Shown: positions 1 through 64,000 of the stretch, one piece after another
How positions within the stretch are numbered: the stretch's first letter is position 1
Layout of the letters: each line of letters begins with the position of its first letter
NCBI GenBank assembly: GCA_950295325.1
Contig: OX485806.1
Span: 4,340,001-4,404,000, forward strand
Direction: 5' to 3'
Length of the DNA stretch: 64,000 nucleotides
Source: Polytrichum commune
Lineage: Eukaryota > Streptophyta > Polytrichopsida > Polytrichales > Polytrichaceae
Translations under genes and position numbers: made by a program
Notes under the pieces: generated by a model
What the model saw: the letters and a program-made list of their open reading frames with translations, nothing else
The model's database searches: none
What the model was told of the DNA's origin: nothing

Positions 1-3000
1 TTGGTTGGACTTTGGTAACTTTGACAACGGGTGCCAAATCATGGGGCCGTAGCTCCGTGATGACTACAACAAGTATGGGGTTTAGTGTGGACTTGTGTAT
101 GATGTGTGTGTGTGTCATCTATTGGGAGGGCAAGGTTTCAAGCTTAAGGAACAAGCGCCTACAACAAACATCCTTTTTAGAGCGACTCGTATCTTCTAGA
201 ATGTAGCATGTCTATTCCATCTAGAAAGAAATAAAAATCTAGGAGAATTGTACATTGGTCACCACTTTATGAACTCGGTGCCTATAATAGATCTATCTCC
301 CATGTTCTAAACGACATGATGATGTCACATCTTGGGAAATCAACATAAAGGGTTTAGAGAGTGGGTGTATATCGCATGAGCATAGCAAGAAGGACCCTAG
401 TGGTGTAGATTGTCTATCCTCGAGCACACGATTTGAGATAATGGTGGGTAGGGCTTACGTATATTTATGTCCTCCAACTTTGTCATAGCATTATTTATCC
501 TTGTAGGTCAGCTCCACTCACCTTGGAATAAAGCGGTTTTATTATGTGAGCTCCCCAAACAAAGTAATAATATTCAATTATTGTTTATACATTCATGTTG
601 ACACTTGAAAATTTGGGTGGAGTTATATTCCCAACACTATTCACATGAAGCATTGTTCATCATGATATTATTCACTGAAAATACTATTCATACCAACAAT
701 TTTCATTGAAAATATTGGGGTTATGAGTGGCCCATGTGACTCTATGGTGTCCTCGAGTCTTAACTACTTGTCCAACTACCATTTTTCATATCAATTCATA
801 ATGTTTCACATCCCACTTATTAAGTTGAACTCCCTTACTAAACTTACACAAACTCTTTGTGTTCTTCTTGTTACCTTATACGGATCCAATCCCTTATTTG
901 ACTAATACTCTCTATTTCCTAAGAGTTGTTCATGCACTACTATTTTCCTAAATCCGCCTACTGGGACTTTATTTACTTGATTGATTCCCTTCACATATAA
1001 CCATATTGATACGAAGAGACAATTCAACTCTACCATTCACCACACATAATTGAGCTAGAAACCCTCGTTATTATACATACCTTCTCTTAACACATACTTA
1101 GGAAAATATTCAACACACTTTACAAAAGGTAACCAAAAAACACCAAGTCTTCGTACTAAAACCAGTCACACCATAACACCGTTCCTCTTTGTCTTATATG
1201 TCCCTCAATCTCATCCTAATCCTACCTCTTATCCACACAATCCATAATTGTGGTCCCCCTGCACTGGAACCTTCTATCCTATTTCAATCTTCTGTACTAA
1301 TTCTTATCTACCTACAATAATAATAAAGTTATTTTTATTGTTAACAACGGTAATCTACACTAAATACATATAGTAGTGTGGTGTCAAAACACATAGCTAT
1401 CAAAGAACAACTACAAATTACAGGGACTCACTCTCAAACTTCCGAGGATGTGTTCATCCCTCAATGTCCCTAGAGACCACATTGTGTTAGTCACATCCTT
1501 CCTCCAAACCCCCTTAGGACTGATTGGAGGTCCTTTTTGAGAAGTACAAAGTTTTTGGGGAGCATGCAAGGTTTACTTCATAATGATGGTTTGAAAAGTT
1601 GATTTGGGTATACCATATTGTTTAAGGTTCTTCATTGAGCTCACATCTAACCTCCCAACCGGTGAGCAATCCCCAACATAATCGCTATATGCATGAAGAT
1701 TTGTTGACTTTTACTCCTCGAGTGGTGTTTATCTCCAAAAAAAGAGTTGTTGGAATATTTTTCTATGTTACAATGAAATAGAACTATGTTAATATTTGAG
1801 TTCAAATTATCTGCATAGTAATTATCATGAATCAAACTCAAAGAATTAATAAGTAATGCATAATGTATCATTTCTCTCAAATTTGTTAACATTGTAACAT
1901 GAATATGATATGTATGCATCTACAAAAGATAGAACCAAAAAATCATCTCTTGTAAATTGAATGACAAATTTTCAATTTCATTCACAAACATTGCTCACAT
2001 TGTATACTAACAATCATAGTCTTCTATGCATTTAAGTTTATGTCACAATTCTTCATAAGCTGAACATATCTCAAGGCAATTTCAAGGCAAGCTAATGACA
2101 TCTCCATTTTATGAAATTTGTTTACGTTTTTACGTTGAAAATGCTTATACACAAAGCTCATGAGCTTATATAGAAGGTCTAACCATACACATGTGTTCTT
2201 TGACTTTGAGTCAACAATTTTGCTCCATGAATGTTCCATAAAACAAGCTTGAAAGCTAATTGATCTTTAAAACACGTAATACCTTAGAGATTTATAAGGG
2301 TCAAGTGCTCATGGACTCAATCACTTATGTTAATGTGAAATTGATCACAATACAAAATTCATACCAGCATAGGTACACCAATCACCTATTTGGAATTATG
2401 CATTGCTATAAATTTATATTATGATTATAGTTTTTATACCAAAATAGGTTATTTCATGTTCCTTGATGTGCATAGTAGCTATTTATGTCATATAGGTTTA
2501 AAATGATACCTTCAATAAAAAATAATAGCAATGTGGAACTCCAAATAGTAGAACTAATAGGTGATATTGATGTAGTAATAAAACCCAAAGCTAGTCTAGT
2601 GATACACCAAATGTGGGATAATTCATTCATGGTAATGGAAATGATGATTTCCACACACTAAAATGTCTAATATCCAATGGGTTAGGCTACGGATATCCAC
2701 ATAAGGTAGTCGATCCATTCCTGATCATCACCCCATTTTCATAACTTAGGCCAACCTAATTCCATGCATCAATCTTTGAGCAATGCTAACATGTCATGAC
2801 TGGAATCCAACTTAGCTAAATGTTAGTGGCTAAATTGACAACTAGGTGTAGATTGCAAGCATATATAGGTGCCATAATTATTGATTACAAAAATCAAATG
2901 TCCTCGGTTTTGCAACTGATCGGCGGTTAGAAATAGGGTAGTCTATATCATGCGTATAGGTCGAAGAGAATATCCATTGAGAAACTTCATAGTAACTTGG

Positions 3001-3132
3001 CTATTGTGAATCTTTTTATGAATGATGCGAATTGATTCTTAATTTTATTCTCTACATGGGGATCTTTCCTCTAATCATACCTAAAGTACATATTTGCTAA
3101 ATTGCTTCATCAATCAGGAATGGTCGGCTACC
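1..3132. other. AT-rich intergenic DNA, no gene recognised
   Basis: Only short open stretches (60-90 codons) occur here on either strand. None has recognisable protein similarity, a convincing codon pattern or plausible splice context. No terminal inverted repeats or tandem arrays were found. It is probably decayed repeat DNA. Confidence 0.6.
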
Positions 3133-3135
3133 TTA

Positions 3136-3526
3136 GGGTGAATTTCCGTGTAGGCCGTTTGCCCACTAGATTCTAGATAATAGTGGGTTGGAGGTGTTCG
3201 CATGTAGATAAGCACAAACTGCCAACCAACCACATTATGGTGACATACTAGAATGTGAAGGGCCATGAACACAAACCGCTAGACTTCCATGCACCCACTA
3301 AAACACTTTGTAACTACAAGTGCCAGTCACTGATTGAAGATCAGCGTTAAGAGGACAAGGTCTTAACATGGACAAGGTTAGTAAGTAGGCCCAAATTTGA
3401 GAAGGTGGAAAGTAGCTAGTTGGCACATACGAATCATAACCCATCATATTCCATCTACATTTGGCCAGGTTTATCATTAGCCCCACTAGAATCTGGTGGG
3501 CGAGCGGCCTACATGGAAACTCACCC
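3136..3526. mobile_element. PIF/Harbinger-type MITE, 391 bp, TTA target duplication
   Basis: The two ends are inverted copies of about 41 bp. The left end starts GGGTGAATTTCCGTGTAGG and the complement of the right end starts GGGTGAGTTTCCATGTAGG; both continue through a shared GATTCTAG. The element is flanked by a direct TTA at 3133-3135 and 3527-3529. A 3-bp TWA duplication with GGG-starting termini is the hallmark of PIF/Harbinger (Tourist-like) elements. There is no coding capacity, so it would be non-autonomous. Its ends differ from the 500-bp MITE family found elsewhere in the window. Confidence 0.8.
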
Positions 3527-3589
3527 TTAGACTGAGAAAATTGCCGAGACAAGCCAAGCGTGCCAAGTCTCTGTACTTTCATATGGTGA

Positions 3590-5107
3590 CGACAAGAGGG
3601 CCCTCTCGAACTGGGGCCCTATGCTTTCAAATGACACCTCAGGGGACATCGTTGTATGTTCTTTGAATATAACCAACAATGTTTACATGCAAACTCTTAT
3701 ACTCAACTCAGTGATCTCGCATCCTTCTTTATAATTGCATTGAACCAGATCCCAACTGCTTTGTTTTCCAAACAAATACTTGGTGTGAAGTGGGTGAAGA
3801 TGATATTATACTCTTTCAACCTGACCACGGTCAGCTCACAACTCATGAACTTGCAAACTCTGTAAAGGAGAGAGAGGACCGCAGAAGGCCCCATACTTCT
3901 TGCATTCAAGTTATGGAAGCATGTAGTCTGCTGGGAGTGGTTGTGCTTGCCACGATTGTGTCCACAGGTGAGGCTGAAACCCTAATCATGCCTCATATTT
4001 GTGTGTTTTTATTGTTGTGCGGTTCAGATGTCTATTCATTATTACTTGATTTCTAATGTTCAACTTGGCGTTATCCAGGTGCTTCCATTCAATGGAGGCG
4101 ACGGAGTGGACGTCACTGAGTTGCTTATGAGACTCATCTTGCCATATTCAAGGGTGTCTTTGTCCCCCTCAAGGATGCAGAGCCACTTCAACACACTACA
4201 AAGGCTCCCAGATCGCATTCTCTTGTTCTTGACGAAGATCCAGGTTTGACAAGGCCTAAACGTACACACTGGAGAACACAAGGTGGATGCTTCAAGTTTT
4301 TGCATGTTTTTGTGTTTGTTGTTTGTGTGTCTTTATCATTTTCATTCCATGGATGCAGATTTATGCCTTCGGTCCACTCACCCACACCAATTCATGAGCT
4401 TGCATGTTAAGCCACAAGAGTTGTTATTGCCATGGCAGCTACCACGACTCCTTGCCGACTCCGCATGCGTCAATCTTATGGTGCCAGGGATCTGTAAATT
4501 TTTGGATGTTGAGGCAAATGAGGACATTTAGACATAATCTCATTTCAATACTCGCTTGCCCATTATATGAATAATGTCCTTTGGCGAGCCATGTTTGCAT
4601 TTCTGAAACCTTGTAGGTTTTCTACCCTTTCGCATATGGTGTCCACAGATTTCAGTTCCTTCGATCACTTTATCAACCAATATGTTGAGGTCAATATGTA
4701 ACTGAATGTTCCTTAATTCGTTTTGGATTTCTTGGAGAGTTATGGACAACTCTTTGGATATAGTGCTTTGTAGTGTCTCCAGTGAATGAACTATTGGGAA
4801 CTGGGAATTGATATTCTATGTTTTGGGGGATTTTGACAATGGGAATTACATACACCCCGTGATGGTTTATTAACAATGAATCAACCTTGCAATATATAAG
4901 GAATAGTTTTTACTAGCCCCACTTCATTCATGATGGATGAGCCACTCTCAAATTGAGTAATCATTCAAATTGACCACATTTATAGGGCACTATAACACCT
5001 GTCATTGCATATAGTTATCACTCACCACTCAATGCTCACATGGTAGCACTCCTGTTTATATTATCATAAGCACATTTGTAAAAGCTTTTAACAACATATT
5101 GTATGTC
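3590..5107. other. Intergenic DNA with unrecognised open stretches
   Basis: Short open frames at 3790-4056 and 4283-4531 (plus strand) sit in slightly less AT-rich DNA. Possible intron borders (GTGAGG near 3968, CAG near 4078) can be drawn, but the peptides match no family I recognise and stay open for less than 90 codons. It may be a decayed exon or transposon fragment. No function is proposed. Confidence 0.35.
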
Positions 5108-5609
5108 TTTGGGCCGGTTCACACGGGATCTCAAGTCCTAAGTCCCAATTAACTTGAGGTCATTCTAAGCAATCTTAGTTCACTTGTTGAGAGCATGAAG
5201 ACTTAGCACTTCACATGGGTCCCAAGTCCTAAGTCCCAAGTATGTCATGGATGGCTACATGGCAAATTTTTTTGGAGGTGAGGCTTGAGACTTGTGTTGA
5301 GAGTTAGATTGAGCAAAAAGGTAGACCCAAGTCTCAACACAAGTATTGAGATTTGTTTGTATAAAATAATGAAGATACAAACAAGATCTCAACATTTCGT
5401 TCATTCAATCTTGATGGAAAGGATTCTAGTTTTTTTTAGATTGGAGGCACAAATGTTGAAAGCAAGAAATGAAACTGGAGGATAACATGGAAAAAAAAAG
5501 TGGTATTCTCTTGCAAAATTTCAAATTCAAATTGGGGCCAATTCGGCATTTTTAAAGGCCTTTGCCTTTTCCTCTTGCCCTAGACCCTCCTACCCCCCTC
5601 CCCCAAAAA

Positions 5610-5700
5610 TTGGGGATTTTTTTTTGCAAATGTTGGGATTGGAACCCTAGTCTCTTCCATCATAATATGGATATGTACCATCAAACATAATAAAGAATCC
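5610..5700 (-). repeat. Possible tRNA-derived SINE head
   Basis: Read on the minus strand, the segment contains GGGTTCCAATCCC, close to the RNA polymerase III B box (GGTTCRANNCC), with a loosely A-box-like TGATGGTAC upstream. A T/A-rich and C/G-rich stretch follows. No clear boundaries were found and there is no second copy in the window. Confidence 0.25.
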
Positions 5701-6437
5701 TTTATTCTACCCTTGGTAGAATCATATATTTTAATTGTACCCGACTCCCTATTGTATTACTACCTTACTATCACCCTACCAGCTTTACCTTAGTAATGGA
5801 AATGCTACCTATATAGCCCATGCTTCTCTTAGGCTTACCGGCTCTCATTTTTTCCCTTATCATGCCATTGAGATACCACTTATGGTATATTACCAATTCA
5901 CATCATGAATACTACTGCCTCTAGTTCTACCTCTTGATCCTACGGTTATCATCTTGCCTATGACGTGGTCTAGTTACCACGACCTTGTGCTTAGGGATGC
6001 TACTGGTCACTCTCCTCCTACCATTATTGACCCCCTTCTCGTCATTTACTTTAAATCCGTCTATATATGTAACCTACCATCACCTACTTAGGTGACTACC
6101 TTATTTTAAGGATCCTAGTACTCTATAAGCATGGCATAATGACTGCCTTCTATTGTTATAGTTCCAAATCCTTCGATAGTTAGATATCCTATTCATTAGT
6201 GCCTCATTAGTCTTTTATGCTTGCCCTTGGTGGTTTAAGCACCTTACCAACTCCTCCTCTGGTTATACTATTCTCAAACCATACTCCTTATGCTTCATAC
6301 CCTTACTAAGGTTAAATAGTACTAAGAACACGATATTCAATATTTTGAGAGAGTGGGATCCTCTCAAAATAATATTGGCCATTTATCAACCTAAAAGTCA
6401 TGTTAGGTTGATAAATACTGAATTATACTTTAGACGT

Positions 6438-6677
6438 GTAGTTTCCATTAAAATGAGAGTATGTTAAGCTGGGAAATCGACTCATTTAGGTTGAGTCGAC
6501 CTAAATGAGGACAATATTTTGTCAATTTAGGTTGAGTCGACCTAAATGAGGACAATTATGTTAGTCAATTTAGGTTGAGTCAACCTAAATGAGGACAATA
6601 TGTTGTCAATTTAGGTTGAGTCAACCTAAATGAGTCGATTTCCCAGCTTAACATACTCTCATTTTAATGAAAACTAC
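6438..6677. repeat. 240-bp palindrome containing a four-copy palindromic tandem array
   Basis: The outer arms (about 60 bp, 6438-6500 and 6615-6677) are near-perfect inverted copies sharing AATGAGAGTATGTTAAGCTG and GGGAAATCGACTCATTTAGG. Between and including the arms lie four copies of a unit whose core, ATTTAGGTTGAGTCGACCTAAAT or its TCAACC variant, is itself a palindrome. The cores start at 6484, 6525, 6568 and 6609 (spacing 41, 43 and 41 bp). Single strands could form one long hairpin or four small ones. No flanking target duplication was identified with confidence. Confidence 0.9.
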
Positions 6678-7367
6678 GGCAAAATTTACGGCAGAAAATC
6701 AAATGGTATTTTTTTACTTGTACTCTACAACTTTCCACTGGTTTTCATTTCATTCTTGGATAAAGAATTTGCTTTATGTACTCTCAAGTCACTGGAAAAC
6801 TCTCATTTTACTGAATATTGTGTTTAAGCCAACATAATGAGATCTTGTCTCCTTGACTAATTTCCTTTACTATTATCGAACATCATTCAAAACAACATTG
6901 CATGCCTACATTTCTTAGCACAAGACATTCAACATAGCCATACATTGTTGAGACACTTATTTCAAAATAATCCAACCAACACCTTCATACAACATTGAAC
7001 ACACCCCAAAATTATTCACTCTCCCTTCAATGTTTTTTTCCCACCTATATCTCAACTCCTACTTTTGATCCTAATCACACCTTCCTAGTGGTTCTTCTTC
7101 CTTCTCTCTTATCCTTATCTAATCCTTCTTTTTCAACTAACTCTTGTCCTTACCTAGTTACTTCCACTTTTTAGGTCATTTCTGAAGGGTAACTTCTACC
7201 TACCATTAACAAAATCATACTTTCTTCTCTTGATTCCCCTTGAAATTTCCATCATTTCTAGCATTGTGTGATGATATCTTCATTCATTGACTATAAGAAT
7301 TGAAACATGGTTGTGTTTCCACGCAAGAATGGTTGCATCAGTTCCTAGATATTCAAAATCTAGTGTA

Positions 7368-7600
7368 GCTTACAAGAATATTCTTTTTTGCACTTTCTAA
7401 GCAATACAAAGGAGATAAATTAGTGAATGAGGTATCAGAGAATGATAGACATGAATGAGAATTTTATAAATCTATCAATCAACGGTTGCGTCAAGCAAAT
7501 CAGGTCATGAAGCATGTAACTACATTAGTAAATGATGCAGATGTTACATCAGATCAAAGTCAAGACAATCGTTCTAAACACACAACAATCAAGTCCTCTT
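7368..7600 (+). pseudogene. Trihelix/SANT-like DNA-binding protein remnant (Harbinger ORF1 type)
   Basis: PIF/Harbinger elements need a second protein, a Myb/SANT trihelix factor, that helps the transposase bind DNA and enter the nucleus. Here the peptide AYKNILF is followed, after a one-frame jump, by QYKGDKLVNEVSENDRHE, a stop at 7456-7458, and EFYKSINQRLRQANQVMKHV. The order YKNI, QYKG and (W)EFY..I..RL resembles the third helix and following region of trihelix ORF1 proteins. The stop is explained by TGG to TGA at a conserved tryptophan. The remnant lies convergent to the transposase remnant at 8192-8805. It is short and broken, so the family call is moderate. Confidence 0.45.
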
Positions 7601-8191
7601 TCTACCTTAAGAAATATACAAAATTTTCATGAAAATTTATTAGTATTTTAAAGAAGAAAAACAATTAAAATAGTATTATCATGATAAAAAAAGTTTATAA
7701 AAAATGAAGACATTGCTAGGGGGAAAAATAAATTTATCATATGGATAGATTCTTAAATAAACTAGAGTATCTTTCCCTAGTCAAAATTTGAAGATCTTTT
7801 AAATTATATTGTTGCTTCTCTAGTTAATTTTTCTTTGTGAATAGTTTTGACTAATAGTTGATGTGCTTGAGTTGCTTCATGCAATACATTTTTCAATTAA
7901 TATTTTCAAGTTTCCTTATGTTAATGTTCATTTTTGACCTCCCCATGGCCTTCCTCTCCCTCTTCCTTAAAGATACCTTGCAAAATTCCTCGTTACAGTG
8001 CTTGCATCTCTTTAATTGTTGATTTTGTAATGCAAAAACATGGTTATGTTATGAAAATATCGTAGTGTAGAATTTGCTTTAGTTTGTAATTTTATTTATG
8101 CTTCTCTAATCCATATCATATAAATGATATATTCATGAATAATTCATGGATTATGGCGCCATGTATATGCAGTAACAATTGTAGGAATAAT

Positions 8192-8805
8192 TTATAAAAG
8201 CATATTAATTATTTTCAGCAATGTTGTGCACTTCTCCTTCAATATGCCAAATGCTTGTTCAATTGTCAAACATGTACTTGATTGAATAAAGTTCCAATGT
8301 GCTATCTTATGTGACAATCTTTCTTTCTCACCTTTGAAAAGTGAATAAAACCAATGACATATAGGATAAGCTACATCACCAATGAACTTATAAGGTAGAA
8401 AGACTCCTCTCATGGTTTTCTACCAAATCTATGTTTTTGGAATATATCCTAATCATGTATGTGACTAGCCCAACCGAAATCATAATTGAAAAATTTGCAT
8501 TGTGCAGCTACAACCCCTTCAAACAACGCCAGAAATAATTTCCTTCTACAATCCCAAGAAGGTGTGATGATGTGAATAAGACTCTTATCAATTGCTTCCA
8601 ACACATATGGAATGCCATGAAGGTCTTCAAAATCATAGGTAACTTTGTTATTTGAGCTAATGTTTGTTTCTCAAAGATCAAAGACCTCACACAATTTCTT
8701 ATAGCTTTAAAACATTCTCTTACAATTATTAAGCGATACTATGTGCTATCTCATATGAATCAACAAACATTATCACAGTATTACCACTTCTTAATGAATT
8801 ATTGT
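8192..8805 (-). pseudogene. PIF/Harbinger transposase pseudogene (DDE superfamily)
   Basis: The conceptual peptide, read from 8805 down, keeps the landmarks of a Harbinger transposase. These are an N-terminal VRECFKAIR helix; LHGIPYVLEAIDKS with the first catalytic Asp (codon 8587-8589); KFFNYDFGWASHIHD with the second Asp (8452-8454); GVFLPYKFIGDVAYPICHW; and TIEQAFGILKEK with the catalytic Glu (8258-8260). It is dead: there is a TAG at 8449-8451 where the family has Trp, a TGA in the leader, and a frameshift near 8415. It would have cut and pasted the surrounding element or related MITEs. Several MITEs in this window carry the TWA target sites such transposases make. Confidence 0.75.
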
Positions 8806-9439
8806 CAAAGCAACTCTAGTATGTATGGGAATACATTTTTTTTCACATTTGTATCTTTGTGTGAAAATATGACTAAATTTAAACATAAATATCTAAGTGT
8901 AAGAAGATTCATTCACATATGCCCTTTCAATATATGCTCCAAAAATAAGCTCAAAATATTATGCTCTACATATTCACCTACCCTCTCATATTTCCATAAG
9001 AACTTTAGAGTGTTCATTTGACCTCCTTCAAGAATGAAAACAACCATCGTTTCAACATTTTATTCATACATAATCGATTTGTTGAAATGCCAATAAGGTG
9101 AAAATCACATGTTTTATAGGCATGAAGAGAGCAAGGACACCATGAATATGTTGTCTTGTTTCATTCATGGCAAAGGAAATTGAATTTCTTTGAAACATAT
9201 ACTTTCATGATGGTAGAAGTATTTAAGAAATCCCTTGGGACTTTATGTTAGAAATGGCTCTTGGAACTTGTAGATGGGACTTTGCACTTCACACGGGCAA
9301 GTCCCACGTCCCATGCAAGTTACATATTAATGGCCTCTTGAGGCTCAAAAGTTGGGACCTTGCCTCTATGTTGGGACTTGTTCACACGAGTGGGACTTGG
9401 GACTTGGGACTTGGGACCCCGTGTGAACCAACCCTTATC

Positions 9440-11690
9440 TAATGGGGACTTGGGCACGCTAAGGCTTATGAAAGTTTTCAGGGGGGCCTTGGAGCCAAGA
9501 AACTAGGGAATTCTCAATGAACTTTATGTGGGATCTTGCATGCCTCAAGGCCCTGCCAAGGGTTCACACACATATTGAAGCAATGTAAAGTTAAAGCCCT
9601 TAGATGTATTTATACTTAATATATGGCTTTAAAAACAAAACAAAACCCTTGGTTGAACGCGTGTGCTATGCTATATAAAATTAGTGCATTCGGAATCCAC
9701 CAACTACTTTTGTAGGTTCCAAATATTGTCAGATCTTTCTAGGGGGTGGGGTGTGAGGGGTGTGTTTTCATTTGAAGTTTCTTTTTATTGAGGTTGATTT
9801 CAAAGAAGGGGGCGGCGGACGATGATAAATGTGTGGACTTGTCATTGGAGAATGTAAATTCTAGATTAAAATAAACTGTGAATGTATTTTTCCTTGTTGC
9901 TCCATGGCGAGTGTGATAACGGGAGAACCTTCCGCCCTGCTTCTAATATTTTGTTTGAATATAGTGATGTATTTGTCCAATTTTTGTTGGATTATAGTGT
10001 TCGGGATATCGTCATGGCAGCATGTGAATTCAATGTGTGTGTGGGAGTTTTGAGGAGAACTAGGACGATGGGGAACAATTTGTAGCTCTTGTAATGACAT
10101 TGACATGGGTTTGAGAGGAAATCACATGTATGGTGTGAGATTTAGTCCATAATTGTGTGTTTAGATGGGAAGATGATGTAGTTTTTCGGTCCAGTAAAAT
10201 GGTGTGTTAGAAGTCTTTCTTTAATATACTGAAGGCTTGATTGTGTTAGTCCATGTTGGGAATGGGAGAGACACAACTCTATTCATGAAGATGTATGTGG
10301 GGAGGTGATGGTATGGTATAGGTGTGGACATGTAAAGAGCCACAAGTTCCATCCGTAGAATGATTTGTCAAAGGGGGAGTCAAGCACTTTGTGATGGTGT
10401 TTTAGATGGGTGAGTAAACTCCATATCACGAGGTGGATGCTACAAAGTATATGATGGAGCCATTGGTGAATGTGCTTTGTGGGATGGGATATTTAGCTTG
10501 ATGATGCATGGGGAAGTTAGGTGGGGGTGAGGGGGGTGTTGTGGCAGGGTGCGGAGGGTTAAGGGCCTTCCAACTTCTACGACGACATGTTTACCAATGT
10601 CTGAGGAGAATAGGGTAGGTTGTGGTTGAATGGGGCAATAAGGAGGAGATGGGGATTGAAAAGGGTGCAGGGGATAGCATGTGATTGGTGCATGCATATG
10701 TGAGACAAGGCTTTTGGTTTTTTCCTCTAAATATAGCTAGGAACTGGATTGTTTATGTAGTATTGGAGCTTGTTGCAGGGGTGGTGCGCTAGGATTTGGA
10801 TATCAGTATGTGGTTGATAGTTGGGATGATGTTGGTAATCCCAATTGAAGTTGGGGATGAGGCAGATGGTCATGGATTTGGGATATTCAAGCTAGTGATT
10901 TGTGCCCACTTTTTACTTGCTTTTGGTTCTAAGATTGAGGGGTATGGCTAAGCCGATTTTTTGTCATTTGTATTTATGTACTATAATACAGTTGAGTGCA
11001 TTTACCTTAGGTGAGATTAGCACAGGGGAGGGGGGAGGGAAAGAGAAGGGCAACCCCAAGAGAAAGACATATATAACCCATGCCACTTTAAGTCTCTGAT
11101 GTTAACTTGATTTATTTTAATTTTAAAATCTGATTGGTCATTTCCCATTCAATTAGGTGTATATATAAACCGATTACCACAGTGTACAATAAATGCACAT
11201 AAAACAAACAATTTTAACCATGAATGCAATTATCATAGGATGTTGAGCACATGATTTTTCAGAGTTGAATAACAAAATCTAAATCGAGGTTGTTGCCATT
11301 TTCAAAACAAATTCTGAAGCTCGTATAAGTATAATTCTTGTTATCAAAGTGAGTCTTTCTTTCTTTTGATTTGTTTGATGATCATATAGTGAGGCCCGCT
11401 ACAAAGGATATGTGGTTTTAAAGATGCCCAAAGAGAAAGTCGTGCATAACTTAGGTTCAACCTCGTGAGGCCATGAGTCACGAGCGGGAAGAGAATGGTC
11501 AGGTGACGCTGAGGACCCACGGGCTTTGTCTTTTTGGCCTGATTGGTGGCCGCATGTGAGTCAAAGGATTGTTAGGAGTTCGACACAACAAAGGCCAGGG
11601 CACGTAAGCAAATCATTGAGCTTCTGGTTTTGTCCCATATGGCACGTAAGGACATTAACCCATATGGCTTGGCCTAACCCACCCCCATTA
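9440..11690. other. Intergenic DNA, nothing recognised
   Basis: No credible coding region, no terminal repeats and no tandem array were seen. From about 9.7 to 11 kb the plus strand is unusually G/T-rich (many GTGG, GGGG and TTGG runs), a strand-composition bias without an obvious gene to explain it. Confidence 0.5.
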
Positions 11691-11691
11691 A

Positions 11692-11860
11692 TAGCATGCC
11701 CATACTTAATGGCGTGGGCGACCATTGAACGGTTGGTTCCCACCAGCAGGGGCCACTTTTAGTTCCAATTTGGCTACTGATAGCCACGGGATGTAACAAG
11801 TGATGGTAGGAAGTGTTCACTGGTGGTCCGCACCAGTAAGTGTGGACGCTATAAGTTATC
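11692..11860 (+). repeat. Dispersed repeat, first of two copies
   Basis: This stretch aligns by eye with 50424-50582 on the same strand. Both begin AGCATGCCCAYACTTAATGG and both contain a GGGGCCA..TTTAG..CCAATTTG block, a GATGTAAC block and CCGCACCAGTARGTGTGG. Similarity is roughly three quarters. No termini or coding content were found. Confidence 0.6.
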
Positions 11861-11940
11861 CCTCCCGTGTATCATCACGCTAGTTATTGAAAGATACTCA
11901 TATTTTCTTGAAGCTTTTCTATTCACTGAGCGTGATTAAC

Positions 11941-11962
11941 TCTTCTTCTTCTTCTTCTTCTT
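11941..11962 (+). repeat. (CTT)n microsatellite
   Basis: About seven consecutive CTT/TTC units occur here in otherwise unremarkable DNA. Confidence 0.9.
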
Positions 11963-11969
11963 TCCCTAG

Positions 11970-12670
11970 TACACCCTAAACTATGTAATATCAACCTTTT
12001 TAACGTGACTCCTTCTCTTATGTCCCATAACTCCAAGAAACGGATCTTCGTAATTTAAATCTCACTCCTTGTTGTCACAATTCCCTCTTGTATATCACAA
12101 ATTTTGACATTAAAGCAAACCACCAAACGATTCAAACCACGCCCTTGTATTGTGCCATGTTGTCATTATTGGAGCCCCCTGAAATCTACTAGAATGGAGG
12201 ATCCGCACCCATCTTCCATAACCGCCACCGGATCCATGATCTCACAAGATTCAAGAAGCTTCCCCTCCTCTTGTGCTTCTGCCTCTCTTCTCTCTCGCAG
12301 AGCAGTTGCGAACGCTTAGAGAATCGTCGCCCGAAATGCTTCCAGTCTTCATTTTCTACACTCTCAGAGTGCAGAATCCACTACCATGTGCTCCACTGAG
12401 GTGTGCAACAATTTTCCCTTCCTTCCCCATCCACTTTAAGCTCTCACTGCTTCAAATTCTATCATGTTCTCATGCTCATCACTCACCAGAACATGTCGGT
12501 AACTCCGTCGAGGCTCACTTTGCTCCCAAATTTCAAGAAGCTTATGAAGGAAGTGATTGGCGGTTTGATTCCCGGCAGTGAAATCGTCTCTCTACTTCAC
12601 GGGGAAAAAACTAGCCAGGTGGCCATGCACAGTCTGTGTTCCAAAACACAAACAAATCTCAAGAAGCTTG
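11970..12670 (+). other. Unassigned sequence upstream of the phosphatase fragment
   Basis: GC content rises from about 12.1 kb. Overlapping open stretches at 12104-12319, 12273-12581 and 12403-12720 give no peptide I can assign. The motif TTCAAGAAGCTT or TCAAGAAGCTT recurs near 12246, 12529 and 12658, hinting at local duplication. It could be the degraded 5' part of the phosphatase fragment that follows, but no phosphatase motif is visible here. Confidence 0.35.
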
Positions 12671-12674
12671 TGGC

Positions 12675-12908
12675 ATGGAGTTTGAAAGATGTCTGGAGCT
12701 GGACAGACAACTGTGCCTGAATTCCCTGGCTTCTCAGGTTTCTGGGTATTCTTCAGGTAATTATTATGGTGGGGGGAAGGCACAGTTGCTGAGCCCTCAG
12801 GACGGGAAGACTTGTAAAAGCTTTGGCACAAGTACAAAGTGGACCTTGCCTTGCTTTGCTTTGGATGGTCATGTGCACAATTATGAACAAAGCTGCCCCA
12901 TGTACGAG
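12675..12908 (+). pseudogene. Purple acid phosphatase fragment, broken
   Basis: Purple acid phosphatases are secreted or vacuolar metallo-phosphoesterases that release phosphate from organic esters. Reading across three frames gives MEFERCLELDR, then VSGYSSGNYYGG, then EGTVAEPSGREDL, a TAA at 12815-12817, KLWHKYKVDLAL, and finally GHVHNYEQSCPMYE (12867-12908). This reproduces in order the family's block before GYSS, the LW.KYKVD helix and the metal-binding GHVHxYER motif. It covers only about 80 residues of a protein that normally has 450 or more, and has one stop and two frameshifts, so it is not functional. The stop fits CAA to TAA decay. Confidence 0.65.
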
Positions 12909-12974
12909 ATAGGAATTCATTACTGCTTGATTTGTTACTGAATCTGTGGCATATGCACTTGTCTTTAACACCTT

Positions 12975-13890
12975 GATATTTTGGTCTGCTTAGGTTTCAA
13001 CGGAGGGAAGGGAAGAGAAGGAAAGATACAAGTTCGTGTCTGGTCAAATTCTCTTCAAGATCTGCATGTAAGCTCTTGAATTTAACCTGTTTGTTGTGAG
13101 AGTTTATGGATTTTGACATAGGTGTGAGAACTGTGGCCAATCTATTGACTCTTTGGGTTGGTGACTCAATAATCTTTTCTCCAAGCTGTGAATTTGTCCA
13201 TTCTACAACTCCATGTATGATGCCCATCATTTATATTCTCATCATTTTTTGCATATTGTTATGAGGTTTTGAACAAACATGTCCCAAGTAGTTTGAACTT
13301 TGCGTATGTGTGCAAGCTCGGGACATCATCCGTGCCCCATGTATGAAATCATCAATTTCAGCATTACAATGTTGCACTTTGTGTTATTCCATAATGTCAC
13401 ATCTGGAGTAAATATCTTTTATCACACATCCATGTTAACACTACACAATTCCTTAATATCATGAGTTTAGAGTGTACAATTCAAACATAAGCGTCCTAAT
13501 AAGAAAAGTAACCAAATTAGGATTGTCTATCTTACAGTAGACTTGCTTTCAATTCTTGGAACACTTTTGTTGGGTGTAGAAACTCTTATTCACGCCAACT
13601 GCGAGTCAAAAGACCTCCATGTCACCTAACTTAGTTGTTGCAACTTTAGCTTTACAGTTGTTTCATAACAATGGTCAACGTGATGATACACATTTGAGTT
13701 ATGATTTAAATGGCCCACATACCAGATTGTGGATTCATTGCAACCCATCATCCCTACCTGGGCCTACTTAGAGGTCTTGCCCTTGGAGCTAGGCCTCCGC
13801 CAGTCTTAAGAGAATCTAGATAAACATGTACCCCCATACATTTGTGGTTAAATCATTGCAACTTGACCGGATGTTGTTATTTTTAGCTAG
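12975..13890. other. Intergenic DNA, nothing recognised
   Basis: No further phosphatase motif could be found downstream of the fragment. Only short, unassignable open stretches are present. Confidence 0.5.
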
Positions 13891-13894
13891 AATA

Positions 13895-14025
13895 ACTCCC
13901 AAATCAGAGTCAAAAACCTTGGATTAATCTAGTGAACTTAAATTGAGATGAATAAACAACCAACCTAAAGGGATCAATTTTTATTTATTATTACCCCCTC
14001 AGTAGTTGTTAGGAAAACCAAACTG
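13895..14025 (+). repeat. Dispersed repeat, first of two copies
   Basis: It aligns with 27835-27950 in the same orientation. Both share a TGAACTTA..TTG block, CAACCAACC, and a TACCCCYTCAGTAG.TGTTAGGAAA block. Probably an old non-coding transposon family; no ends were identified. Confidence 0.55.
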
Positions 14026-14029
14026 GGAC

Positions 14030-16585
14030 CCGGTTGAAAGAGTTAAGACACCTAGCTTTGACAATCACCTCCCCACCGCCCTATTCTCTTCCACCCAATT
14101 GGAATTCATACACCTCATCTCATCTCATCTTATCTTATCGTATGTTGACACTTTTGCTCTCCTCAGAACTTACTTGCACCCGTGCACAATGATCCGTGGT
14201 ATGCACCCTTGCACATTTGAATGAAGCCACCCATGATTGCATGTGGCAAGGTTTTAGGCTTTTGTTGTGTGTGTGTGCAAGAGCCGTTGTTCATAAGCGT
14301 TTGGAGGAAATCAAGTGCGCCGATTTTTTGACTTTGGAGATGGTACCATGATTTGGATGTACGACTTTGAGGAATAAATGGGTCGCCCTCGTTCCACTCA
14401 CGACCGGAACCATCGACAAGTGTAATAGGATGAAATGAATCCAAGGAGTAGTAGCCTGCGGTATAGTGTCATTCAAGTTCTTTCAAGGGCGAGTCCAAGG
14501 CTCTAGAGCTACATCATATCCCAATTACATGCACAATGACAAAACTATGATTGTCGTCATTCGTGGTGGGGGTCCCCATATGCAAGTTACTTGCCCACTT
14601 GCCAACTCAAATGTTGACAACATTCACCTAGTGCATTTGCATCGAATTTGATTGTTGTTGAGCCTCCCCAAGAGTGTAGGCCCCACTATCATTGACTATG
14701 TCCAAAATTAAGGAAATTGTTCTCTTGCTAGTAATAACACATTATTCATTTGTGATTCACCTTTTGTTTAGTTGGGGGGGGTCGGAATAATGACTACAAA
14801 GTTTATTACAATGTTTGTTTGGTAGTTACATGTCACATGCCACATTGTGCACGATTATTCAAAATTAATGTGGCTCGCATTAATAATATCAAGCCGTATA
14901 CGAAGTGGGGAGGAAGATCGTCTTGTGGCCTTATTAATCAAGTAAGCTTCTTGACTATAGTTACAATTTTGTGGATAATGCAAGCACACTGGGATGTATT
15001 AGTTTGTACGTCATGGCTGTGCTTCAACAAAGCCTTGCACATGTTATGCACATCAACATTGTGCTTGATTTGGAGGAATGAGTTGCACACATGTGTTGCT
15101 TATAAGATAGTGAATTATTCTTATCGAAAAAGAAAAAGAAAGAAACAACTTTTCAACCACCATATCCATGAAAATGCAAGCACAAGACAGTTCAATCTTG
15201 AAAGGACAAAATTTGTTGTTGTTGTCGTTGTTCTCCTTCTTCTCCTTCTTCTTGTTCTTTGTATTCTTATTCTTATTCTTATTCTTATTAAGTATTATCA
15301 AGTATAAATTCCATTAAATTCAATCACACGATAAAATAAAAAATAAAAACACAAAACAATGGGATGACAACCACATTTCAATTTTGCATGTTCTACAAGT
15401 AGATGTTGGCATATATGCGGTTTAGGCATGATCATAGAAAAATTCCCCGCGTAAAGAAATAGAAATAAGAAGTAATTCATATTTTCTTAGAATGTTTATC
15501 ACAATAACCATATTACTATGAGTTCTCTAAGTGGATATTCTCTTTGACCTATGCTTGTGATATTTAGCTACCCTATTTCTGATCTCTAGCTCGTTACAAA
15601 ACCAAGATCGTTTGATTCCCGAAATGGATTCGTGTGGCACCTAAATAGGCTTGCAATCTACCTATAAGTATATCAAGATATATACTACGTTCCAAAGTCT
15701 CTTAACTCCATTTAGGTGGACATTAACCCTCCCCCTACAAACTTTTAAAGGGAGAAATGTGCCCTGTCGCAATATGGGATCCTTGGGTAGCCCTGCCTAA
15801 TCACATTTGAGTTTTTTCAATCCAGACTAAAAATTGTTGCCCACCCCGCCCGACTTCAAAAGAAATTGCCCTTGCATTCTTGAAGGCATTGTGTCCTCAA
15901 AACCCATATTAAGTGCACTTCACCTCCAAGGTCCAAAATCCAACATACATGTTGCCTTCCCTTTAATAGATAAGCACTTCACTAGGATTTCAAATTTGAA
16001 GTGAAACTATCAATAAAGCATGTAATAAACTTGGAAGTCAAAAATGTTACAAAATCCTCATTAGCATTGAGGTTAAAAATTAATTTCATAATAGTTTAGT
16101 TGATGCCATCTACCTTCACAAGTATTCCATACACATTCAAACTAATTAATTATTATTAAATTAAATTAAATTCATTAATCCTAATTAATCTTGAGTTAAA
16201 AAAGATCATGTGCATTCACAACATACTTTGAAAGCCCCTTATACACATCTTTTTTTTGTAAAATTTAGCAAGACACGTACAATTTCAATTACAAAATACA
16301 AGTGACAATACATATACATAAAAAATTGCATATATATATAGTCATTCACATAAATATACAAATATGCTTTTGGATAATAATCAGCTCCTATCCATTGTTT
16401 AATGGAAAACCCTAGCATTCATCAATAAAGGTGTTGAGGAGGCTCTCATCCCCAGATGACTCTCGTGAGCATATGAGTATGCAATATATGTCATAGAAGC
16501 TAATGCAATTTGTTTCTAAGTTTATCATTAAATTGTCAATATGACAGTTTGTTGTTGGTTCCCTTTGATATCAATGTAAGCCAAT
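14030..16585. other. Intergenic DNA with simple repeats
   Basis: No gene was recognised. A 162-codon open stretch (14819-15307) runs into microsatellite sequence: a (TTG)n/(CTT)n tract at about 15210-15260 and (TTCTTA)n at about 15265-15295. These encode only Val and Leu/Ile runs, so I do not call it a gene. The stretch 16140-16200 is very AT-rich with TTAAA and TTAAT repeats. Confidence 0.55.
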
Positions 16586-16588
16586 CTA

Positions 16589-18307
16589 CAGTAGGTTCCA
16601 AACTATTTTGAATTGTGGACGTGCTCCCAGTTTTATGCTTCAAAAACAATTGCATTTAATTGCATGTAGCCACCTCAATATATATTCGTTTTTCACCAAA
16701 TCAATTGCAACTTGTGAAGCCATCAATGGTCTTTCACCACCACATATTAATCATGAGCAATTGTCAAAAATTAAAAGATTTGGTTGTAATTAGTGAATTG
16801 TGTTGTCAAGAGCTCAAACATGCATACTCCCTTGTAGAGCTCCTCGCGCCACCTCATTGTTTTGATGGCATGTATTCATCGGAAAGCTTAATGTATAAAG
16901 TTCAAGATTACAACATGAAGTGTCATTGCAATGGAGATTGGCTTGCACATATGAGATATTGTGGCTTGAAGTTGTTTTGGAGGTAGTTTGGACAGGAGCA
17001 TAAGAGTTGCTTTTGTTGTTCTGTTGGTGATTGAATATATTGATTTTCAAATTGTGCATTGGGTCTTTGAGAGGTACTATTCCGTACAAAATCTTGAGTG
17101 ATGAAGAAAGGGGTCGCATTGTGGGAATGCGTGAGAGTGGAATAAAGAGTTCAGACATTGCATTTGTATTGAATGTTTCATTGTCAATTATTTCTACTAT
17201 CTTGACAAATTGGAAGGTCCGAGGGAGTGTGAAATCTTTGATATCCCGATGTGGTAGGCATCAGAAGTTGACTAATTGTGATGCTAGAGTGTTGGCACGG
17301 TATGTTAGAGATAATAGAAGACAACCATTGTCATAATTATCAAGCCTATTGAATGTGAGTTGTAACACAATAGGGTCGTACTTAGATGACTTGGGTTTTA
17401 GAAATTGCAATGCACCAAAAAAACCATATCTTAGTGAGATGTACACATTAGATAGGCTTGAATTTTCCCGTGTTCATGAAAGTTGGAGTTTTGAAGATTG
17501 GTGCAATGTGATTTGGTCAGATGAGTCATCATTTGAAATTGGTAAAAATTCAAGGCAAATTAGAGTGTGGTGAAGACTATACGAAAGATATGCCTGGGAT
17601 TGCATAGCTCCAACTTTTAGGAATGGCCATACTTTGGTGATGGTTTGGGGTGCATTTACTGGCTTTGATAAATGCCCTCTTGTTATTATGCCTCCGTACA
17701 AAAGATCAACAAGCAATTTTGTAACCATTGTTTATGAGGCAACATTAAGCAGTTTTTACTTTTACATGATCACCCTTAACAATTGAAACTTATGGAAGAT
17801 GGCGCTCAAGACCACTATAGCTCACTTTCGTTGCAATGGAGACAAGCTTATGGTATGGCAAAACTAATTTGGCATGCAAACTCTCCATATTTGAATCCCA
17901 TAGAATTGTTTTGGAAAATTGTCAAAGATTTGTTACGACATTGTCCTAAACCAAAAAACAAGGAGGAAAGGGCACAAACCATTCAATCAACATGATATAC
18001 AATATCTTTGGAGCAACTCCGAACTTAAATTCAAACTATGCATGATAGAATTCAAGCAGTCTTTTCAGCAAGAGGTGGTAGCACTAGATGATAGATACTA
18101 TATTATAGTTATTATTTTAAATGTATGAATTTCTACTTTTGTAATGCGAATTACTCATATTGTCAAAGTAGACTCTATTATCTTTCCAACACAATTTATG
18201 GTTTGTGAATTGATGGATTTTGAGCCTACAAGAGGTTTTCAAAGTTTATTGTTTTCATTCTCATTCAACTCTAGGGAAAAAATTCAAAATATTTTTGGAC
18301 CCTATTG
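16589..18307 (+). mobile_element. Tc1-like DD34E transposon, complete but degenerate, 1719 bp
   Basis: The left end begins CAGTAGGTTCCAAACTATTT and the complement of the right end begins CAATAGGGTCCAAAAATATT. Each then reaches a shared TTTGAATT-type block, giving imperfect terminal inverted repeats of about 27 bp. Each end abuts a TA dinucleotide (16587-16588 and 18308-18309), the target duplication made by Tc1/mariner elements. About 440 bp lies between the left end and the transposase remnant, and about 215 bp after it. The length and layout are ordinary for Tc1. The transposase is interrupted, so this copy cannot move itself. Confidence 0.85.
17031..18091 (+). pseudogene. Tc1-like DD34E transposase pseudogene
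   Basis: A Tc1 transposase binds its terminal repeats with two helix-turn-helix domains and cuts with a DDE/D catalytic core. The N-terminal part (17031-17333) holds LSDEERGRIVGMRESG, then VLNVSLSIISTIL and KLTNCDARVLARYVRDNRRQPLS, matching the paired HTH region. After a TAA (17334-17336) the same frame continues to NVIWSDESSFEIG, with the first catalytic Asp at 17520-17522. It breaks at TGA 17571-17573 (from Arg CGA), resumes with LYERYAWDCIAPTF and TLVMVWGAFTG, and shifts frame between about 17720 and 17783. It then shows MEDGA (second Asp, 17798-17800) and ANSPYLNPIELFW (Glu, 17903-17905). Exactly 34 residues separate the last two, the Tc1 signature. The C-terminus RIQAVFSARGGSTR is also typical. 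Confidence 0.9.
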
Positions 18308-18309
18308 TA

Positions 18310-20080
18310 CATATTTGATGGGCAATCCATCAAGTGAAATGGATCACTATACTTCACCCAACAATTACCAAACTTTCTAAGCATCCTATAAACCCTCACA
18401 ACAAACCAAACCTTGATTGGAGCTAATTTACGTGCTCTACCATTTTTTTATATAATTTTAGGTTTAGGCGTGTTCAAAAAAAACATACACCATAGATTTA
18501 ACTTAGATTTATAATTATATCATGGTTTTTTGTGGCATAAGGACTTTAGGTTTCAGACATAGATAGATAAATAGATAGATAGATTGTTACCCTTAATCCA
18601 AATCAATTGATCTTTTAATACACTTGGATTTCCTATTCTTTAAAGGTACTCCATATATATTCATAGTTATGAGTCATAATTTTTGTGGTATATAAATCTA
18701 CACGTAACACAACAAAGTTCAAAATTATAACCCTTTTGTGCACTCACGTATAATTATTGTACATGTTTAGTAGAGTGCAGCCCCAAGTGCTCTTTACAAT
18801 TGCAACACCAAATTTGCTTATTTTAAATACCAATCTATGATATCACATAGGAGTTACTTGATATTACGTACTTGATATCAATATCTTTTGTAAGTTTCAT
18901 GTGGAAACATACTTTGGTGAGAATACTATTTTCTTAGATAAATTACACAATGAGCAACTTGATCACTCTTGCTTCCATCTTGAGACTTGTTGGGCATAAG
19001 GTTTTCTTACAAACATTTATGAATGGGTAACAATATCTATTTCATCAATTTGTGGCTTACTCTTAGGTGGTCAAAGCAAGGTTTTCATGGATCGCTTTGC
19101 CTTACTTGGATGTGGAAATGATCCCACCCACTCACCTACCCATCCACCTCGGCTTTGCAACAGAAAAGGATTTGCTTCTTTATGAGGGTGCACTTTAACC
19201 CCTAAATGCTCAAGAAGCGAAAAAGAAGTTGCAAGTGTTTTCAAAGATAAAATTTTCAACCCAAACGTTTTTTTTTCTTTTTTTTTGGTTTCCCTTGTCC
19301 GACGTAATAAATTTTTGCACCATTTAGAGAAGACTAATTGAAATTTTACATCAATTTACTCTAAGATATGGACCTTGAAGTGCTTGGAACCCTTTTTTAC
19401 TTTGTTACAAAATTAGTTATTATGGGGAAGTAACAATGTTAGTGACATGAATATGTTTGATTTTTCCCACCAAATTATGCAACTCGTATATTTAGCCAGT
19501 CATATCAAAGATCAAGTGTTTTTTTTCAATTTTTATTGGTTTATAAAGGAAAATGCTTGCAAAATGATTTTTTGGAGACCAAGGATAAAGATCCATATTC
19601 TGATCGCACGGATGTAATTTAAAATTGACTCTCTAAAGTGTTCTCTAGCATGCCAACACAAAATAAAGTTTCTAATTCATACCTTATAGTAAATCTTTGA
19701 TTCAAGCTAAACCCCTCAAGCTTTTAGGGCTTAAACATATTATGCATAGCATTTTTTAGCCAAGTCAAGATTCAACTCTCCCTTCCCCAACATGCAAATG
19801 CTTGACATAAATATCTAAAGAATATCCTCCTTATGAAAGAGCTCCATGCTTGCAAACCCCCCCAACACCCATTAAAGAGGGTGATATTAGCCATCATCTC
19901 ATAATGAGTATGGACCTCTGTTACTTTAGCCTTCTGGACCCCACCTTGATGTGTTTCAAGTCATGTAAGGCTTTTGGCTTGGACTTTCCCTTGCATGCTC
20001 ATGCAACCTAAAAAGAGTCGCCACCTAATATTCTGATGGAGTTTGCGACCCACTAGGTGGCAATTCACATGGATGGGAGG
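18310..20080. other. Intergenic DNA, nothing recognised
   Basis: No gene or element was identified. A short (ATAG)n microsatellite lies at about 18562-18586 and a T-rich run near 19265-19290. Confidence 0.5.
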
Positions 20081-20081
20081 T

Positions 20082-20157
20082 ATCTACTAGTGTAGGGTGG
20101 TGCCCACTACCATGTGTTGTCCCACATGGTGGTAGGCACAACCCTACACCAGTAGAT
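20082..20157. repeat. 76-bp hairpin (foldback), about 35-bp arms
   Basis: The left arm starts ATCTACTAGTGTAGGGTGGT. The complement of the right arm starts ATCTACTGGTGTAGGGTTGT and continues through CCATGTG, leaving a loop of about 6 nt. This could be a small foldback element or the stem of a structured transcript; there is no other copy in the window. Confidence 0.8.
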
Positions 20158-20159
20158 GC

Positions 20160-21224
20160 TTTGAATTGATAGGTTCATTTCATTTTATTAGAGGGGCTCA
20201 CCTCCACTACCTTGAGTAAAACATTTGCTTTTCCACATGTAACATTGCACTTACGAAGTGTGAGTGGTTTTGCATGATTTCATGTTGTCATCCTTCTTGA
20301 ATATGATGCCAAACTTTCAAAAGAAGCAACAATTGCTAAACTTTTTCTAACATGTTCTAGTGTTGTGATTTTATTGTCTAAAGTAATTTGTAATAGAACG
20401 AAAATGGTCAGATCCATTCTAATATTGGGATAGCACGACTCCAAATAACATAGTCCGAGACGTTCATGGAGACTAAGAAGGAAAAGAAGCTTATTCATGT
20501 CAACATGGAGTACGATTTGTGGAGAAGCAAAAACCACACTGAATAGTCCTAATACTGTGAGCACTTAATAATTTTCTAGAGCCTACACTATTTCTCATAA
20601 TAAGGATTATTATGGGTCACAATTCGCTTTATATTGTGTCATGTGACCAAGGCTTTTAAATAGTGATGTGGATTTCTCTTGGTCATGAACCGTTAATTAT
20701 GACTTCAAGAATCCTAAATCATTTTTCCTCATGGCCTTGGTCACATGTGTAAAACGGCCTCAACTTGTTGTATGATGAATTATGCGTTTTTACAAATATG
20801 TGCCATGCATAAATACACTAAGGTTGATGTATGTAATTTGGATATTTTTCTTTGTGCACCCACTTTTTGTAGGATGTGAAACACACAATAAATGCGAGAT
20901 GATTAGCAAATCCAAATGTAGTCTGTAGCCATTCGCCTCGTGATTTTTTAGAGCTAATATGAATATCTTCTTCATATCTTGTCAAAATGATGATTCATGT
21001 GCTCACTAAGTGGTTCAATGAGTCCCCCCAATCATGTTGACTATTGAACTTAAAATGATTAGCATGTTTTGAGCACGTAACCCAATCTCTTTAGACAAAT
21101 GTCTTTTTGGTGGCCATTTTTTTTTCCATGCCTAATCACATACCACTAAATTATAGGTGTCCATGTTATTGATATGTTGGAGTTAGGCACGTCTACCTTA
21201 GTATTATGGTACATGTCATAACTC
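20160..21224. other. Intergenic DNA, nothing recognised
   Basis: Only short open stretches without recognisable similarity were seen, for example at 20280-20564 on the minus strand. Confidence 0.5.
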
Positions 21225-21225
21225 A

Positions 21226-21440
21226 AGGCCACTTCACACATGAGCCAAGGGCCGTGACCATGTAACTGTAAGGGCCATTAATTCTCATCCAAAGGACGCA
21301 CACCAGTACATGGTCTACAAGAATTTGCATGAGGCCTACCACCTGGGGTTGGGCCTTACGCAAATTCCGAAAAACCATGAAACATTCTTTATAGACTGCC
21401 ATGTAGAAATCCATGTACATTTTTAATAGACGATAATTTC
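21226..21440 (-). mobile_element. Truncated copy of the 500-bp Harbinger MITE family
   Basis: It starts AGGCCACTTCACACATGAGC, like the family terminus. It then shares GCCGTGACCATG, GGCCTACC, and CCATGTAGAAATCCATGTA with the intact copies at 29512-30014 and 48071-48558 (orientation as the former). Much of the middle is missing and the far end is not recognisable. No target duplication could be assigned. Confidence 0.6.
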
Positions 21441-21699
21441 TTTGGACCCACAACACGGTTAGAATGCAGTCGTTTTACAGTCATATTGAGACTCCTAGGG
21501 TTTTAAATGGGGATGGGGGGGGGGGGGTTTCATGACACCAAAATGATTGTTGTCAGGTGGTCTAGTGCTAAGTGACGAACTAAAGAATTGTTAGGTGTCA
21601 ATCTAAACCTTACTTGAGGTAGAGCATCTTGCTTTTCATGTCCATGCCACCCAATCTTAGCCAAGTGTCCATGATGGGTATACAAAGAACTATGGATGA

Positions 21700-21776
21700 G
21701 CTTAATCGGAGTACCATGATTCGAACATAGGACCTCATGGTTGTCACACACATACCTTACCCAAAGCCCCACTCCA
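21700..21776 (-). repeat. Possible tRNA-derived SINE head
   Basis: On the minus strand the segment reads TGGGTAAGGTATGTGTGTGA followed about 25 nt later by ATGTTCGAATCATGG, which resembles an A box and B box at near-tRNA spacing. No matching tail or second copy is evident in the window. Confidence 0.35.
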
Positions 21777-21938
21777 ATTTTAACAAACTTAGTAAATTTT
21801 CATATATATGTATATATATATAAAAAAATTATGAAGAGAGAGATGCTTGGGACATCATGTAGATAAGGGCCATTTCATAGACAAGGTTGTGGGCCCATGA
21901 CAATTGCACTTCAAGCATTTTCGTTGGGGCTGGGATGA

Positions 21939-22009
21939 ACCAACCCATACACTGGTTCTTTGGAGACAAGGGTTTAGGCATTCAACAAGGAAGGAGTGTA
22001 TGGGTTGGT
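21939..22009. repeat. Hairpin with 15-bp perfect arms
   Basis: ACCAACCCATACACT (21939-21953) is repeated exactly in inverted form as AGTGTATGGGTTGGT (21995-22009). It sits right at the left junction of the insertion that splits the MITE, so it may be part of the inserted element's end. Confidence 0.75.
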
Positions 22010-22035
22010 GCACCCAAATCCTCTCGTTGGTGGCA

Positions 22036-22185
22036 CTGCTAGAATTGTGGTATTTTCACGATAGGCACATACGACAGCAAATGGATTTGAGTCAAAACTT
22101 TTGACTGCAATGGCCTCCAATCACATTGGCTAGCCAATGTTCGACTCATGTTCAAATATTGTAGTGGAAGTGTCGTGAACTAGCA
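22036..22185 (+). repeat. CACTA-like terminal region, first copy
   Basis: It begins CACTGCTAGAATTGTGGTAT and aligns with the complement of 25595-25744, which begins CACTACTAGATTTGTGGTAT. Both continue with GCACATA, CCAATCACATT, GACTCATGTTCAAA.ATTGTAGT and AGTGTC.TGAACTAG. CACTACTAG-type termini are typical of plant CACTA elements, but no transposase remains nearby. Confidence 0.5.
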
Positions 22186-22454
22186 CTACTCACTACTAGA
22201 AACAAGGTTCTTTCACGACAACACCATCTGACAACTTTCATTTCAAATCGAAACATTTCGACATTGATTCAAATAGATTTGGATTGTCACAAAAGGTTTG
22301 GTGACCTACTTCATTGGTTCGGCAACTACGACGGAGGTATGGTGTTTGCTACGTACTCCTTGTGCCACAGATTAATTTATGGGCATGAGTTGAAAAAAAT
22401 AAAATTTTGGCAAAAGATATTATTATTTTTCATGCTACATTTTCATCTTAGCTT

Positions 22455-22674
22455 TACATTGATTATCCCAATTAGTGTGTGTTATTATTCGGAGTTACGC
22501 AATGTTATAAGTATTTATTGAAAATTTAATATTCTACCAAGAAAAGTCATTTATAATGTCCAAACAACCTATTGAACTTTTGTTAGTAAAAATACATGTT
22601 GAACTCTTGAGTAAGACATTATTGCATTGTGTAACTCCGAATATTAACACACACTAATTGGGAATATCAATGTA
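22455..22674 (+). mobile_element. Foldback element, 220 bp, 50-bp arms
   Basis: The left arm (22455-22504) and right arm (22625-22674) are nearly perfect inverted copies; both read TACATTGATWWTCCCAATTAGTGTGTGTTA and continue with ATTCGGAGTTAC.CAATG. The middle 120 bp contains GTCCAAACAACC and TGAACTTTTGTTAGTAAAAA. A second copy lies at 46911-47119 in the same orientation, and a more decayed relative of the centre is near 25350-25560. Confidence 0.85.
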
Positions 22675-23194
22675 GCATCAGGTATTTAACATCCATAAAA
22701 CTTCAATGGGTGAAATGTTTCATTGACCAAGCAATTGCAAGTCACAAAAATTGTCACATCAAGTTCATAATAGGAGTTGAGATGGGAATACAAGAGGTGG
22801 TAATCTCTCTCTCTAAATAAAAAGCGATCATGTGGTCTTCTCAACTATGTTCATTATTGATTCTAGAATGATTTCTATATTCAAAGCACATACTCCATTC
22901 TCATTGGTTGATGTCAACCATTCCACTCCACTTTACATCCAAGCTTTGGGGCTCAAGGAAATTTAAATGAATGGAAACTACATGTACTCTACATGACATA
23001 AAGTGGATAACGTGTCAAGGGTTAATACACCATATATGGTATTTAGTGTGACTATGGTAAGTTTTCTAAAAACACTTAGGAATAAGTCTACAAATCTTGT
23101 CATCCCAATTTACGTTTAGTTCATCCACTTTTGGTGTATTATGCATTCTAGCATTCTTAGAATGAATCACCATGATGGATGATTGAAGTTTTGA

Positions 23195-23400
23195 TGAAAA
23201 ATAACTTAGTAAGTGACACAAATTGCAAAGTTGCAAATCTCAGTTGTCCAATTTTTTTGACAAGGAACAACAAATAATGTTAGGTTCACATTTAGTGTTG
23301 GTGATACTACACATGCGGTTCACAATTAGCATTGAGCTAAACAAAAGAAAATTGGTGATTGTAAATGTTGTGACAAATCCACTTAAAAGACATGGTTCTA
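23195..23400 (+). repeat. Dispersed repeat shared with the window's right edge
   Basis: It aligns with 63700-63975 on the same strand. Both have TGATTGAAG, AAGTGACA..AATTGCAA, a CAAGGAA block, TTTAGTGTTGGTGAYACTACA and CA.TTAG.ATTGAGC. It appears non-coding. At the right edge the repeat ends just before a Harbinger MITE terminus. Confidence 0.65.
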
Positions 23401-23670
23401 ACACAAAATCGAAAGGCCATGACACTTCAAAACTTCACAACCCTTGATTTGAAGTGAGAGAAAGGTTGATGTGTCTTGCTCACTGGATTGATCTTCATGA
23501 ATCATTGTGCAAACACTAAATGTCACATGACATCCTCTCTAGGTTTCACCTAGTTATTGCAACATTGATAATGTGGATGATAATGAATAATGGGGGCCAA
23601 TGTGGACTAGTTGTTTAGCACAGTGGGATCTAAATATAAACTCTTATCTCTATATATCAAGTAAGCTAGG

Positions 23671-23740
23671 ATGAGAAGTTGGCTAGAGTACTCGGCTCTA
23701 ACAAAGTGGTGGAGGGTTCAATTCTTTGATGTGCCAAAGA
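23671..23740 (+). repeat. tRNA-like sequence, probable SINE head or decayed tRNA
   Basis: AGTTGGCTAGAGTACTCGGC resembles the D-arm and anticodon stem of a tRNA. It is followed about 20 nt later by GAGGGTTCAATTCTTTG, which carries a perfect B box (GGTTCAATTC). The acceptor stem does not pair convincingly, so it is unlikely to be a working tRNA gene. Confidence 0.45.
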
Positions 23741-24399
23741 TTTGAATAAGGCTTGTGTCATTCTAGTCACTTCATGTCGTGAACCTACCGCAATTCTAGT
23801 AGTGATAAGCTCGGGAGATGGACATGACATGAGTCATGGATTTCGTACGACACACATCATGGGTTTCACGCAACACGAACAATTGACCAGGATGACTTTA
23901 CATCTGACACTAAACTTGGAAACTCGAACAATGTTCAACTTGTGTTAGAGTAGCCCACGCACTCATAACGTAGTCATTTTGTAGTTGTATTTTGTAGTAG
24001 TGTGGGAAGGCGGAGCTGGACCAAGTTCGCTTTACAATACGCTTGAGGGACCAACAAAGTAAATGATTATAAGATGGATGTAAAGTCTACATGGATTTCT
24101 ACATGGCATGAAAAGGATCATGTTTCATAGTCATTTGGATTATCACTTGGAGACCATGGCACTCTAAAATCTCACAACCATTGATTCTTATTATTTATTT
24201 ATTTATAATCATGTGTAAAGACCTTGCATGAATAGAAATTCATTGAAATAGCATTTGGGTGAGGGCCCGGTCACATATGACTATACACTACACTTCAAAA
24301 CAAATGACCACACTAAATGATTTTGGAAGTATTTTGGGACGGCCTTTGGATACTTCTTTTGGGCTCTCAAAATGGCTCATGTGTGAAGTGGCCCTAATC

Positions 24400-26200
24400 T
24401 TGGTACACTAATATGTCCAATTAGGTCGCCTTTGCAAAAAGGTTGCCTCTTTGCTCATACAAATTACTTTGGGTGAATATCATATAACAAATTTTAACTT
24501 TTTTTATTAAGCCGTATAGAAACAACAATATAATAGTAGTTATTGTATTTTAATTATTCAAATATTGTGGAATGTTGATTTATTAGCATAGGAAAATCTA
24601 ATTTCACATACCAATGTAATTAACCTATGATGTTAAGGCTTGTATTTAACTTCTCAATGTCTAAGTCATACATGCACAATTTCTATGAGTCATCATCAAG
24701 TCTTAATTTATGTTAGTTTCAAGACTTAACTGGGTTTTGAAATGATATGGGGTGGTACATTATCTTATTTGAAGGAGAAAACAAAGCATAGTCATTTGTC
24801 ACATTTATAATCACTATACTAAATATATGAGTTTTAAACTTTCATTTTAGTCAATTGTCTCAAGAAGGATGGGACTATCTAAAATTAACTCATTCCTCAA
24901 GCGCGCTTTTCAAACCAAGTGAAAAACTTGCACTTTATAAATGAATTAGTTTTAGGTCATGTACATTTTGACATAGTTAGCCAAATGTGAAAGAATGTAT
25001 CTCAAAAATATGCCTTGGGCACTCCAAATCAACATAATTATAATTATTACAATTGGTGTGTGGAGAGGTTAGGGGTTTAAAATTAACATCAATAAGAAAT
25101 GTTATGATAAGATTGGACTATGTGCTCACAAAACATAGGAACCATTCTAAGTTTAATAATTAAGCCAATTGAGAGGGTTGTTGTGACCATTTAAAAACAA
25201 ATTAATTCTTACTTTAACCTCTGGTAATTTTTTCATTTGAACTTCGATTGAAATGACAATCTTCTTGATTTGCAATTACTCACCTAATAGAAAATCTGCC
25301 AATCAAGCACATAGCATACAACACCACATTTTAACCTCTTTGGTAACTACACTAAATGTTGTACTTAGCGTCAATTTGATATTGTATTTGAAGTTACAAA
25401 ATGCTCTATGTTTTTCACATCAATGTTAATATTTACCAAGTAAGGATGTTAATGTTCTATAGTGTCCAAACGAGCAATTTGACCTTTGTGGACAAAAATT
25501 GTGATATTTAGTCAATAGTTATAGCATAGTGTTCAACCCTTAATAAACTGTTGTTCCATGAGTGCCTACTGACAAGTTTGATCTACACATCCTAGTTCAT
25601 GACACTTCGACTACAATGTTTGAACATGAGTCAACATATTCAACAACAAATGTGATTGGATGGCATTAAAGTCGAAGGTTTAGATTGGAACCTACTTTCT
25701 ATCATATGTGCATGTTGTAAAAATACCACAAATCTAGTAGTGTAAGGTAGAAAAACCTATATTGGTGAATGACCACTAGTGGTGCACTTGACTAGGGGTA
25801 AAACGATTCTTATGTGGACCCAAAATGGCTATTTGAAAAGAAAAAAAATGGTTTGAAAAGGATGCAGTGTTAGGTGGGACGCAACGATTGACTGGATAGG
25901 TGTTGTTTCACACCACTTGTGATCACTTTTGGGTGCCATTGAGTTAATGGGTTTTGTGTTGCATTCATATGCAAGGTAGGATATTTTCATGCTAAAATTA
26001 GGGAGACTCCACTATACAGGTAGGGGGTTTGACTTACTTGCCTCTTTGGGAAAATGTAACTAATTATTTACATAAGATAAAATTACAAAGATAACTTGTA
26101 TTCCTCATCATTTCCTTTACTCCAACTCTGAATAATATTACACAAATTTTAAGCCACTCTTTCTAGTTGAATCATCTTATTTTCATTGTTTTCCATATAT
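24400..26200. other. Intergenic DNA with decayed repeat fragments
   Basis: No gene was recognised. The stretch 25350-25560 resembles the centre of the foldback family (GTCCAAACGAGC and GACAAAAATT blocks), and 25595-25744 is a reversed copy of the CACTA-like end at 22036. Confidence 0.5.
25595..25744 (-). repeat. CACTA-like terminal region, second copy (reverse)
   Basis: Read on the minus strand from 25744 it begins CACTACTAGATTTGTGGTAT and aligns with 22036-22185 over about 140 bp. The opposite orientation of the two copies could mark the two ends of one element. However, the MITE right end at 24394 lies between them, so a simple single element is not certain. Confidence 0.5.
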
Positions 26201-26210
26201 CTACCTTAGT

Positions 26211-26450
26211 ATGCGGGTGTTATTTGTTTACTTCTCCTAATCATCTGTAACTATACTTGATTGGTGTATGGTTATAAGTGAGGCTCAAAAAACAAACACC
26301 ATGAATAAACACACATGTTCAAAAGAGATTGGACTACATCTTCGAACTTATTAATGCTCCACATTCAATAGTCAACATACATTGGCAAGCTTATGTATTC
26401 AATTAAAGCATCAACAAACATGACGTTCAATAATCATAACCAGATCGTGA
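26211..26450 (+). mobile_element. Tourist-like element, partial, first of two copies
   Basis: It begins GGGTGTTATTTGTTTACT. Inside, AACACCATGAATAAACACAC followed by ATGTTCAAAAGAGATTG.A matches a block at about 35834-35870 in the related copy. That copy ends at 36100 with the complement of GGGTGTTGTTTGGTTTG. The far end and target site were not resolved. Confidence 0.45.
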
Positions 26451-26519
26451 CTAGTTTGATTTTTTTAATCTAGCTTTTGTTGATGTTTTGTCAAGAAAAA
26501 AAAGAAAAAAAAGAAAAAT

Positions 26520-27830
26520 GTCATTATTCTCGTATTGACATGAATTTGAGCCCGTTCACTTTACCATGGTCATGGTTGTTCATGATGCATGGCAATGCAT
26601 GGGCCTTCCTTTTGAAAGAGGGCTCTTCGGTATCGAAGGGTGGTGTACCCATGTAGGTTAGCCAAAGTTGTGTGAAAGAAAGGGGGTGAGGGGGGGGGGG
26701 GGTAAGGTGGGAGGTGTTTATGGTGGAGGTGCTATTGGTGCTTGGCAATGGTCCAATTTCCTCTCATTAAGGATGAGATATGGAAGGTATTTCATGCCGT
26801 CATGTTGTATAGACTTCACGAGGTTTTTAATGATGGCCTTTTAAGAATGTTGAGGTTTTATGGTTTCGCCATTGAGTGTTCATGTAGGGCTCCTCTAACT
26901 CTTGATGCACCTAACTTTAATGACGTACGTTCTGGGGTTAGATTATTATGAGTTAAATCCAACTAATAAAAATATAGTCCTCCATGACTCTGTCATCGGA
27001 AAGTGAAATTGATTTGTGTATGTGATAAAAAGGCATGTTGGTTTCATGATTTATATATTTTTGTATGTTGTGGAGACATTCATCACATTAGATTGAAAAC
27101 CTCACTATAAATACATGTCAAGTCTATTATCTAACATAGCATTAATATGTATACATTTTATTTTCTTCATGAATTTCTCCCATATAATAGGGTTTTGCTT
27201 CATGGTCACCCACGCATGTCATTTAGAATTTTAACAAAGAGGCCGTCCCTCGGGGATAAGGAACTAGAGTGCTCAAAGTGTCTACGATAGGCACTTCTAT
27301 CTTATAGGCTCAATTGAACCAAAATTTTGGACCTCCCAAGAAGGTGATTTGAGAGATGAAAATGTAATGGTTCATAACCATATGCGTTCATATAGCGATT
27401 ACATTAACAATAGTGCAAAGTAGGTGATTCAATGGATATGACCTCATCGTGAGTCAAATTGAATCTAAAGTCAAATTAAAGCTAAAGTCAAATTAGGCTA
27501 CGTCATGACAATAAGATGATATCCAAATGTGGAAGCTCATTACAATCAAATGCATGATATTGAAACTCAGTTGGCCATTAGTTGCGGAACTCCTACCATT
27601 CATGTTGGAATTTTCGAACTCCAAAACAGTTGCAGGGCGGCTCGAGACTCAAGTCACCTCTAAAGCAAACAAAGTTAAATTGTTGCAAATGTTTGTCAAA
27701 ACTGCAAGCATCTATGATGTATCATCTTCATGTGTCCATTCTTTATTCAACGGGGGGAGGGGAGAGTTAAATCGCTGATTTTTATTATAGAGTCCAGATA
27801 TTATTATTTATTAACATACTTGGATTTCCA
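26520..27830. other. Intergenic DNA, nothing recognised
   Basis: A G-run (about 14 G, near 26690-26702) is the only notable motif. No coding similarity was found. Confidence 0.5.
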
Positions 27831-27834
27831 AATT

Positions 27835-27950
27835 GAGGTCAAAGACCATGAATTAGTTTGATGAACTTATATTGGAATGAATCAGCAACCAACCAATTTA
27901 CATGAGGTCATGTCTTACTCTTACCCCTTCAGTAGGTGTTAGGAAATCAA
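27835..27950 (+). repeat. Dispersed repeat, second of two copies
   Basis: Partner of 13895-14025; shares the TGAACTTA block, CAACCAACC and TACCCCTTCAGTAG.TGTTAGGAAA. Confidence 0.55.
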
Positions 27951-27954
27951 ACCG

Positions 27955-29508
27955 CACGAGGACCATGTCCATTATTTTCGTTGAGTGGGTTTCAATATTA
28001 GATTGTGTTTTAAAGTAGTAGTACTATCTCTAATAATAGTCTCTATTTTGTGTGTCTTTACTATTTTCCATGTTTCCAACTTTCAAAAATGAGATTGTCA
28101 ATCAAATTTTGAGGCATTGCCCAAGGTTTTGACATTATGAAGTTCAAAACAAGCTCTTATCACTGTAGAAAAGAAAAGAAAAGAAGACCATGTTGAACCC
28201 TTGATTGATCACTATATTCGTTAATTAGAGACTTTGGAAAGTCTCAAAATAAATGCAAATGGTCTAATATCTAGTTCAATTTCTTATTGTGATGACATGT
28301 ATTTGTGCCAAATTGGTTACTGCCGCCCATGCGAATCACTTTATTAAGTCACATTGAATATATTTTTGTGTTTTTCTTGTTCTTTATTTGGAAAACTACG
28401 TCCTTCAATAGTCTCAAAATCATGAAAAATTCTCCGATTACCGAATATCTCTGGTGCTTTTCTTAGACAATAGAACCCATATTAATATACAATTGGATTT
28501 GATATGAACTTGTCACTTTTGTACTTCCAAAAAAATGCTATGATTTTGTCCAAATGAGACGTCCTCCTAAAGTATGTCACATGGATGAGTGCAAGAACTC
28601 ATCAGTATTCTAAACTTCGTTATTTTAGCATTATACAATTACATTAATTCAAAGGAATCTCGATCCCCTCCAACCATTCCCAAAACAATGCTCAAACAAT
28701 TGTTATCAGGTTATTTAGGATATCTCATCTTCTTACCCCCCTTCTTATGACCAATCTTCCAAATTAAAGAAAACCAACCTTTCCTTTGCCCTTGCCTCTA
28801 AAACATGCATTGAAATGCACATCAAATATGAAACATTGTGTTCAACTTCATAGGTGTGAACCTTCCTTGTGTCAAATATTGAAATGGTGTAAAAACGAAG
28901 CACTATGATTGGAATCGAAAAGTGCACCAAGTGTTGCCAAAGGGTTGTAACAAACAACTTATCCCAACCACTTAGTGTAGGCCACAATTAGTATGTTCCA
29001 CATTTGCATGTGCTTTTTGATATTTCTAATCATGGAGAGCATCGGTGAGGTTGTGATGTCACCGGGCGTCAAATTTTGTGAAGTATGCCTAATGCCATAC
29101 GTAAACTCTACCTACCGTATACGAAAGAAATGAATTTGGCCATTTATTAGTGTTCCCACACGGAGGGACCACAAGTAATCCACGTTAGTGGGGTAACCAA
29201 TGGTTTGCCTTCTAATGACCGAATGTCTTTATGTACGGATTAGTACTATGATCCCTCACTCCAATCTAGGGTGTTTGTCGGTCCACAATCTAATGCAAGC
29301 TTTAGCCTGTCCTAAGTGAGATACGTTGGTCTTCGTGGTAAAGTGTGGCCCTAGTTTATGCTAACCTTTGGTTAGTCGTGTGGCCCACTTCCATGGTCCG
29401 ACTTCATGGTCCATAGTGTAGACCGCTCTTGATTGACCTTGAGTGGAGAAGCATGAATCTCCATGATTCAAGAAAGGATTACATGGCCAGTTCCAGGGGA
29501 GGTTAAGC
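27955..29508. other. Intergenic DNA, nothing recognised
   Basis: AT-rich, with no recognisable gene or element ends. Confidence 0.5.
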
Positions 29509-29511
29509 TAA

Positions 29512-30014
29512 GGGCCACTTCACAGACGAGCCAAGAGCCGTGACCATGAAATTGTGAAAGCCCAAAAAATGTGTCCAAAGGCCGTCCCAACACACTTCCA
29601 AAATCATGTAGTGGGGGTCATGGATCCTCAAGTGTAATGTGAAGTCATATGTGACCAGACCCTCAACCAAATGCTATTTCAATGAATTTTTATTCATGCG
29701 GGTCCTCACACATAATAAAATAGAATAAACCAACGGTTGTGAGCGTTTGGAGTGCCATGGTCTCCCAGTTTTGTGTTAGGCCTACCTCCAAGAGGTGGGT
29801 TTTGAAAATATTCCAAGTGACCATCTCATACATGATCCATTTGGTACCATGTAGGAATCCATGTAGACTTTACATCCATCTTGCATTCACATACTATGTT
29901 GGTCCCTCTCAAGCGTAGTGCAAAGCGAACTTGGACCTGGTGCGCCTTTTCCACCAATGAGAGTGCTTGAAATATAACGGTCACAGGCTCTCAGTCTCAT
30001 GTGTGATGTGGCCC
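29512..30014 (-). mobile_element. Harbinger-type MITE of the 500-bp family, full length (503 bp)
   Basis: The ends are GGGCCACTTCACAGACGAGC and, complemented, GGGCCACATCACACATGAGA. TAA flanks both sides (29509-29511 and 30015-30017). Aligned in reverse to 48071-48558, nearly every block matches, including TTTCAATGAATTT, AACCAACGGTTGTGAGCG, CTACCTCCAAGAGGTGG and GTAGGAATCCATGTAGRCTT. It has no coding capacity and probably moved using a PIF/Harbinger transposase like the relic at 8192-8805. Confidence 0.9.
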
Positions 30015-30017
30015 TAA

Positions 30018-31490
30018 GGTCGCCAAAATTCTTAGATAACTTATAATCATCCCAATTAACTTGCATCCTCACAATGGTGTCCATACCAAATTACAAGTTT
30101 CTAAGGGCGTTTTGACCGCTTAAGAGTTCTATTTTTATAGAACTCAAAGAAAAGTAAGATGGGTTTTTGAGTTTCTTCGAATTCATCAAATGCCATGGAT
30201 AGGAAGTTTCGTTATTTTCATCTTACTACACCATCCAATTCCTAATGGTACAGGGGTTTGACCTTATTCGAAAAGAGAGTTACGGAGGATGAAACTTTAG
30301 CCTATAGTTATATGATTGGTACAATAAACATTGTAAGTGACTGTCACAGTCTCATGTTAAGTACATTTTCTTAGAACACCTCAAACATGTCAACTAAAAA
30401 GTGATGTAATTTCAATGGTTTCTGAGTAGATTATTTGGATTTAAACTAGGAAAATTCTTACATGGAGTTGACCAAGTCGTTGGAGAACACCAATTGAATG
30501 GATGTGATATGTAAATCGTTATCAACAAATATGCTTCACAATGTTTTTGCATTCTAGCATTGTAGCCTTCATGTTATTGGGCATGAACATTGTGCATTAA
30601 CAATGTGTTAGTATGGGGGCTAGTATATTGGATTATAGGACAATCATAATACATGAAGCAAGCTAACCTATAAGAAAAACACACATAATAATCAAAGGTC
30701 AAAGGATTTTGGTTTGAAAGGTAGAATTTTGTGTTTTTAAAGTGTTGAGAAAAACTAGGGTCACTCTGAAATAGTAGATCATGCAAAATCACATTTATGA
30801 CACACAAAAACTCATCCAATGCATTGAAGTATCTCTTTAGGAGTTTCTAATACTCATACTATGAATAGGCTAAATGTCATAACTTTCAATACCTCACTAC
30901 TAGGAGTGTTTATGGACAATCATGAACCCACATTAAAAATTAGAAGAAGAAGAAAAATCAAAATCCAACGTCTAGCATTTTAAGGAACACTCCATTACAT
31001 ATAGTCATAATTATGCAATCACTTGATTTTTTTCCCCAACTTTAACTATAAAATTTACCTCTCAAGAATAAAATAGACCCTTCATTTTAATTCATTTAAA
31101 AAATAAAAAATTCTAGTAATTCCATGGGTGCATGTGTGCAAAAGCCTTGGCATTATAATGATTAATATAAACAACCTTCACAATTAGGGTGTAAACATCT
31201 TCTGATAGAGACCAACCCATTTGTCCATAGTGGAAGGGGGTTGGAGTGTTGAATCAAATTGTCTTTCAAGTGTACACAAAAAATAACTATACGCTTTTAC
31301 TATAGGTCTATGTACATTGAGTGAATAAGCAATTTCAAACTTGGTTTTAGCATATTCTTAACAAAGAAAGTCTTGGTCGTGCGCACTCCAAATGCCCTCA
31401 AATTTTTGAATGACTTTGCAGTATAGGATAATACTATATCTATGATACACCCAAACTGCATGCCATAGTAATATCATGTTAAAATGCACA
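30018..31490. other. Intergenic DNA, nothing recognised
   Basis: Short open stretches only; no repeats found at this scale. Confidence 0.5.
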
Positions 31491-31496
31491 ATCCCT

Positions 31497-31985
31497 TCAC
31501 ATTAGACATGTGAAAGATACTACACTTGTTTGACAATGTTTCCTTGTTTGACAATTGAGTACTATGATGCCTAAGTTTTGGACCCATCTTTGAAGAAGAA
31601 TTGAGGCGTAAAGATTCAAAAGGGACTGGAATTCCAACAACCGTGAGTAGACAAACAAATTGTTGAATACATTAGTGGAAATCAAATTGCTCAAGGAAGC
31701 AAGGTTGAATCACCCACTTGCACATAAGAGTTTGTATTGCATCTTCTTCTAGTGAGGTAAAATTAAGGCTAACATTCATTTCCTAGAGCGTACACTTATC
31801 CCAAATGACCCTAGCCCTTGCAGTATTCTCTAGACATGGCCAAAGATAATTATGAGACAAAGATTCAATCATGTTCAACACGTTTCTTGAGCCCCCACCC
31901 CACCACAATGAAGTACCACAACCAATTTATGAAGACATGGCTCACAATGAGGGTTCTCCCAACTAGAGAAAGGGGTACCAAACTC
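31497..31985 (-). pseudogene. LINE (L1-type) reverse transcriptase C-terminal remnant
   Basis: Plant L1-type LINEs copy themselves through a target-primed reverse transcriptase. Read from 31980 downward, the peptide PLSLVGRTLIVSHVFIN is followed by WYF, then in another frame NYLWPCLENTARARVIWDKC and LNFTSLEEDAIQTLMCKWVI. This matches the order of the LINE thumb and downstream region (LSLAGR..L..HVL, then FLW....AR..V.W...C.....GGL.L.... .. A.L.KW). Several stops and at least one frameshift are present, and the upstream catalytic domain and endonuclease were not found, so this is a truncated dead copy. Confidence 0.6.
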
Positions 31986-31989
31986 CAAT

Positions 31990-34500
31990 ACCCATAACCC
32001 TGTTTACTAGGAAATTGTCAATATCTTGAACATCAAGGTGTAACTCATAGAGTACCCATGAGCTTGAAGAGATCACTAGGGTTGGCTTGTTGCCAATTGT
32101 AGACCTAACAACCACCCATACTTGCATCCTCCTTCACACCAGTAGACCAAAGTCGCTCCCCAACTTATGTCTAATATGAGACATCTTAAAAAGAGTTGGA
32201 TGTCTCCACAAAGTTAACCACGATCCATTGCTTTGCCTTCAACAAGAAATTAATGTCACTTAGTGACTAATTATATGACATATATCAGTGATCGTTTAAA
32301 CTTTAAGCACACATAATCAAGGCTCTTTTTTGCACCAGTCACAAGCAATAAGAAAGGCATATAGAGTTAAAAATCAATCTTGCCCGTCGAAAGAAACTTG
32401 AAAATGAAAAAATGTCCATCACAAGAAAAGGCAAAAAAAAAACTGTCAAAAGCAAGATCTTCTCACTCATGACCTGTCAACCATACCCCATTAATATGTG
32501 AAGATAATGTTGTATCTTGTAATATATAAGCCATGCTTCGATATCAAATTGACTCAGGAGATTTTAATTAGCTTTTGCACTTGTAAGTTTTTTGCATCTT
32601 TTACAAGCTCTTCCTCCAATCTCTTGACTTAACCCTTGCCAATCAAATCCTATCTATAGAATTTTCACATTCATTGCACTCAACGGTCACGGGTAGATCA
32701 CTCCATTGTCAAATTGAACACCACGTGCGACCAAAAAAAATCTTCTTTTGGTAAGTTGCACCACCAAAATGGGTCAAAATTTTATCAATTTTTTTTCATG
32801 AGTAGATATACACAGTACCTATGACATAGTTAAAAGTGGTAACTAAATTTGATGATTTTTTTTTTCATAAAACATACCATTTCTAACTAGAATGACACAG
32901 AATTGAACTAAAACAATTACTAAAAAAAATAAAGATGACTACAAATTTCAAACAAGTATTCAAAAGATACTATCAATGGTTATGTATATGTAGAAAAAAT
33001 ATCATAAATTTTAAAATTATATATGGCATGTAATATAGGGGTAGCAAACTTTGTCCGCACGTGGTGTCAACTTGACAATGAAGTGACCTCCCCGTGTCAA
33101 CAGTATTGATCAGGTAGAGTTTGGAGTGATATGTGCACTAAGTTTTCAAAACAAAATGTGTATCGAGTAACATGTTTGCAACATGTATGCAAACATTTTG
33201 TCTAGGAACAAAATATTTACAAAATATTTTTTGCAATGGAATCCGTTGAGTTTTATGGAACTTTTGGTCTTTCTTAGCCAAGGTGATTCCATCATTAGTT
33301 AGTTGTCTAGTTAGTAAATAATTATTGGCCCTTCTGTTTTGTTAAGTATGGGTGTGTGCATGTCTCTCTACACATGGAAAAACAATTGGTGTGTTTAGTA
33401 GCTTGTCACTTGTTGTGTCAAAAGTATAATGTTGTGGATGGGAGTAGTTCTTCAAGATAGTTGTGAGTTTGAATCATGTATGGGAGTTCCAATATAAAAG
33501 CAAGTGATTCTTTGCAAAGACGGATAAGGAAATGCACATGTGCCTATATGAGTGTGGAATTGTGATGTCCGAGATACCTGATTGGTGTGTGAGTTTATCT
33601 TATGTCCAAAAGTAGAGGTCCAAATAATGATGTCAAGTTATTATACTTGAGTGCATCTTAATTGTTTGTTTTTATCAAACTAAGTTACAAAATCAACCTC
33701 AAAATGGCATTGGGAAGTAATTCAAGGTTGGGCATACCAAAGAGGGATTCTCACAAAGTATCCATAACATCTTTATTTGATGCTCAAGGTCACAAAGACA
33801 TGAGCCTTCTCAAGAGATACATATTCTACATTGTTTCTTCTAGGCTATGTAAGTTTTGAAATTATTGACCATGCGTATTTTCATATATGGATGATTGAAT
33901 TCTAAATAGTATGCCAAAAATAATTGTACTTTGTATTATCCTACTTGGAAAAATAATACCCTATAATTTTATTTTTATTAAAGATTCTTTCACTTTGTGT
34001 CATTTTTCAAAGTAGTCTTTTAGTTTTCATTTTCTTACACTTTAAACAATCAAGGATGGGTTGTACAGATTGCATCACAAACTAAAGTGAACGAGCCATT
34101 TTCAAGGATTGAAAATTCACCTTCTAATAACGATTTACTAAACTAAGAAGAAGTTCAACAACTTGCACCAACAAGAGCTCATGTACGTACATATGAAAGG
34201 AAGTTTAGATCATCTTTGAAAATGCATATGAGACCACATGGTGGGCCTACACATGATTATATGAAATGTTTTATATGTAAGGAATTTCATGTTAACTCAC
34301 CATGGGTTTTGAGTGCAAGTTGCAAAAGTAGCAAAAATCGTACATACGTAACCACAAGAAAAACTATGATCACAAATCCACGGTGGCTAGATAAGAGGCT
34401 CTTTATTTTCCTCCAATTGGTTTTCTTTTTATTGCTCGTCATCTATATGCAAGCAAATTTGGATAGTTTGAACGAAAGGTATTATGTTTAACATGTTTTC
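31990..34500. other. Intergenic DNA, nothing firm
   Basis: Very AT-rich between 32.7 and 33.0 kb. A 91-codon open stretch at 34216-34491 precedes the hAT remnant but shows no hAT motif that I can identify; it may be part of the same decayed element. Confidence 0.4.
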
Positions 34501-34539
34501 AATGCATCAAAACTTTTCAATCCAAAGTATTATAGAAGT

Positions 34540-34975
34540 GATGAAGAAGTTTGTATAACTATGTCAGAGCAATGATTGAAGAAACTGATCATATTGTGGT
34601 TGAAAGCAATGCTAGTAGAGCTAAGTTGCTTCAATGTGTAGAAACTTTGAGGCATGAATGTGAAAACAAATCATTGTATGAGGCATGGCAATTTTGTGGG
34701 AGCATCAACGAGTGGTATACCAATTGGCCCCATCTCATGAAACTTTAGCAAAAAATACTTGTCAGTCCCTCAAGTATTGCAATTTGTGAAAGGGGATTTT
34801 CAAAACAAAATTCTATCAAGAGCCATTTGTGAGCTTCATTGAACTAGGACACTTTGGATGCTTTGATGCGAGTATCATTATGCGGGATGCATTTGGAGTA
34901 TACGGATTGGAGGGAATATTTGAGTTATGGCGCAATGTGAGGAATTGGAGAATTCTTAGTTTGGACTAAATATTG
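34540..34975 (+). pseudogene. hAT transposase C-terminal (dimerisation) domain remnant
   Basis: The hAT C-terminal region allows transposase subunits to pair. Here the peptide QKILVSPSSIAICERGFSK follows a stop at the end of HLMKL. NSIKSHL, a stop, ASLN, another stop, and DTLDALMRVSLCG follow, then MHLEYTDWRE and, after a one-base shift, IFELWRNVRNWRIL. The series of AQ.IL....SS...CER.FS, the .L....L.ALMRV.L block and a terminal tryptophan-rich tail is typical of hAT elements. Catalytic regions were not found upstream, so this is a broken fragment. Confidence 0.65.
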
Positions 34976-34979
34976 TAAG

Positions 34980-35745
34980 AAGTTCAAACCTCTTTACGTT
35001 CATTTTTGAAAGAATATGATTTGGTCTTTAATTTTGTGTGAAAGATTAACATGTTCTCAACCCATCATTTGAAAAGTAGTTTTTTATGTTGTCCATCACA
35101 TTGAAAGACCCCCCAAAACAATAACCCGTCACATGAAATAAAGGTGGACCCATCAAAAAGGAGCACTACAAAAAGGCAACAAATTTATAAGAATTCAAAA
35201 AATACCCTTAATAAGCATCAAAAAGTAAGAACTGATCATGTGCGTGAAATTTGAGTGTAACCTTTGGGCCTTTGTTTCGGAGAGAGGGAATTATTGGATG
35301 AGCATACATCTCATTTGTCCTTTTGTTTGCCAACACCGTGTTATGTGTAAGTACTAGTGTTGGTCTAGTATATAAGTGAATGCATGGTATTAATAACCAA
35401 CATCAATAATGGTATTAAATAACCTACCCATGGGTATCAAAATTGCAATTCTAGTCAAATATTGGTATTTGGTGGTATGTTAAGGTGAGAGAATCTTAGT
35501 ATATCCAAGTTATTATTTGGGTAAATAACATTCTACACAATATTGGCACTAGAACAATTTGTTTCCTAGGTATGAATGCTCTTCCATGTTATATATACCC
35601 GAATGGTTTATAAAACAAAAATACCATCTAATACCCATACCCTATTTGTAGAGACAAATGTGAAATCCTCATTACATATATCTGAATCATTTTAAAGAGG
35701 GACGATACGAGTCCAACAATGGTAAGTACGTACTTGATGTAACTT
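34980..35745. other. Intergenic DNA, nothing recognised
   Basis: A GGGCCTTTGTTTCGGAGAG motif near 35270 resembles a Tourist-type end, but no partner end was found. Confidence 0.4.
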
Positions 35746-35749
35746 AAGG

Positions 35750-36100
35750 TAGATGGGTCTTAAGTGGCTTGTTTTCTTAGTCAGACCCCTACATTTGATT
35801 TGTATGTGGTTAGGTGAGGATCAATCATCAAACATCATAAAATACACATGTTTAAAAGAGATTGCATTACGTCTTCAAATAGTAATAACTACTCAACACT
35901 CAATAACGAACACAATTGGGAGGAACATTGTATCTAGTTATGAAAGTAACAAACATGTATTTCTAATAACCATAAATTAAATAAGGGAGGTATGATTTTC
36001 AACCATTTTTTACATATATTTCATCGTAAATTTTCTAATGCAGCAAAGTTTTGTTGTGTGAATCTAATCGGTAAAAGTTAGAGAACCTGATAAACAAACC
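35750..36100 (+). mobile_element. Tourist-like element, partial, second copy
   Basis: The right end, complemented, reads GGGTGTTGTTTGGTTTG at about 36100. The interior block AACATCATAAAATACACATG and TTTAAAAGAGATTGC.T matches the copy near 26.2-26.5 kb in the same orientation. The left end and target duplication are unresolved. Confidence 0.4.
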
Positions 36101-36104
36101 AAAC

Positions 36105-39100
36105 AACACCCACATATCTCAAGGTAACGAGGCCTTAGTGTGACACCTCCCTTGTGGTGACCCCTATTGTTTAATCCTCAAGTTGTCAACAAGTGAGTGC
36201 AATAGTGCCATCGAGCAAGTCATTGTTGAAAGCGATTAATCACAAGCAACGTTAAGTATAAAATAACACCACTTTGACCATCATAAGAGCAGTGCAAGAA
36301 GAATGCAAGAACACTTTCAACGAGCACCAACTTCGGCCAATCACAATGGTTGATCGGGATCTATCCGCTCAACGAGACGTTGTAAGAAGTGATCAATGGA
36401 CCCTCCGTGGTGAAGAGTACAAGGCTCTTTCTTGAATTCGACATCCTGAATCTTTATAGGTTAGATATGAATTTTTATTTTTTGAAAATTGTATGTAAAA
36501 GACTCTATATAGATTTGCTAATCTAATCCAAGCCAGTTAACCTTCCCAAAATAGATTTTCCTTCTTCTGAAAATGGTCGCTTTAAGGCCTCAGTAGTCAG
36601 TACCACAAGTTGTCAAAAAGCCATTGCCATTGACAATCTTGGTCTGAATGAAGACAGGCCGGTGACGGCCTTTTAATCCTATAGAGATCGGCTATCCATA
36701 GGGTTGTCCGTGTCGGAAGATGAGGCCCATCCTTTGAGTGTTTTCCATCAACTTCCTTGTTATGGATGCGTGCAAGTGACGGAATTTGTCCCCTTTAAGC
36801 TTTTGCTTGTCACACCCTAACTCCACTTTGTGTACTTGCTTGAGATCAACCAACATGATGTGCACTCAACTTTTTTATAAATTGTGGCAATAGTGCCAAC
36901 AAAACCTACCGTTCTAGTGCATTCATTTGTATCACACAATCATTCGGAGTATTTTCCTATTATCATCAAATCCTTGCAATTGTAAAAGAAAGAAATCTAG
37001 ATAATGAATACATCCTCCATCCATATATATATATATGACCAACAATGCACTAGAGAGCATTTATCCCACCCCATAGTTATTACACGACATTGGATAGAAG
37101 TGAAATAAACGTTATTATAGTTGCACACAAAAAAGAAAAATTGTATTTAGTTGTGAGGAATGTGACTACTCATTTCCTAGAATATACAAAGAGACTCTCA
37201 TGGGTGGACGGAACTGATCAATACGCTTAAAAAGTTGACAAGGAAGTTGCGTGCAATAAGTATCTTAAAGAACTTGTCAAGGATTGTGGTGGAAAATCAT
37301 ATGACCTTATCTCGAAGCTATGACCTGCCACATTGTTGTATATGTTGTGGACCCATAGATAATGTCTTTGTAAGCATAACGCAATTTAGATGGAAATGGG
37401 CACAATCCTCATTCACATTTTTGTACGGATATTGCATATGTTTTGCCAATGCCACACACAAACCCCACAATTCGCCTCAACAACTATAGTGGATGTTAGG
37501 CTTTAAATAGATGGTACGATGCTCTTTGTGGGGGTACGATGTGAGGGTACGATGCTCTTTGAAGTGCTTGCATGGAGGGCCACATATAAAGTCCTTGTGA
37601 ACTACACATGCTAGCTTTACACTTGTAAATGAGTGGACACATAAAGAACATTTGTAAGATACGGTTTAAATAAGACCATAGTTTCCTTGTTGTGATATTT
37701 CGTGCACTTTGGAGTTACAAACATGTATGTTGAGATAGTTTCATCATAAACTCATGAGCAATAGTTGAAATTAACGTTATAGTTAGGTTCGGTAGTGGTT
37801 CAGGTTTGGTTCGGCAAGGATTAGAGTAGAAACACATAATATGAAAAAGTATACTTAATTTTTTATACATCCACATGTTAAAGCGATTCATACGTTTTTG
37901 CATAGTTCTCATAGTTCACATTTTAGTTGCCTTAGTTTATATTGTTGTCATACTATTTATGCATGTATAATAATAATATGATATTCACACATGATGATTA
38001 AAATCGCATGCAATGTCAATTGCATCTGTTATGTGTAATATTCAATGATGCCACCAGTGTATCTAGACATACCTAATATGAGTATTAAAGTATTAAAGTA
38101 TGAGTATTCTATATTTTTTAGGAGGATTCATATAGTTTTTGTTAATTACTTGATTGGATATATTATATAATTTTGAACCACATCTAACATTACAAGATCG
38201 GATCTAGAATTTATCTATTTCATTCTTATTTAAATTATCCATTTTATTCATAGATAATTGGATTCAATGGTACTTGACTCAATTGTCTTACAAATTACAT
38301 TTTTGTAATAATGATTACATCCTCTCAACTTTAATAGCATATATCATAATAGATATGTACATAGATATAGATAATATGATCTCAATTCATGTTGGAGCAA
38401 GGATAAATGAAGAGCCTATTGGACTGCAAGATATTGCCTCCATTAAGGTTTTCAATTCTTGGATGCCAACAGTACATTAACGCCTCATTGGAGCAAAGCC
38501 ATATACCCAAGTGCCAAAACCCAAACATTGACTACTACAACAAGATGTCCAAACCAACTTACTTAGCTTCGTTAAAGGTATAGCCGACCCACTAAGGTTG
38601 ATCCTCATGAGTCGAACACAACACATGTTGTGCCTAGTGAAGACACTTGGGCAATATAAGGATGCCAACAATAAGGATAATAAGGGCAATGTACCATTTG
38701 GCATCCTCATGTATTTTGGCCTATATACTAGTTGGTATTTAAGTCTCAAGAAACAATTGGAATGAGACTTCATGCATGATGCAAGGGTAAGCTTGCAAAC
38801 ATCCACAAATCAATGCCAATATAAATAAAGCCTATGTTAGAGTAATCATGGAATAGGGTTAACTCAAATTCAGATTAGAGTTTGTGATCCATAATTATAG
38901 GTGAATTTGAACAATTTCAAGAACAAACAAATTCTATTTTCTTGTGCCAATATTTAAGATTGGACTTTAAGAAAATGTAACAATACAATTGCATTCTAGT
39001 TACACAACTATTGCATTCTAAAATACACGCAAACCATATTTGAATATGAATCCAATTGCAAGACCTAGTTTTTCGATAAAATGTTTCCTTTGAAGATTTG

Positions 39101-39270
39101 GGTACCAATATTTGAACCTAGATCTTGTTGCCAAGCTTAATTTTGAATTAGCAACATTGTTGACTCGAACTCCTTGCTCACGCTCACCACTCACCTTTTA
39201 GTTACCCCCCCCCCCAACCTACAAACTCTCAATGGGGGTTGCTAAACCGAGCCGCCAAGTTTTTCTTTTC
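36105..39270. other. Intergenic DNA, nothing recognised
   Basis: Open stretches (up to 109 codons on the minus strand at 38477-38806) lack recognisable similarity. A short (TA)n lies at about 37023-37036. Confidence 0.45.
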
Positions 39271-39277
39271 ATTTGTA

Positions 39278-39546
39278 CAGTAACCTCCCGCTTAAGTACG
39301 CAACTTGAACATGCGTAGTTTGTGCGTACTTAGCTGGTAGGTGCGTACGTTAGGATTTAGGGTTTCCCAAATCACGAGCGGTTGACCTCAAAGCCAAACG
39401 CAAAAAAAAACTTCAAAACTTACACCAAATGACGATTCACGACATGTTCAACTAAGAAATCTTGAACCCTAATTTTTTTGCCAAAAAATGCGTACTTAAC
39501 CGGGATGTGTACTTAAACGGGTGCGTACTTAAGCGGGAGGTTACTG
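39278..39546. mobile_element. Tc1/mariner or pogo-type MITE, 269 bp, perfect 25-bp ends
   Basis: The left end CAGTAACCTCCCGCTTAAGT, continuing ACGCA, is matched exactly by the complement of the right end. A TA dinucleotide flanks each side (39276-39277 and 39547-39548). The right end also holds three tandem variants of GTGCGTACTTAA.CGGG, and the left end has related GTGCGTACTTA motifs, which look like repeated transposase-binding sites. The CAGT..CTCCCG.TTAA start resembles pogo-like termini. It has no coding capacity. The termini differ from the Tc1 element at 16589-18307, so a different transposase is implied. Confidence 0.85.
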
Positions 39547-39549
39547 TAT

Positions 39550-41290
39550 AGGATTTGTTAAAAAATTACAATGTCATGTAATTTAGTCAATTTGACTTCC
39601 AAGTTATTAGAATGATAGATAAATATAAATTCTAAATTTGGTAGACACAAGCATGAATTAAAGCCATCTTTGCCCACATGCTAATTCCACTTGTCATAGG
39701 TGGGTTGCATCCAAGGCAACTTGACTTTCCAGATGTTAATTGATCTTCAAGTCATATAGAGTAGGCAAACCAATTTCCATTAACTTAAGCAATTTTGCAT
39801 AAGTGTAGTATAGGTATGATATTGGAGTGATTTTTCACATGTCTAGAAATAGATATCACTAATTCTTAACCATGAAATTACTATAAAATATCAAAGGCAA
39901 GATTCTCTCCCAACTTGTATTCATAACATTTGTTGACCTATTTATGATAACTAAGAGACAAAAACGTGAGTACAATTAGTGCCTTTTCAAGGAACAAAAT
40001 CCTTGTGCTTTTAACTTATTTTTTTCCATCACACCAAATGTGACGGCTACATGTGTGATTCTTCATGACTTTTTCCTCACTAACAATTACATGTGTGGAA
40101 CTTCACAACTTTAGGGACTTTATCATGTATTAAGATTGGGGGTTTATTGGAAAGGGGTCTATCTACTCTATGTAGTCAAGCATTATGTATTCCATGACAC
40201 TTCGATACTTATAGAATTTGCGTCTTGGAGTTAGTATATAATAACCAGGACTACTCTAAGTATTAGCATAGCTAGTCATTTGGTGTTTATAAATGAAAAA
40301 TCACAAAATCTCCTTGCCAAAATGCAATCTCCCATGGATACTTTGTGGGCACCCCTCCAACTCTTTTTTCTTTCTTTCTCTTTCTTTTTCTTTTTCTGGG
40401 TAGCCCATCAAAGTTTGAATTATGTTTGGGTAGCATGGAAAAACATGTCTATATATAGTCCCATTTGTCCCATATAATTAGTCCCTTGCTCATGCTCATG
40501 TCTTGGCTTCGCTTGAGGTTAGAGCGTACTAATTCGTCGTTGTGTTGACATAACACACATTTTAAAATACAAAATTTCATATGTCTACAATTTATGATAT
40601 ATTTTTAGCATTAAATTGGCAAGTTAACAACTCACCATATGTGCTTGTATTTGTGTTCATAATTTGAATTGTCTTTTGAAAACCACTTTATTTCTACCAA
40701 ACACCAGTCATGTGTTAATTGATTCCAACCTCCAAGGCTTGGCCGTTGACAACCAATTTTGCAAGACTTGACTCATTTTCACAATTGTTAGATAGTCTGA
40801 GGTGGCCCCTTTGTAGTACGTTGTTGTCGGGAAGTTTGCCATAGCCACCTCAGTTGCATAGGTGCCAAAGATGTTGAGGTGGCCTTGGATGACTTGGTTG
40901 GCAACAACGCACCTCACACACTGTGAGGCCAAACCATCCACCCTTAAGCGTCCTAGTCCGGGTGAGGGAATGGATATCACATTCATGTTTCCACAACTCC
41001 ATTTCACCAAATTCGTGAGAATCCATTACATCTTCCATCAATCATTGCACACCAATCCATTCCACGATAATATTACAAGCGTTGACAAACGCTCTTCTCT
41101 ATTATCCCAATCATAACACCCCCTATTGCTACCCCAATATCATTCACACCCCAAATTCAACCGCTAATTCTACCATCCAATACTTCTTGTTTTCCTAGCT
41201 TACTACGAACTAATTATTTAAACTAATATTAAGTGACAATCTAATTAATTATCTATTACCAAGTCCAATGTGGCACCACGGCATTCCCAT
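39550..41290. other. Intergenic DNA, nothing recognised
   Basis: Contains a pyrimidine (CTTT)n tract at about 40360-40397. Short overlapping open stretches at 40.7-41.1 kb on both strands show no recognisable similarity. Confidence 0.45.
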
Positions 41291-41297
41291 GTAAGGC

Positions 41298-41700
41298 CGG
41301 CAGCTGCCTCCTTATACTAGCTTAACCTTTGAAGTTCTATCTCACTGCCTCGGCAGCTGCCTCCTTATATCAGCTAACCTTTGAAGTTTTGTCCCACTGC
41401 CTCGGCAACTGCCTCCTTATATCAGCTAACCTTTGAAGTTCTTTCCCACTGCCTCGGCAGCTGCCTCCTTATATTAGTTAACCTTTAAAGTTATGTCCCA
41501 ACTGCCTCGGCAGCTGCTGCCCTATTATATAAGCTAACCATTGAAGTTCTGTCCCACTGCCTCGGCAGCTGTTGCCTTATTAAATCAGCTAACCTTTGAA
41601 GTTCTGTCCCAACTGCCTCGGCAGCTGCCTCCTTATTTCAGCCAACCTTTGAAGTTCTGTCCCACTACCTCGGCAGCTGCTGCCTTATACTAGCTAAATA
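41298..41700 (+). repeat. Minisatellite, eight copies of a 52-56 bp unit
   Basis: The unit is CGGCAGCTGCCTCCTTATAT, then CAGCTAACCTTTGAAGTTCT, then GTCCCACTGCCT. Copies start at 41298, 41351, 41403, 41455, 41508, 41563, 41619 and 41671; the last is truncated. Each holds the palindrome GGCAGCTGCC or a one-base variant. Two internal copies share a longer TGCTGCCYTATTATAT or TTGCC variant, suggesting at least one expansion step. No open frame runs through it. Confidence 0.95.
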
Positions 41701-41852
41701 TTCAAATCCTAATTAAGCACACTAATCCCCTACTTGACCTCACTAATTCCCACAAGACCCTCTTACTAATCTTCCTACCTAATCACACTAAACCCCTTAA
41801 TAACCTCTTCCTAATTCACACATTTTTTCTAACTCTAAGAGCTCGAAATCCT

Positions 41853-41941
41853 AGAGAGGAAGGGGGAGAGAGAGAGAGGAGAAGAAAAGAGGAAGAAGAA
41901 GAGAAGAGAGGAGAGGAGGAGGAGGAGAGGGCACCCAAGAC
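41853..41941 (+). repeat. 89-nt uninterrupted purine tract
   Basis: Every base from 41853 to 41941 on the plus strand is A or G, mostly (GA)n and (GGA)n. Long pure purine tracts can form triplex (H-DNA) or act as polymerase barriers. It begins about 150 bp after the minisatellite. Confidence 0.95.
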
Positions 41942-41944
41942 CAC

Positions 41945-44900
41945 AAACCCCTTAACATTCTCCTACTTAGAAGGACCTTATCTTATCCACTAAATCCTCA
42001 CCCTCTAAACCAACAAGAACATGTTCTAATTCAAACATTTAAATCCAAGGCCCTTCCCCTTGCTTCATCAAACACTACTCACTTAACCAAAACACTCCCT
42101 AATGTCACTAAGCTTCTAATTAACCACACAAAATAGGCTTAAGGCCTAAAACATAAACCACACCAAGCCTCACTCTTTTTATAATTTTTATTGTTTCAAT
42201 AACACTCCAAATGCAATTCTAAAGAAATTCTAAACATAAAACAAATATGAGCACTCATTTTGGGCTCGTACACACCCACCTCCCTCGCAATGGACTACGG
42301 AACCTCGCGTCTTTTTTTGGGCAGGCGGGGTTCCCTACAAATACTAATGTACATAAGTCGTTTTATTCATTTGATCTCTAACACATGGATGGTTGCTACC
42401 ATAATAGGTGCCAATTTTTGTTGTTGACCTCATGAACCTCATTTTTGTTAGTGACCAATATTAAATAAAGAGCCCATACATTTTAAAATTGAGGCAAGTT
42501 ATTTGAAAGGGATCTTTATTAGGCAACTCAAATAAGAATATTCTCTCAAGCAAGGAGAAAAATTTGTGGGTAGAAAAAATTAAAAAATTTGAGCTCCTTG
42601 TGAAATATGCAAGTATATCTATATATAGGCTTATATATCTACAAAAATAGGCTTACAAGATCCGCTCATGAAATAGCTTCACTTGACCTAGGTGGTGGAT
42701 GTTTTGACTATAGAAGGTTTCTCCCCACGGCATAGTTATAATTTAGGAACTCTAATCACGGTCAATGTCAAGGAAACCCTTTCTCCCAATGTAAATCCAT
42801 AATAGGCTTTATTTCCCCTTTATTGGTGGTGCAAACTCTCACAAGTCAAAACCATCTAGAATTGATGGTGATTTTGAACTCCTTGGGTGAGTTCATCATT
42901 ACTATGCAAGTGTTGATTGGCACTTGAAATTAAAACACAAGGGTTAAGGGAAAAAGGGGGTCCATGAGCATTCATCGAGCATGGGACTAAAGAGTATGTT
43001 GCTTCAAAAGATTAATGTTATTTGAGTCTCTTGTTCATTACTTTCAAAACATCCTACTCAGCTCCCATTGGGTGCTTGATTGTTGCATTGTTGAACTAAG
43101 TTTTTTCATTGGTTGGGAATGGAACTTGTCATAGCTTCAAGTGCCCCTCAACTCCCTTTGGTCAAGTTTAAACGTTCGAGCAATTTCTCTAGTTGCATGT
43201 AATTGGTTGTTCTCAAAGTCCCACAAGTTTTGGTATGTAATGGAGCCCATTTCTATCAAGGTGGGCCACTTTGATTTTGGAGAATCCAAAACCAATCCCT
43301 TGAATGGTAGGGTTCCACCATATGTGTGTGTTCAATACTTGATACTTGTCTTGGGGTGGAGTGATTGTTACATGTTCTAACATATTCTTCTAGGCTTCTC
43401 CAATTCTTTTACAGATGTTATATCCATGTGCATGTATGTGGTGAGTCAAAAACATTCATATGATCCCAATATTTCACTTGTTTTTGTTTTTGTTTTTTGT
43501 TTTTCTAGTAAGACGTGCATTTCATAATATTAATTGAATGAGAAAATTCAAGTTTGATTTGCCACCTTCAAATGCCTTAATCACCCATATTACCAAGAGA
43601 CTCTTTGTAGTTGCTTCCGGATCAATAAAGCTAAGGCCGTTGTTCTTCAATTTGTGCATGCGTGGGTCACTCTGTACTATTTTCTTGCATCATGTGCAAC
43701 GGAGGGGTATTTGTTTAGGGGTTATTTACTTTCATGACATGAATTGAAGGTTCCCTATAAATACTTAATTCTCTCAAATGACCTATTTGCTTGCACCCTA
43801 TCATTACTTATATTCCCCGGCCAATGCAATTTATTATAGTCTATATTCCTTTAAGTAATAAAAAGTAATCCACGTCCATAGATAAAAATAAAAAATAAAA
43901 AATCCATGTTCATACATACTATTGCAAACATGATTTTTGAAGTCATGAATTTCAACGGACTTCAGACAAAACACATCCAGATCACACTTGCATATCATAC
44001 ACATTATTATTAATAAATGAATATCATACACCATATGCATTACAAAAGCACACGTGTATTCACCAAAAGAAATAAATGATTGTTTGCTAAAGAACACAAC
44101 ACTTGTTGAGAAGGAGTCTTTGCACAAGCACCAAAAAAAATCCTATATGGGTACAAAAAAAAATGACAACCCCAAAATGTGACAACCTCTTGCAAATTCA
44201 AAATCACTCTAGCTACCAATTCACGATCATACTAAATATAAACCATAAGCTCTTAAACTTCAACCCCTATATTAATTTTACTAAAAAGTAATGGCCCACA
44301 TTTTATACCTATCTACTTACTTATAATGGGATTGTCTACTTTTAATGGACACTTTGTTATTTGAAATTCCTTTATAATTTTTTATTTCAAATGAATTAAT
44401 CCTCTTTATAATATGGTGCATTTTTTATTTGTTAAATGCAATAAGTGACCCACCGGTGAAAATGGTGCAATGGCCGGTCCACACAACCCTACCTTGAGCA
44501 TGTCCAAGTTGGCCTCCCCATAGATAATCTCTAAGTGTTCCTTTGACATTGTTTCATTACATTCCATGTCACATGAAATATTGCATATTCAAGCCACTCT
44601 TCATGGCCAAATCAATTTAATTTTATTGTTTTCCACATGTCTACGTTAACCCATTATGTCCAATGCGACCATAATTTGGACGTGAGCAGTTTGCTCTGAC
44701 CCCTTTGATGCTAGCTCGGATGGTTTCTTGATTGTTTCAACTGCTCCTTTTGTTCATGTTCAACTGCTACAATATGGCACGTGGATAATGTTTATTCAAT
44801 GCGATTTCTATTTTTGGATTAATTCAAATATGGGAGTGTGCTCTCAACCAATTCATGAACCAAAACTTGACATTTGTGACCTCCGCGGTTTAAGGGCATC

Positions 44901-46905
44901 ATGTCCTTGACATGTTTTCTGTTGATCCCTATGTGCAAATGATTCCCGATTGATCTAAAACAATTGCATGACACTCAAACTCAACATATCCTAAACATCT
45001 ACCATTGGAATTTTTGATTAGAGGTGTGTTAGTGGGTGTAAATTCATGTGGAAGGTGCACAATTGTGGCACCGTTGCCTCAAATTGGAATGCTTCCTAGA
45101 AAATAGCAAAAGAATGGTTTCAAGATTTGTGAGTTGATATGAGTACGTATATTGCCCCTGTTTTGAATGTGGGTAAGATTTTGTCATTTGGAAATGATTT
45201 GAGTGGAAGTTCGGTCCAAAAACAACCCCAAATTAATGTCTAAAATTTTGCCCCTCAAGACCACTATTAACTGTCCTATTATAATCTCCTACATAATGAG
45301 ACTTCAACATTTAAAATCTGGACCGTGAGTAGTCACCTCTAACATACAAACATCTAAGGTAGAGGGTGCTTAAACTAACACTTTAAGCTATTGCACATAC
45401 ATATGGCTACATGGTTGATATTAAAAAATCATAAAATCATAATAGACTTTGTTCTAAACATAGGTATAAAGAAAGGAAATATATTTTCAGCCTCAATAAG
45501 ATATTTGATGAATGGTCAAAGTCAAAGCCACTAGCTTCCTTAAACCAATATATAGGCCCTATGTATGATGACTTTGGATGTGATGAACCCCCAACTTCAT
45601 TGCCTAGAACCAACATAACATAGTTGGGTACTAAACCCAAGCTAGATCAAAGACCAACTAGTAACGGTGCACAAAGCCACATGGTCACCTCCATGATCCC
45701 ACCTAGTTCGCTTGCAAAACTATCACCTTGCCACCTGGGTACCAACCCCCTTTGTGCTTTGTGGGCCTACTTTCTGTGACTTTGTGAATAGAATGGCTAA
45801 CCCCCCCCCCCCCTCTACAGTGTATAGAATGGCTAGAATAGGTATTGACAAGCCACCCTAAACCCACCTTGAACCAACTTGAGATAGAGTGGAGCCCATT
45901 ACCTACCCTACATGAAGGTAGTGGAGGTCGCTATGAGGTGGCGTCACTAATGGCACCTAAAAGCGTCACTTCATGGGCCCATACACTCCTACACCATGGG
46001 GAACGCTTCAAGGTTGTAAAATGTTGGTGATTGGGAGGCGTTTATAGGTGTTGGTTTTGGGTGGGGTGTTGGTTTTAGCACCCTCTTCCTTATACAGTTG
46101 GATTTGTCAAAGAGCTTTAGATCTTTAGCTACGGTCGCTATAATTGAGATCACATTTTCTAAGCAAATTTGAGGGAAATTGGGAGTGGGAAATTAGGGGT
46201 TAACATTGTGTAGTGTAGCTTGCAAGCTCTCATTTCCATTCGTAGGTACTACCTAGCTTGCGAGTAGTGCGCAGTCAACCCGGAGCATCAATTGCTCCAT
46301 TTTCAAAGAGTTTGATACACATGGTCCCTCAAGGTGATAAAATTATATGAGAATCATGTTGAAGTTTTGATGTTATTTGTTATTTGTTCTTGCATCAAGA
46401 CCCCGTTGTGTAATGTTTAATGTATTTCTTATGATTGAATTAACGTATAATGTGATATATGACATAATCGAGAAGAAGTCTATGGGTGATGAAAGCAGCT
46501 TCTGGCTTCTAGTGAGGCCACGTTGCCTGTGCTTTCTCGACCGTCGGATCTGACCGATGTAACCCTCCTCCCCTAATCTCCTCCATCCACTGCTTTTAGA
46601 TGTGGTCACTCATGATATTTTAATGAACAATACAAAGCAATATCCTCATACTCCTCCAATCGTCACCTTGAGGCCCAAGAAGAGCCTCTTGGACATTTAG
46701 CTCTTTTTTCTCCTAGGAATGCAAATCTTTAATGAAGGGAGTGTTAGACCACCACTGATGTCGAGGGCTTTTTATCCCACTTGCTATCATTTGTTTTTGT
46801 GATTAGCTACTCACCTGCAATTGCTACAAGAAAATGAAAACCCACAATTTGATCAAATTTGAGAAGATGCAATGGTTGTAAAGTATGACAACTAGAGTGA
46901 CAACT
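41945..46905. other. Intergenic DNA, nothing recognised
   Basis: About 5 kb without a supportable gene. Open stretches at 43141-43380, 43538-43747 and 43834-44127 have no recognisable similarity. A C-run lies at about 45800-45814. Confidence 0.5.
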
Positions 46906-46910
46906 AGAGT

Positions 46911-47119
46911 GATTATCCTAGTAAGTGTGTGTTATTATTTGGAGTAACGTGATGCTATAACTAAACAAAAATGTGATATTTTACTAAGCAAAGTCATTTA
47001 TGTTCTATAATGCCCGAATAAGCTGTTGAACTTTTGTTAATAAAAATTGAACTCTTGAGTAAGATGTCACTGCATTGTGTAACTATGAATAGTAACACAC
47101 ACACACTAATTGGGATAAT
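46911..47119 (+). mobile_element. Foldback element, second copy (about 209 bp)
   Basis: It starts GATTATCCTAGTAAGTGTGT and ends ACACACTAATTGGGATAAT. The arms share AGTGTGTGTTA.TATT.GGAG but have diverged more than in the copy at 22455-22674. The centre keeps AAGTCATTTATG, TGAACTTTTGTTA and GAACTCTTGAGTAAGA in the same order and orientation. Confidence 0.8.
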
Positions 47120-47124
47120 TAGTG

Positions 47125-48066
47125 TAGTGGAAATCATTTTTTTTCTTTTAATTGGACGAAGTGATGGACTGAAATATTTCTAAACTTAGACATACAAGTC
47201 TAAAACCATAATGCATACATGTAAGATTCTAGTTTCACTTGTACTGTTATTTGAGATTCATATGCTTATTTTAGAGGGGTCAAAGTTCATTGACTAGTGG
47301 GTGGATATTTTTCATATTGGGTTTGAGTAGCATGTTTGGTTTGGGGTATAGTAGCCCAATATGCAAAAGATACGTGGACTTTATAACGGACAAACAAACT
47401 TGCCTCCACTCTCATGCCTCGGTGACCTCCTACAAACTCTAGTCCAACCACACATTGAAAAATTGTTCCCCTTACCTTATATTCAAAGTCCAATCACATG
47501 GAGCCTTCACAACTCTATTGTTGGAACTCAAATGAATGCACAATTCAAGGACTCCACCTTGCCACGCATGAGCAGGTTTCCCCGGAAAAAGAGTGGCCCA
47601 GGGGCCTCCATAGGACAATGGAAAAGAGAAAAGAATGCAGCCATTTATGTTCATTTAGTGTCACAATCACTATATCTTTTATCTATTTATTGTATATCTC
47701 ATATTTTACCAACAAATGTCAAATTGGTTGTTTGGACATTACAAAACACTAACAAATTTACTTTGTAAAGAAGTACATCAATAGTAAAAGAGATACAACA
47801 CTATGGAACTCCAAATACTAAGTGACACTGAATGCCATATTTAGTGTCGTAACTTAACGACATTTGAGTCTTAATTTTTATTTCCTTTGGAGATTAGTGC
47901 CAGTAAGTCAGTTGTGATGTCGCCCTCTCCACAGCTGACATCACCATGGCTCATCTTTTTCCTTGGGCCGATGAAAAAATCGACACATGTGCATCATTTT
48001 CCCCTTCAAAACATTGTCATCTTTGACATCACAATTAGCACGGGTGAGCTCATGAACACCACTTGG
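47125..48066. other. Intergenic DNA, nothing firm
   Basis: A 135-codon open stretch (47361-47768, plus) has no recognisable domain and overlaps other open stretches on both strands; I do not call it a gene. Confidence 0.45.
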
Positions 48067-48070
48067 CTTA

Positions 48071-48558
48071 GGGCCACTTCACACACGAGACTGAGAGCCC
48101 GTGACCGTTACACTTCAAGCACTCTCATTGGCGGAAAAGGCGGAGCTGCTCTAAGTTCGTTTCACACCACGCTTGAGGGACCAACGGAGTATGTGAATGC
48201 AAGATGGATGTAAAGCCTACATGGATTCCTACATGACACCAAATGGATCATGTTTCATGGTCACTTGGATTATTTTCAAAAACCACCTCTTGGAGGTAGG
48301 CCTATCACCAAACCGGGAGACCATGACACTCCGAACGCTCACAACCGTTGGTTTATTCTATTCATCATGTCTGAGGACCCGCATGAAGAGAAATTCATTG
48401 AAATAGTATTTGGTTGAGGGCCCGGTCACATACGGCTTCACACTACACTTGAGGATCTGTGACCACACTACACGATTTTGGAGGTGTCTCGGGACGGCCT
48501 TTGGGCTCTCACAATTTCATGGTCACAGCTCTTGGCTCGTGTGTGAGCCAAGTGGCCC
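48071..48558 (+). mobile_element. Harbinger-type MITE of the 500-bp family, full length (488 bp)
   Basis: Left end GGGCCACTTCACACACGAGA; complemented right end GGGCCACTTGGCTCACACAC, which carries a small insertion relative to the left. TTA flanks both sides (48068-48070 and 48559-48561). The body aligns end to end with the reverse of 29512-30014. The best-preserved copy together with 29512-30014; non-coding. Confidence 0.9.
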
Positions 48559-48564
48559 TTAATT

Positions 48565-49870
48565 TGCTCAACCATGGGAGCTCGAGGAGTGAAAACAGAC
48601 CGACTTTGCACTGATGACCATGAGCCAAGTCTCGACTGCAAGGTGGCCATATATCATGTATGGGTGGGGGCCAGTGGCTTCATTGCATGCTGGCCGGCAT
48701 CTGAAGACCAAGTGGGCTATGGAGGGAGACCTAAGTTAATTGGGGTTTTGGTCACCAGGTTTAGCCTGTCGGGTGACCTGGCTATGGAGGACCCACCGGC
48801 CTCCCCTCAAAAATCTCGTGCTGTGAATAATCTGTAGGGCCGGAGTTTCCTATGTAAGGTAGAGATACCATAAAGCGTGAAACGAAGGTGATTCGCATGA
48901 AAGAGATATGGTCTGAAAATCATGAGATAGTTTTCCAAGATACAAGACAAGGATTCATGAAGAATGCAAGTTGTTTCATATTTTTTTTATCTGCTGTAAA
49001 AAAAAAATCCTACAATGTTTCAAAGTGGATAGTTTGTCAATCCCCCTACTCGTTCACTAGACTCTGCTTAAACCGAACACAGTAGTGCTCGTTTCCACAC
49101 AGAATATCACCTAAACCGGTTAACTCATGAGTACATTAAGTTGTGATTGATGGTAATCAAACATGACTGAATTTGGTTAAACTGATTGTACATGCATTTC
49201 AAGCTTCCAGCCTCGTAATTATCGGTTTCAGAAATGGCACTTTGCTCTTCTGATGGAAATCTACTGCACGGTTCCCAGTTTATGATATTTCTACCTTACA
49301 ATGTCCATGGGAGGTTTGTGGACATAATCGGTGAAAATCTGAGTGTTTCCAAGTCCAACTGGTTACATGTTGTGATCTTTCGGTTTTCCTTTATTAATTT
49401 GAAGTATATTCCGTAGATTCCTCTAAAATGGGGGGTAATTTTCCAAAAGTCTTCAACTTCCAGCCGGTTATCTCTCCAACTTCCAAGTCAACCAGTTCAT
49501 CTGTAACTAGCGCTCGGTTCTCCCCATTCATTGCCTGTGTATATCCCACTGGCACTGTGAGGGCCCCGGCTGCCGCTCACGCAGTCCTTCTTTAATGGTG
49601 CATGATGTGGTGGATTCCACCTCAACAAAATGCATGGGGCTATATATATTGTGGAGACTTTTAACTTTGCAGACAAACGAAGCCATTGGACTGGATCAAC
49701 AATTTTCTCATGTGGTTAGTAATAGTGAAACGTGAAGATTCTAATTTTAAGTTTGAAATCGGAGTTCAAATGCAAAGTTATAAGAGATCAACTAAAGTTC
49801 TTTTTTCGTTCTCTTGAAAAAAATCACATTGATAAATAAATAAATAACCAATGTTGGGCAATCCGATGTG
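48565..49870. other. Intergenic DNA, moderately GC-rich start
   Basis: An 87-codon open stretch (48574-48837) begins just past the MITE and is GC-richer than its surroundings, but no domain is recognisable. Nothing else could be supported. Confidence 0.4.
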
Positions 49871-49874
49871 AATT

Positions 49875-50097
49875 TGAGCCTCTTGGTTCTACCCTGCTCA
49901 AGAATCTTCTTGGTGCAGGGTGGGGTTTACTGGCTACCTTGCGGTGGGTGGGCTCTTGACTTTCTACCTACCTAGCTGGTTTTTTTTGTTTTTTTCTCCA
50001 TATCAAGTAGAGAGAAGATTCCACAACGGGAATCGAATCACCAACCACTCCATTCGGAAATTGGTACCTCTCCACTATCACCTGCTAGTTTAGGGTC
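49875..50097 (-). repeat. Probable tRNA-derived SINE
   Basis: On the minus strand, GCAGGTGATAGTGGAGAGGT (A-box-like) is followed about 30 nt later by TTGGTGATTCGATTCCCGTT, whose GATTCGATTCC resembles a B box. A T/C-poor body follows with AACCCCACCCTGCACCAAG and ends near 49875. The polarity and box spacing fit a SINE; there is no second copy in the window. Confidence 0.45.
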
Positions 50098-50099
50098 GT

Positions 50100-50420
50100 T
50101 ACCGACCTGAAAAAATCACACATGTAGACCCTCTCAAATTGTATTACATTGTGAAACCTACATGGTGTTTATATTTTGAGCACATAGTTCAATCTCATCG
50201 TAACATGTGTCTATTTAGTCTGATTTGTTAACTACAAGCCTTGTCATATACCGTTTATGAATATATAAAAGTGTTGAATTAAGAAGGGTGACCACATATG
50301 ACCCACATTACCTATATGCCCTCATGTCAAGCTTCAATGACATAGTTTGTTTTCACTTAAAGAGGGTTGATGTATCAAAATGTGTCTAGAATCACATTGC
50401 TATAATTGATGTATTCACTT
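50100..50420. other. Intergenic DNA, nothing recognised
   Basis: No gene or repeat was recognised. Confidence 0.4.
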
Positions 50421-50423
50421 ATA

Positions 50424-50582
50424 GCATGCCCACACTTAATGGTTTGGGTGACCAACGAACAACTCCACCAAAAGGGGCCATTTTAAGCTCCAATTTGACC
50501 AATGAGAGCCATTGGATGTAACTAGTGTTGGTAGAACCCGTTCACCAATGGCCCGCACCAGTAGGTGTGGGTGGGCTATTAC
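50424..50582 (+). repeat. Dispersed repeat, second of two copies
   Basis: Partner of 11692-11860 in the same orientation, sharing the AGCATGCCCACACTTAATGG start and the CCGCACCAGTAGGTGTGG end. Confidence 0.6.
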
Positions 50583-50589
50583 TGCCTAG

Positions 50590-51612
50590 ATAAAGTGTCA
50601 TTATGAACATCGCATGCATTGTTGATTGGCATGTTGGCTACTAAGGTTGTTCTTGTCGATCTCCAATTTGGGATGCCATCCATTGATAGTTTCAAGCTAG
50701 GCCACACCAACTGTAAGAAACATGTTGGTCGGAGTGTGGCAACTGGTCTTGTATCAAACTCATGGAATGTTGATCAAGTTCATGACATGTGTCCAACATC
50801 TGTCTCTTTACATGGTTTTCAACAGCTCGTGGGTCTATTTAGGTTGGTCACCCACTCATAAAGTTGGTCATTCTCGCGACCATCACATGCATTGGTGGCT
50901 GGAAAACTTTTGCATGTGAACCTATAAGTTAAGTTAAAGCAACATTTTTTGCACTCGTCACTTGCTAAGAAATTGCTACCAACAAAATATGTATAGAGTC
51001 TAACCTGCAGTCTAAGTGGCAGGGAGTTCCTATCAACCTGCATGTAAGTAAGTAATATGAGGATGAGTACTTGGCATGCACCGGCTAGGATTTCAGTTCA
51101 TAACCCCTATAATGTGGGTGCGGGTAAAAACCTGCTCCTCTCAAGTATGTTGTTACAATTTTCCTTTTATAAGTGTTAACAATTCTAATCGGGGGTTTCT
51201 ATTTGCCCTGAATTAGAAATTTGTACACTTATAAAGGGTGGGATGTAATTTGTTTCAATTATGTTGCTCTATAAACATGAGTTTCTAATGTTGATTTAGG
51301 GGTCATTTCAACTAGTTACAAATAGAAACACCTATGTTATGTAAGTGTTCTCCTTGTGTTTTCTTTGTGAGGGAAAGAATCAGAATAAAAATTAATAACC
51401 AAAAGGAGGGAGCCCATAATCAATCCAAATCATGTGGAGGACCTTCGTGCTTGTGAACAAAAGGTGAATTTAACTTCCATTGTAGGTGAGAGAGAAACTA
51501 CCCCTACAAAGCATGTCGCTGATGCACCGAATTCTAACAAATTCCGCCTCACGAATTTATTCACTTCTACGTTCCACGAATTTCACAATACTTCTCCGTG
51601 TCTTCCACCCTC
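50590..51612. other. Intergenic DNA, nothing recognised
   Basis: Overlapping short open stretches on both strands; none recognisable. Confidence 0.45.
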
Positions 51613-51615
51613 TTG

Positions 51616-51962
51616 CATGCATGGTTGGTCTCACAAACCTCCTCATCCCATAGACTACCCAATAGCGAGGGGGCTGGTAATTGAGCAGGATTTCGTGAGG
51701 AAGTTGGCTCTGAATTACTGTGAATTTAGAAGTGGACTTTGAACGTGGGTCATTCATTCGTGCGTACCTACTTGGAATCATGCATGGTTGGTCTAATCAC
51801 AAAGCTCTTCATCCCATAGACTACCTAACAGCGAGGGGCTGGTAATGGAGTGGGATTTGGTGAGGAAGTTGCGTTGGCTCTGAATTACTGCGAATTTAGA
51901 CTGAGAATTTAGAGGTGGACTTTGATCGTGGGTCATTCATTCGTGCGTACCTACTTGGAATC
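51616..51962 (+). repeat. Direct tandem duplication, 163-bp and 184-bp units
   Basis: Both units begin CATGCATGGTTGGTCT and end CGTACCTACTTGGAATC. The second (from 51779) carries extra bases near 51900 where GAATTTAGA is repeated. The two copies are close to 90 per cent alike, so the duplication is fairly recent compared with other repeats here. Confidence 0.9.
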
Positions 51963-52083
51963 TATCTGTGCGCTCATAGTGGTACACTGACTGCAGGCAG
52001 ATTGGCAGGCCTACTAACTATGACTGCATTCATGATGGTGTGTACATGCAAGTGGACTGCCTGCTTGCTAGCTGCTGAGGCCT

Positions 52084-52113
52084 GCCTTTGCCTTTGCCTT
52101 TGCCTTTGCCTTG
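52084..52113 (+). repeat. (GCCTTT)n microsatellite
   Basis: Five consecutive GCCTTT-type units are present. Confidence 0.9.
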
Positions 52114-52139
52114 CGGCCTTGACTTGCAGCAGCACGTAA

Positions 52140-53945
52140 GCTAGCGGCAGAGATGATCAGGCTTCGTCAGCAGATCAGAGAGGCAGGCAGCAGGAAGCCG
52201 CACAAGAACGAAAGGATGGGAAGGAGGGAGTTGGCCCAGCCCAGGGTGGCAAGTCGCTTTGACGACACTTGTTTCTCAATCACTTCGAAGGTAGACGTAT
52301 CTTAGGTGGATACAAGGTTCCACTCCACACACACTTATTGGAGGATATGAAATACCAGGATGATTAGCGAATCCAAGTTTTCTCATGTAGCTGTTTGCCT
52401 CATAAGTTTTGGAAGTCACTTAGTTATCTGATTCAGTATCAAGTGAAGGTTCTGGTGCTCGTTAAGTGGTCGTATAGGTGTCCCGTATCATGTTGACTGT
52501 TGAATCCAAAATGATTTGAGCACATGTTCCAATCTCTTTGAACGCATGTTGTTTTGGTGCCAGTTCTTAGATCCACACCTAACCACAAATTGCTGAGATA
52601 TAGATGTCCGTATTATTGTTGTGTTTGATTCAGGCATGTCTATTAATACTTCTAATGAATTGGTGATTTGTTCTTTTACAAAAAGGAGAAACATGTTTGG
52701 AAAGAGGGCATTGGGAGGAATCCATTTCGGTATAGGAATTGTGGCTAAATTATAAAAGGTTTGCATTTTCAAATGTCATATCTAGAAGCAATTAGAAATA
52801 ACTTGTCTGAAATAAGGGTCACCATCTAGACCCCTAGGTGTTGAATGTCACTTCTAAGAAAACCTGTATTTTTTTTTATTGAACCTTTTAATCTTAACTT
52901 CGATACTTATATTATGAAAGTAGCTCAGAACAATGCTTCTTAAAAACGATTGAGTAGCTCAAAACCAAGTTCAAAAGACAGTGGCCCTTATGAGTGCTAC
53001 AAATAGTTGCCAACCCGGGGAGTTGGAGTCTCCCACCGCCTCTAGGCCTCCTTTACACTACTTAGTGCTTGAGTTGAGAGCTTGAAGAAAGGTCCAACTT
53101 CCTCATTGGCAATGTGCCTCCAATTTCACTTTACACAAGGGGCTTCAAATTGATAGCATGAAGTTCTCTTCTGGACTTTATGACACTAAGATAACGCCTT
53201 GTTGGGTCCCATATGGGACAACTGTGACAAACTCTTGGTTATTTTTGACAAGCACATGGTCAAATTGTTCCCAAGCTATCCCATGAGGCATTGACAAGAG
53301 TTGGAGGTATTGGCGAGAGCTTGAGCTCTCGTTTTGTGGGTCCCAAGCCCATGGGCTCTCAAGCATTCTTTGACTTGTCATGAATATGTCACTTTGAGCA
53401 TGGTTGATTTGCATTGGCTCAAACTATAGCTTATTGAAAGCTTGAAGATTGATCAAGCTCTTAATAGATTGAGGTTTGGATGAAAACTTGTCAACTCCAA
53501 GCTGCATCAAACTCTCAAAAAATTGCAAGTTCGAACTCTCAACTTGAGCTCTAGTGTAAAGAGGGCATGAGCTAGGTTCACCCCTAAAAGCTTGGAGGTT
53601 GAAGTTTAGATCAAAGATGTATTCAAAAATAAAATTAGAGACCTTATTTGAAGTTAAATTTATACAAGAGGGACTTGTAGATCACATTCATATTGTTGGA
53701 ATAAGGGTCATTGTCCTTGATCTCCATCAAACGAATTTAAAAGGATTTTACTCCAAAAAAGTAAGTAAAGTTTCAAGTTAAGATAAAATCACTTGTTTTG
53801 GGTGTGAATGGTTTGAAATATACGTTTTAAGCTTTTGGGAAAAGTCAAAATAACAATGTCGTTGTCTTGTTGGTTTCCCCATGCTTTTGGTAAATCGTGG
53901 AACAAACTTGGGTTCCTATTCCTGCTTCCAACTATTTCAAGGTCC
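52140..53945. other. Intergenic DNA, nothing recognised
   Basis: The stretch 53000-53600 repeats words such as GAGAGCTTGA and AGCTTGAAG several times, suggesting short degenerate internal repeats, but no clear unit was found. Confidence 0.4.
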
Positions 53946-53949
53946 ATTA

Positions 53950-54483
53950 TTAAGGGTTCTTAAGATTGATTTCTATTGGTTTGTTCAAGATGGTATAGAA
54001 ATTTCTTTTGTTCAAAGTGCAAGGAAAGAAAAGAAAGGAAACAACTAAGTTGGCTTGAGAAGAATATCTTTGAATAACACTCTTAACCACTTTTTGGCTT
54101 CTTGGGCATTTAAGGGTTAAGGTGGGGGGGAGGGGGTTTTCTATGGAGATATTATCCATAGAAAGCACTTCGCTTGTGTACCAAATGCTCATAAAACCAG
54201 CTTCAAGATAGTCGCTTGGGTTTATGCACTCTAAGTTCACCTTGTTTTGGAATTTGACTTTTGTGCGTTTTTCCCACATGTAAAGTGTCACTCTAGACAT
54301 TGTGATTGACAAATTTTGGTATTCATCTAGCGCATCAGATTTGCCAATGATAAGCAACATGGTATATGCAATGATATATGACATGGTATTAAGGAGGTAT
54401 GTAGTGTTAACATGGATGCGTGATAGTAGAGAATTAGTGTAATGTGTGACCACGATTATGGAATTATAACACAAAGCCAACAT
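53950..54483 (-). CDS. Unrecognised 177-codon open frame
   Basis: This is the longest uninterrupted frame outside the GT47 locus. The peptide starts MLALCYNSIIVVTHYTNSLL, has a hydrophobic stretch around residues 35-47 (MSYIIAYTMLLII), and later includes VTLYMWEKRTKVKFQNK. I recognise no domain. In AT-rich DNA a chance frame of this length is possible. No splice context, start context or paralogue in the window supports it. Treat it as hypothetical. Confidence 0.15.
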   Translation of the reverse strand: MLALCYNSIIVVTHYTNSLLSRIHVNTTYLLNTMSYIIAYTMLLIIGKSDALDEYQNLSITMSRVTLYMWEKRTKVKFQNKVNLECINPSDYLEAGFMSIWYTSEVLSMDNISIENPLPPTLTLKCPRSQKVVKSVIQRYSSQANLVVSFLFFPCTLNKRNFYTILNKPIEINLKNP

Positions 54484-54799
54484 TGCTAGAATGACAATAA
54501 TGACAATGATGACAACGTGATGTGTGTAGTTTGAATTCTTTGATGGATTATTTCAATGTCAAAACCCATGATATATGACAGGACAATGCGACAACAAGGA
54601 GGGAGATTCAAACTGAGCACATCCATGCCCATGGGATTAATGTTTATAAGAGAGAGGGTGACGTTACGGAGGGTGACATTACGGACGTCAAGGTGTCCTC
54701 ATATGAGCCCAAAAATCATGAGAGAAGTGGCTATGACTTCGATTAGGATCTACTAATAACCATCTCACACCAAAACCGCGTGTTACATATCCTAGGAGA

Positions 54800-55340
54800 A
54801 AGTGGGCTTGTTGGGAAAGGCAGCCATTCAAGACCCATCTACCTTAATTGCTCACCGGATTAGACCATTTCCTGGTTCGATCGAGCCACTGAATCCAACG
54901 GTCCAGCTTGACTGTGGAGTGGGAGCTTGGGAAGAGGCCACAAATACAGGGCCCACACACACCTTCTTTAAGCTAGCTCCACGCTGCTCTTGCTGCGGGA
55001 TGAGCTCAGCGTGACGGCCTGCTTGTGGATCGCGTCTGGGAGCTGCGGATTTTCATGCGGGCGGGCGGGCGGGCGGGCGACCAGAAGTTTTGTCTCACCT
55101 TGGAACTCCTAGTCATCGTTCTCGAGGTTGACATGTGCAGCATTGATTCCTTCAGGGGTCAATGTAATGGTCTGCACTGGGCATGGTGCTGGAAGCTTAT
55201 CGCTAATCCCGGTTTAGTCCCGTTTAACACTACTCGGCCTCTCGGTTCATAAGGAGTTGGAGCAAGCATCGCCTCAAGAGAGGGTGACTTCCAGTGTGAT
55301 GAGGAGGAAGTTGGGAGCTTTTGGCGACGACGGTGGGTAA
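54800..55340 (+). promoter_or_regulatory. Possible gene 5' region with first exon and GTAAGT donor
   Basis: GC rises sharply from the preceding AT-rich DNA. The segment ATCCAACGGTCCAGCTTGAC near 54895 resembles words common in plant promoters. Near 55299, ATGAGGAGGAAGTTGGGAGC opens a short frame (MRRKLGAFGDDGG) that runs into GGTGGGTAAGTTATG, a strong 5' splice donor, at about 55336. No downstream coding exon could be recognised, so this may be a 5' untranslated exon, a non-coding transcript or coincidence. Confidence 0.25.
55057..55079 (+). repeat. (GGGC)n run, G-quadruplex-type motif
   Basis: Five GGG runs are each separated by one C, which satisfies the usual G-quadruplex pattern with loops of one base. 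Confidence 0.9.
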
Positions 55341-55361
55341 GTTATGGTTCTTGTTGTGTTG

Positions 55362-55404
55362 TGAGTAGAGTAGAGTAGAGTAGAGCAGAGTAGAGTAGAG
55401 TAAA
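55362..55404 (+). repeat. (GAGTA)n microsatellite
   Basis: About eight GAGTA units with one substitution (GAGCA) lie just downstream of the possible splice donor, within the putative intron. Confidence 0.9.
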
Positions 55405-55409
55405 GTGCA

Positions 55410-58400
55410 CTCTTGTTCATTCCAGGGTTAAGGATTTGAAGGTCTGCTTTCCTGTCCCAAGTTCCTGCAAGCTCATTCTCTAATTCCGCATGGGTGGGTT
55501 AAAATTGTTCAACATGCTCAATATTTGTTGCTGCTTTTGGTTGACTGCGCTTGACGTCTAAGTACAGTTTTCGCCTCAGCCAGAACCTAGTTGAGTCTGC
55601 TAGACTTGCTTCTGATGATTTGAAGTGGGTACTGTTGTTCTCACGGGACAGCAGTTCGTGAATGTCGCAGTGCACACCAGTGCTTCTGCTATCGATGTTC
55701 TTACTGTATCTTGACCAGGACCGTGTCTACCTCTCAGATGAGCATTTTAGGCCCATTTTAGGCCAAGGTATAGGTGTTCTGAGCCTTGAGGGAGGCTTGA
55801 ATAGGCTCTGCACAACCTGCATGAAGTTTTATCTTACTGGTGTTGTATAGATATTGGGGCCTCACTCACTTAGTACTCTGGTCTTATTCGGAAGCAGCCT
55901 GATGTGTGGTTTTGGAGTTGCCACTGACTTGTCTGTGCACGATTAGGGTTTGTAGCTTGATTGTACCAGTTTCTACTACTGCCAAGGAGGATTTTTGGAG
56001 GTGGAAGAATTTAATCCTGGAGGTCATGAGTGAATGTGGCGATCTGCACTCTGCTATGCACTTTGGTGCTTGGATGGTCACAACGCATGCTATTTTCCAT
56101 AGAATTAACCAGATTCCATTACGAGGATGCACATTCTGGTTGCACCACAAAGGTATGCACTATCTTGAAAGCTCAATCTTAGAATGAACGGGGAAGCTGC
56201 TTTGTTTTCTCTCCGTCTTCGTCCTATTTGGCCATTCTGGCAACAATCTTACTTTTGTGGACAGCTCCGAGAAAAGGGGGTTAGGAATGTGGTATCTTCG
56301 GTCTCCTGGCCGGGCCTGCGTCGACTGTCTGCCTGTACATATCATTCTCATGCCTCCTGCTTTCGTTTAATTTTTTTTAGGCTTCAAAGCTCCTCTCTGC
56401 CATCTAATGGCTATGCTTCCTCAAACGCTATAGTGGAGTAAGGATTGTTCCAGAAGGGTTAAAAGGACAGAAAGATTTACATATGGTGACCAAGAAATTA
56501 TTGATTAGTACTATTTAATTCTTTCTGGTTATTCACATGTAAAAACGCACAAACGATTACACACATTTTTAAGTTACTGAAGGAATGGTCTCTTGGCCTC
56601 AGGTTTTGGCAGCTACTGAGTTGATATGATGGTCCTTCATATTCTCTGATCAAATCAACATGAACAATACCATGACAACGGAATTGCATCTGTGTGTTCG
56701 GACATGCTCCTGTATGCCGCTCAAACTTGGGGCTTTAACATTCATTTATATGTGAGTGTACGTTCTGGATAGTTTGCCTGCCTGCACATTGTGCGCATCC
56801 AGGATTGTATATAGTATCTCCTTTGCAAATTCAAACATTGTAGCACATACTCCAATATTCACTGTGCTCTAAACTGATTCCTTCTGGTGGCACACAAAGA
56901 ATAGGCTAAAATGAGGTCCCAGTGACCAGGTAAATGCTCAAACTCTAATCATGGACGGAGCGGAAATGTGAGTGTTATATATACTGAGTATTGAAAGATG
57001 GGATAGACGAGGATCCAACTGAAGATGATGGGTCCAAATTCTTACACTCTGGGAATTGCATGGTCTTACCACTGGTTCTCTTCCACTTTATGGTTATATG
57101 ATTTATGAATGTGGTTTAGAATCTACCACTGCAGTAGATCTTAATATCCAAGAAACTTCTCATATCTCCAAGCACATAACTTCAAGGAACTGAGATTGCA
57201 GAGAAGTGAATCCAAGTCCGGACTTGAATCATGAACAACACTATTTTTCCAATCCATTTGGTTGGATTGATCTTCAAATTTGCTAAGAGTCAACCTCCTT
57301 TTTGAAAAGAAACTGGATATAGAGTCCGAACTATATATGGTTGTTTTGTTGGAATATTGTGTGTTCAAATCTAGCCTTAAAGTATGCTCATATATTTCAT
57401 TTGTGACCTTACCTGTAAAGACTGCTGAAGTTGTAAGACGAGATGTACATATCACAAAACTTTCTCACAATTATCTTAGGGTTATAAATCTAAATCCTAC
57501 CGACCTGTCAGCTTAACCAGATCCAACAATTGTTTTTGTAGTACACCGGTACTTGCAACAAGGGTATATGTGGGTCAATGCCACATGGTTTTAGTTATTC
57601 ATCAACTAAGTGTAGATCAACTCATTGCTATGGACTTGCTTTTCCAGCATTTTGGGGTTTGCCCCTGGTTGGTTTGCTTCTCCTTACTGAGACTGTGGCG
57701 CACTTTAGGGGCCTCCTTCCTCCATGTGTGCACACCTGCTGTTCTTTCAATTCATTCTTGGCACTACTCAATTCTAGCTGTCTCAATTGCTTTTGAAAAA
57801 AGTGCCCGACATGAATAAAAGCCTCTCAGGGATCCCCCTAAATTGAATTTTAGTTACCTACAAAAAAGTGTCATCAATTTAAAACCTGAATTTACAATTA
57901 TCATAGGTGCAGTATGTTTTATGAGTAATTTACAAATATTAATTGGATAAAGAGCATTATTACTTTTGATGCATGTGAGATTGATATCAAGAAATTTACT
58001 ATGCCAAAATTTGTTACAAAACCACTTTACACACAAAAACCATAGCACATGTCCTATATGGAATATTACACATGCAGTCTAGATCCACCACAACAGCACA
58101 AAGTACATGTGTCTGCAATTGTAATGGCTCTGTGGTTCAACTTGGTTGATCTTCATGAGGAGCACATGGGTAAAATCACTGCCCATCACTCAATAAATGC
58201 AGCACCATTCCAAAGCAAAGGACTGATACTCGATGAGAGTAAAGGACACTTGTCCACCAGGTGCAGCTTGTGAGTCTTCTGACGGCAGCCTTTAACTTCC
58301 CTAATAGGCACTGGTGACTGGAGTGTGGAAGATCCGGACATCCGAAGCCAATATCTGACTCCATGAGTCAGGACTCGTAATAAGGTTACTGTAACACTCA

Positions 58401-59505
58401 ATCGAGTCTGCAATTTGTCTTATCACGGAGAATTAACGGCTCGACATTGTACGACTAATGGCTCGTCACTATCTTACATGTACAAATTACTGTAGTCTTC
58501 TCATCAGTTTCTGCCTTCACACAAGTCGGCCTATTAGCAGCACAGATGTATATCGTGACACAGATAGACGGAAATACCACCGGACCCCAGTAGGTGGGAA
58601 GCTTTCAACAGCTTTTCTTGTCAGCTGAACCAAACTTCCAGCAGCCAGCTGTTGGGTAGTAAGGTGGGTTTGTAAGGTGTGAAGGCTGGATTATGGCAGG
58701 GATGGCAGTTCCATTTGTTCAGTCCAATGAAACAGATCCAAGGCATGATGGTACAACTGTCCCTTTAACTACATTCTGCGTATTCAAGTTCCATTCTACT
58801 TGCTGGAGTTTACCTATCCAGGTCAAACAATTGGGCACCTACATAGATATGACAGATATTGACAGTTACAATATGTGATGGGTCACTCAAAGTTAGCTTC
58901 TTTGTCCTTACATCGTTGGACACCATAGGAACACAAACTATTGATCTTAAGCCTATGCAAGACAGACTGACAGCGGAACACCAACCAGAAAAAATGAGCT
59001 TTTGAAGAACAAGGTTATGTGCCTCTAAGAATATAATCATCATACAAGCTTGTATGCACAAAAAGAAGTTGCACCTGATGACAGAGCACGCGTTATCTAT
59101 GAGTAAAAGCCATTTTTTGGACAGATAATCACTCCCACAATCCTGTCATCATGCTTGCACATTAAAATTTTCAAGTGTTTGATGATGAGCCATTTGAGCT
59201 TCTGGAGACAGAGGCATGGCTAAAAATAAATCCCATAAATGTGGAGTGCACCATCCTAACCCACACAGTGAATGTACAATTGCTACAGCCTCAAGAAGTC
59301 AGGCATTTAACAAGCAACGGCCTTGTCAGATCAAACATGTAGACATTTACACCTCTGGTGTTTGTCTCTTTATACATAATACAATGCCAATCAAAGCACG
59401 AGTTGGCAAATCACGTATACCTCTCTGACCTGAGAACTTGCAGGGCTCTGCAGCTTAATGAGCAAGGGAGGATTTGAAAGAATGTGAAGAGGAGTGTGAA
59501 ATCTC
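55410..59505. other. Less AT-rich DNA, possible transcribed region, no gene resolved
   Basis: Compared with the left of the window, this segment has higher GC and fewer repeats. An exon-like block at about 55967-56153 is bounded by ACCAG and AAAGGTATGC and stays open in one frame (KEDFWRWKNLILEVMSECGD). Another open block at 57578-57796 is hydrophobic and is followed by AATAAA near 57816. I recognise no protein family in either, so I cannot assemble a gene model. Confidence 0.3.
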
Positions 59506-59511
59506 TGCTCT

Positions 59512-59960
59512 TCAGGTACTAATTGTTTTTGATGTAAAGTGTGTTGGGTGATTTCGTGCAGAAAAATTGTGACGATGGTGATGGATATTTGCTGGCTGGC
59601 TAGTTATGAGGGATTTTATGGAGGCAGGGACCTGGAGTAGCGGCGGCGTCCGTGGAGGCCCGCCGAACTTGATGGCCGGGATCTTCCTGGCGATGGCCTT
59701 CCACACCATGTCCACAACATCATCTGGCAACGCAGGATGCTGGACTGAAATTGGCGGGCCACTTGCTGCAATTTCTCCAACATCCGTGTCCGCTTCTGGC
59801 TGTCGATGCTGCGCAGCAGGTTGATGGCGAAGCCGGGCCAGACATCGTCCGAGGAGTCTGATGAAGACGCAGAACTAAGTGAGTCCAGAAATTCCTCGAA
59901 AGCAGCCCCAAAGCAGCTCGATGTCGTCGCTTATGACCACGTGCGGGCTCGCAGTACCTG
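59512..59960 (-). pseudogene. Partial tandem copy of the GT47 gene 3' end
   Basis: The last 110 or so codons and the start of the 3' flank of the GT47 gene (about 60080-60440) are repeated here at high similarity. Matching blocks include the peptide WKAIARKIPAIKF and the DNA words TGATGGCCGGGATCTTCCTGG and CTGTCGATGCTGCGCA. The reading frame remains open only from about 59730 to the stop at 59512. Upstream, single-base differences break the frame through the part matching FINSSDALKPG and ISDDIELPYEDF. The exostosin core and the membrane anchor are absent. It is a truncated, non-functional duplicate lying in direct orientation just downstream of the intact gene. Confidence 0.85.
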
Positions 59961-60127
59961 ACGTAGCCAGGTTGATGATTAAGGATTTGAAACAATTTTA
60001 AGAGGGGGAGTGAAGAATCCTTCTTGCAGCTACAAATGTTTTTTTTGAAGCGTATTGTGTTGGTTCGTACGGAAACACTGTGGCGATGGAGACGGAGATG
60101 GAGATTTGCAGGCAGGCTAGGAGGTTG

Positions 60128-61678
60128 TTATGAGGGTTTAAGCGACGACCGGGACCTGGAGTAGCGGCGGTGTCTGTGGAGGGCGAACTTGATGGCCGGG
60201 ATCTTCCTGGCAATGGCCTTCCACACCATGTTGACAGCATCATCTGGCAAAGTAGGACTTTGGTACTGAAAGTGGCGGTCCACTTGCTGCAATTTTTCCC
60301 ACATTCGCGTCCACTCCCGGCTGTCGATGCTGCGCAACAGGTTGATAACAAACCCGGGCTTGAGCGCGTCGGAGGAGTTAATGAAAACACAGAAGTCGGT
60401 GTAGTCCAGGAAATCCTCGTAAGGGAGCTCGATGTCATCGCTGATGACCACAGGCACACAGTGGCTGACGATGGAGTCAAACAGGCGGTTGGAGCTCGGC
60501 GTGTCACCCGCCAGGTTGAGGCAGAACTTGGAGAACCGCATGCCACCGGTTGCGCTCCGAAAGCCTTCGCTGCCGGTGTTTCCTGTGACAAAGTGCACAC
60601 CATGCTCGTTCTTGAGCATCTCGTGGAGCTGCTGACGAATGACGCCTCCCTCCTTGCGAATGATGGCTCCCTGGAAGAACAGCAGCATAGTGCGAACCTC
60701 GAAGGAGTTGGTGTCTTGCTCGAAGGTGGGGATAACATGCTTGTAGGGCGCCACAACATCCTTTTGAATGTTAGCCACTTCCTTGCCATACCTGCCGAAA
60801 TCTGCCACCACGAACATCGCATTGCGGAGCTCCTCCCGCATCACATGCATGCTGTTGGGATGGTGGATGACGATGACGTGGTCTGAGCCTCCGGAAGCTC
60901 GCCACGCAGCCTGCGTCTTCAGAAACTTCACCAGCTTCACCTGGAGCACTTCGTTCCTGTCCGCTGCCTTAACCTGCTGCTCACCTGGCTTGTTATTCTT
61001 GTTGTAGCTCAGAGAAGCAAAGAACGGCACAAACATCAGATCGGCGTCCTCCCACCTGTCCACTCTGAAAACCACGCACGGTGCACTTCGATCACTCATG
61101 GTGGAGGTGAGAAGGTCGGAGGTGAGCCAGTACTCTGGGCTATGCTGCTGGTACAAGCCCCCGGGGTATGGTGGGATTGCGGAGACATTCCTTGGCCAGA
61201 TCTCGCCCTTGCTGGGTTTAAACTCTGTAATCATCCCGTAGTGAAACTCAGCTGCCAGATCGTACATAAAAATTCGTAATCTTGCGGACTGGGCGTCGCA
61301 TCCGGGAGGTGAAGTACTTGATCGACCACCAGGTTGTTGGAGCTCCTGCTGGATCACATTATTTTTGTCGACAGTATCCGACTTTGACATGGCCGAAGAA
61401 GGGTTTAATTCGGGGACAAGTTTTTCGGAGTGCACCAGGTCGAGGTAAGGGATGTAGGCCACTGTTGCGAGCTTGTTGTCAAGGTTTAATCCGTGACTGT
61501 GTTGCAGAAAGAATCCTGAGAGAGCACAGATAGAGAGAATCATGGCGACGGTGGCCAGCACGTATCCCTTCCGCACCCAATCTTCGTAGCTTCGAGTAGG
61601 TGGTTTAATCCCTTTGCTCGAAACCTGCTCATCGTTGTCCTCACTCGACATTCTGCCGGCTCTAGATGACCTCCACAT
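60128..61678 (-). CDS. GT47 exostosin-family glycosyltransferase, ARAD-like
   Basis: Probable Golgi type II membrane glycosyltransferase of family GT47. It most resembles the Arabidopsis ARAD1/ARAD2 group, which is implicated in pectic arabinan synthesis; the substrate here is inferred only. Numbering residues from 61723: cytoplasmic tail, then a single membrane anchor at about 54-73 (YVLATVAMILSICALSGFFL), a Ser/Pro-rich stem, and the exostosin domain from about 149 (RLRIFMYDL) to 465. The strongest motif is 400-445, containing NLAGDTPSSNRLFDSIVSHC, VPVVISDDIELP and YEDFLDYTDFCVF. The C-terminus has DAVNMVWKAIARKIP as in ARAD proteins. It is a single uninterrupted frame with no intron. The start is chosen at 61678 (MWRSSRAG); 61723, 61696 and 61651 are alternatives. 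Coding GC is far above the left of the window. Confidence 0.93.
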   Translation of the reverse strand: MWRSSRAGRMSSEDNDEQVSSKGIKPPTRSYEDWVRKGYVLATVAMILSICALSGFFLQHSHGLNLDNKLATVAYIPYLDLVHSEKLVPELNPSSAMSKSDTVDKNNVIQQELQQPGGRSSTSPPGCDAQSARLRIFMYDLAAEFHYGMITEFKPSKGEIWPRNVSAIPPYPGGLYQQHSPEYWLTSDLLTSTMSDRSAPCVVFRVDRWEDADLMFVPFFASLSYNKNNKPGEQQVKAADRNEVLQVKLVKFLKTQAAWRASGGSDHVIVIHHPNSMHVMREELRNAMFVVADFGRYGKEVANIQKDVVAPYKHVIPTFEQDTNSFEVRTMLLFFQGAIIRKEGGVIRQQLHEMLKNEHGVHFVTGNTGSEGFRSATGGMRFSKFCLNLAGDTPSSNRLFDSIVSHCVPVVISDDIELPYEDFLDYTDFCVFINSSDALKPGFVINLLRSIDSREWTRMWEKLQQVDRHFQYQSPTLPDDAVNMVWKAIARKIPAIKFALHRHRRYSRSRSSLKPS

Positions 61679-61856
61679 CGTCCTTAATGTGATCATGATT
61701 TCACAAACAAAAAAATTTATCAATCCAATTTCGGTACCATGGCCCAGAAATCTCAGAAAGGATCAATTGCTTGCTTGCTTGCAGCTGGCACGAGAATTAG
61801 GTTGCGATGTTGACCATTGTTCTCGTGGGATACTGCTGCAAGCACTCTTGGAGCAC

Positions 61857-62411
61857 ATCGAATTCCAGCTGCAATCTGCTTCTTATCCCATCTACAAAAC
61901 ACTCATGTCAATCCCCTAACTCATCCTTTCCGCCTAACCTAAACCTCTTATAATTTCTTTTATTGCAGTGATCTTGATCTCAGATCTGTGTGCACCCAGA
62001 GCAATATAGGAGTAAAACCAATCCACCGCTTTTGGAAGGCCCGAGTTAGCAAGATTGGAAGGAAGGACATGTCGTGTAACCTAGAGATCTCGGAGAGAAT
62101 CGACTTGAAAGGGATGAATTAAAAACCTTCCTACATATGCAGAGCACCCTTGGAGCACATCGAATTCCTCCTGCAATCTGATATTCTTTAACTCATCTCC
62201 CGAACGCTATAACTCAATCTGGTAACTCGTTCATTTCGCCTAATCCAGACCTCTCGCATTTTTTTGGCAGTGACCTTGGTCTCGGATCTGCATGCACCCT
62301 CAGGAGCAATACTAGAGCAGGCCCGGGTCACCTCAAGCGCTCCACTATTTTTTGAAGACTAATATAGCAAGACTGGAAGAAAGTATATATGCAACCTAGA
62401 GATCTCGGAGC
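61857..62411. repeat. Direct duplication (about 292-315 bp) upstream of the GT47 gene
   Basis: CTTGGAGCACATCGAATTCC occurs at 61857 and 62149. The following sequence is repeated through CTAGAGATCTCGGAG (62082 and 62397). Both copies contain a pyrimidine-rich stretch ending CAG before TGA(T/C)CTTG(A/G)TCTC and a shared GCAAGA.TGGAA block. Similarity is roughly 80 per cent with small gaps. It lies 180-700 bp upstream of the likely start of the GT47 gene, so it may duplicate promoter or untranslated sequence. Confidence 0.85.
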
Positions 62412-62710
62412 TACCGGTCGATGTTCGATTTGAAAGGGATGATTTCGAAGGCTTTCTACAATATACCCAGCATGCGCAACTGCATGAGCCTTGTGAGATC
62501 GACGAATTGCACCGACACCAAAAGTGAGCCATAGTCAAGTAGTGATCAACTTATAGAAATGTGAGAAACTAAGTTTTGCTACAACCTTATGCTGAAGAGC
62601 CTCTCTGAGCGTCATGGTGACGGAAGTTGGAGCCTTATGAAGCAAAAGTGAAGAATCCCGACTTGACCTACTTTCTACGGAGCCGAATATTTGTGGAAGT
62701 CCAGTCATTT

Positions 62711-62743
62711 CGTTTGTTCGTTTGTTCGTTTGTTCGTTTGTTC
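62711..62743 (+). repeat. (CGTTTGTT)4 microsatellite
   Basis: Four perfect 8-bp units occur in tandem. Confidence 0.95.
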
Positions 62744-62749
62744 TGAACG

Positions 62750-63690
62750 TTTTGTGGAAAGTTTTTGTTCGTTGTCAAGGGCTTAGTATATCCTTCTTGT
62801 AATGCTTTTGAAGGCACTGCGAAGTGCCAGAGAAGCATTGATTTTATAATGTGTGCCTGCCAGGATGCATGTCATCAGTGCTTGTAGGGGTGCTTCTCTC
62901 AACTGAGAACCTACCTGTCAGATTGCAATCTGCAGCTTCTCAAACGTTACATATGCTTATGGACCTTTTTAACCTAGAATAATTGCTTAAAGCTACTGTA
63001 TGCAAGGCCCGGCCCAGATGACCAGTCAAAATTTGACAGGAAGAAGCCCCAAATTCTTTAAGCCTCTGATATGAATCGTGATTAAAGTCTGAAGAACCTG
63101 GTGGACATTTTCCACCAATTTACCTCGATCTCGGAGTAGTTTACGCTGAGTACACAGTGGATCCCTAGAAGTCATACACTGCTGTAGAATGGACCCGTAA
63201 TTCCTTGCAGTAAAGAAAATCAGGTTATGCATTAAATATTCCCTTGAGTCTCTCCCACCGCACATTATAAGAGCAGTTGCCTTGCAGTCCACAGAAATGA
63301 TGCTGGATTAGGGCCGTAATTTGCAGCGCCATTCATGATGTCGCCGGAGCGATGATCTGCGTTTCCACATGATTGCACAGTGAATCGGTGATCTCTCTCA
63401 TTCCAAAACAGCATGGACCTCCTGCATGTGGCGAAGGCTTGGAATAGCCTTATATTGTATTAAATACATGTTGCTCGTTTCGCTCAGTGACCAACATGAG
63501 CAAGACATGCATTCTTACTGCTCTGTCGCAGTTTGGGAATCAAGGCAAAAACACTCAACTGAATATTGCAATGTCAGATCTATTGCCTGTCTTTGCAGAG
63601 GTATTACACAAGTGGCACTAAACTAGATATTTGTATTCTAGTTCACTGTGGTACCTTTTCTAATGACACTCCTTTTGAATAAGTTTTACA
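62750..63690. other. Less AT-rich intergenic DNA, nothing recognised
   Basis: Open stretches of up to 88 codons (63026-63292, minus) have no recognisable similarity. Confidence 0.45.
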
Positions 63691-63699
63691 AATACTCTC

Positions 63700-63975
63700 A
63701 TGATTGATGATTGAAGTTTGAGTGTAATCCAGGCCAATCATTGAAACAAAGTTTCGTATTTTCTGCATCCCAACAATTTTTAATGAATTATTGTCATGAA
63801 TGATTGAAATTTAAATGAAAGATCATTTAATAAGTGACAGTAATTGCAACATTTGTGAATCAATAATGCCCACATTTTATTACAAGGAATGATTTGTTTC
63901 ATTTATATTTAGTGTTGGTGACACTACATGGGCAGTTTACAATTAGTATTGAGCAAGACAAATAGAATTGGTCAC
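63700..63975 (+). repeat. Dispersed repeat, second copy
   Basis: It aligns with 23195-23400 and shares TTTAGTGTTGGTGAYACTACA and CA.TTAG.ATTGAGC. It ends a few bases before the TAA that flanks a MITE terminus. Confidence 0.65.
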
Positions 63976-63980
63976 ACTAA

Positions 63981-64000
63981 GGGCTACTTCACACACGAGA
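63981..64000 (+). mobile_element. Start of another 500-bp Harbinger MITE, cut by the window edge
   Basis: GGGCTACTTCACACACGAGA differs by one base from the left end at 48071. It follows TAA (63978-63980), the expected target site. The rest lies outside the window. Confidence 0.8.

Follow-up and report, generated by a model that had tools for sequence, protein, structure and literature searches.

A 1,719-bp segment of the window, the whole 64-kb stretch of DNA that was analysed, is very probably a dead full-length transposon of the Tc1 family (DD34E type) that lies at a TA site of a plant nuclear genome and has decayed in CHG-methylated chromatin. The anatomy of the element can be read directly. 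It occupies positions 16589–18307 on the plus strand and is bounded by a TA target dinucleotide on the left (16587–16588) and on the right (18308–18309), with matching ends and the remnant of a transposase within. The left terminal inverted repeat (16589–16614, plus strand) starts CAGTAGG and the right one (18281–18307, minus strand) starts CAATAGGG. Specifically, when the first 26 nt are aligned with the reverse complement of the last 27 nt, 23 of the 27 columns are identical, three are mismatches and one is a gap. The position, TA sites and matching repeats given by the original prediction are thus borne out.

Matching of the ends was compared with chance. When TA-bounded end pairs were drawn at random from the window 200,000 times, 4 draws reached the score of the terminal repeats; pairs less than 100 bp apart were skipped yet counted in the total. 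A test on 250-nt ends was weak, its score of 70 comparing with a maximum of 66 among 300 shuffles. Of 9,282 TA-bounded pairs enclosing the transposase, the top scorer (38) lies 10 and 4 bases further out than the ends adopted here, 16589/18307, which score 36, as does one other pair. Because the shifted pair scores higher, the exact borders depend also on the CAGT terminus. The terminal tetranucleotide is CAGT on the left and CAAT on the right, so that the right end is one base off the CAGT type. On the plus strand the difference at 18304–18307 is of the C-to-T type in a CTG (CHG) context. A CAAT right end is what deamination in such a context would give.

The transposase remnant (17073–18088, plus strand) comprises about 338 codons counted from a start at 17073 that we chose ourselves. 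For the searches its open pieces were used as such and were also joined into a read-through protein in which X replaces every stop and marks the frame junction. The first open piece (17031–17333, plus strand) contains a helix-turn-helix (HTH) that matches the Pfam families PAX (E 6.7e-6) and HTH_Tnp_Tc3_1 (2.5e-5) above gathering and HTH_SB (6.4e-5) below it. The second (17337–17570, plus strand) carries another HTH, HTH_Tnp_Tc3_2 (1.6e-7), above gathering by 0.4 bits, together with the WSDES motif. The piece at 17780–17992 (plus strand) matches DDE_3 at 2.4e-4, which is below gathering and stays below it in the read-through protein; MEDGA and NPIE are found here. The middle piece of the catalytic domain (17574–17783, plus strand) matched no Pfam family when searched alone and is recognised by its alignment, inside the read-through protein, with the transposase of Sleeping Beauty SB100X (PDB chain 5cr4). 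SB100X is an active transposase, and residues 6–225 of its 230-residue chain align with residues 113–335 of the read-through protein (223 residues, E 4.6e-14). Unlike the element, it was reconstructed from fish (PMC4054914).

The motifs WSDES, MEDGA and NPIE start at 17514, 17792 and 17894, respectively, which places the codons of the two catalytic aspartates at 17520–17522 and 17798–17800 and the codon of the glutamate at 17903–17905. The second Asp and the Glu are separated by 34 residues, i.e. the triad is DD34E. With the HTH matches, the located motifs and the counted spacing, the paired HTH remnants and the WSDES, MEDGA and LNPIE blocks described in the original prediction are now confirmed. 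The same evidence, together with the SB100X match and the TA-bounded inverted repeats, upholds the assignment to Tc1-type DD34E elements. The name IS630 was rejected for the family, the NCBIfam model NF033545 scoring 33.8 bits where its cut-off is 100. Membership of the plant DD39D family was rejected as well, the spacing being 34 rather than 39 and the third residue Glu rather than Asp.

The copy is dead. There are five in-frame stops (17334, 17571, 17777, 17993 and 18026), a frame change near 17757–17765 and no in-frame ATG before the first HTH; the intact transposase reading frame of an active transposon is absent. The element had been described as complete, and this is true of its structure but not of its coding frame, which is broken, nor strictly of its right end, which reads CAAT. 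Five stops correspond to roughly 0.08 substitutions per site if equal rates are assumed, a crude value from which no date is claimed. By analogy with its family, a live version of the element would have moved by excision and reinsertion, carried out by its own DDE-type transposase with paired HTH motifs, which would have bound the terminal repeats. We suppose that it inserted at a TA site of a plant nuclear genome and that later decay in CHG-methylated chromatin may have gone on until its CAG/CTG content equalled that of the surrounding DNA.

The element and its flanks carry the same scar in base composition. Relative to the dinucleotides that compose it, CAG/CTG is the lowest trinucleotide pair in both, and its depletion, within the element as well as the flanks, is 2- to 4-fold, whereas CCG is affected far less. 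Specifically, CAG+CTG observed/expected counts are 12/43.7 for the element, 109/264.9 for the left and 56/239.8 for the right 10-kb flank, and 381/1216.3 over 1–48 kb with the element included. The corresponding counts of CCG are 8/7.6, 61/66.0, 34/52.8 and 260/292.7, the right flank being partly depleted (ratio 0.64). Four control pairs (AGC, GAC, ACG and TGC) have ratios of 0.85 to 1.13 in the same stretches. There is no depletion of CAG/CTG at or near the gene described below: the counts are 70/69.9 in its ORF, 116/117.4 at 56.0–59.4 kb and 70/74.8 at 61.8–64 kb. Among 143 overlapping 1,719-bp segments of the 1–48 kb region, those touching the element being excluded, 53% have a lower CAG/CTG value than the element. 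By this measure the element is indistinguishable from its surroundings and hence an old resident. Measured per 4 kb, the CAG/CTG ratio runs from about 0.2–0.5 (1–48 kb) through about 0.6 (48–56 kb) to about 1.0 (56–64 kb), a gradient that looks like a heterochromatin-to-gene boundary in base composition.

We infer that the CAG/CTG depletion is a trace of plant CHG methylation. The cited passages on plant methylation contexts mention no such depletion of CAG/CTG. It is important to note that a methylation difference of 20–50% alone would leave more CCG loss than most of the stretches show. The scar is common to both sides of the element borders and in this way supports a plant host. Repeat-induced point mutation (RIP) of fungi prefers CpA and would lower it. 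Observed/expected ratios of this dinucleotide are 1.55 within the element and 1.34 in its flanks, so there is no depletion, which speaks against RIP. That the flanking DNA should be plant, as the original prediction asked to be confirmed, is accordingly supported by depletion across the borders, although the controls of the argument are internal ones, all from within the window.

The only confident gene of the window is a minus-strand ORF for a GT47 exostosin (60131–61762, Pfam E 2.5e-59), found in a Pfam scan of the 150 longest of the 182 stop-to-stop frames of at least 65 aa. GT47 proteins are found in animals too, and for this reason the gene by itself is weak evidence for a plant host, with which it agrees; we take the ORF to resemble plant GT47 proteins. 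The protein had no match in the PDB at 0.01. Three other matches of the scan, DDE_Tnp_4 (0.0035), AFT (0.0062) and DUF3377 (0.0079), were set aside, since 150 queries at E 0.01 are expected to give 1.5 chance matches. No tRNA was found in the window with bacterial settings, and no Rfam family matched at gathering scores. Several repeats were observed in the window. The stretch with the 3′ end of the GT47 ORF and adjacent downstream sequence is duplicated in tandem (59469–59940 and 59982–60451, 76.6% identical). Three copies of a dispersed repeat, up to about 500 bp long (24007–24373, 29509–30018 and 48067–48561), are 72–86% identical, one of them being inverted relative to the others. At 41298–41697 there is a tandem array of 7.5 copies of a 52-bp unit, the consensus of which contains the palindrome GGCAGCTGCC, and at 6438–6677 tandem units of 41 bp (6484–6634, 3.6 copies) lie within two 110-nt inverted arms that are 85% complementary and 20 nt apart.

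A second copy of the element within the window was not found by blastn, the only other match being 44 nt long (75%, E 0.092). The terminal 14-mer with up to two mismatches has six matches in the window against 2.36 expected, a number reached in 3 of 100 shuffles; they comprise both ends of the element itself and four further sites, each with two mismatches. Relatives were also sought outside the window. Protein patterns matched 16, 11 and 3 stretches of viral contigs, none of which was confirmed, and DNA patterns matched none; in prokaryote genome contigs there were 30 pattern matches, again none confirmed. Scans of this type depend on exact matches to short peptides and can detect only close relatives. 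The read-through protein had no tblastn match at 1e-5 in plasmids and phages, and the element had no blastn match in phages. These misses carry no weight on origin because the plasmid, phage, viral and prokaryote collections are, by their descriptions, without plant or fungal genomes.

A DD34E Tc1 element in a plant had seemed surprising and possibly the sign of a poorly described lineage. This surprise falls away, since DD34E Tc1-like elements of a moss (PpTc1 and PpTc2) and of nine angiosperms were described by Liu and Yang (2014, PMC4054914), and a 2020 paper proposed that the moss elements had been transferred from fungi (PMC7466625). The element is an ordinary further example, both its kind and the idea of fungal transfer being already published. 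Among the matches listed, a weak check of openly licensed PMC papers gave no further titles on plant DD34E elements, and the portions seen of PMC9033089 and PMC12448838 held nothing further on them.

Compared by published description, PpTc1 (ABEU01007491, 1,584 bp) and PpTc2 (ABEU01006878, 1,709 bp) of Physcomitrium patens resemble the element in the DD34E triad, the TA sites, the two HTH motifs and the CAGT-type ends, seen here at the left end; PpTc2 is also close to it in length (1,709 against 1,719 bp). Each of them has an ORF of 338 aa, which is not independent evidence beside our count of about 338 codons, as the start at 17073 was self-chosen. Unlike the present dead copy with recognisable repeats of 26 and 27 nt, they have 33-bp terminal inverted repeats and exist as intact copies, those of PpTc1 being transcribed (PMC4054914). 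The angiosperm elements, OsTc1, BnTc and HvTc among them, are likewise DD34E. The majority of their copies are fragmented and most are single-copy (PMC4054914, Table 1), with the exception of a complete element with intact ends in indica rice; here both ends are kept, and within a 64-kb sequence a single composition scar runs across the borders. The build of the element suggests kinship with these published plant elements. PlantMar, as the DD39D plant family is named in PMC7325037, belongs to the same Tc1/mariner superfamily and differs in its triad from the 34 residues and Glu found here.

How the element reached the genome can be answered only tentatively. Acquisition from a fungus by horizontal transfer, the origin suggested for PpTc1 and PpTc2, is a possibility that we would put at below even chances. 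The wording of the catalytic motifs was described as fungus-like in the original prediction, the distribution of these elements among plants is patchy (PMC4054914), and in PMC7466625 the moss elements cluster with those of fungi and no significant match was found in Marchantia, Arabidopsis or rice. The last point is at odds with the complete element of indica rice in PMC4054914, so that the two papers disagree over rice. Moreover, the only named sequence match of the catalytic domain is to the fish-derived transposase in the PDB, which is silent on origin, and the composition of the element equals that of the surrounding DNA; any transfer must therefore be old. A narrower version, in which a Tc1 lineage of fungal origin would have entered this plant lineage long ago by a transfer separate from those proposed for P. 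patens and the copy then have been eroded by CHG methylation until it matched its surroundings, seems to us improbable.

Signs of long residence speak for vertical descent within plants, from an old Tc1 lineage since lost by most of them, and the published plant elements are similarly built (PMC4054914). Against this, those elements occur patchily, and PpTc1 belongs to a different clade from PpTc2 (PMC4054914); we regard such descent, too, as possible at below even chances. Fungal contamination, with the element resident in a fungal contig, is extremely unlikely. Tc1 elements do occur in fungi (PMC4054914). The depletion of CAG/CTG argues against such contamination and for long residence: with CCG largely spared, it fits published descriptions of plant methylation contexts, and it is found inside the element and in both flanks. 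CpA, moreover, is not lowered as RIP would lower it. A dead Tc1-type element that decayed within plant chromatin is the reading we prefer.

The importance of the finding is modest. For the mostly fragmented, single-copy Tc1 elements of angiosperms (PMC4054914) we infer that contamination is hard to exclude. A depletion common to an element and its flanks is a sequence-only test of long residence, which could be tried on other plant copies. The patchy map of Tc1 elements in plants bears on the transfer of transposons from fungi to plants.
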